From NCBI GenBank assembly GCA_002786065.1, contig NHNY01000028.1, positions 124,001 through 188,000 of the forward strand: a stretch of DNA of 64,000 nucleotides, given 5' to 3'. This DNA is from Microcyclospora pomicola. Lineage: Eukaryota; Ascomycota; Dothideomycetes; Capnodiales. Shown here one piece after another: positions 1 through 64,000 of the stretch. The position numbers and the translations under genes were made by a program. The notes under the pieces are model-generated. The model was not told the DNA's origin and made no database searches. It saw nothing but the letters and a program-made list of their open reading frames with translations. Within the stretch, counting starts at the first letter, position 1, and each line of letters begins with the position of its first letter.

Positions 1-192
1 CTTGGTGATGGGGCGGTCGATGCGGCTCATCTTGCGTGCGCCGCCGGGCTGGCCAGCCTTCTCCTCGTCCCCCGCGGGCGTGAAGCCGTCGTAGTATTTC
101 TGCTCGCCGAGCGCGGCATCCTGCCCGGTTGGTGGCATGGTGGTGGTGGTGGTGGGCGCGTCGGCCTTCTTTCTACCGAAACCTATCGCCAT
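1..192 (-). CDS. Unidentified protein, N-terminal fragment (runs off the window start)
   Basis: A 64-codon open frame runs from an ATG at 192 to base 1 without a stop. It begins MAIGFGRKK, followed by a Thr run (TTTTT) and a polar Gly/Glu/Lys stretch containing QKYYDGF and MSRIDRP. Such a polar leader is common in fungal plasma-membrane transporters (MFS or amino-acid permeases), but no membrane segment lies inside the window, so this is only a guess. Codon use is GC-rich and gene-like. The rest of the gene lies to the left of the window. Confidence 0.55.
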   Translation of the reverse strand, partial: MAIGFGRKKADAPTTTTTMPPTGQDAALGEQKYYDGFTPAGDEEKAGQPGGARKMSRIDRPITK

Positions 193-1702
193 TTGTCGGA
201 GCGGATGGCGCGTATGAAGACGCCGGTGTAGTGGAGGAGAGGATCGACGGCGATGGCCTGCTGCAGCATCTAGTCGCGGGTGCTGCTTCTTCGGTCCTCA
301 GGTGAGCTGTCCCAGCGTGATGCAAAGGACGAGGTGCAGGTTGGTGAGTGCGAAGAGAAAGAAGAGGAGGAAGAAGACAAGAAAGAGAGGCGAAAGCAGG
401 GAAGGTGAAATTCGGCTGACTGACAACAAGGCTACCTACCTACCTTACCCACTGGACTGGACTGCAGTACTGTACAATCATCGGATGTGGTGAGGATCCT
501 TCACGACCCGCGCGGCTGGCCAGCAGTTGGGAGGAGCGGTGGTAGCGGTGGTCATCGCCGCACCGCACATCACAGCACCGCACCGCAGAACACAGACCGG
601 CCGCGGCGTCATCGCCATCAGCGTCATCGTGGTGGTGAGCCGCGATGCATGCGGGAGAAGGCTGGGTGCTAGCGGGCGGCTGGAGCGTATCACGCCTCGT
701 CCTGTGCGCCATGACACGGTCACCCTCATCCGACAACCGGTCAGAGGGAATGCTTGGCGGTGGTGGAAATTCCAAGTGAACAACTCGAGTCCTGATGACA
801 CTTGAAGGCTGCGGTAGGTAAGATCGTCAATCTGGACGTAGGGAGCCTTGAATCTCTGTCGACTATTCCTAGGACAATAATGACCTACACCATACACAAG
901 CATGTAGGAGAAAACCACATGTTCCCCACGAGACATACAGACAGTACGTACATATATACGACCCCATCACCCATGTACACAAGCTCTACAGCGCCCAGCC
1001 AAATCAGCCACAACATCATCCCCGCAATCCTACCTTAAGGGCCAGTCAAGTCAGCATCCGCGCTTCACCAACCTTCTATCAGCACTACAGTATTTTATCC
1101 TATCATAGAGACCTACTGTAGGTACCTTAACATTCCATCCTAGTGGCTATTCGGAACAGACTCTTCGCGTGGGTGGAGCGATGGCGTGCTTGTCCGCTAG
1201 CTGCATAGGGGCTGAGTGGTCGTGGTGCTGCGTGGTATGCTACTGTAGGTACATTCGTAGTACTGTAAGGTCATACTAAACATATGCTGTAGTGATTGGT
1301 GTATCCGTAGGGGACTAAGGGGAGACGACCTAGTATGGAAATGTATCGCGTGAGGTTCATCTTCATCTTCATCTTCTTGATCATGCCTTTGATGTCATCA
1401 GTCACCCAGTGCTCGCGACCTCTGCTGTGCCGGCGATGAAGTGAGACGAAATCGATAAGAGAGATGTAGTCAGACCCTTCCATTGCCTGCACTTTGAGAG
1501 GGAAGCAAGAAAGACAGTCGAAGAAGATAGGTAGGTATCGTTTCTGTTGGTATGGCCCACTCATCATACATAAACGTTCACCAAGCTTTTCACACAACTC
1601 CAGGCTTGAATCAAGATAGCACCCCTAACAAGGCGAGCAAAAGAAACCCGTTCGGATCCGAGAGCAGCAGAAGATAAAATAGACAACCAGACCACCATCC
1701 GC
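193..1702. other. Intergenic region, promoter side of the fragment at 1-192
   Basis: No convincing gene. Open frames here are short, overlapping and of poor composition. The stretch is interspersed with TACCTA/AGGTA-type words (about 432-449, 1112-1140, 1240-1275) that recur in other intergenic regions of this window. It should hold the promoter of the leftmost gene and the 3' region of the luciferase-like gene. Confidence 0.6.
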
Positions 1703-2618
1703 TCAAAACATCCCATCCATTTGGAACGCCCGACCGCACACTTCACTCTCAAGCTCACCAGCGACTCCCAGCGTCTTGCTACCATCACCACCGCCACTCA
1801 CATACCACGCCGCAGCTTCCACAATCTGCAACACCGTCTCAATCTCGGCATTGTTCCGGGGGGCATAGACCATCATGAAGCCATCGGGCACGAACCGCTC
1901 GAACCAGCCTCCTCTAGCGAGCGGATGTCTTTCACCCCACCCAGCATCTAACACTCTATTGGCATCGACCGGATGAAGCGTCATATGCATCGAGCCGTCC
2001 GACGGATGCACGTGGCAGATCTCGCCTCGACAGGTCCTCTTAGCCGGCGATCGGGAGAAGAGCCCGGTGCCATGTTTTTCCTATCCCACGGCCATTCACA
2101 TTAGCATGATCATATCGCAATGCCAGTAGCTGGAGAAGCGGAAAGGATGCAGAGCTCACAAAGCAAGATGTCCCTAGAACCAAGGTGTCGCTCGAGGATC
2201 CCAGGCGGGTTATTGCAGCCGCCAGCTGTTCGAACATCTCACGGCCCCCTCGCTGCGTGACCTGGCGATGGGGCGCGATCCCTCTGGTCTCTGGCCGCGC
2301 TCCTTTCCGGCCGGGCAGATCGGTGAGGAACCCCGAGACGCCTCGCATGTGCTTCGGCGGGTGTACGGCACGGTAGGGATCGCGCAGCGCGAACAGCCCG
2401 AGCATCTTGATCCGCAAGAACCCGCACACCGTTGCAGGCGTGCCACCCGGGCCAAGAGCGACGAATGCCAGGTACTCATGGTACGTCTGGAGCATCAACG
2501 GCAGCAGGACGGCCAGGGTGGCGAACATGGCGGTCAGCTGCAGGGTCTGCGCGCGGGTGAGCTCGTTCAACGACGCCGAGGACGGCGGAGAGAGGACCGA
2601 CTCCACGGTCTTGGACAT
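1703..2618 (-). CDS. Luciferase-like domain (DUF5519) protein
   Basis: Two exons, 2618-2160 and 2080-1703, give 278 aa. The 79-nt intron (GTGAGC...TAG) is phase 0 and joins GTSCF to EKHGTGLF. After a hydrophobic segment (about residues 30-45) come the family blocks ALGPGGTP, LFALRDPY, GIAPHRQ(V)TQ, GTSCFEKHG, CHVHPSDGSMHMTLHP, GWGERHPLA and FVPDGFMMVYAPR. These match the fungal luciferase-like/DUF5519 family, whose biochemical function is unknown; the name does not imply light emission. The start was chosen at MSKTVESV. The frame stays open upstream to an ATG at 2846, which would add 76 residues with another hydrophobic helix, so the N-terminus is uncertain. A membrane anchor is inferred. Confidence 0.82.
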
Positions 2619-3429
2619 GGCGAGCGTCGGGACGGTTTCGGAGACGCTGTCGTAGGAGATGTTGAGCGCAAAGGTGTTGTCGTCGATCTGCGAGAGGAGG
2701 GAGAAGGTCACTTGCAGCACCCAATGCATGAGCCAGCCCAGGAGGAAGAAGAGGGCTAAATACTGCAGGTCGAGGTCGAAGTGGCGGCGGTGGTGGTGAA
2801 GTCGACGATAGGGAACGGAAAGTGAAAAGAGATCGGTCAGGCTCATGCACACCGCATCCTCAGCTTAGGGACAGCCAGGCCACGAACCAATCGCCCGTCA
2901 CCACGACGCCAGAAGTTCGGTGTGACGGGGCATTGAAGCCTGAGCTGTTGGGCCGGCAGTTTTGGGCAATAGTTGTACAGAATCGCCCTCGAGGTGCAGG
3001 TACGTTGTCGTATGGCAGCCAATCGGGGAAGCAGGCTTTGGGGGGCGGGTGGGCAGCTGCAGAAGCGTTGATCGACAAAGCATACATAATGGCTTGGATA
3101 GGCACGCAAGTGAATGATCTTCTCTACTTCTGGTCATGCATATTGATCAGGTAGAGACGTTGGGCGTGCAATGGCCGGATTCAGCGTGCGGAAACATGAA
3201 GTGCCCGCTTGTGGGGGGATGCGTGGTAGCACGGGCAATGAACAGAGACGTCTTCTGCGACCAGAGAATCACCCTCTCCTACAAGGTTGCAGAACTTCGC
3301 TGTCGTGGTCAAGGAGCAATGGCAAGTTCAACAATGGCCCATATCTCGGTCGATGACCGACACCGCGACATCACCGCAAAGTAATTGGCAAAGACAGAAG
3401 TGGTCCCGATGTCACGACAATAGCTACCT
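2619..3429. other. Intergenic region between luciferase-like gene and UTP3
   Basis: The part next to 2618 may be the coding extension described for the luciferase-like gene. The rest should be its promoter plus the 3' end of UTP3. No other gene is supported. Confidence 0.5.
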
Positions 3430-5340
3430 CTACGATAACTTCGTACTCTTCACCAACCCCTTCTTGATACCCGTCAGTTCTCCTCCATATCCTCCACGAC
3501 CTTCCCCACCCTTATATGTCGGTTTCATCGACGCAAGCTTCTTCTTCTTCTCGTCGTACTTCTTGCGCTTCTTGACACGAGGGTTTCTTACATCCTTCTT
3601 GCGATGCGGCGTCAATCCCTTGTTCTTCTCAATCAGGTAGGTGATCTTGCGCTTGCCGTCTGCTCCCACAACTTCCTGGGGGATCACCTGGCCGCCCTGT
3701 AGAGCTGCTTGTTTCTGCGCCTCGGCGAGTGCGGCTTTCTCGGACTTCTTCTTGTTTGTGCGTGATGCAATCAGATCGTAGTAGTCGTCTTCATCAACTG
3801 CAGCCCTGACTTGCTTGGCTTGTCGTGTGTCTTCTTCATCGCTTTCGCCTCCCAGCTCTGCGCCCGGCGAGATCTGTCGTTTGCCACGCTTCTCGGCTTC
3901 GGCGTTGAGGCGTGCTTGTCGGTCCCGTAACCGCTCGCGATGTGGAATATCGTCGTCACCTCCAGCGTTGCGACCCGTTGCACCACGCTTATTTGACTTC
4001 TGCACAATCTGGGAAGTGTAGAAGCGCAAACTCTTCTTGCGTTTGGCCTTTTCGGCAGCTTCTTGAGCGGTCAACGGAGCTTCCTCGCCAACATCCGAAT
4101 CCTCGTTCGTTATGACGTTGACAGATTTGGCAGATGGTTTGACCGATCGCGTAGTACCAGAAGTGGCAAGCAGATCGTCCAGGTCGGCGAAATCAGCTTC
4201 AGCTCTCCTTATGCGTGCTGCTTTACGAGCTTCGTTCGCCGCTCGAGCCTTCTCTGCTTGCGTTTGTGGACGGCTTGCGTATGCCTCGATCCTGGTTGCT
4301 ACGTCTGCAGATGCCAAAGCCTTCATGCTGACTCCGACGTCTGGCTTTTGGTCGACGTCGCTGTCTACTTCATCCAGTGACTCAAATTCTGCATCCAATG
4401 GTAGATCCCTTGCTCTCTGCCATAAGTCCCGGCACTGCACAAGTGCTGCCATGACTGGATGATCGCGTAGTTTGGTGGCCGACATTGCAGTCACACTCGC
4501 ATCTCCACTCGAAGCCGTCGACGCAAGCAACGAAAAGTACATCGTCAGTGTGCCGGCATATGCACCAGCCGCTCGGTATTTGGTGATGGCATTGGGCGTA
4601 TATCCAGAGGTTGATAGGCTTGCTACATCCGTAACCTCAGCGCCAAGCTCCTCCAGCACATCTTGCAAGTCCAGCAGTTCTTTGCTCAACGGTTCAAACT
4701 CCGGATACCGTGATTTGAGCAGCTTCAATCGTTCGGCAGGGCCCATTTCGTCTGCGATCTGTAACTGAGGAAGGACTTCTGTAACCACCGCAGCATTATT
4801 GGCACTTCCGTCTGCCTTGTCCGCATCTTGCCACTCCGACTCGTCAAATCCATAATCCGCAGCAGTCATGGATTGCAACTGCTTCTTCTGCAGTCGTAAT
4901 GCTTCAGCCTCTTCCTCCAAAGCTTGCTCCTCGGTTTCGATCGCATCGGCACCATAGAGATCATCTCTTGTGGTTCCCCATTGCAAGTCATCTTCTTCAT
5001 CCTCTTCATCGACACCGCTGCCTCCAGAATCGGATGCGCCAACACGAGTCGAGACTCTTTTCTTAGCGACCTTGTTTACCGCCTCCTCTTCTTCTTCGTC
5101 TGAGTCAGAATATCCGAGAACCTCGTCGTCGGACACTTCGAGAAACTCCTCATCCTCCGCTACCTGTCGTCGTCGCTTAACGTTAGGCTCCTCCTCCAGG
5201 TCCAGTCTATCTTTGTGAAAGTCATCGTCCGAATCTGCGACATCCTCATACGTCTTGATCCGTTTGCGGGACTCCCCAACATCCAGATTTGGTCCGGAGT
5301 CCTCGTGGTTATGAGCGCCGCGACTTTTTCGTTTCGCCAT
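3430..5340 (-). CDS. UTP3: U3 snoRNP / SSU processome protein Utp3/Sas10
   Basis: Single exon, 636 aa, starting MAKRKSRGAH. The first 200 residues are acidic (runs such as SDSDEEEEE) with basic NLS-like clusters. Residues about 203-300 carry the Sas10/Utp3 core (RLKLLKSRYPEFEPLSKELLDL, and LRDHPVMAALVQCRDLW). Residues about 563-636 are the lysine-rich Sas10 C-terminal domain (KNKGLTPHRKK, NPRVKKRKKY, GGYGGELTGIKKGLVKS). Known role of the family: a nucleolar component of the small-subunit processome needed for 18S rRNA maturation. Length and domain order fit ascomycete orthologues. It is divergent from the guanine deaminase gene over 250 bp. Confidence 0.95.
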   Translation of the reverse strand: MAKRKSRGAHNHEDSGPNLDVGESRKRIKTYEDVADSDDDFHKDRLDLEEEPNVKRRRQVAEDEEFLEVSDDEVLGYSDSDEEEEEAVNKVAKKRVSTRVGASDSGGSGVDEEDEEDDLQWGTTRDDLYGADAIETEEQALEEEAEALRLQKKQLQSMTAADYGFDESEWQDADKADGSANNAAVVTEVLPQLQIADEMGPAERLKLLKSRYPEFEPLSKELLDLQDVLEELGAEVTDVASLSTSGYTPNAITKYRAAGAYAGTLTMYFSLLASTASSGDASVTAMSATKLRDHPVMAALVQCRDLWQRARDLPLDAEFESLDEVDSDVDQKPDVGVSMKALASADVATRIEAYASRPQTQAEKARAANEARKAARIRRAEADFADLDDLLATSGTTRSVKPSAKSVNVITNEDSDVGEEAPLTAQEAAEKAKRKKSLRFYTSQIVQKSNKRGATGRNAGGDDDIPHRERLRDRQARLNAEAEKRGKRQISPGAELGGESDEEDTRQAKQVRAAVDEDDYYDLIASRTNKKKSEKAALAEAQKQAALQGGQVIPQEVVGADGKRKITYLIEKNKGLTPHRKKDVRNPRVKKRKKYDEKKKKLASMKPTYKGGEGRGGYGGELTGIKKGLVKSTKLS

Positions 5341-5590
5341 CGTGATGCAGCTCGAGTCCGTAGATCACCTCCGAGCTCCAAAAATTCTGGCTGATAAGAT
5401 TTCGAGATGCGGGTACATCCGCTTCCATTGATGACCTCACCCACACACACATGCATTCGAGGAGATTAGATAGAGCTATCAAGTATTGTTCGAGGCTATC
5501 GAAGCAATGATCCAAAAAGGCTTTCTCTTAGTAGATTGAAGCATCATAGTCCGACCGCGTTTTTGGGCAAACCACGTCGTGTTAGTCAAC
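5341..5590. promoter_or_regulatory. Divergent promoter region UTP3 / guanine deaminase
   Basis: This 250-bp gap lies between two genes transcribed away from each other, so it must hold both core promoters. No TATA box or named factor site stands out. The regulatory role is inferred from position. Confidence 0.5.
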
Positions 5591-7173
5591 ATGGTGATCA
5601 GATATGATCATGCTAGGTCTCCAGCTCCAGGATCAGCGCCATCCAAGATCTTCATAGGCCGTATCATTCACAGCAAGAGCCTCAAGGATCTCGAGATCGT
5701 CCCTCATGGCGCCGTCACAGTGCATTCAAATGGCACGATCATCTCTGTCCAACACAATGCACCTTCTCCCGCCAGCCTAGTGGAAGAACATCTGCTGGCA
5801 GGCTCACCAATACCAGAAGTCATTGAGCTCAAGAAGAGCCAATTCCTGTTCCCGGGACTTGTTGATACGCACCTACACGCGCCCCAATGGCCCAATCTAG
5901 CGCTTGGTATGGAAGGCACTCTCGAAGAGTGGCTTGAGGACTACACGGATGCAATAGTACACATCTAGAATCATTGTAGCCAGTCATAATGTACTAGCTG
6001 ACAGGACAACGCAGGAGGTGTGCAAGTAGTGATGCAAACAGGCTGAATAGTATGACCACTAAGTACATCCACCAGGCCTCCTATGAAGACAGCGAGAAAG
6101 CCAGACGTGTGTACGCAGATGTCGTGAGCACAACGCTGAAGCTCGGCTCGACCACCGTGGCGTACAACAGCTCCATCCACACTGAAGCGACCAACATTCT
6201 AGCCGATGCGTGTCTGCGAGCAGGCCAGCGAGCACACGTCGGCCGCATGTCTCACACCCTTGCGTCGACACATGGAAACCAGGACGAGTCCATCAGCGGC
6301 TCTCTCGCTGGCGCGGAGGCGAGCATCAAGCATATCCGCCAGATCGACCCCAGCAGCCGGCTGATCCATCCTTCCGTCCAGCCACGAGGCGGTCCCTTCT
6401 GCCCGCCAGATCTCATGCAAGGACTGGGAGACCTTTGTGCGAGACATCACACCTCCGTGCAGGCACATATGTGCGAGACCCCAGACGACATAAGTGAGTT
6501 GCCTATCCACGCCACGAGCTCGCCAAGTATATCCTGCTAACAGCATCCACAAGACCGTACTTTAGCATTACACAAGCCATACGACAGCTACACGGCAATG
6601 TATGCGGCGCACGGCTTGCTCCACCCAGGCAGCATTCTCGCACATTGCATCCACCTTTCGCCCGCCGACATAGCCAACCTTGTCGTCTCAGGCGCTGGCG
6701 TCGCGCACAATCCGAACAGCAATACCTGCCTGCGCGACGGCGAATGTCGCGTGCGGGACTTGCTCGATGCCGGCGTCCCTGTTGGGCTGGGGACAGACTG
6801 CTCAGCTGGTTACATGCCCAGCATCATGGACGGAATGCGCAGCGCAGCGAACGTGTCGCGGCATCTGGCCATGCGAACCGGTGAGGCGCGGTATGTGCTC
6901 GCGTTCAGTGAGCTCGTGCACATGGCGACGCTTGGGGGCGCACGAGTGGTCGGACTAGATGCGGTAGTAGGGAACTTTGTCGTAGGAAAGAAGTTCGATG
7001 GTCTGGTGGTCGAGGTCGAGGGAGTAGTGAGTGCGCACGCCGGGCTGTGGGAGGACGGTGACGGGGACGGTGAGGCGATGATGAAGAAGTGGGTGTTCTT
7101 GGGCGATGATCGGACCATTCGTAAGGTCTATGTAGATGGGGTTATGGTGGCTGGACATGACTTTGCAGTCTAA
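5591..7173 (+). CDS. Guanine deaminase
   Basis: Three exons, 5591-5956, 6076-6493 and 6566-7173, encode 463 aa. Intron 1 (119 nt, GTACAC...CAG) joins EDYTDAI to ASYEDSEKARRVY. Intron 2 (72 nt, GTGAGT, CTAAC branch point, TAG) joins ETPDDI to TLHKPYDSY. Amidohydrolase zinc-site motifs are DTHLHAPQW, QAHMCE, LAHCIHLS and GLGTDCSAGY, and the late motif ATLGGARVVGLD is typical of guanine deaminases. Reaction: guanine to xanthine plus ammonia, in purine salvage and catabolism, probably cytosolic as there is no leader peptide. Length agrees with eukaryotic enzymes (about 450 aa). Intron 1 has a less standard donor, so that junction is the least certain part. Confidence 0.9.
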
Positions 7174-7575
7174 CTGATATCTAGAGTTATAGTATGTCCG
7201 ATCGAGATGACCTCCATGCGAAACTCCCCTTCAGAATGTTGTTCTCCACGGCCAATCAATTCTAGATGTTGACAAGTGCTGCTTAGTTACTGAATACTTC
7301 ACAACTCCTAGGACTGAAAGTGCCTGTCAGGCCTTACGCTTGTGCTGGGGAGTAAGCCATTTCGGCAGGACCCTACTGTACTGTTAAAAGGACGAGGTCA
7401 GGGAAAAGGCGCGGAAAAATGTCATATACTTCGTCAGGCATTAGATCAGTGCAAAGGAGCACGAACATGGTGCAGCCACTATGTTGGCGGAAGTAAGGTC
7501 ATAGCTACCTTACCTAACATCTAACATAAGCCTGACATCTCAACCCTCACATGTAACCTCACAACCAGAAATAGA
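7174..7575. other. Convergent intergenic region
   Basis: 3' ends of the guanine deaminase and RIF1 genes face each other here. It contains CTACCTTACCTAAC near 7500-7520, one of the recurring AGGTA/TACCT words. No gene seen. Confidence 0.5.
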
Positions 7576-10500
7576 TCACGCATTGCTGCCACGATTTGCA
7601 GCCTCGTGCATCTCCTTTTTCAGTTCGAACAACACATTGTCCATTTCTCGTTCCTCTTCGCCTCCCAACGTCGAGTTCCTCAGCGCCCCAAGGGCGTTTC
7701 GAAGCATGCCCATGATGCTCCTTGGAGTAACAATCTTTCTATCCTCAACCAGGGAAGATGGTTCCTCGGCAGCAGTAGGAACGATATCGAGCTCGACGTT
7801 GACCTCATGAGCTTCAGAGCTTTCGACATTTTGCGACTGATGGCCATGGCGATTTGTGACCTTGCTGACAGGAATGTCAACAGAAGCCAGCCGGCGTAGT
7901 GTCGACTTAGCATTCTCAGCATCTTCGTCGGTCGGAGATTGTTGCGAGGCGGCTTGACATTGCCGTCGAGTTCTGGGCCGCGTGGCCATGCCTTCCTCAA
8001 CGCCTGCGTCACTGACTTCTTTGTCAACCAAATTAAGCACAGATGCCTTGCGCTTGAGACTGTTAGACTGAGTAGACCCGAATGGCTGGCTTGAGACAGA
8101 TGCAGGCGTCAGCGATGTTCGTGATCTGCCAGACCGACGCTTGTAAGTCGATGTGGGCGTTGCTTGGGCATCCTCAATCGTCGTGACGGGTGCGGCCTCG
8201 GTGCTAGGAATAGTCTCGCGATGAGTCTCCTTGGTGAACACACTTCTGCCACCTTCTGGTTTCGTAGGCGTGACCGACGGCTGACGAGTAGCGACCACAA
8301 TCTCCTCCTCGATATATTCTTCATCGATATCCTGCTCTTGGCTCCTTCCTCTCAGAAGGCTGGAGATCAAGCTGCTCGCGAATTTGAAGGGAGATTGTGA
8401 CTTGCGTTTCTTTGCGGCCTTTGTGGTGTACACCGTCCCAGCGGCACGTTTGCGCTTTCTCGACTTAGGCGGTGTTCGATCGGGGTCTTGAGAGTTCTCG
8501 TCGGTATCGACGGACTGGCCATCCATGACATCTTCCAATGCCTCGGCTGCAGAAGCAGCTACGAAGGAGTCTTCGACCCGTGTGCTATCTGTTAGTTCAT
8601 CTGCCACGTCTTCCAGATAAGAAGTGGGCTCTTGATCATCATTGTGCTCCCGTTGCTCGTCCTCCATGCTTTGCTCCATCCCGTTCACATGACCATCATT
8701 TGCGGCTGTTGCAGCCACCGCAGCTTCTTCCTCTGCTTGTAGTTGTGCAGATGGCAGAATTGAATCAGATGGAAAATGCCCATCTTCGTTTCCTAGAGCT
8801 CCACGCAGTGCTACGTTATTGTCCTCCACAGTAGGCTCGTCGACGTCTGCACCATGCACGACAGTTTCGTCGGGAAGTGCAACATCATTAGTCTCAGCGA
8901 CGTCTTCATCGATGTCGTTCAAGTCCTCATCCTGCGCCGCTAGTTTGTTCGATGATTGATCATGAGGTCTAGGGGGTGAAGAAGGTGGATCAACACCGTA
9001 GTTGTCTGCAAAGTCATCATCCCCATTGATCTGTAAGCGAAAGTTATCTGGTCCAACTTTGCTGCTTGATGGCGTCGGCGAGGATGGCATGTCATCGCTC
9101 ATGATACCATGTCCGTCAGGAATACTACGCGGTGTGTCGTTGCCCGCATCGTCGCTTGTCGGAAGCAGATCCGAGGTGAAGTCGAGACGCTTAGGAATGC
9201 CCTTCGGGCAAACCATTGGATCCACCAGCGGGCTTGAGGAGAGATCGGGGAACATTTGCGCACTCATCCTCTGTTCATCCAAAACCTCCTTTTGATGCTC
9301 TGTCAGATGCTGAGACTCGTCATCTTCTCGCCGAGGTGAAGATTCGACGAGTGCAAACTCCATCTGTGAGTCCTCGTGTCTCAGCCGCGACTTGACGGCG
9401 GAAGGCGCAGAGGGTCGCAGACGTGCGTTTCGTGGGCTATCCATATTTCGCATGTTCATCATGGCTACAAAAGCAGCCGGCGACACAACATTTCTGCTCC
9501 CCACATCACAAACGTGATCGTCGAGACGATGCCCAGAGCTTTTGGATGCGTCGTCGATAGTTTGATAGCTCTCTTGGACCTCGTAGAACGCTGGAAGTTC
9601 GGCAGGCGGATTCTGGCCATTGTGTTGTTGCGGAAATGCGGGTAGTAGAATGTCAGCTTCGAGGCTTCTGGCCCGTAGAACTCTCTCAAGAGTCGGGGGA
9701 TATGAAAGTTGCTGTGCCAGCCCAAATGTCCGGTTCCAGGACAGGATCATGCCATTAACTACGTTACGATGGGGACTCGAGAAGGCTCCAACAAGCAAGG
9801 GCTCTAAAGCTGTGACCATGTCCGAATCATGCTGTGGCAAGCCTTCGATCAATTGCAAAAGCTTCGTGCAAAGGAAATTGATCTACGCGGAAAGTTAGCA
9901 TGAAGTAAATCACATTGCGGCGTATGGCATACCTTCAGAGATAGCACTTCATTCAATGTCTTGCGCGCATGATCTTGGATCCAGAGAACGTAACCATGCT
10001 GGACAACAATGAGCGTCTTGGCGAAGGTATCGTGTGGACATGTTGTGATGAAATCAAGGGATGTATCAAGGAATGCTAGAGCACTGTCGCTATCACTGTT
10101 GGGTACGGCCGGGTCCAAGATTTCGTACGCAGAAGCCAAGGACCGCACAACCAACTGGCTGATCTTAGGAAGCGGCTCAAATGTGGACGCCTTTGATGAT
10201 GTCAACCCGACTCCCCAAAGGACTCTTCGGGCGTGATCGAGATCCTGGGGATTCCTGGGCCAAAGCAAGCAATTCAGGACGTGGCCTGCCACCGATAGTC
10301 CCGCAGTCGTTGATAACAGTGACGGCCGCTCAAGCAGATCCGATGCGAATGGCTCAATGACGGCAATAGCCGCGCCACCAGTACCTGCCTGGGATTTCGC
10401 GAGTAGCACGGCTGCATCATATAGCCTTAAAGCAGCAGCAAGACATGACTCATGTTCGGCGACAAGGGGTAGACCTGATGCGAGTATAACACCAACGTTG

Positions 10501-12998
10501 TGAATCTGGTGACCAAGTGTTTTCGGAGCATTGCTTCCATCTTGAGCAGCGGAGTTTCCCACAATGGTGCTAGTGCAGTCGCTTACACACCTCCATAACA
10601 GAGCGGATATACTTTTGGTGTTGTCGGAATGAGCAGACGTACCGGATGCATGGACCAGACGAGTCAATACTTCGATCTGTGCAACAGGTGATTTGGAGGA
10701 CGTGAGCAGATCAAGGAGTGTCCGACCAAGATCTGCTAGTTCTTGTTCTGCGTCGATAAATGGGGGTGGTGCGTTGTGCAGGAGATTGAACAGTGTAAGC
10801 AGTGGCGAATGAGGAGATGTATGGTGTTTTGAAGACCGGTGCGAAGGTGTATAGACGACATCACCTTCGCCTTCTTTGGCTCTCGTGAGTATGTCTTCGG
10901 TGAACGAGTTCAACCCGATGGATCGCACAGCATTAGAGACCGCATTCTTGTATCTTTCGACGAATGCAGATGCTTTATCAGCCGGAACATTCTTACCATC
11001 TTGCCAAAGTTGACGGAACACATTGACTAGCACAGCAATAGCCTCTTTCAACTCGGTGGATGTTTTGACTTCTTGGCTCCCAGCCTCCGCAATGGAAGTG
11101 TACAATGCTTGGAGTGTCATGTCCAGCTCGCCGTTCAGCTCGGGAACTTTGAACATCGAATCCGAGAGGGCCGGGTAGATGACTTTGAGCACTTTGTTCA
11201 GCCGACTGCGAACCCAACGCGGATCCAACTTTGGGAGGTCTTGCGGTTTGATCGGCTCGGACTCATTGGCAGCGTTCAGATTCCAAGCACCGGGCGTGGT
11301 AGTAAGAAGACCTCTCAGCACTTGTAAAGCCATAGTGCGGCCCTTTATGCTCGCGGTACATCGCTCAGGGAGAACAGTGTCGATATATGTCTCCCAAGCA
11401 CTATCAATCTCCTGATGGCTCAAACCTGGTCGCAGGCTATAGTGAAGCAGGTTGTAGTACGTTTCCGTTGCTATCAACCTCTCCTGTTGCGCATGTTTGT
11501 CATTATTCCGTCGCCGGAAACCAGCCACAACAGGAGCACGAAGCATCGTCTTCATGGTTGGACTCATGCTTTCATCAGGCATGACAACGAAAACGAGCTT
11601 GTTCCAGGCCTTGTTTGCCGCGTATTTGATGTTGATATCGCTGGAATTCAAGCACTTCTGGATGACCATCAGCCATGTCCGGAACCTCGGCCATCGATCG
11701 ACATTGGAACGCTTATATCTGAAGAAAAGCAGGACCGACGCCCATATTTGGGGCACAAACAACCCAGTTTCCGGATCGGAAATCATTTGCAGCAGGCGGT
11801 CGTTGAGGTAATCGCCATAAGTTTTTCCTTCTTCCATTTCAGTTTCGAGCACGTCCCGAATTGGCTTGACACCATGTGGATGTTGTCCTAGGATAAGACC
11901 TGCAGAGTGACAAAGCTCGATAGCGCGTACTCGAATCTCATTTAGACTGCTGAGCATGCCGTGGAAGGTGTGCTCTAACCAATCTCGACTTCGTGCCATC
12001 ATAACAGCTGGCGCTTGATCGAGAAGCCTCAAGTAAACAACCAAGCGTGTTACGACTGCCGTGTTGCCACTACACCTGTCCTCGATCGTTTGCAGAGTAG
12101 TGATGATTCTATCAGCACGGGCAGAGGTCATGACCGAAGGAGAGTCGAATCGTTGATGTGCAAGGATGTACATGTGCATCTTCACAATAGATTTCGAGGT
12201 ATCGGTGCTTTCCATGACTGCAGTAGACCGGTCAATCAAGAATGCCCGGAAGTCATCGTCCCAGGCCTCCATCAAAGTGGGAACGAACATGATGGCAGCA
12301 ACCACTTTCAGGGATTGTGTGACCATGTTGGTGTCCAGCGTTCCGTTTGGACCTTTGCAAACAATGTCTCGGGCAAGGAACTGCATCATGATGTCCATTT
12401 TGGACGCCATTGCTTGGATGTCAGGAATGGCTCCTTCGTATGCTTTGATGGCATTGTTGAGCGCGAGGTACGCATCTAGCCTGGCATCCAGTCTTCGACC
12501 GCCGAGATGCTGTATCACAGATTGCAGCATCTTTCCGAAAGTACTTGGGTCCTGGGGTGAAAAGTAGCCGAGAGTGTTCTCGATTTCATCGGGGGTTGGT
12601 GGGTCCAACACAAATGTTGATGGCTTCAAGATGGACCGCCTTGGTTTGGCATAGCGGTTGAGTGGACTCCGTTTAGACAGCTGATGAGACGGCGAGCTGA
12701 GCTGGCCAAAACGTGCTATCTCGTGGAATTTCGGAAATGGGGAGAATTCGACCTTCCTGCCAGTACAGGAAGCTGCCTGTGAAGATGCAGGTGACTGCTC
12801 AGCCGGTACAGCCAAAACACCGCTCTGGTCCAATGTCCGGTCTGGTGCTGCTCCGGTCTCAATCTGGTGGCCGTTTTCAAGGAAATGCAGAGCGTCGTTA
12901 ACGGCATGGGCTTCCTCATCAGCTGCCGCCAGGTCGCGGGGTGGCGTAGGAGGGCGTTGCGGAAGAGTGTCGAACCGTGAAGACGAAGAAGACAGCAT
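7576..12998 (-). CDS. RIF1: Rif1-like telomere-length and replication-timing regulator
   Basis: Two exons, 12998-9933 and 9882-7576, give about 1790 aa. The 50-nt intron (GTATGC...TAG) is phase 0 and joins LSLK to INFLCTKLLQ. The Rif1 N-terminal helical-repeat domain starts near residue 145 (LGYFSPQDPSTFGKMLQSVI, then DARLDAYLALNNAIKAYEGA). The N-terminal tail holds two protein phosphatase 1 docking motifs, an RVxF-type RKVEF (81-85) and SILK (122-125). The last 700 residues are disordered, acidic and basic by turns, with SP/TP sites and basic clusters such as KSRKRKRA. In yeasts Rif1 recruits PP1/Glc7 to restrain origin firing and telomere elongation. The gene is divergent from RIC8. Confidence 0.93.
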
Positions 12999-13513
12999 AT
13001 TTCACACCCTGTGCACCCATAAAGACGCTCAAATGCTGAAAAATCAGAAAACAGAACGCATAGGCGATGATGGCAAGAGGAGGAGTTTAGAGATAGAGTG
13101 CATGCAGCAACGAGCTAAAGTGGGAGACGCGAGGTGGGCGCGACTGGACACCACGCGCTAAAAGCGGCGCTTCCGCTTTCCCAGCCTGCACCAGGAGCGA
13201 AGTCACGGGACTGTGAAGCATCACGAACATGTATTCTATATGCCTGACTGGAGCGTGTGGTCGGTCAGGAAGTAAACTCATATATGCTTGTGTGATCAAA
13301 CTGTCTTCACTCTCACTCAAAGTAAGGGACGCCCCGTCCTGGATGAACAATCTCGCCAGCAGATGCCTATGGTTGTAGCCATTCGACATCTACTTTGATC
13401 TGCAGGGTAAGAAACATGCAGCCCCAGGCGGCTAAGCATGCACAAACGAACCAAGGTCAGCATACTCGCCGGCGAGTAAACCCGATGCTCATACTGATAC
13501 GTGCTTCGTAGCC
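12999..13513. promoter_or_regulatory. Divergent promoter region RIF1 / RIC8
   Basis: About 515 bp between two outward-facing start codons. It must contain both promoters and 5' UTRs. No factor site is assigned and no gene seen. Confidence 0.45.
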
Positions 13514-15047
13514 ATGGCCGAAATTGAGAGACTGCTGGCCGAATTGGAGAACAACCTTAATTCAAAGACTCTCTCCCCAGATCGTAAGCAGATTCGGGCC
13601 AGCAATATAACGCTCATCAACTAAAAGACCAACATAGAACAACAGGATTGCCTAAGTCGTTTGAAAGTATTAGGTAGAGATCCCGGCTCAGCGAAGCCTA
13701 TATTCACCAAGAAGGTACTCTCATCAACATCCACAAGTATCTCTACCCCTGGTACCAACATCCAAGCAGGGCATACCCATTCTCGGCAAGTACGGACTTG
13801 ATCAAGGGCACACTTCGACATCACGCGAAGCACTAAGATGTTTGGCGAATGCTCTTCTCCTCAACGAGCCATCACGACAGATGTTCGTCGATTTCGGCTA
13901 CGCTCCCAAAGCCGCCGAGCGATTGCAGGTTGACGATCGCGACGATGAATTCTTGATCTCGCGGTTGTTGTTTCTGCTCACATATAATACCAACCTCGAT
14001 TTCGACGGACTCGTCAAGCAGCAAGATCTCGCCACAAGCGTCAACCAGCACGTCTTACGACACTCCACAAGCTTCTCCGGGTCTAGCTATGGGCCCAGAA
14101 CAGCGGGTCCAATAACCAGCATGGCCCTGGTAGAGACGATGAAGCTGATCTTCAACATCACATACTACCATCCAGATTTGATCAAAGCATTCACTCCGTC
14201 GATTGAGCCTATCATTGACATTCTCCTGCACATTTCACTACCAAGCCCATCTCTACAGCCTCCTATAACTTATCTCCTGAACGCTCTGCTCAACTTGGAC
14301 CTCCCTAGTGCAGTAGAGAAGAATCCCAGCGACGATAAAGCCCTTTCAGAGCCTACAATCTCCTCTTCGAAGCTCAAGTCTCTACTGGACCGCCTCGTGC
14401 TCATCCTAGACAACAGCGTCCGGCAGCTGCCCGAAGCCGATCTCGACCAAGCAGCCGCATCGCTCATCACGTTACTACGACGTCTGTATGAATTCGTGTC
14501 ACCCGAGACGCAGTCATACATGCGCTCGAGGCTCCTTCCGCTCCCCACGGACCGAGATCAACCGCTTGGCAAAGGCGACACGTTGGCATCCCGTCTGCTG
14601 CCACTCTCGAGCTCGCCGAAACTCCCGACGCTGCGGGAGAATATCTCCAACTTGCTGTTTGAGCTCAGCGACAAGGACGCGAACAAATTCGTCCATAATA
14701 TCGGCTACGGATACGCGTCTGGATTCCTCATGAGTCATAACATCCCCGTGCCCGCGCAGACAACAGGAGTGGGCGCAGACGACGGTGATAGTGGATCATC
14801 CGCGCAGAGGGAAGATATCAACCCAGTCACTGGGCAAAGAGTCGCCGCAGAGGAGACCGGTGCAAAAGACCAGCTCGGAGCTTCGGGAGGCAGCGCTGTG
14901 CCCGAGATGACGGAAGAAGAGAAGGAAAGGGAAGCCGAGCGCTTGTACGTGCTGTTCGAACGACTCAGAGCGACAGGTGTTGTCGATGTGCAGAATCCAG
15001 TCCGACAGGCGATGGAAGAGGGAAGGTTTGAAGAACTTGACGACTAG
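13514..15047 (+). CDS. RIC8: Ric8/synembryn, G-alpha guanine-nucleotide exchange factor
   Basis: Three exons, 13514-13583, 13638-13714 and 13770-15047, encode 474 aa. Intron 1 (GTAAGC, CAACTAA branch, TAG; 54 nt) gives LSPDQQQDCLSRLKVLGRDP. Intron 2 (GTACTC...CAG; 55 nt) gives PIFTKKGIPILGKYG and leads into SREALRCLANALLL. Other family blocks are RDDEFLISRLLFLLTYN, GPITSMALVETMKLIFNIT and, near the end, EKEREAERLYVLFERL. The Ric8 armadillo-like domain covers nearly the whole protein. In filamentous fungi Ric8 acts as chaperone and GEF for heterotrimeric G-alpha subunits in growth, conidiation and pathogenicity. Both small 5' exons depend on splice inference, but they restore a conserved N-terminus. 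Confidence 0.93.
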
Positions 15048-15703
15048 ATGATAATGATGACGATGACTATAGATGCACGAGGTTCGTTCTCGGACTTATA
15101 TGATGATGATTGTATGTTGCTCCTCCACCGCTGAAGATGTTGCCGATCTTTGGAAATACCTTGAGTAGATTTTGATACCATCCCACCTGTAGATCTTTCT
15201 TGCATGCTTGCAGATCGCTGCTCCCAAAAACAGCTGAGATCTAGTCACTCCCGAATTCTGAAGACTTGACGCTGTGCTCCTCCGGACCTGAATTCGAAAT
15301 TCGTTCCTGTGGTCCGTTTGGCTAGGCAGCCTCCCAAGCACGCATAGCTTATCGGCCATCGCACCTTTTCGTGGCCCCGGAGTTCGAGCTCATTAGGCCC
15401 GCACGTTCAATGCCTTCGGAGCCATAGCAACATAGTGTGACGAGGCCCGAAATGACGTGCCTTGTGCTGGTGAGCTACATGTATGTTGTCTTTGCCGCCC
15501 ATTGGTGAAGTACAGTCGAATGACTCTTGCCTCCTTCGGGGAGCAGTTTTGAGGCGGCAATACCACCTGAGGGGCTTGGCCCGGGTCATGGATGAGGGGG
15601 AATGTACCGTTATAGAAGTTCTTGAAGTCGACATCGGCTGTTACAGCATATCCTCACGAGGCTTGTCGATGAATCGATGTCGCGGCTCTTCTGCCGATAT
15701 ATT
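15048..15703. other. Convergent intergenic region RIC8 / PAP2 gene
   Basis: Holds the 3' UTRs of both flanking genes. It starts with a short run of imperfect GATGAT triplets (about 15050-15115). No gene supported. Confidence 0.5.
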
Positions 15704-16701
15704 TCAGTCCTCTTCATCCATTCCATAGGCACCCACACCGTCCTCGTCATCTCTCACTCTTGCGAACCCGCCGTTCGGGCTCGACCGGCCACTCACAGGA
15801 GCCACATATGGCTCAGCGCAATTCTTGCTCAGCAAGCTTGGGTAGAATCGTCTCCAGTTCATCAATGCCACCGAAAACCCAAGCAGACTCCCTGCAATGA
15901 CGTCGAACACATCATGTCGGTAGTCCTCCAAGCGCGAGATCGCTACCATAGCCGCACATATGAGGGGCACTGCACAGATCAGCACGGTGATCAGGCTCGA
16001 GCGCGGTCTCAGCAGATGCGTCTGTGAAGCAAGGAAGAAGCTCAACCATCCAAATCCTGCAAAAGCGAAGCTGGAGTGTCCCGATGGGAAACTACGCCAT
16101 CCATCATGCAGCAGATGATGCCTAGTCTCCATGCATATATCTATTGTTACAAGAATCCCCTGCACAGGTGCGCTCAGGTCAGGTTTACAGCGGGCGATCA
16201 GGTCGGGCCGCGGGCGACCGATACCATCTTTGAATATATCGGTGAGGAATGTTGTGAAGAGGATAGATGAGAAGAAGCCTAGGATCGTGACGTGGGCCTT
16301 GTGTATATCGGGGCGAAAGGCTAGAGTCCAAGCAACGAGGATAAGGAGAGGGAAGAGGCCGGCATAGATGAACAGCCACACTACAGTTGGAGAACGGATT
16401 CGTTAGCTGAGGCTCTTTCATATAGTAATGCATCAGGGTATGATATTCACATACTGACGCTGACTCGCTCGACCTCAGCATGGGGATGTAGGAGCCGTGG
16501 ATCGTCCAGTCTGAACATGCGATGCCAGGGCTCGCTTATGAGCTTGATCAGGATATATGCAACGACGAGCAGGATGACGCCAAGATAGTCTCCTGCGTAT
16601 GACTTCCGCCAGAAGCGCTGAGCTGTCTCCCAAAGGCCAGGGTCACCATTGAGGCGCGGTGGAGACTTCTTGCGTGCGGAGCGTGCTGGATCCGCCATCA
16701 T
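15704..16701 (-). CDS. PAP2-family lipid phosphatase (Dpp1/Lpp1-like)
   Basis: Two exons, 16701-16455 and 16380-15704, encode 307 aa. The 74-nt intron (GTATGT, AGCTAAC, TAG) splits an ATG codon (A|TG) and gives VSVMWLFIYAG. All three PAP2 signature motifs are present: KDGIGRPRP (KX6RP), PSGH within WRSFPSGHSSFAFAG, and SRLEDYRHDVFD (SRX5HX3D). About six hydrophobic segments flank them. The family removes phosphate from diacylglycerol pyrophosphate and phosphatidate at vacuole or ER membranes. The Ser/Asp-rich C-terminal tail is presumably cytosolic. The precise substrate is inferred from family only. Confidence 0.92.
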
Positions 16702-17244
16702 CGAGCTCCAGGGATCAACGTCGACGTCTCAGAGCGGCGGCACAGGATGTTGTTGAAATTGGTGGGTGAGGCAATCGGGAGTGATCGAGAAACACAAGAT
16801 AAGAAGAAAGCGTAAGGAATGTTCGATAGAATGAATGGCAATGATCACTGGTGTCGCGTGAGCGGAGTGCATGAGACGGTGAAGCTGTCGAGGTGGAGTT
16901 AAGGGTCCTGGCCCGTTGTCTTCGACATAGCTTGAGACAAGTATTCTTGTTACGTTCTTTTGCGGAAACTTATGGTATAATTGAGACGATGACTGGAGAC
17001 TACCTATAAAGTCCTGGGGAATGACTTTCTCGTCTCTGCTTAACGGTTTGAAAGGTTGGAGTACATGTGACAGCGCAAATGGGAAGCATTCGACCAAAGT
17101 CCACACGACGGGGAAACCTAGGGATCTGCATGTGATCGTCAGCGCGCATGCTGACTGTGCTACCTCTACTTCTTCGTGGATGTTCAAACATTGAACATTC
17201 GGCGCCCATCTGCGAAACTCTCGAGTGAGCAACACTTGCATGCC
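16702..17244. promoter_or_regulatory. Divergent promoter region PAP2 gene / MED7
   Basis: 543 bp between outward-facing starts, holding both promoters. The MED7 frame is open upstream to 17176, but residues before MADQP do not resemble the family, so that part is taken as 5' UTR. Nothing else identified. Confidence 0.45.
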
Positions 17245-18093
17245 ATGGCAGACCAGCCGATGGCAGCTATATGGCCAGCACCTCCGCCGTTCTACAAGCA
17301 CTTCACCAAATCAAACACTGCTCGATTGCACCGAGCTCGCAAAGAAGCCGGCATACCATCCTCACAGCACACGAGTTCCATATCGACCTTTACCTCCGAC
17401 AGCAACGATGAAACAACCAGTTCATCAGCCCCAGGCCCCTCGAGTCTGGACATCACAGCTTTGCCTGCAGAATTGCGCTACCTGCTCCCTCCTCCCCCAC
17501 CAGCCGAGAACAAGTACAAAAGCTTCGGCTCCAGCATCGACCTTGACGCCCCACCCATGTCCCTCGCCTCCGCAGGCGTCGAGCAGCTATTTCCCGACTC
17601 GGACTCGGTCTCGAAGAACCCTCAACCCTACCTCCTGGCACTATCTCGCTCTTTGATCACGAAGTTCCTCGAGCTCGCGGGCGTGTTGAGCCTCGATCCG
17701 ACCAAAGGGCTAGAACGCACGCAGGATCTTCGCACGATGATGAACAACATGCATTTCTTGATCAATCAGTACCGGCCACATCAGGCGAGGGAGACGATGA
17801 TTCTGGTGTTCGAGGAGAGGATCGCGAGATTACGCGAGGAGACGGAGAAGATCCACGCGGCGAAGAAGAAAGTCGAGGAGGCGTTGGAGGGTATGAGTCG
17901 AGTCGGTGGGGAAGAAGTTCGAGTCACCGACAGTATGGACATTGACGGCGATCGGCAGATTGAGCCGCAGGAAGAAGGGAAGGAAGCCACCGCGGTGGAG
18001 AAAGATGCAGATGCTCGATCGCTTCGGATGAAGCAGCAGGCTGCGTGGGCTGCGCTAAGTCAGTTCGATCAACTCGGAGACGTGGCTGGATGA
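17245..18093 (+). CDS. MED7: Mediator complex subunit 7
   Basis: Single exon, 282 aa from MADQPMAAIWPAPPPFYKHFT. The WPAPPPFYKHFT block is the classic Med7 N-terminal motif, followed by ELRYLLPPPPP and a Pro-rich linker. A conserved helical part comes next (LLALSRSLITKFLELAGVL; LRTMMNNMHFLINQYRPHQARETMI), then a coiled coil (LREETEKIHAAKKKVEEALEGM). Med7 sits in the Mediator middle module, pairing with Med21 and Med31, and bridges activators and RNA polymerase II in the nucleus. The acidic C-terminus is longer than in yeast. The ATG at 17245 was chosen because it directly precedes the conserved block. Confidence 0.93.
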   Translation: MADQPMAAIWPAPPPFYKHFTKSNTARLHRARKEAGIPSSQHTSSISTFTSDSNDETTSSSAPGPSSLDITALPAELRYLLPPPPPAENKYKSFGSSIDLDAPPMSLASAGVEQLFPDSDSVSKNPQPYLLALSRSLITKFLELAGVLSLDPTKGLERTQDLRTMMNNMHFLINQYRPHQARETMILVFEERIARLREETEKIHAAKKKVEEALEGMSRVGGEEVRVTDSMDIDGDRQIEPQEEGKEATAVEKDADARSLRMKQQAAWAALSQFDQLGDVAG

Positions 18094-18662
18094 GCATCGA
18101 CAGAATACAGACATCGCGACTCAGACAACAACCCGGGGGAAACAAGACATCAAGCGTCAATACACAACGTGGTCAGTCGTTTTTCGACAACTTCACAAAA
18201 CAGACACGCAACATTGGCGGAGACGCGTAAAGAGCGTTGCATGCCGGTCACGAAGATCTCTTCAACCCTTCGAAGGCTGCTATCTAAGCCTGGACCAACA
18301 TGGTTGGTCATGTCAGCACCACCACGTCAAGCACGTATTTGTGTAACATTGCCACGAGGGGATGCTACCCCTCAATGCCACGCTTCTAGATGAAGCAGTA
18401 GTGCGAGGCCTTCGTCAGGGATGAGTTGGGCAAAGACTCCTTCTTCCTTCTGAGCAAGACAGGGGTTACTGGCAAGCCTCGAGATCAGGACGAGGTCGAT
18501 AGATCTGATAGGAACGACGCAAGCTCGGTGTCCTTGAATGTAGGTTCATGGTCAAATAATGGCCATTAGAAAATTTGATATATACAATACATGTAGTGCA
18601 CAACAGTGCCTCTACCAAAGTTCATAATTCTACACATAGATCTCTTGACGCCCGTACCAAAC
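18094..18662. other. Convergent intergenic region MED7 / COQ5
   Basis: 3' regions of two converging genes. No open frame of gene quality and no notable repeat. Confidence 0.5.
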
Positions 18663-19683
18663 TCATCCCACAGGCTTAACACCCTTGTGGATCGCCGCAA
18701 TCCCCAGACTCAAGTCCTCCCATCCACCTTCCTCCTCATTGCCATTGAGTCTCTGTCTCGTGCCGGGGATCAAGAATCCCGCCTGCCGGATCATCTCTCG
18801 AAAGTCTTTTTGGCTGGGGAAGCGCTCAATGCTCTCCACCAGATACTGATACGAGTCGCGGTCGCCCGCCACGACCTGTCCGATCAATGGAATCGCACTG
18901 AAACTCCACCTCTTGTACACCGCGTTTGCGATCGGGTTGCCGAGCTGGGGCGTGAACTCCAGACACGCGAAGACACCGCCGGGCTTAAGGACACGGAACG
19001 CCTCGTTGAGGGCCTGCTGCTTATGGGTGAAGTTGCGGATGCCGAACGCGACGGTGTACAAGTCGATGCTGCTGTCGGCGATCTGGTCGAGGCGCTCGGC
19101 GTTGGCCTCCATGAAGCTCACGCGGCCGTCGGCCATGTACTGGCTGGTCTGGAAGCGCTTCTGGCCCTCGTCGAGCATGTCCGGGTTGATGTCGGAGATG
19201 ATGACCGAGGTTTTGTGGTCGTGGTTGATGTTCGTGGCGTGGTCGAGCATGCGCAGCGCGATATCGCCGGTGCCACCGGCGATGTCCAGGATGCGTTGCG
19301 ACTCGGGCGGGGATTGCGAGGGGTGGCGGATGCCCGGGTTGAGCGAGGAGACGAAGTGGTCTTTCCAGAGGCGGTGGATGCCGAGTGACATGAGATCGTT
19401 CATGGTGTCGTAGGACGAAGCTACCGAGGAGAAAACTGCACCGACTGTTTGACGTACGGGTTAGTGGGTGTCGAATCGAACTACTCCAAGGCCTATACAT
19501 ACCTTTGGAGGCTTTGATGCTCTCCGCCACCGTCTCGAATCCGAAGTGCGTCGTCTTGTCATTGTTCTGTTGTTGCTGGGTGAGGCGTGATGAAGCGACG
19601 AACGTCCTGCGGCAATCGGTGCACATCCATCCTGTAGGTCTGGTGACACGTAACCGCTTGGCAGCTCGCGGGACGAAAGACAT
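18663..19683 (-). CDS. COQ5: 2-methoxy-6-polyprenyl-1,4-benzoquinol methylase, mitochondrial (Coq5)
   Basis: Two exons, 19683-19503 and 19444-18663, encode 320 aa. The 58-nt intron (GTATGT, CACTAAC, CAG) joins SIKASK to VGAVFSSVASSYDTMND. The N-terminus (MSFVPRAAKRLRVTRPTG) is Arg-rich and acid-free, a mitochondrial presequence. UbiE/Coq5 signatures are YDTMNDLMSLGIHRLWKD, the SAM-binding ILDIAGGTGDIALRML, DINPDMLDEGQKR and YTVAFGIRNFTHKQQAL followed by VLKPGG. The enzyme performs the C-methylation step of ubiquinone synthesis in the matrix-side CoQ synthome. It is divergent from another mitochondrial-enzyme gene (BCKDH E1-alpha), so shared control is possible. Confidence 0.95.
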
Positions 19684-19984
19684 GACTGCAGAAAGTCGTG
19701 TGGCCAACAACGATGAATATGTGATGTCGCAGAAGATATGGCAAGTCTAGTCTGTTCATCGATACATCATTGACAATCCCAACTTTAGTTGCGAGATTAG
19801 GTCCCGCGAATCTGTACGCCACACCCGCAGAGCCGCATGATAATGCGGGGACAATTCCGTCACACACATGCATTGACGAGATCGTTCAGCCGCTGTTAAC
19901 CGCGATGTATATCTTTGACACTCCGTTCTTCTCTTCTGCTGTCCTGAGCTTGATGCAGCATGTAATCGATACTGATGTGCTGTC
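19684..19984. promoter_or_regulatory. Divergent promoter region COQ5 / BCKDH E1-alpha
   Basis: About 300 bp between two outward-facing genes for mitochondrial enzymes. Co-regulation is possible but no shared site was recognised. Confidence 0.45.
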
Positions 19985-21417
19985 ATGGCAGCAGCTAGGT
20001 CATCTTACGCCCTGAAAGCGACGACAGCTTTGCTCAAAGCGAGAGTACAACCAACAAGAATATGTACGAGACAGAGATATCAGCAGAGATGGAGTTCGGT
20101 CTCGCAGAAACCAGGCTCGGAATTGTATGAAATATCTGTTTGATACTTGTCTTGCAAGTAGGCTAACAATGAAGTTCAAGTGTCCATTTCCCGGGAGCAG
20201 TCAAATCCAAGTTCACCACGAGTTTGACCTTCCACAATCCAGCTGAGCAAGATGCCATGCCCACCTACAGGATCCTAGACCACGAGGGTGTGATTGTCGA
20301 CAAAACTAGAGATCCGCCAGCCATCTCTGACGATGAGTTACTGCGACTATACAAAGACATGGTGACGGTATCAATCCTGGACGTCCTTATGTTCGATGCC
20401 CAGCGGCAAGGACGCATCCCGTTCTACATCGTCTCCTCCGGCGAAGAAGGCATTGCGGTCGGAAGTGCTGCATCCCTCAACCCGAAAGACACCATCTTCT
20501 GTCAGTATCGGGAGACTGGCGTCTTCCAGTACCGAGGCTTCACGCCGGACGACTTCATGGCCCAGCTATTCAGCACCAAGGACGATCCCGGACGAGGACG
20601 GAACATCACTGGTCATTACGGCAGCCACGAGCACCGGATCCATACCATCTCCTCGACTCTTGCCACGCAGATTCCACAGGCGAGTGGTGCAGCGTATGCG
20701 GCGAAGATGCACGCACTGCAAAACCCAACTGAAACGAAACGAATCGTGGCCTGCTACTTCGGCGAAGGAGCAGCATCTGAAGGCGACTTCCACGCTGCAT
20801 TGAACATCGCCGCCACACGCGCCTGTCCGATCGTCTTCATCTGCCGGAACAACGGCTACGCCATCTCGACCCCGACCCTCGATCAATACCGTGGTGACGG
20901 CATCGCCTCTCGCGGCGTTGGCTACGGCATCGACACCATCCGCGTGGATGGGAATGACATCTTGGCTGTACGCGAAGTGACAGCGCAGGCTCGCGCGCTC
21001 GCGCTTTCCGGATCATGCAAACCGGTGCTGATCGAAGCCATGTCATACCGAGTGTCCCATCACTCGACGAGCGATGACAGCTTTGCTTACCGCGCGCGCG
21101 TCGAGGTGGAGGACTGGAAGCGGCGCGACAACCCCATCACGCGCCTGCGCAAGTACATGGAAGGCCGGGGCGTTTGGGACGAGGAGCAGGAGAAGACGCT
21201 GCGGAGCGAGACGCGCAAGACCCTTCTCGACGCATACCGGCGCGCAGACAAGCAGAAACGGCCGCCGTTAATCCACATGATGGATGATGTGTATGAGGAA
21301 TTGACCGAGGAGCAACGAGAGCAGATCACAGCGCTGCGGGACGTGATTGAGAAGTATCCGGAGGAATACGATGTTAATTCGTTTGAGGGCGGGCTGGAGT
21401 CGCTGAAGGGGCAGTAG
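19985..21417 (+). CDS. 2-oxoisovalerate dehydrogenase E1 subunit alpha, mitochondrial
   Basis: Two exons, 19985-20124 and 20181-21417, encode 458 aa. Exon 1 supplies a strong mitochondrial presequence (MAAARSSYALKATTALLKAR...). The 56-nt intron (GTATGA, GGCTAAC, AAG) gives SEFVHFPGAVKSK. E1-alpha features: RIPFYIVSSGEEG, QYRETGVFQYRG, the thiamine-diphosphate loop GEGAASEGDFHAALN followed by CRNNGYAIST, and the regulatory-loop region YRVSHHSTSDDSFAYR, which in animals carries the BCKDH-kinase phosphosites. It decarboxylates the branched-chain 2-oxo acids of Val, Leu and Ile together with E1-beta, E2 and E3 in the matrix. Length matches eukaryotic subunits. Confidence 0.94.
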
Positions 21418-24157
21418 GAGTATGTCTGAAATGCAGCAAGCGAATTGTCGAGCTTGGAACGAATGAAATGACTTTCTTACCTTGTGCTGTAGATGTCATG
21501 CAAGACATGCAGTGCAAGCTTGAGCGATGCAACGTCCCATGATGCCGGTTTGAGCGATCTCTACACTCACATGTCCAGTCGCGATGGAAATCTTGCATGG
21601 GCATGCGAAAAATAGAAATGCTCAGCTCGATGAAGATAGCCGTGCTCGCCCATGCGGTGTCAGTCTGATGGACCATGACCCAGCAAACCTATTCGAGGGG
21701 ATCCTGTTGTCGGGGTCATTCAGCAAAACCGCAAGATCTGGTGTGCAAACCATCAGGCATTAAGAAACCAGGATAGCCATCTACACGTAGATGTGCCTCG
21801 TGGTACCACAACGAAAGACGATTTGTGGTATCATCAGCAGTGAAATTGTCACTGTGTCACATCTCTCACGGGACTATGGGGGCTCAAGCAATGTTCGATA
21901 TCGGCTCAAGCCAAATCGTGATGCATCGAGCTACAACATGGGCGCACAATCGTCGGCGTTGTTTCCGGCAGTACGAAGACGGTATGTAGTACATATGAAT
22001 CTTGCTACGATCAGGCACCTTATTGTACGACTCTTGTGTACCTGAGGTATTGTTGCATGGCGTGCATGGCGTGCATGGGTAGGGCTGAGGGTTGTTCTAA
22101 AGTGGATGTGACCGCATGTACCGCATCGGACCTCCGACGACCGGTGGGCGTTTTTGGAACTCTCTCCTGGATCATAAAATGTGTACCTTAGGAAGCTGAG
22201 GATGACAGCAGGAATGCTCGTGTGCCGTTCATGCGCTTGATATACTCGATGCATGAGGGTCACGCTGCCATACATCCCTTACGAATCTTACAATCTGTGG
22301 AAGGTAGACTCGGTAGTGCAATGGGAATCGTGAACAGCGAGGAAAAAGTAATGGTTGATGGCTGAGAATCATGACCGCGTGATATGTGTGCGAGACCTCG
22401 TCTCAGCCCGAGCGGACACGTAAGCCGATGTGTCTCTGTGAATGACAGTCGTATACCGTGTATCTGAAAGCTGGGGTCGCCATAATATCACGCCGCACGC
22501 CACAATGGTAAAGAAAATCATTCCCAAAGCCTGATCACGGGGATGCAGTGTGGTAGTCTCCTATTTCTACGTCCCACGCTGGTCATGTCGTGCAACAGCT
22601 CATCTCGGGCTGAGGGTGCCACTGCTGGTGTTCGCACTAATACAGTCCACAACACACGGCGAGCCGCGTCGTCCGAGCTGGAGAAGTAATTATTGCCAAG
22701 TCAATGCCTGGTCACGCTGGTCTCGGGGAAGCCAATGTCACCAGACCGCAAGCCTCAGCGCTCGTACTGCACTGTTACCGGGACAAGCATGGCAGTCAGC
22801 AGTCTCTTGCTCGGGGGTACCGCTAGGATGCCGGCTGACGGCCGATGCAAGAGCGTTCTCTGCACCGACGCTTCTAGCGGAAGAAGCCAGGGTCCGCCCA
22901 AGCTGAACCTCCTTGGCTCGGCTTCCGCTCAAGCAGCGAACAAGCCGAGCGGGCGAGTGCAGATTCTAGAGCGGACGTGCGATGGTCAGGAGGACTGACC
23001 GGACAACGGTTTCATCAACGGATGGAGAGAGCATGGACAGACGCTGTAATTATATGTCGAACCAGAGCAATCATGTGCGAGTGGAGCAACAACGTGCTGC
23101 GGTACGACTGACATGGCTGGAGATCGCCAGGGACCGCCGGAAGGGGAGCCGCATACCGGGCGCCGCGATGCTGGGCGCGCAGACGGACGGACAGCGTGGG
23201 GGATGCATTAGATCCAACGTCGCCGTCGAATAGCGAGGCCACGGGTGCTGATATGCAGCGATATGCTACGACCAGGTGGCATCTGCAGGGATAACTGGGG
23301 GAGGAATTCGACCACACCGCCAGGACCGTTGAGTAGTCAGACCCGGGTCATGGGTCCAGCGGGAGTCGAGAGTTAAGACGGCGCGCCGGCAGAAGCAAGA
23401 ATAAGATCTGAGGCCAGACAGGGAGGCGAGAGTGGAGCCGCCACCTTTCCTTGCTGACGCCGATCGTCTGGCAGCAGTAGCATCAATGGTGTGTCCGAAG
23501 TATTGTCTTTTCTTGTCTGGGATTGTTGTATTATTGGGAGGACTCGTGTTCAGATGGGATCAAACTCGCGTTCGGGATGCCCAGAACGTAACTCGGAATA
23601 CAGAGACATAGACTTTAATGGCTCCCGTGGACTGTCGGGAACCAGAAGAGTACTGGTGATCGTCGAGGGTGGTTATCGTTGAGCTCGTTGCCTCTCAACT
23701 GTGAAATTTCGTCATTCCATTTTATTATTATACAGCACTGGACCACACCATCACCACCACGACCAGCTCCTACAATTACTATTACAATCCCTCGCCTCTC
23801 CCTTCTCTCATCTTCCTCTTCTTCGTCTTCTTCCTCCTCCCCCACTTCTACATTACATTCACCTCGATACAAATCCGACTCCACGGTGGTTGGATCATTC
23901 AATCTCCGGGCTCGCGTCATCAGCTTATCGCCTATACAATAATTCGACAAATCTGACCCCCATCTCCCACGCTCCTCACCCGCGAGTCGACACGCCCTTC
24001 CCTCGCTCCATCTCCATCCTTCGCATCACGCGCCACCAAACGCCCACGCTATCCCAGAACCCTCGAGGGATTTCGTTTATCTTCTCGACAACTCCTGCGA
24101 CCTGAAGCTTCGAGACTTGACATTCCTCACACCAACCCATCACATTCCCTAATCACC
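21418..24157. other. 2.7-kb intergenic region, no supported gene
   Basis: Short overlapping frames only, none with recognisable sequence. A 9-bp direct repeat (TGGCGTGCA twice) lies near 22060. From about 23800 the strand is CT-rich (TCTTCCTCTTCTTCGTC type), typical of a fungal promoter and long 5' leader for the dehydrogenase gene that starts at 24158. Confidence 0.55.
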
Positions 24158-25329
24158 ATGTTTGCACGCTCCGCCATCCGGGTCGCCTCAAGGCGTGCCA
24201 TTGTCCGTCCCTCGTCCATCACTCAGATTGCCCCAGCAGCACGCGCGGGCTTCAAGTCAACCCCCAAGAAGAACGACCCCGAAGTCCCCGTGGTCAGCTA
24301 CTCGGGAGGCCAGCGTTCTGAGGAGCAGCTGCATGTGTCTGGTGGACCCTCGGGTCCCGTCCAGTCCGAGGTTGCCGACGAGAAGCATGGCGCACAGCCG
24401 CTTGACCCTAGCATCTACAAGCACCTCACACCGACTCTTGCGAAGTTTACGCTTCCTGGAAAGGTTGCCATTGTCACTGGGTAAGCCGTCCTGATGAGCT
24501 GAAAGTGGTGTTTCAGAAAGTGATTCTAACATGTCTAAAAGTGCCGGTCGTGGTCTCGGGTTGAACATGGCGCAAGCACTCGCCGAGGTCGGTGTTCGCG
24601 GTATTGCGATCATGGATGTGCAGCAGGAGCTCGGTGACCAGGCCGCTCGCGAGCTGAGCGAGCAGACTGGTGTGGATGTCCGCTTCTACCGCGTCGACGT
24701 GCGTGACGGTGGTGCTATGGGCCAAACCGTTCAGGACGTGGTCGATCACTTTGGCGCTCTTGACATTCTCATCAACGCTGCCGGTATCGCAGAGTGAGTT
24801 TTCTGGCGACATACAAAGCTTGGGGGCAAAACTGACCAGATTCGGTAACAGCTCGAACATCAAGGCCGAGACCTACGACCACGAGAAGTTCCGCCGACTG
24901 CTCGACATCAACATCACCGGTACCTTCCTCGTCGCTCAGGCCGTCGGTAACCAGATGATCAAATCTGGCAAGGGTGGTAGCATCATCAACATTGCTTCCA
25001 TGTCCGGTTCCGTTGTCAACTACCCACAAGAGCAATCGTGCTACAACGCCTCCAAGGCCGCCGTCATCCAGCTCACCAAGTCGCTCGCTGCTGAGTGGGC
25101 ACGCTACCGCATCCGAGTGAACTCCATCAGCCCTGGTTATATGGACACTGCCCTGAACCGCGTGCCAGCCCTCGAGGCACAGAAGAGAATTTGGATCGAC
25201 CAGACCCCTCAAAAGAGATTGGGAGCTGTGGATGACCTGAACAACCTCGCTGTCTACCTTGCCAGTGATGCGTCAGCTTTCATGACTGGCAACAACTGCA
25301 TCATCGATGGTGGATACACGCTGTGGTAG
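24158..25329 (+). CDS. Short-chain dehydrogenase/reductase with mitochondrial-type leader (polyol dehydrogenase-like)
   Basis: Three exons, 24158-24480, 24542-24793 and 24852-25329, encode 350 aa. Introns of 61 and 58 nt (GTAAGC and GTGAGT donors) restore VTGAGRGLG and GIADSNIKAE. Residues 1-35 form an Arg/Ala/Ser-rich leader (MFARSAIRVASRRAIVR). The classical SDR domain follows from about residue 100: cofactor loop TGAGRGLG, LINAAG, catalytic Ser in IASMSGS, YNASK (YxxxK) and the C-terminal FMTGNNCIIDGGYTLW. It resembles fungal mannitol, arabinitol or sorbose-type NAD(P)-dependent SDRs. The substrate cannot be fixed from sequence, and mitochondrial location is inferred from the leader. Confidence 0.9.
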
Positions 25330-27507
25330 ATGTGTCGCAAGACGCAACTTGCAGCATCAACTTTTGGCTGCCGCCTGGCCTACCATGTCAGATGCAACAG
25401 CACTGTTGGGAGTCCTTCGATGATTTTGCGGCATACAAACTGCTTCATCGGCTACAGCTGATATCGCAAGCATGGCGGACTAGGCATCCCTCTAGCGATG
25501 CACTCTGTTCGCGAACGAGTGGACGAGCTCCGGCTCCCATCTACCTTACGCCTTGTCTCTTTAATTGTGTTTTCTGGGGCGACCGGAGCGAACTTGGGCC
25601 ACCCATCTCTCTATTACTTCTTTACCGCACTGCATCCGCGTGCTTCATGGCTTCATACAGCTTTCCTAGAAAAGAGCGCAAAAGAGGAAGAGAGTAGAGA
25701 GCGCGTGAAGAGGTGAACGGGTCACACCACAGGCTTTGTCGTAGAATTCTAGACATCGACAGCCACATTCACCTCCGAGATAGAGTATAGATATACCCGC
25801 GAAAAACCATCTTCTTAATCCATCTCGCATCAGCCTACCTACCTATCTTATAGCTTCTTCTGTACCTACTTTCGGAGCTGCAGGATGTGATTACCAGCTA
25901 GGTCATTCCTCCGTCAGTATCGCATCACTGCTCCCTAAGGTAGGTAAGGTAGCCGTCCGTGACACCAGGCATTCATACATACCTACATCCGCTTGTCCGC
26001 AGGTAAATACGCAAATGACTGTATACCTTACCGTACCTTGTACATGCCTACAGGTAGTTACCTACATCAGATCTGTTCATGCTTCCCCTCTCTCCCACTT
26101 CCCGGCAAGTACATGTACCTGTACGGCACGTGTACACACATGTATATCCCTTACTTGTACCTGTACATATCGACATGAAGCTCACCCTTGTACTGTCTGT
26201 ACTGCACCAGGCCCTATCTCTGTACACGCCGTACAGAAGGTACCTTTTACATGTAGATGTACTTGGCCGTACATGGATGTGGGTGTAGCTCTACATAAGG
26301 TACCTACCTCACCTCAGGTGTGTATGCATATCGCTTCTCTGAGCGTGGATCGATCGAATGAATGGCATGTACTTCTGTGCCTTGGACATATTTCAACAGG
26401 CATTCATGCTTCGACGGTCCTGGTGTATGCGCGTGTTGCGAGCAAACGTGACTCTTGCGGCCTTGGCGGCGTGGAGTGTTGAGAGGGTAAAGTATACAAG
26501 CTCTACAGCTAGGTTATACCTGGACGATGTGCTCGTTAATCTACAGGTCGATGCACGTCAGCATCTCACTTTACTTTATCCGTCGTTCTACAAGGTGATC
26601 AGTGGAGGCAGAGGAAAGGAAAAGAAGTGCTCGCTACGGTCACGAGGGAGTTTTGAGGTCTGTGAGGGACTGTAGATGTGCTGGGTGTGGTAGTCACAAT
26701 CAGCTGTCAGGTAATGAACGGGCTTGAACTGCGCCGTAGGGAGTTGCCCGGCAGTACCAGTTCTCGGACCATCGCTCTGGTTAGGCACGCGGGCACGGGA
26801 GAGATGGGACGAGGTTGTCTGTACCGAGACGATGATTGAGAAAGTGAAGGCTGCGTAGGAAGCATACAGATCGTGATGTTGGACTCTTACTGGCACATTG
26901 TTGGCACATGCATTCCACACCTCCTACCTTAGGAATACGTATGTCCGCGTACTCGAAAAACACCAGCACAGTACTGACCAGAAGACGAGGGTATCGATGT
27001 TTGTACCGTTGATAGACGTACTTCCGCATTCTATTGTCCTCTCCGTGGCAGATCAGTAACAGGATACATGGAGGTACCTAGGTCAGTGTGGAAGGCTTCT
27101 GGACCTCTCGACGTCCCTACCGTACAATCCCATCCGTGGGTTGTGGGCGACGATACAGTTCAGTACTGTCCGCAGTTCGGGCAGCTGAACTCACGGGAGC
27201 AAGGAAGCGCAGATGCGGATTTGTTGGTCGTATTGAATAGTCGACTTCCGAGCAGGTCCAGGCGGTCTTTAGCGTCTGCTGCGGTTTACTCAGCAATATT
27301 GTGCAGTGTATGCCACTTCTGTAAATGCATATCTTGCCTTCACATACGTAAGCGCATACAACTTCTATTGCAACGCGAGGTTTGGGAAGGCTTGGGAAAG
27401 AGTGGCAAAAGTGTGTGATTAGCAAAGGACGTCGAGTGACTTCTCGCACGCTATGAGAACATTAATATGGTAAGCATAACATCATGATCGCAATAGCCTT
27501 GCAGTCA
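25330..27507. other. 2.2-kb gene-poor region rich in AGGTA/TACCT and GTAC words
   Basis: No gene supported. Between about 25830 and 27080 there are many short words of the type TACCTACC, AGGTAGGTAAGGTAG and CTTACCGTACC, and from 26015 to 26320 the strand is dense in GTAC tetramers, giving local palindromes. No coherent repeat unit or coding frame runs through it. Confidence 0.6.
26015..26320. repeat. GTAC-rich low-complexity tract
   Basis: About 300 bp with repeated GTAC/TGTACC/CTGTAC words, for example TACCTGTACGGCACGTGTAC near 26120. Because GTAC is self-complementary, single strands could form many small hairpins. There is no fixed period, so it is not a simple tandem array. The reported open frame across it is a by-product of this composition. 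Confidence 0.55.
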
Positions 27508-27903
27508 TCAGAACGATGAAACGCGTGATTGGCCCGGGTTACTGATACCCTCCCAGAAGCGCTTGAGCCCGGACACCTTCTCACTCTTGGGTCTTTCACA
27601 CCGTGCTTGCATTTCTCGATCTCTCTTGCCATCGCTGAGCTTCATCTTCTTCGTGAACCGCCACACCATCACCCCAACACCACCGTCGATCTTACGCTTG
27701 GCCCCAATCTCGCAAGCTTTTCGCTCCAGCCAGACGCGCATCTTTTCTTTCAGCTGCTCTCGCTCGACTTTGCGCTTGCGTTCGATCAGAGCGCCAGCTA
27801 CACCGTTCCCCCAGACTACTTCCCCAGACCGTCGATCATACCTACAGCACTCCTTCGGCAGGATGTTGGCGGAGATCAGGATCGAAAGCTTGGGCCTCCG
27901 CAT
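27508..27903 (-). CDS. Doubtful small basic protein
   Basis: From an ATG at 27903 the frame is open for 131 aa (MRRPKLSILISANILPK...), rich in Lys, Arg and Glu with a likely helical stretch (RKRKVEREQLKEKMRVW). It continues open to 28080 without another ATG. No family is recognised, no intron signature supports it, and neighbouring sequence is gene-poor. It could be a lineage-specific gene or a chance frame. Confidence 0.25.
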   Translation of the reverse strand: MRRPKLSILISANILPKECCRYDRRSGEVVWGNGVAGALIERKRKVEREQLKEKMRVWLERKACEIGAKRKIDGGVGVMVWRFTKKMKLSDGKRDREMQARCERPKSEKVSGLKRFWEGISNPGQSRVSSF

Positions 27904-30900
27904 CAATGATCGATTAACCCGAATGCATACCAGCGACCAGTGCAATCGACGCGCTGCAATATGCGTGCGCGAAAGATAGATGGTGGAGACGGGTGGTTGG
28001 AGCGTGGAAAGTGGTGGTCTCCGCGGGAGGAGCAAGCTTATGCGATCATGAGAATATCGCAGACGTAGACGATGGAGCAACGGGTCTAGCGAGAGTGCTC
28101 TAAGGCTGTGCGATGTCTAGATCGTCAAGTACATATCAGCCATTCCCGAGCTCTCCAACTTGCCATCTTCTGTGGTTGCCTACGCGAGAGCAGCTCAACA
28201 GCTCCGGGATGTCTAGAAAATATAGCACGCGCAATAGCAGTTCATCCGGGAGTCGATGAAGTGCTGGGGCGAGCTGCGCAGAAGTGCAGAGGAGTTGCAT
28301 GTCCGAGGATGTCATGATGGAGTGGAAGCTGGAGGTATGTGTGTCTGCGTACCGCAGTAGTCCAGGTCAACCGACGTCGAAGCAGCGCTTGGACCACCCA
28401 CGCGAGCGAGCCGCCCCCAAGGAAGACGCGTCCCGTCCCTGTTTCAGCATTGGACGTTGATACATTCGCACCATCAAACTTCCATCCTGTGCCGCGTGTC
28501 GTACATGTTACATCTTCGTTGCTGACGAAGTTGAATCCAATCATTATGCTCACTGATCAATGAAACGATCGGCTCCAATCATTTCTTGGAAATAAGGCGT
28601 TGGTTACGCCCTCAGTACCTGGCACGAGTCTACCCTACTCTCCCAGTGGCGTGTGCACAGCTTCGGACTTACAGGATCAGAAAAATACCTCGCCTACCGT
28701 CTAGCATGGGAGAGACCTTGCTGATCCAGGCCGGTTGAGCATGAACGAGCTGTGAAAATGCCTAGTGATGGCAACCCAACCTATACTCGAAACGGCGATT
28801 CCATTCGGTTACCCTTTCTCAAGACTTGCGAGGATGTTTGCAATGCAGAGATCCACTTGCATCAGGACGGCATGGAAGAACCCTGTACTTGGAGTTTCGG
28901 CGAAGTGCCTATGCTTCCTTTGATGCATAGCTGCTTCCAGCTCGTTCGAGGACTGCACTAAGGCTCCACTGCTGATCCTGCAACGGCAACCACACTGGAA
29001 ACCTCGATCACATGACTTACACCCGGCTGCGGTCAATGTAACACTAATGCGATCGACTACTGCTTTCGAGAAACCTCTATTGGTCCCCTTCGCTTGGAAT
29101 TTGATCGGCGTAAAAGGGATTGGAGACCAGTCGCCCAGAAGAAGGATCGATTGCCACCCACGTCCTGCCCCGGAACATCCTCCGTTGTTCACTCCTCGGT
29201 CCTGCACAAGCGGGAGTCCATGTTGCCGGCAGATGTTTTCTTCGAATCTCCGCCGTCCCTGTCTGTGCACACCGACGTCAGCAAGTCTCCCAGCCTCCCC
29301 AATACACAGAAGCGGAAGCGTGCAACAGCCTCGTTCAAGTGTGGAGATCGATTGAGCAGTCCTCTTGCAGGTACATGGGTCATACTCAAAGTGTATCCAT
29401 CGGTGTCTGTGCGATGTATTGTCGCACGGGCGTAACGTCAGGCTGTTGTCATTGCGCTGCAGATATGCCTACCCTTCTTGCTGTCGACATTCTCATTGCT
29501 ACTGCTCTATTGAAGAGTGATGTCTGATCGACAATGGACTGGTAGCACTTGCGGCTTTGCGATCGGACAGCTGTTGATTATCGCCGTCGCATATGTCGTG
29601 GCTGAGATTCCACACAGGCCTGGCCATGGCTCACAGAAGAGTTCAAGTACTTTTTCCCAACGCTCTTACTATACGGCTCCAATTCTCTGCAGCCTTTGTG
29701 GGATCCACCAAGACAAAACTGCCACGTCACAGACTGAAGACAGCCTTTGAGATCTAGCGTACTCATGCCGTGATCCCGACGGTCCCTGAATGTACATGGC
29801 TCAGCGTTACTATCTAAGTCTTAGACCTGAAGATGACCTCACAATATCTTGCCTGACGGCTCACATGCATGGTGTCACGGTTCACATGTTGGCTTACATC
29901 TGGTCATCGCGGTAGGAAGCATCAAGGATTGATCAGCTGAGTTATACCGCGCCGGGAAGCTAATGCTCGCTCATGCTTGTTCCATGCATGCAAGACAAGT
30001 TGCATGTACCAGTGACCAATGTCTCCACCGGGCCAGCCACATTGTTAGCAACCTGCAGGTTTTCTTGATAAGGTGACTGGTTGCAGATGCCCGTAGGCCC
30101 GCTCAAGAGAGTCTGTGGTCGTCTGCAGCCAAGGAAGTAGCAAGGCAATTGTACCCGGGCAGACCACGATGCACACAAGAATGTCACGATGATCGAGCGA
30201 TGATACTTCAGTGCTCAGGCCACTTGTTGTGATTCATTCTAGACTGTGATCGCCCGCGGGGCCGCCGGCTCTTGATCAGACTGAACAATGGTCCAAGGCT
30301 GTCAAGATCAATTCTGCCTGAGGCCGACTGCTCAAATGTCTGTTGCCAACATGTGCTGCAGTATGCACAGGAGCGCAGTTCGATACTGCTGTCCTGACCA
30401 CGACGGCCCCACGCCAGGCGGTGGCATTGAAACAGACCGAGCCACCACCGAGGCCAGGTATCATTGTCCTACTGCGAAGCACGTGACCGAGGACCGAACG
30501 CCATGCATATGACGATCAGTGAAGCCGAAAAGACTTCCATCGGTCAACGAAGCATCCATGCTTACCGGAGTACGAGAACGAGTTGCCAACAACGCGCACA
30601 CTGATGCTTTGATCGACCCTGGGCAAGGAACAATAGGTTGAGAGCGAGCCACGACGTTCAAGACCCGAGTAAAGGTAAACCTACCATGCACAGTGTCACG
30701 GATCGTCGACATCTTGTTACTCGTTTAGCGGTGGAGGTGGGCGACCATGTTCGAATTGGGCTCTGACCCGACGCCCCCGATGCGTCTTGTTGGTGGAGTG
30801 GAGAAGCATCGGTCATGGTGATACGGCTCGCGATGGAATGATGTGCCACGTCAGTGATGATAAAAGATACGAGCAAAAAGGACGAGACTGGGCCATGCAA

Positions 30901-31248
30901 GGCGATGGTAAAAGCATAAGTAGAGGCAATCACTCTGTCAGGATGTCCTCAATTCCGACATCAGCTACTCCCAACCTCTCAAACGAAACAAGACCATTCC
31001 AAAGGCAAGCTTTTTCGTCACTGCGTACGTTACACGGTCTCCTTCTCCTTCCATCACATCCCAATCGAGCCTCCTTCAAGGCGATCTCTCACTGCTCAAC
31101 GCTACTCAACGCGAATACTTGCCAACCATGCGTCTGCTATGACCAATGTGTCGTCACTAACGGCACTGAGCAGAAAGTCTTATTGTTTACATATTGGCAC
31201 GGACCATCAAGAAGCACGATCAGATCAGATCCGCATACCTTCCGCTTG
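27904..31248. other. 3.3-kb region without a supported gene
   Basis: Many frames of 60-150 codons overlap on both strands, but none shows a recognisable domain or fungal-gene composition. It should include the promoter of the small Cys-rich gene at 31329. Base composition is ordinary (no AT-rich block), so it does not look like RIP-mutated transposon sequence. Confidence 0.5.
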
Positions 31249-31306
31249 GTAAGTTCACGGTGCCGAGGACCTCATGAAACTCAACGACCATACTAACCAA
31301 TGCCAG
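31249..31306 (+). other. Probable 5'-UTR intron of the Cys-rich gene
   Basis: A perfect donor GTAAGT at 31249, a TACTAACC branch point and a GCCAG acceptor at 31306 define a 58-nt intron ending 22 bases before the ATG at 31329. Its intact splice signals support the small downstream gene as real and transcribed. Confidence 0.6.
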
Positions 31307-31328
31307 ACCTTCACCAACATCAGCCACG

Positions 31329-31676
31329 ATGTGCTACTACGAACGATACGAACATGCCTGTGGTTGCTGGAAGTGGGGCAACTTCCGTGCACATTGCCAG
31401 AAGGAATATCGCATTGGTGAAACGTGCGGGATGAAGCTGTCGACCGGCCAAGCCTTCCACACCGGTGAGCACTGCGCCAATTGCGACAAGCGAGACCGGA
31501 AAAGGCGTCGGATCGAGAAGGTCCAGGGAGATCTTTCTCGCTGGTACGGCGATGCTTCCCGTGCTGCCACGTACCGCAAGGCGTATGAAGAGCTCAAGTA
31601 CCTGCTCGAGGAAGTGCAGATCATCGAGAGTGAGATTGTGCGACGCCGCCAGGCCATCGGTAGGGTCGAAAAATGA
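31329..31676 (+). CDS. Small Cys-rich protein with C-terminal coiled coil, function unknown
   Basis: 115 aa, single coding exon. Cysteines lie at 2, 11, 13, 23, 33, 49 and 52, with His at 22, 44 and 48. HCANC (48-52), followed by the basic run DKRDRKRRR, looks like half of a zinc-binding site. Residues about 69-115 form a Glu/Arg-rich helix (YRKAYEELKYLLEEVQIIES). There is no signal peptide, so it is not a typical secreted effector. The pattern MCYYxxYxxACGCWKWGNF resembles uncharacterised proteins in other Dothideomycetes as far as I recall. A nuclear zinc-binding role is only a guess. A likely 5'-UTR intron lies just upstream. Confidence 0.65.
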   Translation: MCYYERYEHACGCWKWGNFRAHCQKEYRIGETCGMKLSTGQAFHTGEHCANCDKRDRKRRRIEKVQGDLSRWYGDASRAATYRKAYEELKYLLEEVQIIESEIVRRRQAIGRVEK

Positions 31677-32524
31677 ACCTTATGATCGATTGACGGGCTG
31701 GGAGTTGACGGCATGCAATTGTTGAGACGACAGCGACGGAAAAGGCAAGGCAATGAGATGACCCATGATGCAGGATGCAGTGCACGGAACTCGACCCTGC
31801 ATCCGGCATTCGAGCAAGCTACCGACAGTCCCTTTCGGTCGCGACTGAGTGGTGAGACGGTCCAGAATGGCGAGGAGCCAGACTCTTTCGGTCGTTGTTT
31901 ACTTTCTTGGCTTGGTGACTTCCCGGAAGGACGAGCATGGGCGTGCGATGGTGGCGGGGCAACCGTGTATCATGAAGGGTAAACAACGGGTCCTGTCCAG
32001 TGCTTTTCCTCACTGGCAGCATCTCGGCAACCCACCTTGGCCCCCAACACACAACATGTATGTTAGAGATTGATAGCTTTTGCACTTTTCCTCGGTAACG
32101 ACGAAACGAATTGACGCTTTTGCAACCCCGCGGGTGCGGAGACAAAGTTCCTCCTCGTGCATTGTTTTGTGTTCAGCGCCTGCTTTGGTTTGATGTCGTC
32201 GGACTGACCAATCCGCGTGCAGCGTGCTCGCGAACGCCCGAAGCATAAATTCCGAAGATGTCTTTCGGCACCTGAAACACAAGGTTTGCAGATGCTCTGC
32301 ATTAGTATGTGTAAGGCACACACATGAACGTACATCCAATGTCCAAGCGCCTGATTTGCAAAAAGACAGAAGTGTCTGGGCGGTGTTGCTTGCACGCGTG
32401 CGGTGTGCACTGAATGTGTCTCAGCAGAGTCGAAGTGTCTGCGGATCAGGTCGTTGTTTCAGGTGCATGTGAAGTCAGCGCTTCCGCACGTGACCAACAT
32501 GTGCTACTGTCTTCACACGTATAT
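31677..32524. other. Intergenic region before the AT-rich block
   Basis: Normal base composition and no supported gene. Holds the 3' end of the Cys-rich gene. Confidence 0.5.
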
Positions 32525-32880
32525 ACAACTAACACTCGATAGGATCAAAACAGGTTTAAGAATCGCCTTGATAACGAGATTTGTATATAACCTATAATCG
32601 CTTATTTACTAGTTTGATAAAAGTTATACCTATATATAGAAAGTATAACTTACTAATAAAGATAGTATATTTTAATTTAGATTATTATAAGACTACTTAT
32701 ATTAGCTAATACTCTTAGGTAAGTATTCTATATAGAGTTTTTAAAATAGTTATTAGCTTTTATAGAAGCTCTAATATATTAGAAGATTCTATATATTTAT
32801 ACTAAAGTCAATATTTAAGTCTATTACAGAAGCTAGCTAGAGACAGCTTCTGTTATAGTGATTTAAGGCATGTTTGAATA
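32525..32880. mobile_element. AT-rich block, probable RIP-mutated repeat relic
   Basis: Composition changes abruptly to about three-quarters A+T, dominated by TA, TAT and ATA words (TATATATAGAAAG, CTTATATTAGC) and nearly free of CA and CG, while the flanks are near 50% GC. In ascomycetes this is the usual footprint of repeat-induced point mutation, which turns CpA into TpA in duplicated DNA. It is far too short and degraded to assign to a transposon family, and no terminal repeats were found. The near-inverted pair AGCTAGCTAGAGACAGCTTCTGT at 32832-32855 marks the right-hand end. Confidence 0.6.
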
Positions 32881-33080
32881 GTAGCGTTCTTAGTCACCCT
32901 ATATAAGGTAGGCTGTATTCGTATAGAAGCGGAAGTCTAGAACGTGCTAGATGTTCAGCCACTTGCTTGGCAGGCAATGCGCTATCTATACCTCGTACCT
33001 CTGACTGTGATTAAAGACCCGAACCTGCCTGCGAGATCAACAGCTGAACCCCTTCCTCCTTGCAATGTACCTCTCCTGCG
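32881..33080. promoter_or_regulatory. Promoter side of the five-exon membrane protein gene
   Basis: 200 bp of normal composition between the AT-rich block and the ATG at 33081, containing CTATATAAGG near 32899, a plausible TATA element. The regulatory role is inferred from position. Confidence 0.35.
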
Positions 33081-34973
33081 ATGGACGACCCGAACGTAGG
33101 CCTTAGCACGTCATTTGTTGCTCACTACCACGAGCAGCATCATCTCGAGCCTAACTCAGAGCTTTCCGTCCATCAGCGTGCAGCCAGCGATGTGCGACCG
33201 GAATCTCATCTTCGTCCACGCGGTTTCGAGGCACCGAATAAGTGGTTCGTTGTCTGGTTGCGCGGAGGGAAACCCAATGCGTCTAGAACAGACAAAAGGG
33301 TAGGGTATTATGTCGACCTGCGCTTCTTCGTGCCCATAGTCGTCGCTGTGTGTCTCATCGTCGCACTACCGCTGATCATTCACGATACGCTGCGTCTCAC
33401 AATTGAGGAGTCCTTAGGCAACGCATATGCGGGACCGTATGATTGCGCGTACGTCTCCATAGGAGGAATCGAATTGTGACGCCTTGCTTACCTGGACTTA
33501 GGAAGAGGAGCATCGTTTCAACAACCAGATTTGACTTGGGTGAGTGTGGCTGCATTGTGGACTTGAAGCGACCCGGATTATGACTGGTGCAGGCATCGAT
33601 CTCATCGTTTTCGACAACCTCTCCTTCTCGGTCGCGAAAACTATAGATCTAGCCTGGAACATGCTCGTAGGTCGCGGATCGCAAGCCCTTGCGGCGCTTG
33701 TTTGCTATCGCGTGTTCACTGGCACGCTGCTGCTCGCTACAGAGCAGCGAAGTGTCTCTGCCGAGACGTTTGCGACTCTTGTATTCTCTTCGACAAGCGT
33801 TTGGTGCTACATACCCACCTTCCAGTCTGTGTGCCGCGGCAAACTCGGTCTTGTCAACAAGCTGGGTTTTATTTGGATCCTGGTCTCCGTGACGTATCTT
33901 CTCTCCGTCGCTACCATGGTCGACTTGATGACGGGTTATCAGACAGGCCAAGCGACATGGGTAAACATTGTTCTCGTGTCCAGGCCGTTGGAGCATTTGG
34001 CTAATGCTCACTCTAGTTCAAACTTCCCAACGGAACGTTTGTCGACATGCAAATCGGGCAGTACGCTCTTATTCAAGACCTGTACGACACCGTACCACCT
34101 TCGAATATCACGATGCCTGACGACGAGACCATTTTTCCCACATGGATGTTCTATCGGAATCCGTATATAGCCAATGGGCCTGTCCGGACTGCGGTTTTCC
34201 CAAGCGCGTCAGACAGTTGTATAGGCAACATGCTCTATCAGCGATGCCTGGACGCAACTCGAACTGGTCTGTACTACATCAACGTCACATGCGGAGCTGA
34301 AGGAGGATGGGCCGTGCCTGTGGAGTACTTCACGAACTTCACGAACAACCAGAACATTGACTACGAAGGGAAGTTCATCACCAGCTATCCGGATGCTTCC
34401 TGCACGAACCTTTTCAGCATCGGAGAAACGTTTGTGAATACAGGAGGACCGTGGTACCAAATTAATACGGGCGCAGACGCACCAGAGTATGATGCATCGA
34501 ACTACCTATGTGTACCATCTGCGGACTACCGATGGGTAAGTGGCATGTATTGAACCTACGGCCTCTGTCTGGGTTCCGCTGCTCCGTAACCTAAACTAAC
34601 GTGTTCGCCGCAACAGGGATTCTCATACCAGTACCTCTGGATGCTTACTACTATCAACAGCATCTGGCTGCTCATCACAGCTGTGGTATGGCTGGACGTC
34701 GAACTGCGGAGCCAGCTAGTACAGAAACGCGGCCGGCTTGGGACTTGGCGAGCAATATTGGACCTGGCCACCGCCTTGCAAGCTGTCCTCGGCCCTGACA
34801 CAGGAGCTTACGGCGAAGAGGAGCTGGAAAGGGCGGTGGGACGTCTGAACCCTCTGGCGTACGGCGTGCAGGAGGATGAAATCGGTGATGTGGAAAGAAT
34901 TGCGCTGAGCGAGTGCAGTCTGAAGGAGCCGCGTCAAAGGTTGCGGCTAGGTTGGCAGACGAAGTACTGCTGA
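33081..34973 (+). CDS. Multi-pass membrane protein with glycosylated loop, function unknown
   Basis: Five exons (33081-33448, 33502-33539, 33593-33960, 34017-34535, 34617-34973) give 549 aa. All four introns are 53-81 nt with good donors (GTACGT, GTGAGT, GTAAAC, GTAAGT) and keep frame, including a 38-nt exon encoding KRSIVSTTRFDL. A polar N-terminus of about 80 residues precedes TM1 (FFVPIVVAVCLIVALPLII, 82-100). Three or four hydrophobic segments follow, then a large hydrophilic domain with Cys pairs and N-glycosylation sequons (NGT, NIT, NVT, NFT). A late TM (LWMLTTINSIWLLITAVVWL) and a cytosolic tail come last. It resembles an uncharacterised fungal plasma-membrane family. A surface or sensor role is inferred only from topology. 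Confidence 0.85.
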
Positions 34974-35536
34974 TTGGGGTACTGCTGTTTCGGTGTGATT
35001 TTAAGGTTCAGGGCCGCAGCCATTGACAAAACCGCCTCCGGGTTCAGTAAATGAAAAGTACTAGTACGTACCATAGCTTGGACACAACTATACTCTGCAC
35101 TGCCGAAGTTGTTAATTGCAGGTGTAATAGGAACGCCCTGTGCTAGCATCCGGCTAGCATAACCTATTATCATGACGAGTCGTCATAATATGAACAGTGC
35201 CGAACCCGGCTAGATCCGTCGCACGTGGCTGGCGTCCGCTAGCTGCCAGACTCTAAAACAAGAACCATATGCCATCATTCACCAACTATTGAACGATAAG
35301 AGTCTCTTTCGCAGCGCAGTCACTCATTCATTGTCGCACATTTGCACGACTGTCCTTAGCGTCGAAGTACAAGGACTACCTCATGCTGCAGTCCCCTCCC
35401 ACACTTCACCGATTACCAACTACAACACCACATGCGCATGAGTGACCAGCGAAGTCAAGGGCTGCGTATGGAAGTTTGCGCGGCATAAAGGAAGGCTTGA
35501 CAGACTCCATCGTGGTCCGCCTCAGCACAACTCTTG
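34974..35536. other. Intergenic region
   Basis: 3' end of the membrane-protein gene and promoter of the Meh1-like gene, both on the plus strand. Nothing else recognised. Confidence 0.45.
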
Positions 35537-36161
35537 ATGGGAATCTGTGCATCATGCCTTGGTCTAGGCCGCCGGTCCACACCTGACGTTAGTACCGCTT
35601 CATCTTCGATATGTCTGCAGTTCAAAGAGTGGCTAACCCACCCAGCAGGTCGACGAGTCCGATCCTCTCCTCATCGATTCGCAAAACCTGCAGTATGGTG
35701 CGACCAACGAGTACGACATTTCACCTCCAGATGAAGAAGATCTGCGGCGTGAGCGAGAGGCCCTGGCCCGCATCACTGCTGAAGCTGCAGAGTGAGTCGG
35801 CACTGTCCTGAACCTTTTTTGCGATCGCGAGTCGGAACGCTGACATATAATCTCTACGAACAGTAATATGATCGACATCTCGCATCCGAGTGCCTCCGAC
35901 CTGACGCAATACCACCACGGCGCACATGCTCCAGCGTCGGTGAGTGATGGAGAACAAGATGGCGACGCGGATGCCGACGAAGCAGCTTGGCTGTCAAGCT
36001 TGAACGCCGATGACGCGATCGAGATCAAGGGCTTGCAGCCGGGGACATTAGTGCTGGATGCATCGCATCTAAAGGCAGAGGATGGAGGAAATGGCGTGTC
36101 AGGAGGAGGAGCAGTCAACACTACCAAGAAGAACGGCGCGCGAGTAACGGCACAATCATGA
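35537..36161 (+). CDS. Meh1/Ego1 (LAMTOR1)-like vacuolar TORC1 adaptor
   Basis: Three exons, 35537-35587, 35649-35791 and 35864-36161, encode 163 aa. The N-terminus MGICASCLGLG has Gly2 for N-myristoylation and Cys4/Cys7 for palmitoylation, the classic membrane anchor of Ego1/LAMTOR1. Exon 2 carries DESDPLL and the helical SPPDEEDLRREREALARI; exon 3 has DNMIDIS, then acidic and Gly-rich parts. In the EGO/Ragulator complex this protein tethers Rag GTPases (Gtr1/Gtr2) to the vacuole so TORC1 senses amino acids. Intron 1 uses an unusual donor, GTTAGT, and its acceptor is CAGCAG, so a one-residue (Gln) variant from tandem acceptors is possible. Confidence 0.85.
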
Positions 36162-36617
36162 TCATGGCAGGTGTTCGGATTGGGGCGAAGCGCTCTGAGG
36201 AATGGCTATATCAGAGCAGGATAAAACATGAGAATATGTCTGCTCTTCTTATCACGCCCATCCACAAGCCCTCAGCGATGCACGTCTCTGCCAACATCAT
36301 CACAACACATGAAGGCGACTAAGGATTATGATGGCAGAAGAAGGCGCATTGAATTCCAGCCGTGGTACGCCATGCCTGATTGTGGGCATTCACTGCACTG
36401 CAGACGTGCTTGCTCACCTCACCTCAACGCTCTCGAAGTACTCTCGTAGCAAGAGAGGAAGGCAGTGCGAGACGAACATTCCTGGGCTAGATAGAGGGGA
36501 CATCCTTATCCGCCCTCTGACAGATGTGAGTCGTACTTAGAAGACGATACTCATGCTTTCTGTAGTAGCCACCTCTGTCTTCGATCAGCAAGAATTCTAT
36601 AGATTTATACACCGTTC

Positions 36618-36634
36618 CAGGTTAATTTAACCTG
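36618..36634. repeat. 17-nt palindrome
   Basis: Arms of eight bases, CAGGTTAA and TTAACCTG, around a single T. Could be a dimeric protein-binding site or chance. It lies in a small AT-rich patch far from any start codon. Confidence 0.5.
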
Positions 36635-37052
36635 CTCGCTCCTCACAGTCCAATCTGCATCTCTGTGTGTTTTTACTGACGTGACGAAGCATCTCCTCCA
36701 CAACAGGGCCGCTGTCAATATACAGACGGACAAGGCAGAGGACCCACTTCCATCTTCAGCTGAAAGGATCACATCAATGTGGTGAGGCTACTGCTTGAGG
36801 GTGATGTCAACGCCGATTCGGGTATACTTGGTCCAGACAAGAAAGAGTAAATCGCTCTCCAGGCTGCTTCTCGCAACCGTCATACCAAGGACGAAGATTG
36901 TGCCAACTACTCCTTGACTACAGAGCCGACGTCGATTCCCAAGACCCGGGCATCTAACGTCTGAAAGGAGCCTCCTTAGGTGACATACTTCTACCTATAG
37001 CCATAGCATAGTACCTTATAAGTCAAGTTCGGGCACATGCATGCACGCACCT

Positions 37053-37081
37053 GTACAGTACAGTACAGTACAGTACAGTAC
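37053..37081. repeat. GTACA pentanucleotide microsatellite
   Basis: Five to six uninterrupted GTACA units between GC-richer flanks. Probably length-polymorphic between strains. Confidence 0.85.
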
Positions 37082-37144
37082 CGCCGGACCGATCTGATTG
37101 AAATGAACACCTCTTCCGTAGCCCAGTGTTAGGAATATGGATCG

Positions 37145-37290
37145 ATGATCCAGTACGAGTATAAGTTCAGTGAAGGAAAGAACCATTCAGTCTCGGGCTG
37201 ACTGCCGTGACCAACTCAAACAACACCTCAATGTCAAAGGAGGAAGCATACATACAGTGGTGTCCTGCCTCGGTAAGTAGCGCCCTCCCT
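37145..37290 (+). repeat. Duplicated segment, copy A
   Basis: Matches copy B at 37745-37880 over about 140 bp, best in the block starting CTCGGGCTGACTGCCGTGAC. In one plus-strand frame copy A reads ADCRDQLKQHLNV against SDYRDHLKQQLDV in copy B. Differences there fall mostly on third codon positions (GAC/GAT, AAA/AAG, CAA/CAG), so the segment may once have been coding. No complete gene surrounds either copy, so these are probably remnants of a small duplicated gene. Confidence 0.45.
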
Positions 37291-37744
37291 GTGCATCTCC
37301 AGTCTTCTGCGAAACGTTATGATGTAGGGTAAGCCACTTGCTCCCGAATATAAACTGCAGCTTTGGGCACAATTGATAGGTAAGGTAGTCATCTCAGATA
37401 TAATACAAATCTTGGTGGAATCTATCCCATATAGCACTTAGATACAGCTCTCACTTGCCTGCATAATAACCTCAATAGCACTTCAGACTTATGCTAGAGA
37501 CCAGACCACGTAGGCAGGATTCTACTATAGTTCTACATAGACCATCCCTGAAGTCCTGAATGTCTCAACTATCGGCTACATCTCACGCAGCATATATATC
37601 CAAGGAGTAGGGTAAGTTGCCGGATATAGCAAGAGTTCGTAGAGGAGATACGCAGAGGGGACCACTTCGACGGGACATCACTGCTGTACCACCTCGCCAT
37701 ACCTGACTGGTCGAAATGATCCGCTGCACCCTGTCCAGATCTCA

Positions 37745-37880
37745 AGATTTGGTACGAGTCATTACGGAGGAAAACGGATCATCGCGATCTCGGACTATCG
37801 TGATCATCTCAAGCAGCAGCTCGATGTCAGAAGAAGCAGACGTACGTACAAGATCCTGCAGAGAAGTGTAGCGGGGAGGG
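37745..37880 (+). repeat. Duplicated segment, copy B
   Basis: Partner of copy A, about 600 bp downstream in the same orientation. The plus-strand frame reads HYGGKRIIAISDYRDHLKQ and continues about 25 codons past the conserved core. There is no obvious start, splice partner or stop arrangement that makes a gene. Confidence 0.45.
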
Positions 37881-38113
37881 AATCGGGTCGACCAAAATAA
37901 CAACAACACTACCACATTGTATAAAACACAGCTATGCGCAGTGTTCACGTATACACGATGGGAACGATCACTTTCGACTTTGCATTTCCCGCGATCTAGA
38001 TAAACGATTATCGAACACGGACGATTCTTGATGAGGATGATGATATTGAGTTTTCATTCAATCTATTCCATCTACCCTTGCAGACACACACGTACAAACA
38101 CAGACACAATCAT

Positions 38114-41100
38114 CTATAGCTCGTCGTGACCGCTGGGCTCGTCGTCGTAATCGGGCATACCACCAGCGCCGCCGGCGTTAAGCTTGCTGGTGATGGGGTA
38201 GGCGACGTCGCTCAGCTTCTGCTTCTGCTCCTCAAAGTCGTCGGCGTCGGCGGTCTGGCCATTCTCCTCGAGCCAGTCCACAGTCTCCTTGACAGCTTCC
38301 ATAAGGGTCTCCTTGTCATCCTCGTCGATCTTGCCGCCAAGACCCTCATCGTCGTTGAGCTGGTTCTTGATGGAGAAAGCGTAGTTCTCGAGTGCGTTGC
38401 GTCCCTCAATACGTTCGCGGGTAGCCTTGTCTTCGTCGGCGTACTTCTCCGCCTCGGCGACCATGCGCTCGATCTCCTCGGCGCTCAAGCGACCCTTGTC
38501 GTTGGTGATGGTGATAGACTCAGTCTTGCCACTGCCCTTGTCGCCAGCGGAAACACGAAGGATTCCGTTAGCGTCGAGTTCGAAAGTAACCTCAATTTGT
38601 GGTTGGCCACGAGGTGCCGGAGGAATCCCTGACAGTTCAAATTTGCCGAGAAGGTTGCTACAGAAGATATGTTAGCTTTTGAGCGTAATGGACATGAGTG
38701 CAACAAAGGGATGACAAAGGAAATCTACGAACAGCCGAAGCACATTTGCGGTGATGACGAGCGGAGGACCGATGACGGCGTAGAACATTGCGATCTTTGG
38801 CCTGGTAGTCGCACGGTTCGCAGTACAAACCACAGTCGTCAGCGAGGACAGCCTTGTGTCGATCTGTAGCTTCGTGTCGATGCAGTAGAGTACTGCTGCC
38901 GGCACTGTAGTCACAAGGAATACAATGCCATCTCTTGGCTGCTCGATGCTTCGCCATGGTTGCTGTGGCCACAGGTTGATATGCTCTGGCATATTTGCGG
39001 ACCATTGCATGATATTCTGGCTTGTTGTCGGCGCGGAGCTTACGGTCGTATGCCCTTCTGATTTCACGTCGATGCTCCAAGGCGGCGGCAGCCATAGCTT
39101 CGAGTTGTTCAGCGTCGAGGTCGATGCCATCAGCTCCGAAGACACCTTCCATAAGTGGGTTGTGAGAACAGAGGCCCTTCCATTCGAAGTCGTCTCGACC
39201 CCAAGGGGTCTCATCAGGAAAGTTGTATTTGGTGGTGGTTTTGAACATGGGCCAGAAGATGAGATGGAATGCAGCCTCGACGGCAACGAGTACGACACGT
39301 AAGGCTGGAACTTGCACTGGAGTAGGTATGTCGCACCAAGCAAGCAGAGCCTCGTGGATTTGCTTGTAGCCAGCATTTTTTGCATCTCTGACGTGAGAAG
39401 GTTCAACTCGTCGACCTTTGTGCATAAACACACGGTAACGAACGCCATTGTGGGCAGTACCAGTGCCAGAGCCAATATAGGTTTTGAAGTCTCGACCTTT
39501 ACGAAGTACAAGAATGTAGATGCCCCAGGACTGCCGTGGTATGTGAGTGGAGAGAGACAAGATCCAGTCAAGAGTTGGCGGAGTAGCAGATTGGATGACA
39601 TCGAACAAACCAGGGCAGAAGATAAGGCCAAGTTCAGGAAATAGAGCGTTGAGATCGTCGACAGTAGCAAGCACCTGGCGATAGATAGGGTTGATCCATT
39701 CCGAGACATCGAGACAGAGCCAGGTGAAATGGAGAATGAGCGACTGTATGTCGGGTGCGTCGTATCTCATGGTGTGCTCGCGTCAAGAATGGTGATAGCA
39801 GATCGATGGCCTTGCAAATGAGCGTCGATGGAGGTGATGGAGAGTCCAGCAAGCCTCGCAAGCAGGCGGCGAGACGAGTTTTGATCGTCTTGACAGCATG
39901 GCCGTGGCAATGGCAATGGTCCTCCATCGACGTGAAGTGGGTAGGTGTAGGTGATGTGAGGGAGGTGTAGTGCAGGGTGGAGGGAAGCAACCCGGTCGAT
40001 GGAAGTGACTTCCGCCACAGAAATAATACTTACTATAGAATTTGTTAGTATTCATTCTTGTAATGATGGACAAGTTAACCAACCTTATCTTTTGTCATTG
40101 AACGTTCTCCTTCGAATACCTGGATCAAAACCACAGGCTGGTTGTCGGCGGCCGTGGAGAAGATCTGGGACTTCTTGGTGGGGATAGTAGTACCGCGCTT
40201 GATCAAGTGGGTCATGACACCGCCAGTGGTCTCGATACCGAGGGTGAGCGGGTTGACATCCATGAGGACGAGTTGAGTGGCCTGTGTCAGACGTCAGCAC
40301 GACTCAAGATTCGCTTGTGGTAGGAATTGTGACTTACCTCCTTCTCGCCAGACAAAATACCACCTTGAACGGCAGCACCGTATGCAACAGCCTCGTCAGG
40401 GTTGATACCCTTGCTGGCCTTCTTGCCAAAGTACTCCTCGAGCATGGCCTGAACCTTCGGGATACGGGTGGAACCACCAACGAGAACGATGTCGTCAATG
40501 TCGGTCTTCTTGAGCTTGGCATCCTTGAGCACTTGCTCAACAGGCTTCAAGGTCTTCTTGAAGAGGTCGTTGTTCAACTCCTCGAACTTGGCGCGGGTAA
40601 GAGTCTCGGAGAAGTCGTTGCCCTCGTGGAAGGCTTCGATCTCAATCTTGGTGCTCATCTGCGAGGACAGCGTACGCTTGGCCTTCTCGACCTCGCGCTT
40701 CAGCTTACCCATCGTCTTGGAGTTCTTGGTGATGTCGGTGTCATGCTTCTTGTTGTAGCTCTTGACGAAAAAGTCCACGACACGCTGGTCGAAATCCTCA
40801 CCACCGAGATGGGTGTCACCGGCAGTAGCCTGGACCTCGAATACACCTTGGTCGACAGTCAGGATAGACACATCGAAAGTTCCTCCACCAAGATCGTAGA
40901 CGATGATCTGCTTCTCTTCATCGGTCTTGTCGAGGCCATAGGCGAGAGCGGCGGCGGTAGGTTCGTTGACGACACGGAGAACGTTCAAACCGGCGATGGT
41001 GCCAGCGTCTTTAGTCGCGGCACGCTGAGCGTCGTTGAAGTAGGCGGGGACGGTGACAACGGCGTTGGTGACCTTCTCACCGAGGTAGGACTCGGCGACT

Positions 41101-41765
41101 TCCTTCATGCGGCCCAAGATCATCGATGAGACCTCTTCTGGGGTGAAAGTCTTCTCGGAGCTGTACGCTTGTTAGCATTGATCTTCGCAGTATCGTCTGT
41201 CCAGCGGATGGACTCACCCAGAAACCTCAACCTTGACACGTGGCTGGCCACCCTTGTTGACGACCTTGAATGGGAAGTGCTTCATGTCCTTTTGCACATC
41301 ACGGTCGTCAAACTTGCGTCCGATCAATCGCTTGATGTCGAAGATGGTTCGTTCGGGGTTCGATGCAAACTGGTTTTTTGCGGCGTCTCCAACCAATCGC
41401 TCTTCATCGTTCCATGCGACCCAGGATGGTGTGATACGGTTACCCTGGTCGTTGACAAGGATCTCAACTTTGCCGCCCTTCATGATACCCACACAGGAGT
41501 AGGTGGTTCCAAGATCGATACCGATGACTGTGCGAGGTGGTGTTAGCTTCGAGCTCGACGATCAGACAGGCGAACAGATTGTAGTCTTACCAGGTCCAGT
41601 GATTGCGTTGTCCTTGGTGGGCTCAGTGTCTTGTGCCGTTGCCGAAGGAATCATGCCCATGAAGAGCATGGGAGCGAGCAGGATGGCACAGATGTAGAAA
41701 GCGGTCATCCATGGTGAGACGGTCGACCGCATCGACCGACTCTTGTCTCTTGAGAAACGACCCAT
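38114..41765 (-). CDS. KAR2: ER Hsp70 chaperone BiP/Kar2, with a stwintron in the fourth intron position
   Basis: Exons 41765-41591, 41527-41218, 41160-40338, 40281-40085 and 38657-38114 total 2049 nt, 682 aa. A signal-anchor-like leader (hydrophobic about 20-43, cleavage near ATAQD) precedes the ATPase domain (IDLGTTYS at 62-69; [23 protein letters not shown]). The substrate-binding domain ([27 protein letters not shown]) and lid follow, ending in the ER-retrieval signal HDEL. Introns 1-3 are 63, 57 and 56 nt. The fourth interruption (40084-38658) is about 1.43 kb and contains a 51-nt inner intron plus a GIY-YIG gene. It splits codon 502 (AA|C) and, removed in two steps, restores [13 protein letters not shown]. 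Kar2 folds secretory proteins, drives translocation and gauges the unfolded protein response. Confidence 0.96.
38658..39770 (-). CDS. GIY-YIG nuclease with two C2H2 zinc fingers, nested in a KAR2 intron
   Basis: An open frame of 370 aa from ATG at 39770. GIY lies at 83-85 and YIG at 98-100 ([20 protein letters not shown]), with Arg111/113 in the following helix ([10 protein letters not shown]) and a candidate metal-binding Glu165 ([10 protein letters not shown]), the spacing expected for a GIY-YIG catalytic domain. Two fingers follow: C283-C286-H299-H305 and C317-C320-H333-H339, each C-x2-C-x12-H-x5-H, likely for DNA binding. A conserved-looking block, [20 protein letters not shown], precedes the nuclease domain. 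The last codons AAG CTA ACA TAT CTT CTG TAG overlap the branch point and 3' splice site of the host intron. It is probably expressed from unspliced or alternative transcripts. No promoter was recognised. Confidence 0.85.
39771..39927 (-). pseudogene. Out-of-frame N-terminal segment of the GIY-YIG gene
   Basis: A second frame opens at ATG 39927 with [16 protein letters not shown], continues through [17 protein letters not shown] and AIDLLSPFL, and reaches the region of the main ATG in a different frame. In composition and spacing it reads like the natural N-terminus of this GIY-YIG family, so the main frame probably starts after an ancestral one-base frame change. No GT...AG pair fits as an intron in the short overlap. 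It may mark early decay of the nuclease, or the shorter protein may suffice. Confidence 0.5.
40033..40083 (-). other. Inner intron of a [D1,2] stwintron in KAR2
   Basis: 51 nt from GTTGGT to TATAG with a consensus ATACTAAC branch point 11 nt before the acceptor. It sits between G (40084) and TAAGT (40032-40028), so its removal joins them into a perfect donor GTAAGTATT for the outer intron. A single-step reading fails. Using GTTGGT as the only donor leaves phase 0, which the outer acceptor cannot match, and stopping at the inner acceptor runs at once into TAA. The two-step order is therefore required to make BiP. Confidence 0.85.
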
Positions 41766-43316
41766 GATGATCGCGTGCTCGAAAGGAGCTGTGTGGTTGG
41801 GGAGAGTGAGGAAACTGGATCGTGCGCAGTCAATGGCGAGGTGGAATGGAGCTGTTATCGGCGAGAGACAGCCCAGCTAGCTACTGTGATGATCAGTAGT
41901 AGCAGCGATGATTGGGGAGATGGGAGAGGGAGGAGTGAAAGAGTGATGGAGAAGAGGTAGCGTGGTGGAGGTTGCGGCGAGATATAAAAAAGAGGACAGA
42001 CTGGACGATCATGTCATGTGCAAAGTGGCATCTTCGCCCATTTTCGACGTAGCGGCCACCTTGTCCTCAAATTCACTTCGACGTCCATCGCCGTCAGGGT
42101 CCACTTTCGTCATCTCCGCCAATCACCATCCGCCGTATGTTCCTTGTTGGTCCTTCGCTGACCTTACTATCTGCCCAGCTTCCTTTACCCGCCCACTGAC
42201 GATCCTCGATCAGAAATCATGAATCCCTTGCTGGGTTGGAGTCACCCATGAAGCAGAATACGTGGCCGCAATAGCGGAGATGTGTTCGTAAATTCCCTGG
42301 TGTGTGCTGATGGAGTCATGCTCCGTCGACTCACTATCACTCGCAGCAGCTACGTATTCCGAAAGAAGACCTAAATGAGGTATCTGTCTGTGGTATATTG
42401 GACCACACAGTCAGGTCGACCCAGTGGATGGAAGAAAATAGAGCTTGTTAACCACCAAAGCCATACGAAGGACAATGATGCAAGACGACAGCATCCCGCC
42501 CTGTCACCGCACCATACTTTGTGGGGATGGTATAGGTATCCTTAACATGATGCAGATCCGGCAGATGGATGCCGGGATATTTGCATGTCTGCAGCTGTGA
42601 TGCACAGATGGTTCTCTCGCAAGACGCAGGATCGTGATACGGTGATCAACATACTCTACTGAAACCAGCCCATCAGGCAAGAGATCATGCCTGAACTATG
42701 GTGTTGCAGAGCGTGACAAGCTATCTCCATATATGGAGGCCTGAGAGCGATCTTTCGCCATTTGGGACTTGATCATACTCATTGCAAGACATTGCCTCTG
42801 GTGACCACTTCGTCTCTCTAGCCACGAGGCACAAGATCGAACCAACAGAAAGCAGGTGAAGGTCCGACTATTTAACGTACCAACAATTGCCTCGGGGCTG
42901 TGTAAGGAAGAGAAGCACCAGGCGCACAGCTAGTCAGTCATATGCCGGGCTAATATTGCCTCTCACTCACATCCGGACACCTGAGGAGCACCGCTGGTCT
43001 TACAATCATGTCCATTGCATGTAGTCAAACCACCTACATTCCGTGCCTGATATATAGATACTGCACGGTAGGATTGAAACAGGTATACAACCAAGCCAAT
43101 ATCACCTGCAACGTCATTGCACATGCCGCCACAGGTCAGACAATTCCCTGCATGAAGTGCTCAGCTGCGGCGGGTGACTAACTGGCTGAGGCCTCCCACC
43201 ACTTCACCACCTTCGGGCAGCAGTGATAAGCCTCTGTCGCTATACTATAACACCCTCACCGCAGCCAACTTTCTTTTCCCGTTCTTCACTCATCACCCAC
43301 GACTTTCTCCTCGGCG
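41766..43316. promoter_or_regulatory. 1.55-kb divergent region KAR2 / Arg-Asp-rich gene
   Basis: Holds the KAR2 promoter, expected to respond to ER stress, and the promoter of the gene at 43317. A CCAAT (near 42120) and a CCACG on the minus strand (near 41960) are present, but not in the exact ER-stress-element spacing, so no element is claimed. No gene seen. Confidence 0.5.
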
Positions 43317-44580
43317 ATGCCCGCCTACGACGACGACGACCCAGGTGACGATTACTCACCTCCCCGCCATTCGCGACGACCCCGCGACGACCGCCCTTCT
43401 CCCGCTGCCCCACCACCCTACCCAACCTCCGGCCACGGCGACGGCGACAACTACTCCAGTGATCCTCGTCGCTCACGACATCCCGACTCACAAGCGCCGC
43501 CCACATATCTAGACCCTGCCGCCCACGACAGCAGATTCCCGCCGCCTCCTGTCGGCGACTCCGTCAACGATCCACTACCTAGCGCTCTGAAGCGCGAAGG
43601 CAGCCGCAACCGAGTCCCGCCTAACACCAAACCACAATTTCCTGACGAAGCGTCATATCTGGGCTCGACAGCACCTGACCTCGAGAGAAAGAACCGCAAG
43701 GCAGACCGCGAGTTCAGACAACGGCGGAACGGGTACGAAAGCGACGAGGGCGAATCGCACCGCAAACGCGCTCCACGGCCACGCGATCCCCCGCCCGCAG
43801 CAAGTGAAGTCAGCATGGACGACCGCTCCAGAAGAAGGAGACCGCGGGATGACGATCGCTATGATGACAACGCACCGCCTCCGCGCCGACGGAATGATGA
43901 CTATGATGCCGCACCACCGCGCCGGTCAGACCAGCGGTATGACGATTCAGGGCGCTCTTCACGCCGGCGGCCAGATCAGTACGATGATGACGACCGCGAT
44001 CCGCCGCCCCGACGCAGGAGAGAAAAAGACTCATACTACGACGACGAACCTCCACCTCGCAGAAAGGGCGGCGTCGAGTACGGGTCCGAGCCTATCACAG
44101 CGGTGCGCCGAAGGAACAGCGAGGCGCGTCCGCGACGACGCAGAGACGACTATGACGACTACAGCGACGAGGACGACGATTACCGCCCGCGCCGCCACCG
44201 CAGCGAAGACCGACAGCGTCGCCGCCCTGACCCATACGACGATCGGGACTCTTACGACCGTGACGGACGACGTTCGGACCGCCGCCGCCGCACCGACGAC
44301 GAGTACGACGATGACGACCGACGAGATCGCAAAGGCCGTAGCGACCGCGATCGCGACCGGGACCGCAGAAAGCCCCCGCGCGAGATGAAGGTCGGAAACT
44401 ACGACATCGGCCCGCTGGTCGACAAGGGCCAGAAGCACTGGTCGACGGTCGGGCCGGTGCTGACTCCGATTGCGATTCAGATGGCGAGAAAGGTATGTTC
44501 AAGTTTTTCCATCACACAATGCCGTGTGGTGTGCTTTGATACTGACGCGGTTGTCCCAGTTCCTTGGAGGTGGCAAATGA
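43317..44580 (+). CDS. Arg/Asp-rich low-complexity protein
   Basis: Two exons, 43317-44492 and a 21-nt final exon 44560-44580, encode 398 aa. The intron (GTATGT...CCCAG, 67 nt) joins QMARK to FLGGGK and the stop. Residues 1-350 are disordered: Pro-rich at first, then dense alternating Arg and Asp (RRRPRDDDRYDDN, YDDRDSYDRDGRRSDRRRR) with DY and PPPRRR repeats. Only the end, VGNYDIGPLVDKGQKHWSTV followed by GPVLTPIAIQMARKFLGGGK, looks ordered and conserved. RD-type mixed-charge tracts occur in nuclear speckle and RNA-binding proteins, so an RNA-related role is a guess. The short last exon matters, as ignoring it gives a false C-terminus. Confidence 0.8.
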
Positions 44581-46034
44581 GTCCAGTCAAAAAACCGAAT
44601 CCTTTTACCTCTCCAGGTCCGACGCGCATCAAGGCCAAAAACAGCGTTTGATGCTCAGGCACTCCACTCCATTCTTTCCCTCTGTTTCAGACTGAACCTT
44701 TCCCCAAGATACACATATGCACAGCAACAAAATACCCCACGAGAACTTTTCACGAATGGAATGATACAGAATGACTCTACTGCCTCACCGCCACTGAGCA
44801 CACGGCTGGGCTCTCGATGGAAGCCAAAGCGATATGGTCATCCCTCTACGAAGAGAGTTATAAAGCACAGGAGAAAGACTCAGCCTTCTTGCTTTGCGAC
44901 AGGTGTATTCCTCGCAATCATCGAGAGAAACAGTACAAAGGAGAACGTACCAGTATCAGCGATCCCGTAGTATGAACAAACAGCAGTATCGGTCACAGCG
45001 GCGGTACCTTCCCAACCCCAGGCTTCGCGAAAAGGGTAGACAAAAAAGAAGGCGCAGACGGGGAAAAAGCCAGGTATGCACCTTCCTGTACCGTACGTAG
45101 CCACTGGGAGGAAATGCAGAAATGACGGAAATACATGACACTACTCAACTTCTCTCTCTTCTCTTAGATATCTTACCTTCTTACCTACCTTCCCACTTAC
45201 TCACCCCGCTCGCATCGCGTTAATGTCCATGGCCCTTGCATCTGTATATCTTATTACCCATTCCAATGCTATACGTCCGTGTTCGCAACAGCACGAGCAC
45301 CGAGTGTAGAGTAAGGTGAGGTAGTCAGCATAATATGATGTGTTGCATATATGGTCGAGACACGGAATGCTAGCATACTGTACTCGCCTTCGAACCTTAG
45401 GGTATGGAGCAGTGTGAGCATTCCAAGGGAAGGAACGCGGAGTATCGACCGAGCAGACGCTCTAGAGTGATTCATTTCAACAACCGAACGCAGAGATACT
45501 ACAGGCAAGCAAGCACGACGTCGAAAAGAAACGAGTAAGGCATTGCGATGGCGCGGAAGTTTTGGTATACATTGCTCAAGTGGTTACATACATAACATGA
45601 GCTATGGCGGTACATATCTATAAACAGGTAGAGATGTTGTGATGCGGGAATGAAGGACATGTGATAAGTAAGGTAAGTACATGAAGTAAGTACAAGCTAC
45701 AGTTTCAAGGCTGATATACATAAGCTTTGGTGCCGGCCGTGCTGACGATCTTGAGCGAGGTGAAGACGACACGCCAGGCCTCAGCACTCGAACCGCAGTG
45801 CTGTGCTGTCCTGTGCCTTGCCCGTCCTTTCATGAGCGCTGATGAATTATCATGAGACATCTGACTATCGCTTCTCCATTATTGTCTCGTTTGCATATGT
45901 TAAGGTGAGGTGGCGAGGTAAGACCAGCAAAAACTTTTTCGGACCTAGCCTCGGTGCAGGGAAAACAGATCTTCACAACAGAATCCCTGCCGTAAGAAAC
46001 GAGCATACAAGATCGCCACTTCGGCAGTTCGAAA
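44581..46034. other. Convergent intergenic region with AGGTA/TACCT words
   Basis: No supported gene. TACCTTCTTACCTACC near 45175-45195 and AAGTAAGGTAAGTAC near 45665-45690 belong to the recurring intergenic word class. 3' regions of the two flanking genes lie here. Confidence 0.5.
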
Positions 46035-48490
46035 TCAAGACTCAGCGGCAGCAGAGTTCTTCTTCTTCTTGCCGCCACGCTTCTTGCGCTTCGCTTTACT
46101 CTGGTGAGGATCGCTGCCTTTCCCTTCCGTGCTGGAGCTGTCGTGTTCGTGGGGACTGGTAGGTTTTGACAGAAGGTGGGACTGGCTATTACTCGGGCTG
46201 GCGCGCTTGGAGCCTCGCGCTTCGCCGTCGGCGATAACATCGTCGTGGAGTTCTTCCGAGGACGTGGTCTCGAGGACGGTCTTTTTGACGCCGTTGTGGT
46301 CGACCAATGTCTCAGTGATGGACCCAGAACGCGCAACACGTCGGGGCGTTTGGCGATCTCGTGATGGTCCGTCCATGTCGCCGACGGTGTCACCGTCTTG
46401 ATCCTCATCGTTATCATCGCGACTGCCTCGGTCCTCCGTAGGTTGTGGTGGAACGGCTGACTCGCTTCCGACGATCAGCTTCTCTGGCAACTGGAATGTA
46501 TCGTCGTCATGTATACTCTTTCCCGCAGCCCGGTTCTCTGCTGCAATGACAGGTGAGGCATTCTCTTGTGCAATGCGGGAGGCTTCAGAGGCTGACACGT
46601 TGTCACTAGAAAGACGGCGCGGTCTTGCGTTGCTGTCGGCGATATACTTGGCGGCAACAGCAGCAGCCCCGTCTGAAGCTTCCGGCCCAGCATTGCCATC
46701 AACATTACCATCAAGCAAACTCTGGATTTCTGTTGCGGTTCGCGCCGGAGATGGCGATGTAGTCGGACGGCTTGGCGAATCGGTTCCCAACGTAGTTGCT
46801 TGTCCTTCTGGGATTGTTCCGACTCCAGGCTTGATTTTGACAGAGGTGTACTTGGTAGTCCTCGGCTTACTAGCAGCATTGCTGGGTCCGAGGTGTTTGA
46901 GATGGTGGCGAAGGTCAGACGTGCCACTCCGCAGTGTGATAGGCCGTAACGTATCACGCGTGGAGTCTGATGCAGCGCTACTCTTACGGCGTGCGAGGAA
47001 TGTCGCTCCAGGCTGCAGAGCCTGGCCGTTGACGCCGCTGTTTGTGCGACTACGCGCACCCGCTTGCTGCTTGCCTAGCAAAGGAGAACGTTCGTCGTAC
47101 TCCTTACCCTCGCGTTCCGACTCGCTCGTCAAAGCATCCGAGAACTCATTTCTGAGCTTCGATCTTGGCGCTGGCTGCAAACGCCGGATAGCCTTGTGCA
47201 CATCGACAAAAACATCAGACTCGTCGATGATCTCCTCCCCAATAAGCTCCTCGATGACATCTTCAAGCGTGACGACTCCCAGAGCGCCAGTAGACGTTCC
47301 TGGGTGATCAGAAACAAGGACCATGTGACTCTTTCCTTCTTGGAAGAAGTTGATGATGTCTAGACAGGAGGTGTTTGGGAGTGTCTCCGGTAGGGTCGCG
47401 AGGGCAAAGTCCCGCACGCGCAGGCAGTCTTCCGGATCATAAGTGATCAGGATCTTGACCAATAACATCCCGATGAAGTCGCGACTGTTTTCTGGGGCAT
47501 ACACTGGAATGCGCGAGTAGCCTTGTGACAAGAGTGTGTCCATCATGCGTTCATCCAGCACAGTGTCCGCACTCATGGTGAACACATCACCCATGGGTGT
47601 CATGATGGCTCCCACAGGCTTGTCTTTGAGATCTAGGACGCTGTTGATGATTGTGACCTCGTCCTCCATAAGACGCTCGCCGGTGGTCCCTTCCAAAGTC
47701 TTATGTAGCTGTACCAGTGTTTTCAAGCCAGCCTTCTTGTACATGACACCATGGTCTTCACCTAGGAGGTAATCAAGTAGTTTGGCCGTCGGCCACGCCA
47801 CAGGAAACATGATATACATAAGGAGCAGTACAAACGGCGCACAGTATGCTCCGATGGGCAGTCCAAAACGTACACAGATCGACTGCGGGACAATCTCACC
47901 AAAGATGACTGCACTGCTATTAGTCCGATGCCATACGTGAACACGCGACTGAACTTACCAATTGCTACTGTACTTCCTAGCACAGCCGGCCAGCCACCAC
48001 CCAGACTCCGGTCCAGGACAATCGGCAATGTTTCGTTCGTGATGACATTACTCAGCAGCAGCGTGACGAGCACCCAATGCTTGCCTCGCTTTAACAGCCG
48101 CAGTACTGCCTTTGCGTGTTTCTTCTCATGTCCGTCTCCACTGCTCGCAATGACTTGCAGGTATGTCTCGTCTTGACCCATGAGTGCGATCGTCAACCCA
48201 GCAAACGCTCCACCCAAGAGCACCAATGCCAATGCCACGCCCAGATACAACCACAAGTTGGGATCATCAGCATCTTTCCCAGAATCTTCTCCCATGATAA
48301 CCATACTTCTGGCGTTCAGACTGAGTGGCATCGCACTGGCCAGTGGGATGGCCACGAGCTTCGCCAACGCCAATGCAATCGGTCTCACTGCCCCAAATCC
48401 ACCACCTCCGCCGCTTCCCCGCAACACGACCGAAGAATCATGTCGTCGCGCATGCGATGTGCTTTGCCGATGAGACATTCGATGCTGCAT
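46035..48490 (-). CDS. MAM3: CNNM/Mam3-type DUF21-CBS membrane protein
   Basis: Two exons, 48490-47959 and 47908-46035, encode 801 aa. The 50-nt intron (GTAAGT, GACTAAT, CAG) joins VAI to [11 protein letters not shown]. The DUF21/CNNM transmembrane domain spans about 78-235 ([51 protein letters not shown]). It is followed by the linker [13 protein letters not shown], a CBS pair ([11 protein letters not shown]...[21 protein letters not shown]...[20 protein letters not shown]) and a long disordered tail ending in basic [13 protein letters not shown]. Yeast Mam3 is a vacuolar-membrane protein linked to Mg/Mn handling. Fungal orthologues share this domain order. Confidence 0.93.
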
Positions 48491-49508
48491 TCGAGCCGCT
48501 GACTCAAAGAGTCCGAAAAGCGAATTTGTCGGCGCAAGGTGTGGAGGAGAAACTAAACACGATGTTTGTGGCAGGCGACTTCGAACTCAAACAATTGACG
48601 TCGGCGGTTCAGTCTAGCTCGATGCACGTCTTGGCACTAAGGTGGATCCCGCGTGGCTAGTCGAAGCTTAAAAGAGTGAGTTTCGGCTTCATCACGACAT
48701 GACTTGACGACTTTCGATGAGGTGAGAGGTGAATAAGTGATACGGAGGAAGGAGTGCTTGTGGCAGCGTGATCAAGCATACGCTTGATTCCCGAAATCAT
48801 GCATGAAGTCACGGGTGGGCGATGAGCTCAAGCTGTATCTTAGCTATGACATCAATAGAGACTGACTGCTCGAAAACATGCATGTCTAATATCGGCAACG
48901 GAAAGTAGTGATCACTGCTCGTGCAACTTTGCATAGCATCTGACTCATTGGCAAGAAGCTATCTGGACAGAGAGTTTATCCCATCAGCATCACACATCAT
49001 CCTGCATGTGGTTCTGTGTGAGGGAATTCATGCTGCTCGGAGCCGCTCGAGCCAATCCCGAGCGTAGACTCTAATGTTACCCTTGAGGTTGAGTCGTCAA
49101 GCTGGGCAAGCTCCCAATGTATGAAAGACGATGTTCACGACCAAAGTTGGTCTTGTGGCGCCGCCCAGATGTGTTTGGCTTCCATTACTGATCTCCTACA
49201 GAACGACACTGCTAGTGGAACGAGATTGGAGCGATGACGGTGACCGAAGCCGCGCGAACAGTGCCTGTATATGAGCGAGATGTGAAACAAGGTATCAGTT
49301 CAAGAGTGCTTTTCTCATTTCAACTTCACTAGGGTAAAGCCTGCTTTCCCAGTCGTGCTATCCTTCTTATACATTTCTCCAGCAACAACGACCATCAAAT
49401 CTCATCGTTTATCAATCCGGCGCCGTCCCTCTTATGGGGACCAGTCTTAAATACGAAGACTTCCACTCCCGCCCTCCCCAGACCGCCAAGTCTTTCTTAT
49501 GGAGACTT
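48491..49508. other. 1-kb intergenic region
   Basis: Promoter of the MAM3-like gene and the 3' end of the repeat-bearing gene at 49509. No gene seen. Confidence 0.5.
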
Positions 49509-51854
49509 TTACTTCCGGCTGGGCAGCCTCCTCCCGGCCGTGGTGATGTCCTCAAACAGCTTCTTAGCTGTAAGCAGGATCTCACACACCCGGGCCGGGT
49601 CTGCGTCGGTCTTGCTCACCACCTCAGACTCGCGCCCGTCCTCGAACAGCTTGATCAGGGCATGCCATTTCGGTCCTGACATCGAGCATTCCAACACCTT
49701 CCAGCCATTCATATCGACAGCCTTCCAGCCAAGTTCACGAGCATGATTCTTGCGCAGCCAGTCGATGATGCTCTGGATACGATGCTCGCAGCGCGTGATG
49801 AAGCGTCTGCGTCTGCCAGGACCATAAGCACCGTCGATGAGATCCCACTCCGTACACATCTGGCCCCAGGTGACCTTGTTTTTGCGAGCGCGAGTGGTGA
49901 GTGCTGGCGTGGCGTCCTCGAGCTGTCCGTCGATGTACTCCCGATCGGCATTCAGCTCGTCCATCCATGTCTTGACGCACGTCTTGGCAGCGGCGATGGT
50001 CATGTCCTCAAGCTTGATCTGATTTCCAGGTACGTCCATTGAAGCGTTGTTCGCCATGTTGGAGTTGGCTGGTCGGTTCATCGAGAATGAGATGGGAGCA
50101 TTCCTTTTAAGCTGGTTTGTGGGCGCTGGCTGGAATGGAGATGGATTATCCCTTGCAGGGAGAGACGTCTGGGGTGTGCTAGGTCCATTCTGAGGAGGCC
50201 CAGCCATCTGGAATGGAATTGGTCCATTCTGCAGACGATCCAACGGTAAGGTCCTTGGAAGGGTGCGCGGTGTCGTGCTTGGCGGAAGAGGCGTCTGGAA
50301 TGGGCTCGGTCCATTCTGCGGAGGGCCAGCCATCTGGAATGCTATCGGTCCTTTCTGAGGGGGGGCAGCCATCTGGAATGGAATGGGTCCGTTCTGCAGA
50401 CGATCCAATGGCAAGGTCCTTGCAAGGGTGCGAGGTACTGGCTGCTGAGAGCTTGGAGGTGCTGCTGTTGCAGCTCTTACATCCACCTCGTCCGATGGTG
50501 ACCATCCTCTTGCCGATTCGCTGATACTGAAGCGGGTACTGCTTCTGGTAAGCTCATCGACGCCCACCTCGCTGCCACCACTTCTGATGGTCCTCTCCAT
50601 TTCCATCTCGTCGCCACCACTTATGGGCTGGTCGACTGTCATCTCGTCGCCGCCACTTATAGGCTGGTCGACTGTCATCTCGTCGCCACCACTTATGGGC
50701 TGGTCGACTTTCATCTCGTCGCCGCCGCTTATGGGCTGGTCGACTGCCATCTCGTTGCCACTGCTTATGGTGGACTGCATCGGCACCGATGGCATGGGTG
50801 CCATCTCTGCAGAATCGTGATTGCCACTGCTTATGGTGGTCTTCCGTACAGGTGATGGTGGTACTTCCACTGAGATTGGGACGTGCGGCCGGTCGTTCTG
50901 CAACATTGCCAGCACCGAGAATGGTTCTACTGCTTGTGGTAGTGGCATCCTGAATGGTGACAGGGAAATCGGCTGCCCCACTGATGGTGGTGGTGATACA
51001 GCGGCGGGGATATGGACGGGCGGCGATGGTACCATGAAAGATGCCGCCTCAGTGATGGAAGGCTGGGAAACAGGTCGCTCTTTCTGTCCCAGGTACTTCA
51101 TCCAGGATTTGTCTCCTGGACCATGAAAATTCAACGGGTGGACGTCCCAAAGAGTGGCGGAGGGCAGGTGAAGAAGGTATTGGCCTATCATTAGGGCCGA
51201 GGAGCAGAGCCAGACATCCAGGATGTATTCAGGGCCATATGTGACTTTTCTTATGAAGTCGAATTGGCCAAGGCTTCTCAACATGTCTTGTGGCAGACGG
51301 TCGAACATCCCACCGTCCGTCTCTGGTGGCAGCATGCGCCACTCTGTTACAGTGACGCATGTTGCTGTTGGTGCTGGTAGGGAGGGCGCATTGTGACGGT
51401 CAGGCGCCATAGCAGGCTCGTCACTACGCTGCTCATCTGAGAAGCGTACACGCTTCCCCTTTGTCTTTTTGTCCCGTGCGACTTGTTGGCGCAGTCCTGC
51501 TGCTTGCCTCTCTTCCGCCGCGTACTGCTCGACACAAGCCCTGAATCTTTCCTTGACAGCAGTGACCTCTGCCTCTTTGGTGAGGTACTTGTTTCCTGGA
51601 TCCACATAACCTGTCCTGTAGCCCCGCTCCCAGGAAAGTGTTGGGAGCGGGTCTCTCAGGCACAGGTTTGTGCCGATGAGTCCGTACGGGCTACCTGACT
51701 CTTTATAAAGCATTGGTGCCGCTGGAGTGTCGGCATGTGGGTGGATGAGGTGCACCACGGGGCGAGTCCAAAGCATGGTGTTGATCTTCATCAAGGCGAA
51801 GGACACGACAATGACAAAAAGAAGCCACATGGTGGCGGAGATCTCCTCGAACAT
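49509..51854 (-). CDS. Unrecognised membrane-anchored protein with two repeat regions
   Basis: Single exon, 781 aa. An N-terminal hydrophobic helix (MWLLFVIVVSFALM, about 9-22) is followed by a block with PGNKYLTKEAEVTAVKERF and a basic KKTKGKRVRF cluster. A globular-looking part comes next (FDRLPQDMLRSLGQFDFIRK; GPEYILDVWLCSSALM). Residues about 355-420 hold a 12-residue tandem repeat, DQPISGGDEMTV, four near-perfect units with degenerate edges. Residues about 470-570 are Pro/Gln-rich with two copies of LPLDRLQNGPIPFQMA. The C-terminal 190 residues look folded (TIAAAKTCVKTWMDELNADR; RRFITRCEHRIQSIIDWL). No family is recognised, and it could be lineage-specific. The long intact frame and good codon use support coding. 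Confidence 0.75.
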   Translation of the reverse strand: MFEEISATMWLLFVIVVSFALMKINTMLWTRPVVHLIHPHADTPAAPMLYKESGSPYGLIGTNLCLRDPLPTLSWERGYRTGYVDPGNKYLTKEAEVTAVKERFRACVEQYAAEERQAAGLRQQVARDKKTKGKRVRFSDEQRSDEPAMAPDRHNAPSLPAPTATCVTVTEWRMLPPETDGGMFDRLPQDMLRSLGQFDFIRKVTYGPEYILDVWLCSSALMIGQYLLHLPSATLWDVHPLNFHGPGDKSWMKYLGQKERPVSQPSITEAASFMVPSPPVHIPAAVSPPPSVGQPISLSPFRMPLPQAVEPFSVLAMLQNDRPHVPISVEVPPSPVRKTTISSGNHDSAEMAPMPSVPMQSTISSGNEMAVDQPISGGDEMKVDQPISGGDEMTVDQPISGGDEMTVDQPISGGDEMEMERTIRSGGSEVGVDELTRSSTRFSISESARGWSPSDEVDVRAATAAPPSSQQPVPRTLARTLPLDRLQNGPIPFQMAAPPQKGPIAFQMAGPPQNGPSPFQTPLPPSTTPRTLPRTLPLDRLQNGPIPFQMAGPPQNGPSTPQTSLPARDNPSPFQPAPTNQLKRNAPISFSMNRPANSNMANNASMDVPGNQIKLEDMTIAAAKTCVKTWMDELNADREYIDGQLEDATPALTTRARKNKVTWGQMCTEWDLIDGAYGPGRRRRFITRCEHRIQSIIDWLRKNHARELGWKAVDMNGWKVLECSMSGPKWHALIKLFEDGRESEVVSKTDADPARVCEILLTAKKLFEDITTAGRRLPSRK
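50188..50437 (-). repeat. Pro/Gln-rich direct repeats inside the 781-aa gene
   Basis: Two copies of an about 80-bp unit (50188-50275 and 50356-50437) encode RTL(A/P)RTLPLDRLQNGPIPFQMA, and shorter PPQNGP and PPQKGP modules lie between them. The spacing of about 170 bp is a multiple of three, so frame is kept. Confidence 0.8.
50596..50775 (-). repeat. 36-bp in-frame tandem repeat inside the 781-aa gene
   Basis: About five units of 36 bp, each encoding the 12-residue unit (I)SGGDEM(T/K/E)VDQP on the minus strand. Units differ by a few bases, mostly silent (GCCACCACTTATGGG versus GCCGCCACTTATAGG on the plus strand). Period 36 keeps frame, so copy number can vary without breaking the protein. 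Confidence 0.9.
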
Positions 51855-52971
51855 CTTGGTGATGTTCTAGTGGGTTGCTGATACTGTAGTCAAGGCATGT
51901 GTCAGTCTTGGAAAGAACTTCGAAGCAACGGGGGCCAGGGGAGGTATGGAGCCCCCAAATGCCTCGACTTACGTGGTGCGGTCGGTAATGTTCGATGTCG
52001 AGGTTTGGTGATGGTAGTGTAGTAAAACAAGCTTGTGAACAGCTCGAGCGGGAAGGTGTACTGTGCTTGGGGTATTGACGAGGATGCTCGAATGCTGGAG
52101 GAATGTCTCAAAGAGCGTGAAGTAGTTACTGGTGATGGGAGAGAGAACGTAAGGAACTGTGGAAGTGGGACGGTGAAGAGGTTTATAACACCACCTGACA
52201 GGTGCGGAAACGAGAATTCGTCCCTCATTCACATGCGTATTGTTCACATAGCCTTGAGGTGAGCGTGAAGTTTGACGCGTTAATCATCACATGCAAGAGA
52301 ACTTCACACAACTGCCCAAGAGAGGTTGCACCTTGGTCCATTGTCGTCGAGCAAGATCGCAACTCGGTCCCACTACTGTTCATGGTCAGTTATGTCTTGA
52401 CTCATTCTTCTTACTATGTCTTGATATCGAGCCCTTCTGCAAGAGCAAAAGGAGTGGTAAGTGAAGTTTCTCAGATCGTGCACGGACCATGCCTATCACA
52501 TGCAATTGGATTCGGATATATGAGCAAATGATCTTGCCTGAGGCGTACCAGCGACGTCCAGAACGAGGAGTGATCTTATTCACAAGTGTGTGTTGTTTTT
52601 CAAGAGTTCATTGGAAGACAAGATTGCATTTTTCGTCATGTGCTCTGCCAATCTTCGGCGTGAGCAAACAAATTAGCAAAAGCCGCGAGGATGTTTGCCC
52701 AATGGTGTCTTACCTCCTACTGGCAAAGCTATATGCCTTGGCAACAGAACAGACCCGTGCACACGGTCGACTGTGATGCCCCAAAGCTATTGCAGGATCT
52801 TCGGGCTCTATCCTCTGCTCGCAACATATAGGTATTCCTTGGCCTGTGTCAATCCACCACCACGTCGTGAAATCAAGAACGACCATACTCAAAAATTGGT
52901 TCTTGATACATTCCTGGCAGTATCCTACACTACTCCAACCAGCAACCCTGCAAGATCCCGCTCGCAGTCGC
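51855..52971. other. 1.1-kb intergenic region
   Basis: Promoter of the 781-aa gene and the 3' end of the DUF3405 gene. A TTTATAACACC element near 52180 lies about 330 bp upstream of the start. No gene seen. Confidence 0.45.
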
Positions 52972-54821
52972 TTAAGAAACATAATTATTAGTCTTCCTGG
53001 GGTGCATCAGGAGGCCAGGAGTGTAGGTTTTCCCATCCTGCTTGACCATAAATGGTGGGAGATCTCCTCGCGCGTCTTCTTTCTGCAGCCAGTGCTCAAA
53101 CAGAGGGTCATTGAGTGAGCTTGTCCAGTCCCATGTCATGGGCCGCGTGAAGAAAGCTGTCGAACTAGATCTGTATTGTCCAGGGCCGTTGGCGATACCA
53201 TCGCGGAACTGTTCTGGACCACCGCCGTTCAGAATGAATGCCAGTTCGTGAATGTCGCGGCTGGGGAACTGGTATTTGGGTAGTGGCACGCTGACCACCT
53301 TCAATCCGTTCCACATGGCGTGGGATGGGAGTGTTGCCTCTGCTGGGACTCGAATACCGTCATTGTGCTGAGCACGGTGGCAAGCCTGGAGAAGATCATA
53401 AGATGCTCTCGCTTGAGCGGGAACGGACATGAAGCGGGGTGTGTCTTCCTTAAGATTGCCGGCGTCGTCCTTGAACACCCAATCATCCAGCTTCTCAAAC
53501 CGATTGACATGATTGAATTGACCGAGGAGCACAAGATCGGCCTCCCAGCCTATACCCCAGTCAAAGTTATCGTCCTTGGCATCCTGAGTTGGGGGAATTG
53601 GGCCAACAGGTTCGACCTCATCGATCTTGACTGGACCCCAGACCGTTGCACCATCATCCAGTGCTTCGCTGATCTTCTGGCTGAACTCCTCGTACGTACC
53701 GTGGACTTGTGGGATATAGATCCAGGACGAGCGCTCACGAGATTGCTTGTAAGGTTGCGCGGTGGTGAAGGAGTGAAATGCTTGAAGCATTGAACCGACG
53801 TGAGACGTGAACCGGGTGTCCATCTCAAATTGCCAATAGTGGTCAAACTCCGGGTAGAAATGCGCGAAAAGCTGCAGTGGCTGCATGATCTGCATGACGG
53901 GTCTGAACGATGTGTTAGCTGGCGATGACGTTGCAGAACACGACCCAGCACGTACCGGAACTCTTCCACTTTGCTGTACCAGCTCTGCTGAAGGCTTTCG
54001 TGGAACAGGACAGCCATGTTCCGGAACTCCGGGGGAACGGAATCTTCCAATATGCGTTCATAGACGTCGTCGTCGGAATGTATGAGATGCCCGTCTTGAT
54101 CCTTGACATCTACTAGCAAGAACACCGTGTAATCTCCTCCAGTCGCCAAGCTCGCCTCGTTGATGATTGCTCGAAGGTTCCAATAATCTTCTGGTGCGTA
54201 ATCATATGTGCTCCAGGTTCTCAGCACGATGGCTTGTCTACCTGTTTTGGTCCTGTCTGTCTCATGGACTGCATCTTCGGCAAGCTTGAATCTAGGTGCC
54301 CGGAATGATTCTGGTTCTTTGCGCGAATTTCGCTCGTCCCTAGCCATTTGAAACCGTCCTTCATTGGCCGTGGTGCAGTCTGCCTGCAATCTGCCCCAAT
54401 CTTTCTTCTCCCAAACCACTCTTGACCGGCCATATCCATATTCGTCTTCACCATATCCATAAGGTCCATACCGCTCTTCAATGGTCAACCAAGACTTCTC
54501 CAACCCCAGCAAATCATAAGATCCAACAGTCGGTTCGGCAAATGTCACATTCGGCAACTCTCGCACTGCCCTTGGCAAGTCCTCCACTTGCGCATCGTCC
54601 AGGAGCTTTCCTCGAGGACCGAAGCAGACCGTGTGCCGAACTTCGGGCTTGATTGTCGGCCTAGGATCCACGCGAGAAGGTGCGGCAGATAAGTAGCCTT
54701 TCCGACGAGCCGTGTGATATTGTGTGAAGAGCAGATAACATGCGACAATGGAAAATAATGAGAGGCCTGCAAGGGGATACAGGCGGCTGCGCTTTCCGCC
54801 GAAGATAGAAAGGTTTATCAT
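52972..54821 (-). CDS. DUF3405 family type II membrane protein
   Basis: Two exons, 54821-53956 and 53902-52972, encode 598 aa. The 53-nt intron (GTACGT, AGCTAAC, CAG) joins KVEEFR to PVMQIMQPLQLF. A signal anchor lies near residues 16-33 (LAGLSLFSIVACYLLFTQ). The luminal part carries the family blocks TGRQAIVLRTWSTYDYAPED, INEASLATGGDYTVFLLVDVKD, EFDHYWQFEMDTRFTSHVG, DWGIGWEADLVLLGQFNHV and FLNGGG-like FILNGGGPEQFR. DUF3405 proteins are fungal, Golgi-type and glycosyltransferase-like. WQFEMDTRF and ADLV would suit a GT-A type fold, but no activity is proven. Length fits the family (550-750 aa). Confidence 0.9.
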
Positions 54822-55407
54822 CTGGAGGTAGAATACAGCAGGCTCGTAGAGGATGGCGAAGATGGCATGGTGATACGCGATAGGTCACGCTCTGGCGATG
54901 CCGTCTTATCTGTGCATGTAGGTCGGACGGACAAAACGAAGGGAGAAAGCTTCATCCCTGGCGGCCCCATGTATTCAATGGTTGAGCTCTCCTGGAGGTT
55001 TGCTATCCAACGACACGCCGCCATGATCTTGCATAAAGATCACTACAATGACACAATCATAGCGAGAAAGGGAGTCGATATCTAGCTATTTGCAGTTATA
55101 AGGTAAGTACTTCTACTTCGTCTACCATGGTAAAAGTTAAAGACCAACAAAGATGCCGCCGCGTCTACAGCTTAATGCTTAGCGCGTTGTTTCTTGGGGC
55201 TACACGGCAACATCAGAGGTAGCATATACTCGTAACATAATAGTACAAGTGAGAAGCATGGTTTGTCGAGACTGAATCGGTACTAAGTCTTCACAATCAC
55301 GAAACATCGACAGGTGGAAGGTACCAAAGACGAGAGATGGTCTGACAAGGCTCAGCATCATACAGAGAATAGAACATGCCAGGCCTGCACGTCTTCTCAC
55401 TAAATCA
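54822..55407. other. Intergenic region
   Basis: Promoter of the DUF3405 gene and the 3' end of the WW/FF gene. No gene or notable repeat. Confidence 0.5.
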
Positions 55408-57153
55408 TCATTCTGTACTCGCGATGAGATCCTGTAGTCTACCATTCTTGACCGCCATAGCCTGACTCAGTTTCGCTTCTTCCTGCCGTAGATCTCTTTT
55501 GGCAAATCTCTCCTCCTTTTCGGCGTTACGTCTCTGTGCCTCCACCTCTTTTTCCCTCTGAGCCATTGCCTGCTCTCGTTTTTCACGCAACGCACGCTTC
55601 TTTTCTTGCTCCGCCAGTGCCTCTGGATCCAAACCGCCATCTCGTGGAGTCGGTGGCAGGCCTCGAAGGTGGGCCTCAACAATGGCATCGCGAGCCCTCT
55701 GAGGTAGGCTGATGAAATGTATGTTGGTCAGAACCTGCTGTGGTAGCGTCTCAAGCGTGGTAGAACGGTTCAGCAACTCGAGGGATATTGATCGAAGCAA
55801 ATTCTGGATATCGGCTTTACGCGTACTTTCCGGAAGCTTCAAGCGATTGATGTGCTCACGATATAGCTTTTCTCGATCCTTGTCGCTGAAGTTCCGGTCG
55901 TTCATCTCCCCCTCGCGCTTATACTTTCGTTTGAACTCAGGCCAGTATAGCTTTGGTGTAGCCTTCTCCGAGAGGAAGGCAAGGAATGGTATTCGAGGGT
56001 CCGTTTTCTCCATATTCGCGCGCTCCATTCGAATTTGAGCAGCCTTCTCTTTCACCCACTCATCCCAGACTTCTTTGCGCGCTTTGCTCGAGTTCAAGAC
56101 GGTGAACCGATCATCGTTTAGAATGCTGGCAGGCGAAGTGTCGGCAAGAAGCTTGTCCCATGGCGTGAACGGGCTCACTCGATAGTCCTCCAGCATGTCA
56201 CGAAAGAGGTTCGCGGCATCCTCGTGAGATAGTGGCAGGCCCTCGGCTCCCTCTTCCCACTCTTCGTAGTCTTCACCATCGCCATATTCCCCAGCGTCCA
56301 AACCATAATCTTGACCCATAGCTGCAAGCTGATATGCTATGTCGTCCTCTCCGAACTCCACTGGGCCACTTTCTTCATCAACAGCAGTAGCAGTTTCCGG
56401 AACAGCGCTGTCCAACATTCCGTTCGCACCGTTTGTGCTTTCGCTGTCTTCGTCTCCTTCCTCTCCCTCATCATCAGTGACCTCCACATACTCGTATGAG
56501 CCTTCGCTATCATATCCGAATTCGCCAGCTTTTGGTTCCGCACTTTCGTCATCGTCGAGCGGCTTTGTGGGATCTTCCTCTATTGGTTCAGACTCTCGAG
56601 CCAATTCAGCCATCAAGGCTGCTTCATCTTCCCGTTGTAGACTTTCACTTCTCCTCCGTCGGCTTCTATCCTGCTCGTTCGCAACATCTGCAGCATTCGA
56701 AACATTGCTCTTGGCCTCCGCCGGTGCAACCTGCTTGGCTACCGGTCGAACTGCAGACGGTGCAGCTTCACCTCCAGCCTCAGCTTCATCGAATTCAACC
56801 ACAGCTTGTAGAACATCCGCCGGAATGCGCCACCGACTCTCCTTGGTCTGAGTGTTGTGCACGAAACGTCGCCCAAATTTGGTGCGTATCAGTACCCAGG
56901 CTGTATTGCCAGGTAAGATGTGCTTTGACTTCGGCTTGTCAAGAGCATGGCGACGATCTTGCAAGACCCGTCGATCATGTTGCTGGTATCCTACCCGAGG
57001 TCCTCTTGGCGGCTGCCCAGCTCGTGGAATAGACTCTTCTTTGCCGTAGCCAAATCTGTTCTCCGCATCTGCATCTACGTCGAGAGATACAAAGTCTTGG
57101 GGTGCGCTGTTTTCTGGCGGAGACGGTTTAAGTCGTTTATTTGGAAGATCCAT
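55408..57153 (-). CDS. WW/FF-domain pre-mRNA-processing protein (URN1/Dre4/TCERG1-like)
   Basis: Single exon, 581 aa, MDLPNKRLKPSPPE. A WW domain occupies about 81-112 (NTAWVLIRTKFGRRFVHN...ESRWRIP; two Trp plus aromatic core). An acidic linker follows, with SEDDE-like tracts. FF-type helices span about 310-470 (AANLFRDMLEDYRVSPFTPW; RFTVLNSSKARKEVWDEWV; PFLAFLSEKATPKLYWPEFK). A Glu/Lys/Arg coiled coil forms the C-terminus (QEKKRALREKREQAMAQREK). Proteins of this layout bind the phosphorylated RNA polymerase II tail or splicing factor SF1 and couple transcription with splicing in the nucleus. The exact orthologue name is uncertain. Confidence 0.85.
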   Translation of the reverse strand: MDLPNKRLKPSPPENSAPQDFVSLDVDADAENRFGYGKEESIPRAGQPPRGPRVGYQQHDRRVLQDRRHALDKPKSKHILPGNTAWVLIRTKFGRRFVHNTQTKESRWRIPADVLQAVVEFDEAEAGGEAAPSAVRPVAKQVAPAEAKSNVSNAADVANEQDRSRRRRSESLQREDEAALMAELARESEPIEEDPTKPLDDDESAEPKAGEFGYDSEGSYEYVEVTDDEGEEGDEDSESTNGANGMLDSAVPETATAVDEESGPVEFGEDDIAYQLAAMGQDYGLDAGEYGDGEDYEEWEEGAEGLPLSHEDAANLFRDMLEDYRVSPFTPWDKLLADTSPASILNDDRFTVLNSSKARKEVWDEWVKEKAAQIRMERANMEKTDPRIPFLAFLSEKATPKLYWPEFKRKYKREGEMNDRNFSDKDREKLYREHINRLKLPESTRKADIQNLLRSISLELLNRSTTLETLPQQVLTNIHFISLPQRARDAIVEAHLRGLPPTPRDGGLDPEALAEQEKKRALREKREQAMAQREKEVEAQRRNAEKEERFAKRDLRQEEAKLSQAMAVKNGRLQDLIASTE

Positions 57154-57488
57154 CTTGCGATAGCGCGATCATATTGAGAGTGTCCAATATGCAGATCCGG
57201 GAACTTCTACCTGGATAATGTAGATGTGAGGCTACGAGTTACGCCATAGGGCTGAAGCCCAGCCAATGAGAAGCTAGATGGACGTCGACGCGGTCGAGCT
57301 GCCTGAAGCTGCTACATACATGCGCTACTACTCTCGAGACCATCAAACATAACTTCTTACATCAACCAAAGCCTAGTACTCCGGTCAATCCGAACGCTTC
57401 TCAGAATCGATCCGGGCAAATACAGCTCTTCCTCTGCTGCAAGAAGATTATAATCCCGAGGGCCACGTGAGACGGACATCAAGCAAAC
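57154..57488. promoter_or_regulatory. Divergent promoter region WW/FF gene / proteasome alpha-3
   Basis: 335 bp between outward-facing starts. No Rpn4-type proteasome element was identified by eye. Confidence 0.45.
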
Positions 57489-58302
57489 ATGTCACGTCGA
57501 TACGATTCACGCACGACCATCTTCTCGCCAGAAGGACGCCTCTATCAAGTCGAATATGCACTCGAGGCTATTTCACATGCCGGTACTGCGTTGGGTATCC
57601 TTGCGACAGACGGGATTGTCCTCGCAGCAGAGCGCAAAGTGACGAGCAAGCTTTTGGAACAAGACACAAGTGCCGAGAAGCTCTACATCCTCAACGAGTG
57701 CGTATGATGCTGCAATCCTACCTTACGAGATTATGTACTGACCTATGACTCGTAGCAACATGATCACTGCAGTGGCTGGCATGACCGCTGACGCCAACAT
57801 CCTGATCAACTATGCTCGCCAAGCGGCTCAGCGCTACCTCCTTACCTACAACACCGATATTCCCTGCGAGCAGCTCGTACGCCGCTTGTGCGATCTGAAG
57901 CAAGGGTACACACAGCATGGAGGTCTGAGGCCTTTTGGCGTTTCATTCATCTACGCCGGCTGGGATCCTCAGCGCCAGTTCCAGCTTTACCAATCAAACC
58001 CGTCCGGCAACTATGGTGGATGGAAAGCAACTTCAGTCGGCGCCAACAATGCCTCTGCACAAAGTTTGTTGAAGCAAGACTACAACGAGGAGTGCAACTT
58101 GAAGCAAGCGTGTGAGTTGGCAGTCAAGGTGTTGAGCAAGACAATGGATTCGACAAAATTGAGCAGCGAGAAGATTGAGTTCGCGACGGTAGGCAAGACA
58201 AAGAGCGGCACGATTTACCACCATCTCTGGGATGCCGAGGAGATCGATGCGTTGTTGAAGGAGCACGGTCTCGGGAAGTCGGAGACGGACGAGAATGCGT
58301 AG
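57489..58302 (+). CDS. PRE9: 20S proteasome subunit alpha-3 (Pre9/PSMA4)
   Basis: Two exons, 57489-57697 and 57756-58302, encode 251 aa. The 58-nt intron (GTGCGT...TAG) gives [19 protein letters not shown]. The N-terminus [20 protein letters not shown] is the proteasome alpha signature, and the paralogue is fixed by [22 protein letters not shown] and [20 protein letters not shown], as in PSMA4. It forms part of the alpha ring that gates the 20S core in nucleus and cytosol. Length and the acidic C-terminal tail are normal. Confidence 0.97.
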
Positions 58303-58723
58303 ATCACTCGCAAAAGAGACCAATATGATGAGCAAAGAACTAAGTCCCAGGGGGTCCAAACATCGACGGGAAATATGTACTATAGACACTAATGCATGAC
58401 CCCAGCATTGGCATACGAATGTCGAGTGCTGTAGCCCACAATCCTGCGCGTATGTGAGGTAGGTATATGAGCTTCAGGGCGTCTACCACATTCGATTTTT
58501 GGAGCGAACAGCAAGTCATAAGACGCTCGAGATATACTGTGGTGTTCTCGTAATATGCCACATTGTATCTTATCCTCTCGGTAGAGCTCGATTTGGTCCA
58601 TTCGTGATGACTATAAGCCATCTCCAATGGCCGTCAGACGCCGCTTGGCAACAGTTCTGACGACACCCCACCACCCCACATCTTGGGCAGAGCTTCATTC
58701 ACTCTGGAGAAAAAAAGTTTCAC
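58303..58723. promoter_or_regulatory. Intergenic region upstream of spermidine synthase
   Basis: About 420 bp between tandem plus-strand genes: the 3' end of the proteasome gene and the promoter of spermidine synthase. No other feature seen. Confidence 0.45.
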
Positions 58724-59844
58724 ATGCTGTCACGAGCGTTTCAGACCATTCAGACCATCCCTATCAAACCCAAACTTCTCCAATTCTCCCCGCCTGTGTT
58801 AGTCTCACGAACTACCTTTTCGACTCCTATTTCAAGACACTTCTCCCACCCCAAACCCTCCATCGACATGTCCGAGATCACCCACCCCACAATCCAGGAT
58901 GGCTGGTTCCGCGAGATCAGCGACATGTGGCCTGGTCAAGCCATGACGCTGCGTGTCAAGAAGGTGGTGCACCACGAGAAGAGCAAGTACCAGGACGTGC
59001 TGATCTTCGAGTCCACCGACTACGGCATGGTGCTGGTCCTCGACAACGTGATCCAGTGCACGGAGCGTGACGAATTCGCATACCAGGAGATGATCACCCA
59101 CCTCGGCATGTTCTCGCACCCGGACCCCAAGAAGGTGCTCGTCATCGGCGGCGGCGACGGCGGCGTGCTGCGCGAGGTCGTCAAGCACGAGGGCGTCGAG
59201 GAGGCATGGCTGTGCGACATCGACGAGGCCGTCATCCGGCTGAGCAAGCAGTACCTCCCTGGCATGAGCGTCGGGTACAGCCACCCGAACGTCAAGGTCC
59301 ACGTTGGCGACGGCTTCAAGTTCCTCGAGGACTACAAGAACACGTTCGATGTCATCATCACGGACAGCAGCGATCCCGAGGGCCCTGCCGAGAGCCTGTT
59401 CCAGAAGCCGTACTTTGAGCTGCTGCACGGCGCGCTGCGAGAGGGCGGCATCATTACCACCCAAGGTTGTAAGCCCCTTCCTTTTTAGCCCCTGGAGGAC
59501 GTTTGGTGTTGCACCCTGTTGCGGGCTGTATTGTACGTGTATGCTGACGAAGTTTGTGCTGTACAGCTGAGAACCCATGGCTCCACATGAAGATGCTGGT
59601 CGATCTCAAGAAGAGCGTCAAGGAGGTCTTCCCGGTCGCCGAGTACGGCTGGACCACGATCCCAACATACCCCAGCGGACAAATCGGATTCTTGGTCTGC
59701 AGCAAGGACGGCAGCGCCAACGTTACCAAGCCTGTAAGGACATGGAGCGAAGCGGAGGAGGACAAACAGTTCAGGTACTACAGTGCCAAGGTGCACGAGG
59801 CAGCATTCGTCCTGCCCAAGTTCGCCGAGAAGGCACTTCGGTAG
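58724..59844 (+). CDS. SPE3: Spermidine synthase, with possible mitochondrial leader
   Basis: Two exons, 58724-59465 and 59567-59844, encode 339 aa from the upstream ATG. The 101-nt intron (GTTGTA...CAG) gives [13 protein letters not shown]. Spermidine synthase motifs are [37 protein letters not shown], the nucleotide-type loop [22 protein letters not shown], and the catalytic Asp in [15 protein letters not shown]. It transfers aminopropyl from decarboxylated SAM to putrescine. The usual cytosolic start is [17 protein letters not shown] (ATG 58868). The 48 residues before it ([17 protein letters not shown]...) are Arg/Ser/Thr-rich with no acidic residue until the end, so translation from the first ATG might send a form to mitochondria. 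Confidence 0.93.
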
Positions 59845-59995
59845 GCTGGAGAAGTGGTGGCAACAGCTGTAATGTGCTTTATGGGTCAGGCGTTACACAA
59901 CACGTTCAAAACCGTGAAAAGGGACACGGCGTCCTCGAATAGCTTTCAAAAACTGTAGACATCAAAGTCTTTCCAGCATCATTTCACATTATCCT

Positions 59996-60912
59996 TTATA
60001 GTTTTGACTTCGTATCGCTAAGTTCCAGCCCAGTGATTGCCTCCAACTCCTTTACTGCTAGATCAGCTCTCCCTAATTGCACCTTGATCGTGCGCATCCC
60101 CAAGTGCTTCGCCGTCCGCAGGTTCGTCCCAATGTCATCCAGAAATACAAAGTCCCCGGACTCCAACGACTTCTCTCCCGGCCACTGATACTTTGCCCAC
60201 TCGCCCACCCGCGTGATCGCATACCGGTATATCCGCTCATCCGGCTTGCGCATCCCCACATGCGCGGACGACACGAACACATCGAACAGACCCTTGAGCG
60301 CGCGGTTCTGGCGGCCTTCCGACGTCGTCTCGTCGTTGAACGCATGGCCGGCAGGGAAGATGCTCGTGTTCGACAGCGCCGCGACCACGAGGCCGACGCC
60401 GCCGTTCGCGCGCTGGCGATCCGCTTCGGCACGCAGGCGCTGCAGTGCCGGGTACATGTGCGGATCCGGCGTGCGCGCCACCCGCATCATCTCCCAGTAC
60501 AGCCATTCCGCATCGATCTCAGGCACTGACGGGACTTGGATGTCCTGCGGCGCGCGGCCGGTCTTCTTCGCGACGGCCTTGGTGTAGAAGGCCTGCCAAC
60601 GGGCGGCGTCGGTGAGGTCGCGCTTGAACTCGGCGAAGAAGGCGGCGTCGAGCGGGATGTCGCCGCGCTCGAGTTTGGGCCAGGCGCCGGACGGGTTGCT
60701 CGCGGAGATGCTGTGATTCACCCAGCCGGCGGGGATGGAGAGGCGGTTCTCATAGTCGAGGATGGCTTGGAAGGGTGAGACGACCTATGGGGTTCGAAGG
60801 GTTAGAAACGCTGGGAGATGCTTGGCGAGGGAATAGAAGGGAGCAGTACGCAGACTCCGCCAATGTCAAATAGGACGACCTTAGGCTTCTTATGTGTTGT
60901 GGAGGAAGACAT
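59996..60912 (-). CDS. HAD-superfamily hydrolase (dehalogenase/epoxide-hydrolase-N type)
   Basis: Two exons, 60912-60850 and 60784-59996, encode 283 aa. The 65-nt intron (GTACTG, TTTCTAAC, TAG) joins DIGGVC to VVSPFQAILDYENR. Motif I is VVLFDIGGV: the nucleophile Asp is present, but the usual second Asp (DxD) is Gly, as in several HAD-like proteins that are not classical phosphatases. Motif II is VVAALSNTS, motif III Lys is in GMRKPDERIYRYA, and motif IV is FVFLDDIGTNLRTAKHLGM. The cap domain lies between residues about 25 and 150. Substrate unknown. Fungal relatives are often named epoxide hydrolase or acyl-CoA dehydrogenase family member 10-like by similarity alone. Confidence 0.88.
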
Positions 60913-61526
60913 GTTGGATCCTGCTTGGAGGGTGTGTGCCCTAGTAGTGAGTTCGGCGTTCTACTGAGCGACCTATAGTGTCTTGATACAAGGTTTGCTG
61001 CATCTAGAGCTCGAATATGAATCAATAAACTCGTTATGAGTGGAAGAACTCCGAACACTCCATCTTGTATTCTACAATGGTAGAAGTGCAGACAGCCGTG
61101 GATTGCCGTCCATAATCAGACCGAGGCTTGTGTCTTATCGATAAGCGGGCATGCGGGCTACCAGACCTCACGTCAAGCATGCACTCACTCGTCACAGATG
61201 CTATATGAAAAACAAACGAGAACACAAGCATGTGTGTCATGTAACACGGTCTCTGAACCCATTTTCATGAGCACAATGTCGCGATGATCATCGGCGAACA
61301 CCACTACTACATCGTCTTTGCCACCCAAGCAATGATCTTGTGAGACCTATGATCTTAGCCAGTGTCGTGGAGATGTATAGGTGGGAGTCCATCAAGAGAG
61401 GGACCTCGTCTAGTGGCTCTTGCCAATGTCTCAGTTCCATGGCGATGTCCAATTGACTTCTCCCCAACAGCTTCTAGGGTTTCCAAGCGTCGATCTTGAT
61501 TTTTCTTCGCAGTGTATCAGAAACGC
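60913..61526. other. Intergenic region
   Basis: Promoter of the HAD gene and the 3' end of the small membrane protein gene. No gene recognised. Confidence 0.45.
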
Positions 61527-62105
61527 CTACTCCACACAGCCATTCTCCCCGTTCTCTACGTTGTCGCGTGGAGCTCCTCCCGATGATTCTTGGTGTCCGT
61601 CGCGACTACAATGGCATTTTCCGTTGGCCGTTGGATCAGTCTTTCCTGGAGTGCCGGCTGCTACAACCTTGGCTGAAGTCTCGTCGACTACTGAGTCTGT
61701 GGGTACTCGGTCGTTCGTTGTCGAGTCGTCGGCTACAAGGTCGCTGAGTTCTGTATGATCGACTGCAACCTCGCTGGCCACGGGACTCCAGATAGTTGAA
61801 CCGGACGTCTCGAATCTTCGGGTCATGCGGCGGAAATATGGTGAGGTAAGATCAATGCTAGGATGTGGTTGTAGACGTGGAGGTTCTGCGCCGACTGCAG
61901 CGGTGAGGGCAGCAGCATTCGCCGCTCGAGATCTAGGGTGGAATAGCCGGCGGATGCGGTCAAAGGCTCTGGCAAGCTGTCCGTTGCGGTGGCCGGCTTC
62001 GATACACTTTTTCAGGCAAGCAATGACAATCCCGCCGAGGAAGAGGTATGCGAGTATTGCCAAGACCGTTCTTGTAGTCCAGCGAGAGTCGGTGGCGAGA
62101 CCCAT
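61527..62105 (-). CDS. Putative small single-pass membrane protein
   Basis: 192 aa from ATG 62105 (MGLATDSRWTTRTVL). One transmembrane helix (LAILAYLFLGGIVIACL, about 15-31) is followed by a Cys/basic juxtamembrane stretch and helix (GHRNGQLARAFDRIRRLF), then a Ser/Thr/Asp-rich disordered tail with no recognised domain. The frame is open further upstream but without an ATG. No intron signature or family supports it. Composition is consistent with a real fungal gene, but it could be spurious. Confidence 0.45.
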   Translation of the reverse strand: MGLATDSRWTTRTVLAILAYLFLGGIVIACLKKCIEAGHRNGQLARAFDRIRRLFHPRSRAANAAALTAAVGAEPPRLQPHPSIDLTSPYFRRMTRRFETSGSTIWSPVASEVAVDHTELSDLVADDSTTNDRVPTDSVVDETSAKVVAAGTPGKTDPTANGKCHCSRDGHQESSGGAPRDNVENGENGCVE

Positions 62106-62778
62106 GATGGACGCTGTAAGAGGCGATAGATGCTTTCGAGCCGACGCTGGTATGGAGGCTGCGTGTGTCAGTCTAAAGCCATGCTTGAAGCACAATGTTG
62201 AGTACAGTATATGCGCTCATCGGTGGTTGACATTGGATCTCCCTTTTCGTCTGTTGTGCTTGATTGATGATCACATTCCGTCCTTTGAGAATCTTGCAAA
62301 TATCGCATCTCTTTCGCTATTGCCATGGAGTTTTCCTTCCATTTCTGCCCTACCGCCTACCGCCTTGACACTTGAAGAAATATAACATACCTTGTCAGTT
62401 CCGAAATATGGCGGACCGAAGATGTGCGCTGCTGGCAAACAAGACGCTTGGAATGATGGTCAATTTTGAAGTTGTCGGAGCATGACCAAAATTTGCTGTG
62501 GCATTGTCAAGTCAATGCTACGAACGCGACAGGTGGGCACAGAAACTGAACACATTGACATGTGCGATGGCCGTAGCTTTCGCGATGCCGGCTTCGTCTG
62601 GGTCCGGGTCAACAAACAAGTCAGCTTCTGCAACGAGTTTTAACAGCTCCAAGCAAGATTCATGCCGCAGCATGTTACTATTCTTTCTCCATATCTGAGG
62701 CATAAAGGTAATAGTGCTCGGCATCGATTGCTCGAGACCGTAGACACATGGTACGCTGACCAGAATATCACCACACTC
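62106..62778. other. Intergenic region
   Basis: Between two minus-strand genes: the 3' end of the deaminase and the presumed promoter of the small membrane protein. No gene seen. Confidence 0.45.
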
Positions 62779-64000
62779 TCATTGTGGGTACTCGAGGTCC
62801 GCCGCAAATTCCCCATAAGTGTCGACCACCCACTTACAGAATTTCTCAAACGCTGCTCGGTGAATGTCCATGGCGCGTTCCTTCTCTTCCTTGCTGATAC
62901 AACTGTGCTCAATACTCCATTCGGCGAGCTGCTTCCAGCCGTGCACGGTCATGCGTGTATCCCCCACCATGACCTGATAGAACTCGTGCGACAGTGACGA
63001 GCTGTATTTTGAAGATCCCCTATTAGCCAAAGAGTAATACTTCAGCAACCGCACTGGCAAGTTCGAACAGAAGAGCAGCACGCAGAAGTAACAAGCGAGA
63101 TGATGGACAGGATGGGGAATGACTTACCTGAATAATGATGGGTTATCTGCGTTGAGAGTGCAATGCAGCCCTGCTGCGAGCAATGCTGGGAACGGATGCT
63201 CACGCGCATTGCCGCAAAGGTGGAGAAGCTCATTCGAGATTGGGCACAGTTCCAGGCAGATGTTTCTCTTCTTATACCGCTCGATCAGTGTGGGATGCTT
63301 CAGTAAAGCATAACCGTGCCCGATTCGTTCGGTGTCGAGCAGGACTGCGTCGTAAAGATTGCTGTTCTCTGGATTCGCAGAACCACCAGTATCCAGAAGC
63401 GTCTCTCCAGCATGGAACATGAATGGAATCTTGATGCCCAACTCTTTGCAGGTGTTGGTAAACGCCATCAAGAGGTCTGCGTAAACACGGATGCAGTTAG
63501 GTCTGTCCTCGGCGCCCACCAGGTCGAATCCACAAATCAAATCTGGATGCTGAAGCTTGAGTTTGATGCAGTCCTTGAGTTCCTTCTGCATCATGGCTCG
63601 CGGTATGCTCCTCGGGGTGCAGTAGATAATCTTTAGTCCAAATGGGAACTCATCAAGTCTGCCCAGCTCCTTGAGCTCTTTCCGTTTCTTCTCAATCTCG
63701 TCGCAGATTATGTCCATCTGCGCTCTATGATCGAGCTGACGAAGACCATCGTCGGATGGAATGGTCTTATCCAGAAGCATAGGTCGTAGCTCAGCGTACA
63801 TCACTCTGTCCATTATCATGCTATCGATTGCCTTCCCAATGTACCATCGGTAGACACCCTCATAGCCGACGAGACCTTTGAAAGCACGAGTACCGATGTT
63901 AAAGCATGCCCAGGCACCATTATGGGTGTTGCTGGCACTGTATACACTGTCAGGATTAACGACCATCTTGGCTCTTGCCCATCTTTCGGCAAGATCCAAA
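62779..64000 (-). CDS. ADGF/CECR1-type adenosine deaminase, C-terminal part (runs off the window end)
   Basis: The 5' end lies beyond 64000. The visible exons are 64000-63128 and 63001-62779. The intron (GTAAGT, GGCTAAT, ACAG; 126 nt) joins NPSLF to SSSLSHEFYQVMVGD. A nearer acceptor at 63020 would add RGSSKY, so this junction is uncertain. Deaminase-fold blocks are FMFHAGETLLDTGG, TERIGHGYALLKHP, LELCPISNELL and LNADNPSLF, and VYRWYIGKAIDSMIMDRVMYAELRP is typical of the ADGF branch. The reaction is adenosine to inosine, and family members are often secreted. The canonical DDP pair after the last strand is DNP here, keeping the zinc-binding Asp but changing its neighbour to Asn. Confidence 0.88.

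Follow-up and report, generated by a model that had tools for sequence, protein, structure and literature searches.

The window analyzed here is the whole 64,000-nucleotide stretch of Microcyclospora pomicola DNA to which all coordinates refer, and it lies in contig C21 of a 23.4 Mb genome assembled in 58 contigs. The minus strand of the window carries BiP/KAR2, an essential gene, in five exons (41765-41591, 41527-41218, 41160-40338, 40281-40085 and 38657-38117), and its spliced translation is a 682-residue protein ending in HDEL. The last intron position of the gene falls after nucleotide 1505 (codon 502, phase 2) and is occupied by 1,427 bases, within which a putative nuclease gene is nested. 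The features of the locus are as follows.

38117..41765, minus strand: BiP/KAR2 host gene, five exons (spliced translation; Pfam HSP70 on two exon frames)
40085..40096, minus strand: 5' exon flank of the insertion site, ...AAAGATAA, codon 502 phase 2 (sequence)
40084, minus strand: first nucleotide, G, of the outer intron donor (sequence)
40033..40083, minus strand: inner intron of the [D1,2] stwintron, 51 nt, GTTGGT...TACTAAC...TATAG (sequence)
38658..40032, minus strand: remainder of the outer intron, 1,375 nt, TAAGTATT...GCTAAC...TGTAG (sequence; no Rfam match)
39771..40032, minus strand: intronic leader, 262 nt, with a pyrimidine-rich stretch; candidate nuclease promoter (sequence; plus-strand GC skew)
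38658..39770, minus strand: nuclease ORF, 370 amino acids, whose TAG stop is the TAG of the outer 3' splice site (relatives by protein search)
39135..39587, minus strand: predicted GIY-YIG core domain, residues 62-212 (GIY 83-85, YIG 98-100, R113, E165, HN 203-204)
38856..38924, minus strand: C2H2 finger 1, residues 283-305 (in a 27-sequence alignment, C283, C286 and H305 are invariant and H299 nearly so)
38754..38822, minus strand: C2H2 finger 2, residues 317-339 (Pfam PF12171)
38646..38657, minus strand: 3' exon flank of the insertion site, CAACCTTCTCGG (sequence)

Two tandem repeats were seen elsewhere in the window. A perfect GTACA repeat of 5.8 copies (37053-37081) lies downstream of BiP, and a 36-bp repeat (4.6 copies, 90% match, 50604-50770) lies in a 785-codon open frame without a Pfam match (49509-51866).

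The exon before the insertion ends in GATAA at 40085 and is followed by the outer-donor G at 40084. The 51-nt inner intron, with TACTAAC as its branch sequence, sits between nucleotides 1 and 2 of the external donor, which is the arrangement that defines a [D1,2] stwintron. The predicted splice sites are of the spliceosomal GT-AG type and, at the level of sequence, the stwintron is real. Readings as a single intron, tried by eye, either shifted the frame or lost NLLGKFELS. The preliminary description had placed a same-strand nuclease gene inside the outer intron of a nuclear BiP stwintron at codon 502; splice coordinates and spliced translation agree with it. It had also supposed that the stwintron arrangement makes the insertion harmless. 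This idea found no support, as a plain intron would suffice and the stwintron is single copy here.

Other classes of element were considered for the insertion. A group I or group II intron was rejected when Rfam gave no match at E values up to 1, and an introner or repeated stwintron when a search of the genome found the 314-nt 5' part and the inner-intron pattern only once each. An intein was rejected, as the ORF has stop codons on both sides and no intein domain in a Pfam scan; Pfam likewise found no reverse transcriptase or other retroelement domain in it. Repeats of at least 14 nt comprise nine direct families and two inverted pairs, all imperfect, and none of them are terminal repeats that pair both ends of the intron. 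In one inverted pair (25 nt, 72%), an arm covers the 5' junction.

The nuclease ORF starts at the ATG at 39770. Its open frame spans 374 codons; when the 1,375-nt intron was shuffled 2,000 times by mononucleotide, the longest frame reached 273 codons. In simulations of neutral change at 0.2 per site, the frame acquired a mean of 6.4 stops, and 1 of 2,000 copies remained open. The frame is probably kept by selection. GC content at the three codon positions is 0.60, 0.45 and 0.49 for the nuclease and 0.58, 0.38 and 0.70 for BiP, so that the ORF is not tuned like its host. Around the intronic leader, plus-strand GC skew reaches 0.24-0.32 in two 500-base windows. A second open frame of 364 codons (38672-39766, minus strand) overlaps the nuclease ORF almost fully in another frame and has no gene signs.

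The catalytic motifs and the two zinc fingers listed above are intact, as the preliminary description had reported. Y98, G100, R113 and E165 are invariant and Y85 nearly so in a 47-sequence alignment, and both fingers have the spacing C-X2-C-X12-H-X5-H. The features that mark the GIY-YIG superfamily were found by two routes: the GIY and YIG strands, helix arginine and glutamate in the alignment, and the fold in the predicted structure. Assignment of the nuclease to GIY-YIG rests on these motifs and this model. Pfam recognizes only the fingers in the window protein. The GIY-YIG profile PF01541 gave no match in that protein, among the 25 families listed for 27 members, in 10 further member scans or, in the genome search, at the nuclease locus. 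The sole PF01541 match found in the genome (G000:C24:75811-76023) is presumably Slx1, which is a guess. Foldseek returned nothing at E ≤ 0.001 for the full-length model, and neither NCBIfam nor PHROGs matched the window nuclease. PHROGs scans of 25 members gave scattered single or double matches, one of them to a named endonuclease (E 0.046). Judged by its motifs and modeled fold, the nuclease is a divergent GIY-YIG family.

Three protein searches yielded 56 relatives: 26 in the first (best E 1.2e-137, nearest relatives ∼60% identical), 3 new among 6 in the second, and 27 new among 29 in the third. The query of the second search was the window nuclease joined to a BiP tail, which shifts the accepted length range; the nuclease part alone was searched and scored. 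The third was seeded with the nuclease parts of two relatives from the second (a PEPCK model and an SSB model), and the 8,000 best word-sharing candidates were scored, so that more PEPCK and SSB-type hosts are partly expected. One relative, P0047 (528 amino acids), has several more C2H2 fingers than the window protein, which suggests from sequence that members differ in their number of fingers and perhaps in their target. A viral or prokaryotic origin was rejected after scans of viral contigs, genome contigs and phage records, which reach fairly close kin only, returned no relatives.

For nine of the 56 relatives, the gene model joins the nuclease to a host protein. The host was HSP70 or PEPCK in all nine, a count to be read with the seeding of the third search from such hosts and with the 47 of 57 rows (window included) that carry no host sequence; host statistics cover the fused models and the window. 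The HSP70 hosts are BiP (P0015), SSA type (P0027 and P0043) and SSB type (P0029, P0034, P0037 and P0042), and the PEPCK hosts are P0028 and P0033. Paralog names were given from C-terminal motifs (HDEL, EEVD) and similarity. Intron status was read from the fused gene models rather than genomic DNA, and both flanks are visible in six of the nine (5' only in P0033; 3' only in P0043 and P0015). Sites were assigned by eye, and three junctions recur (the slash marks the junction).

Site A, KDN/NLxGKFEL: window (BiP) and H. werneckii (SSA), the same codon in two paralogs
Site B, KK/D before [ST]xxxRALRRLRTACERAKRTLS: P. teres, L. nucula, Phaeosphaeriaceae PMI808, F. culmorum and P0043
Site C, PEPCK TEYA/GEMKKG: F. 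fujikuroi (Sordariomycetes, both flanks) and Rachicladosporium (Dothideomycetes, 5' flank only)

The suggested search for family members in other introns could be made through gene models only. The H. werneckii SSA model keeps only 177 nuclease residues and resumes at NLMGKFEL, as at a plain junction, which is compatible with a stwintron too. In P0015 the nuclease joins the BiP tail about a dozen codons downstream of site A, a position that fits site A without proving it, and the Rachicladosporium PEPCK model terminates with the nuclease. Window BiP and Hortaea SSA are 63% identical before site A and 58% after it. Between the SSA-type HSP70 of the window genome and its counterpart in Hortaea werneckii, identity amounts to 93% in the first 460 residues and 84% beyond the site, which places the window genome probably among the Dothideomycetes. 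At the level of bases, the BiP and SSA flanks agree at 22 of 31 positions on each side, and those of BiP and mitochondrial HSP70 at 14 and 20 of 31.

A tree of the nuclease was built from 57 rows, with P0015 and P0019 trimmed beforehand. The three rows labeled site A fall within one 22-row clade (100/100) and both site-C rows within one 5-row clade (100/100); three of the five site-B rows share another 5-row clade (100/100), and the other two lie elsewhere. Among the ten rows with a known site, the site label takes two changes, the minimum for three states and equaled by 6 of 2,520 arrangements, although these rows are not independent and the clustering is partly taxonomic because three site-B rows are Pleosporales. 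The host-paralog label takes four changes against a least possible three. The fungal class label takes two, as in 19 of 21 arrangements (two Sordariomycetes among seven named fused rows). When the 47 other rows were counted as a group of their own, nine changes were needed and 34 of 200 shuffles were as low, giving no clear site clustering. A constrained tree exceeded the free-search tree by 8 lnL, and the 57-row tree is thus not the optimum in detail. Two names recur on the tree: P. nodorum on the very different members P0012 (site-A clade) and P0056 (a distant branch), and PMI808 on P0006 (site-A clade) and P0037 (in SSB). Discordance between nuclease and host trees, which the preliminary description had looked to as a sign of mobility, did not emerge, in that a host-like grouping within Pleosporales was not rejected (AU p 0.652 and 0.456).

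Introns of four HSP70 paralogs of the window genome (BiP, SSA, SSB and mitochondrial HSP70) were compared by splicing and aligning the genes, with the last SSB intron and the mitochondrial N-terminus left out. The 13 introns occupy 11 positions. Paralogs coincide at two of these, BiP and SSA at A and SSA and SSB at B, and A and B are the two nuclease sites that the family has in HSP70; the chance of drawing this pair from 11 positions is 1 in 55. SSA (G000:C56:554900-557900) has just two introns, both plain, of 65 nt at A and 54 nt at B, and the site-A intron position could therefore predate the nuclease. SSB (G000:C30:20500-23500) has a plain 80-nt intron at B, where the SSB models of four other fungi hold a nuclease. 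Mitochondrial HSP70 has no intron at site A. In the PEPCK gene, a plain intron lies 15-18 nt away from site C, at a different position. Parallel intron gains at or near existing intron positions are described for Dothideomycetes in the available part of one study (PMC4457414). The sharing of A and B is suggestive: as read from the gene sequences, it fits fossil homing introns, and also old intron positions that were invaded later.

On balance, we favor the reading that the BiP intron, in the nuclear chromosome of a fungus, is a spliceosomal homing intron ("shintron"), and consider it probable, though far from certain. The preliminary description had spoken of a nuclear intron-homing system; the homing-type nuclease gene in a nuclear spliceosomal intron stands, and mobility is the part that we propose. 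Expression, cleavage, target specificity and homing are properties that we infer for the nuclease. The spliceosome would excise the intron, here in two steps, leaving BiP unharmed. Because translation of BiP that continued past the exon would reach a stop a few codons into the intron, the nuclease would need a transcript of its own, probably from a promoter inside the intron. Since the nuclease stop coincides with the splice acceptor, this mRNA would continue into the last BiP exon and share the BiP terminator. The protein would enter the nucleus, where the zinc fingers and neighboring parts may bind the conserved HSP70 sequence across codon 502 and the GIY-YIG domain may cut intron-less alleles. 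Repair templated by the intron-bearing copy would then write the intron in. The presumed target is an exon junction that the intron itself interrupts, which would provide the usual self-protection.

The same observations can be read differently. The intron positions may be old and ordinary, with the nuclease gene alone entering existing introns as a safe harbor and the intron itself not homing. The nuclease-free introns at these junctions (SSA at A and B, SSB at B) and the plain PEPCK intron close to site C suit this reading. However, the recurring element is the exon junction, common to paralogs as dissimilar as window BiP and Hortaea SSA, and the plain introns at A and B are short and not obviously alike by eye, so that an intronic target would be hard to see. 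We judge this account unlikely, if by no means negligible. That the nested gene is domesticated or passive, passed on vertically with its intron and now immobile, is quite improbable. The unrejected host-like grouping in Pleosporales and the intact ORFs are compatible with it, but family members occupy different paralogs and different junctions, one nuclease clade unites Fusarium and Rachicladosporium at the same PEPCK residue, and a single family member was found in the one genome searched. An artefact, whether a misassembly or a decayed gene read by chance, has in its favor that the locus is known from one assembly. Yet the locus lies inside a 337-kb contig, a scan of 10 long open frames of the window found Pfam-recognized genes in 7, the catalytic residues are intact, and homologs occur in independent genomes. 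We give an artefact hardly any credence.

Several known systems resemble the proposed homing intron. The closest are the mirusvirus shintrons, described in November 2025, for which the available part of the report counts 334 endonuclease genes in introns, 132 of them GIY-YIG, and states that the association of endonucleases with spliceosomal introns was previously unobserved (PMC12768974). As far as that text goes, they share with the BiP intron GT-AG spliceosomal boundaries, a nested nuclease gene (GIY-YIG among the types), the lack of a group I/II signature, and homing proposed from genomics; they have specific target genes, as the fungal nuclease family may have too. They differ in residing in viral genomes, mostly in virion genes, whereas the BiP intron lies in a fungal chromosome and has C2H2 fingers and a stwintron; the word "fungi" is absent from the portion available (PMC12768974). 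In open-licence PMC text, "shintron" occurs in that paper and otherwise in an unrelated use on titanium implants. Group I intron GIY-YIG homing endonucleases of the I-TevI type are alike in predicted fold and motif residues and offer the closest solved structure for the model, but group I systems are of organelles or phage, whereas the BiP intron is nuclear and has no self-splicing intron match in Rfam. The WHO elements and HO of yeasts, in the accessible text, are nuclear homing elements with a zinc-finger nuclease and a conserved housekeeping target, but they are LAGLIDADG/intein-derived, sit beside FBA1 and replace its 3' end rather than occupying an intron (PMC7282813). The [D1,2] stwintrons of Hypoxylaceae and Xylariaceae have the same nested donor arrangement; they are sequence-similar copies, "endonuclease" does not occur in the available text, and the BiP stwintron is single copy (PMC12403724). 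Fungal introner-like elements bring spliceosomal intron gain to Dothideomycetes, with parallel gains near existing positions, but are multi-copy, and the text at hand does not contain "endonuclease" (PMC4457414). Among the matches listed for open-licence PMC text exclusive of preprints, judged by title and start of abstract, none reported a cellular genome in which a spliceosomal intron carries a homing nuclease. Such an arrangement is known from viruses; here it lies in a cellular chromosome, with a nuclease family that is unnamed in the libraries searched.

The origin of new spliceosomal introns is an open question and, to our knowledge, cellular spliceosomal introns are not thought to move by homing. 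A wider proposal, which we regard as possible rather than probable, is that homing introns in the nucleus continually supply fungi with new spliceosomal introns. An intron that bears a nuclease would enter a conserved junction of a housekeeping gene, spread to paralogs in which the target is the same, and survive as a small ordinary intron once its nuclease is lost; the plain A and B introns of SSA and SSB would be fossils of this kind. If true, this would be a nuclear version of the homing-endonuclease cycle of gain, decay and loss. A nuclease family whose members recur at particular chaperone and PEPCK junctions in two fungal classes would provide a mechanism at the DNA level by which conserved sites gain introns, and would extend the mirusvirus shintron idea to cellular chromosomes. 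With such a family, the spread of a spliceosomal intron by a homing nuclease becomes directly testable in culturable fungi.
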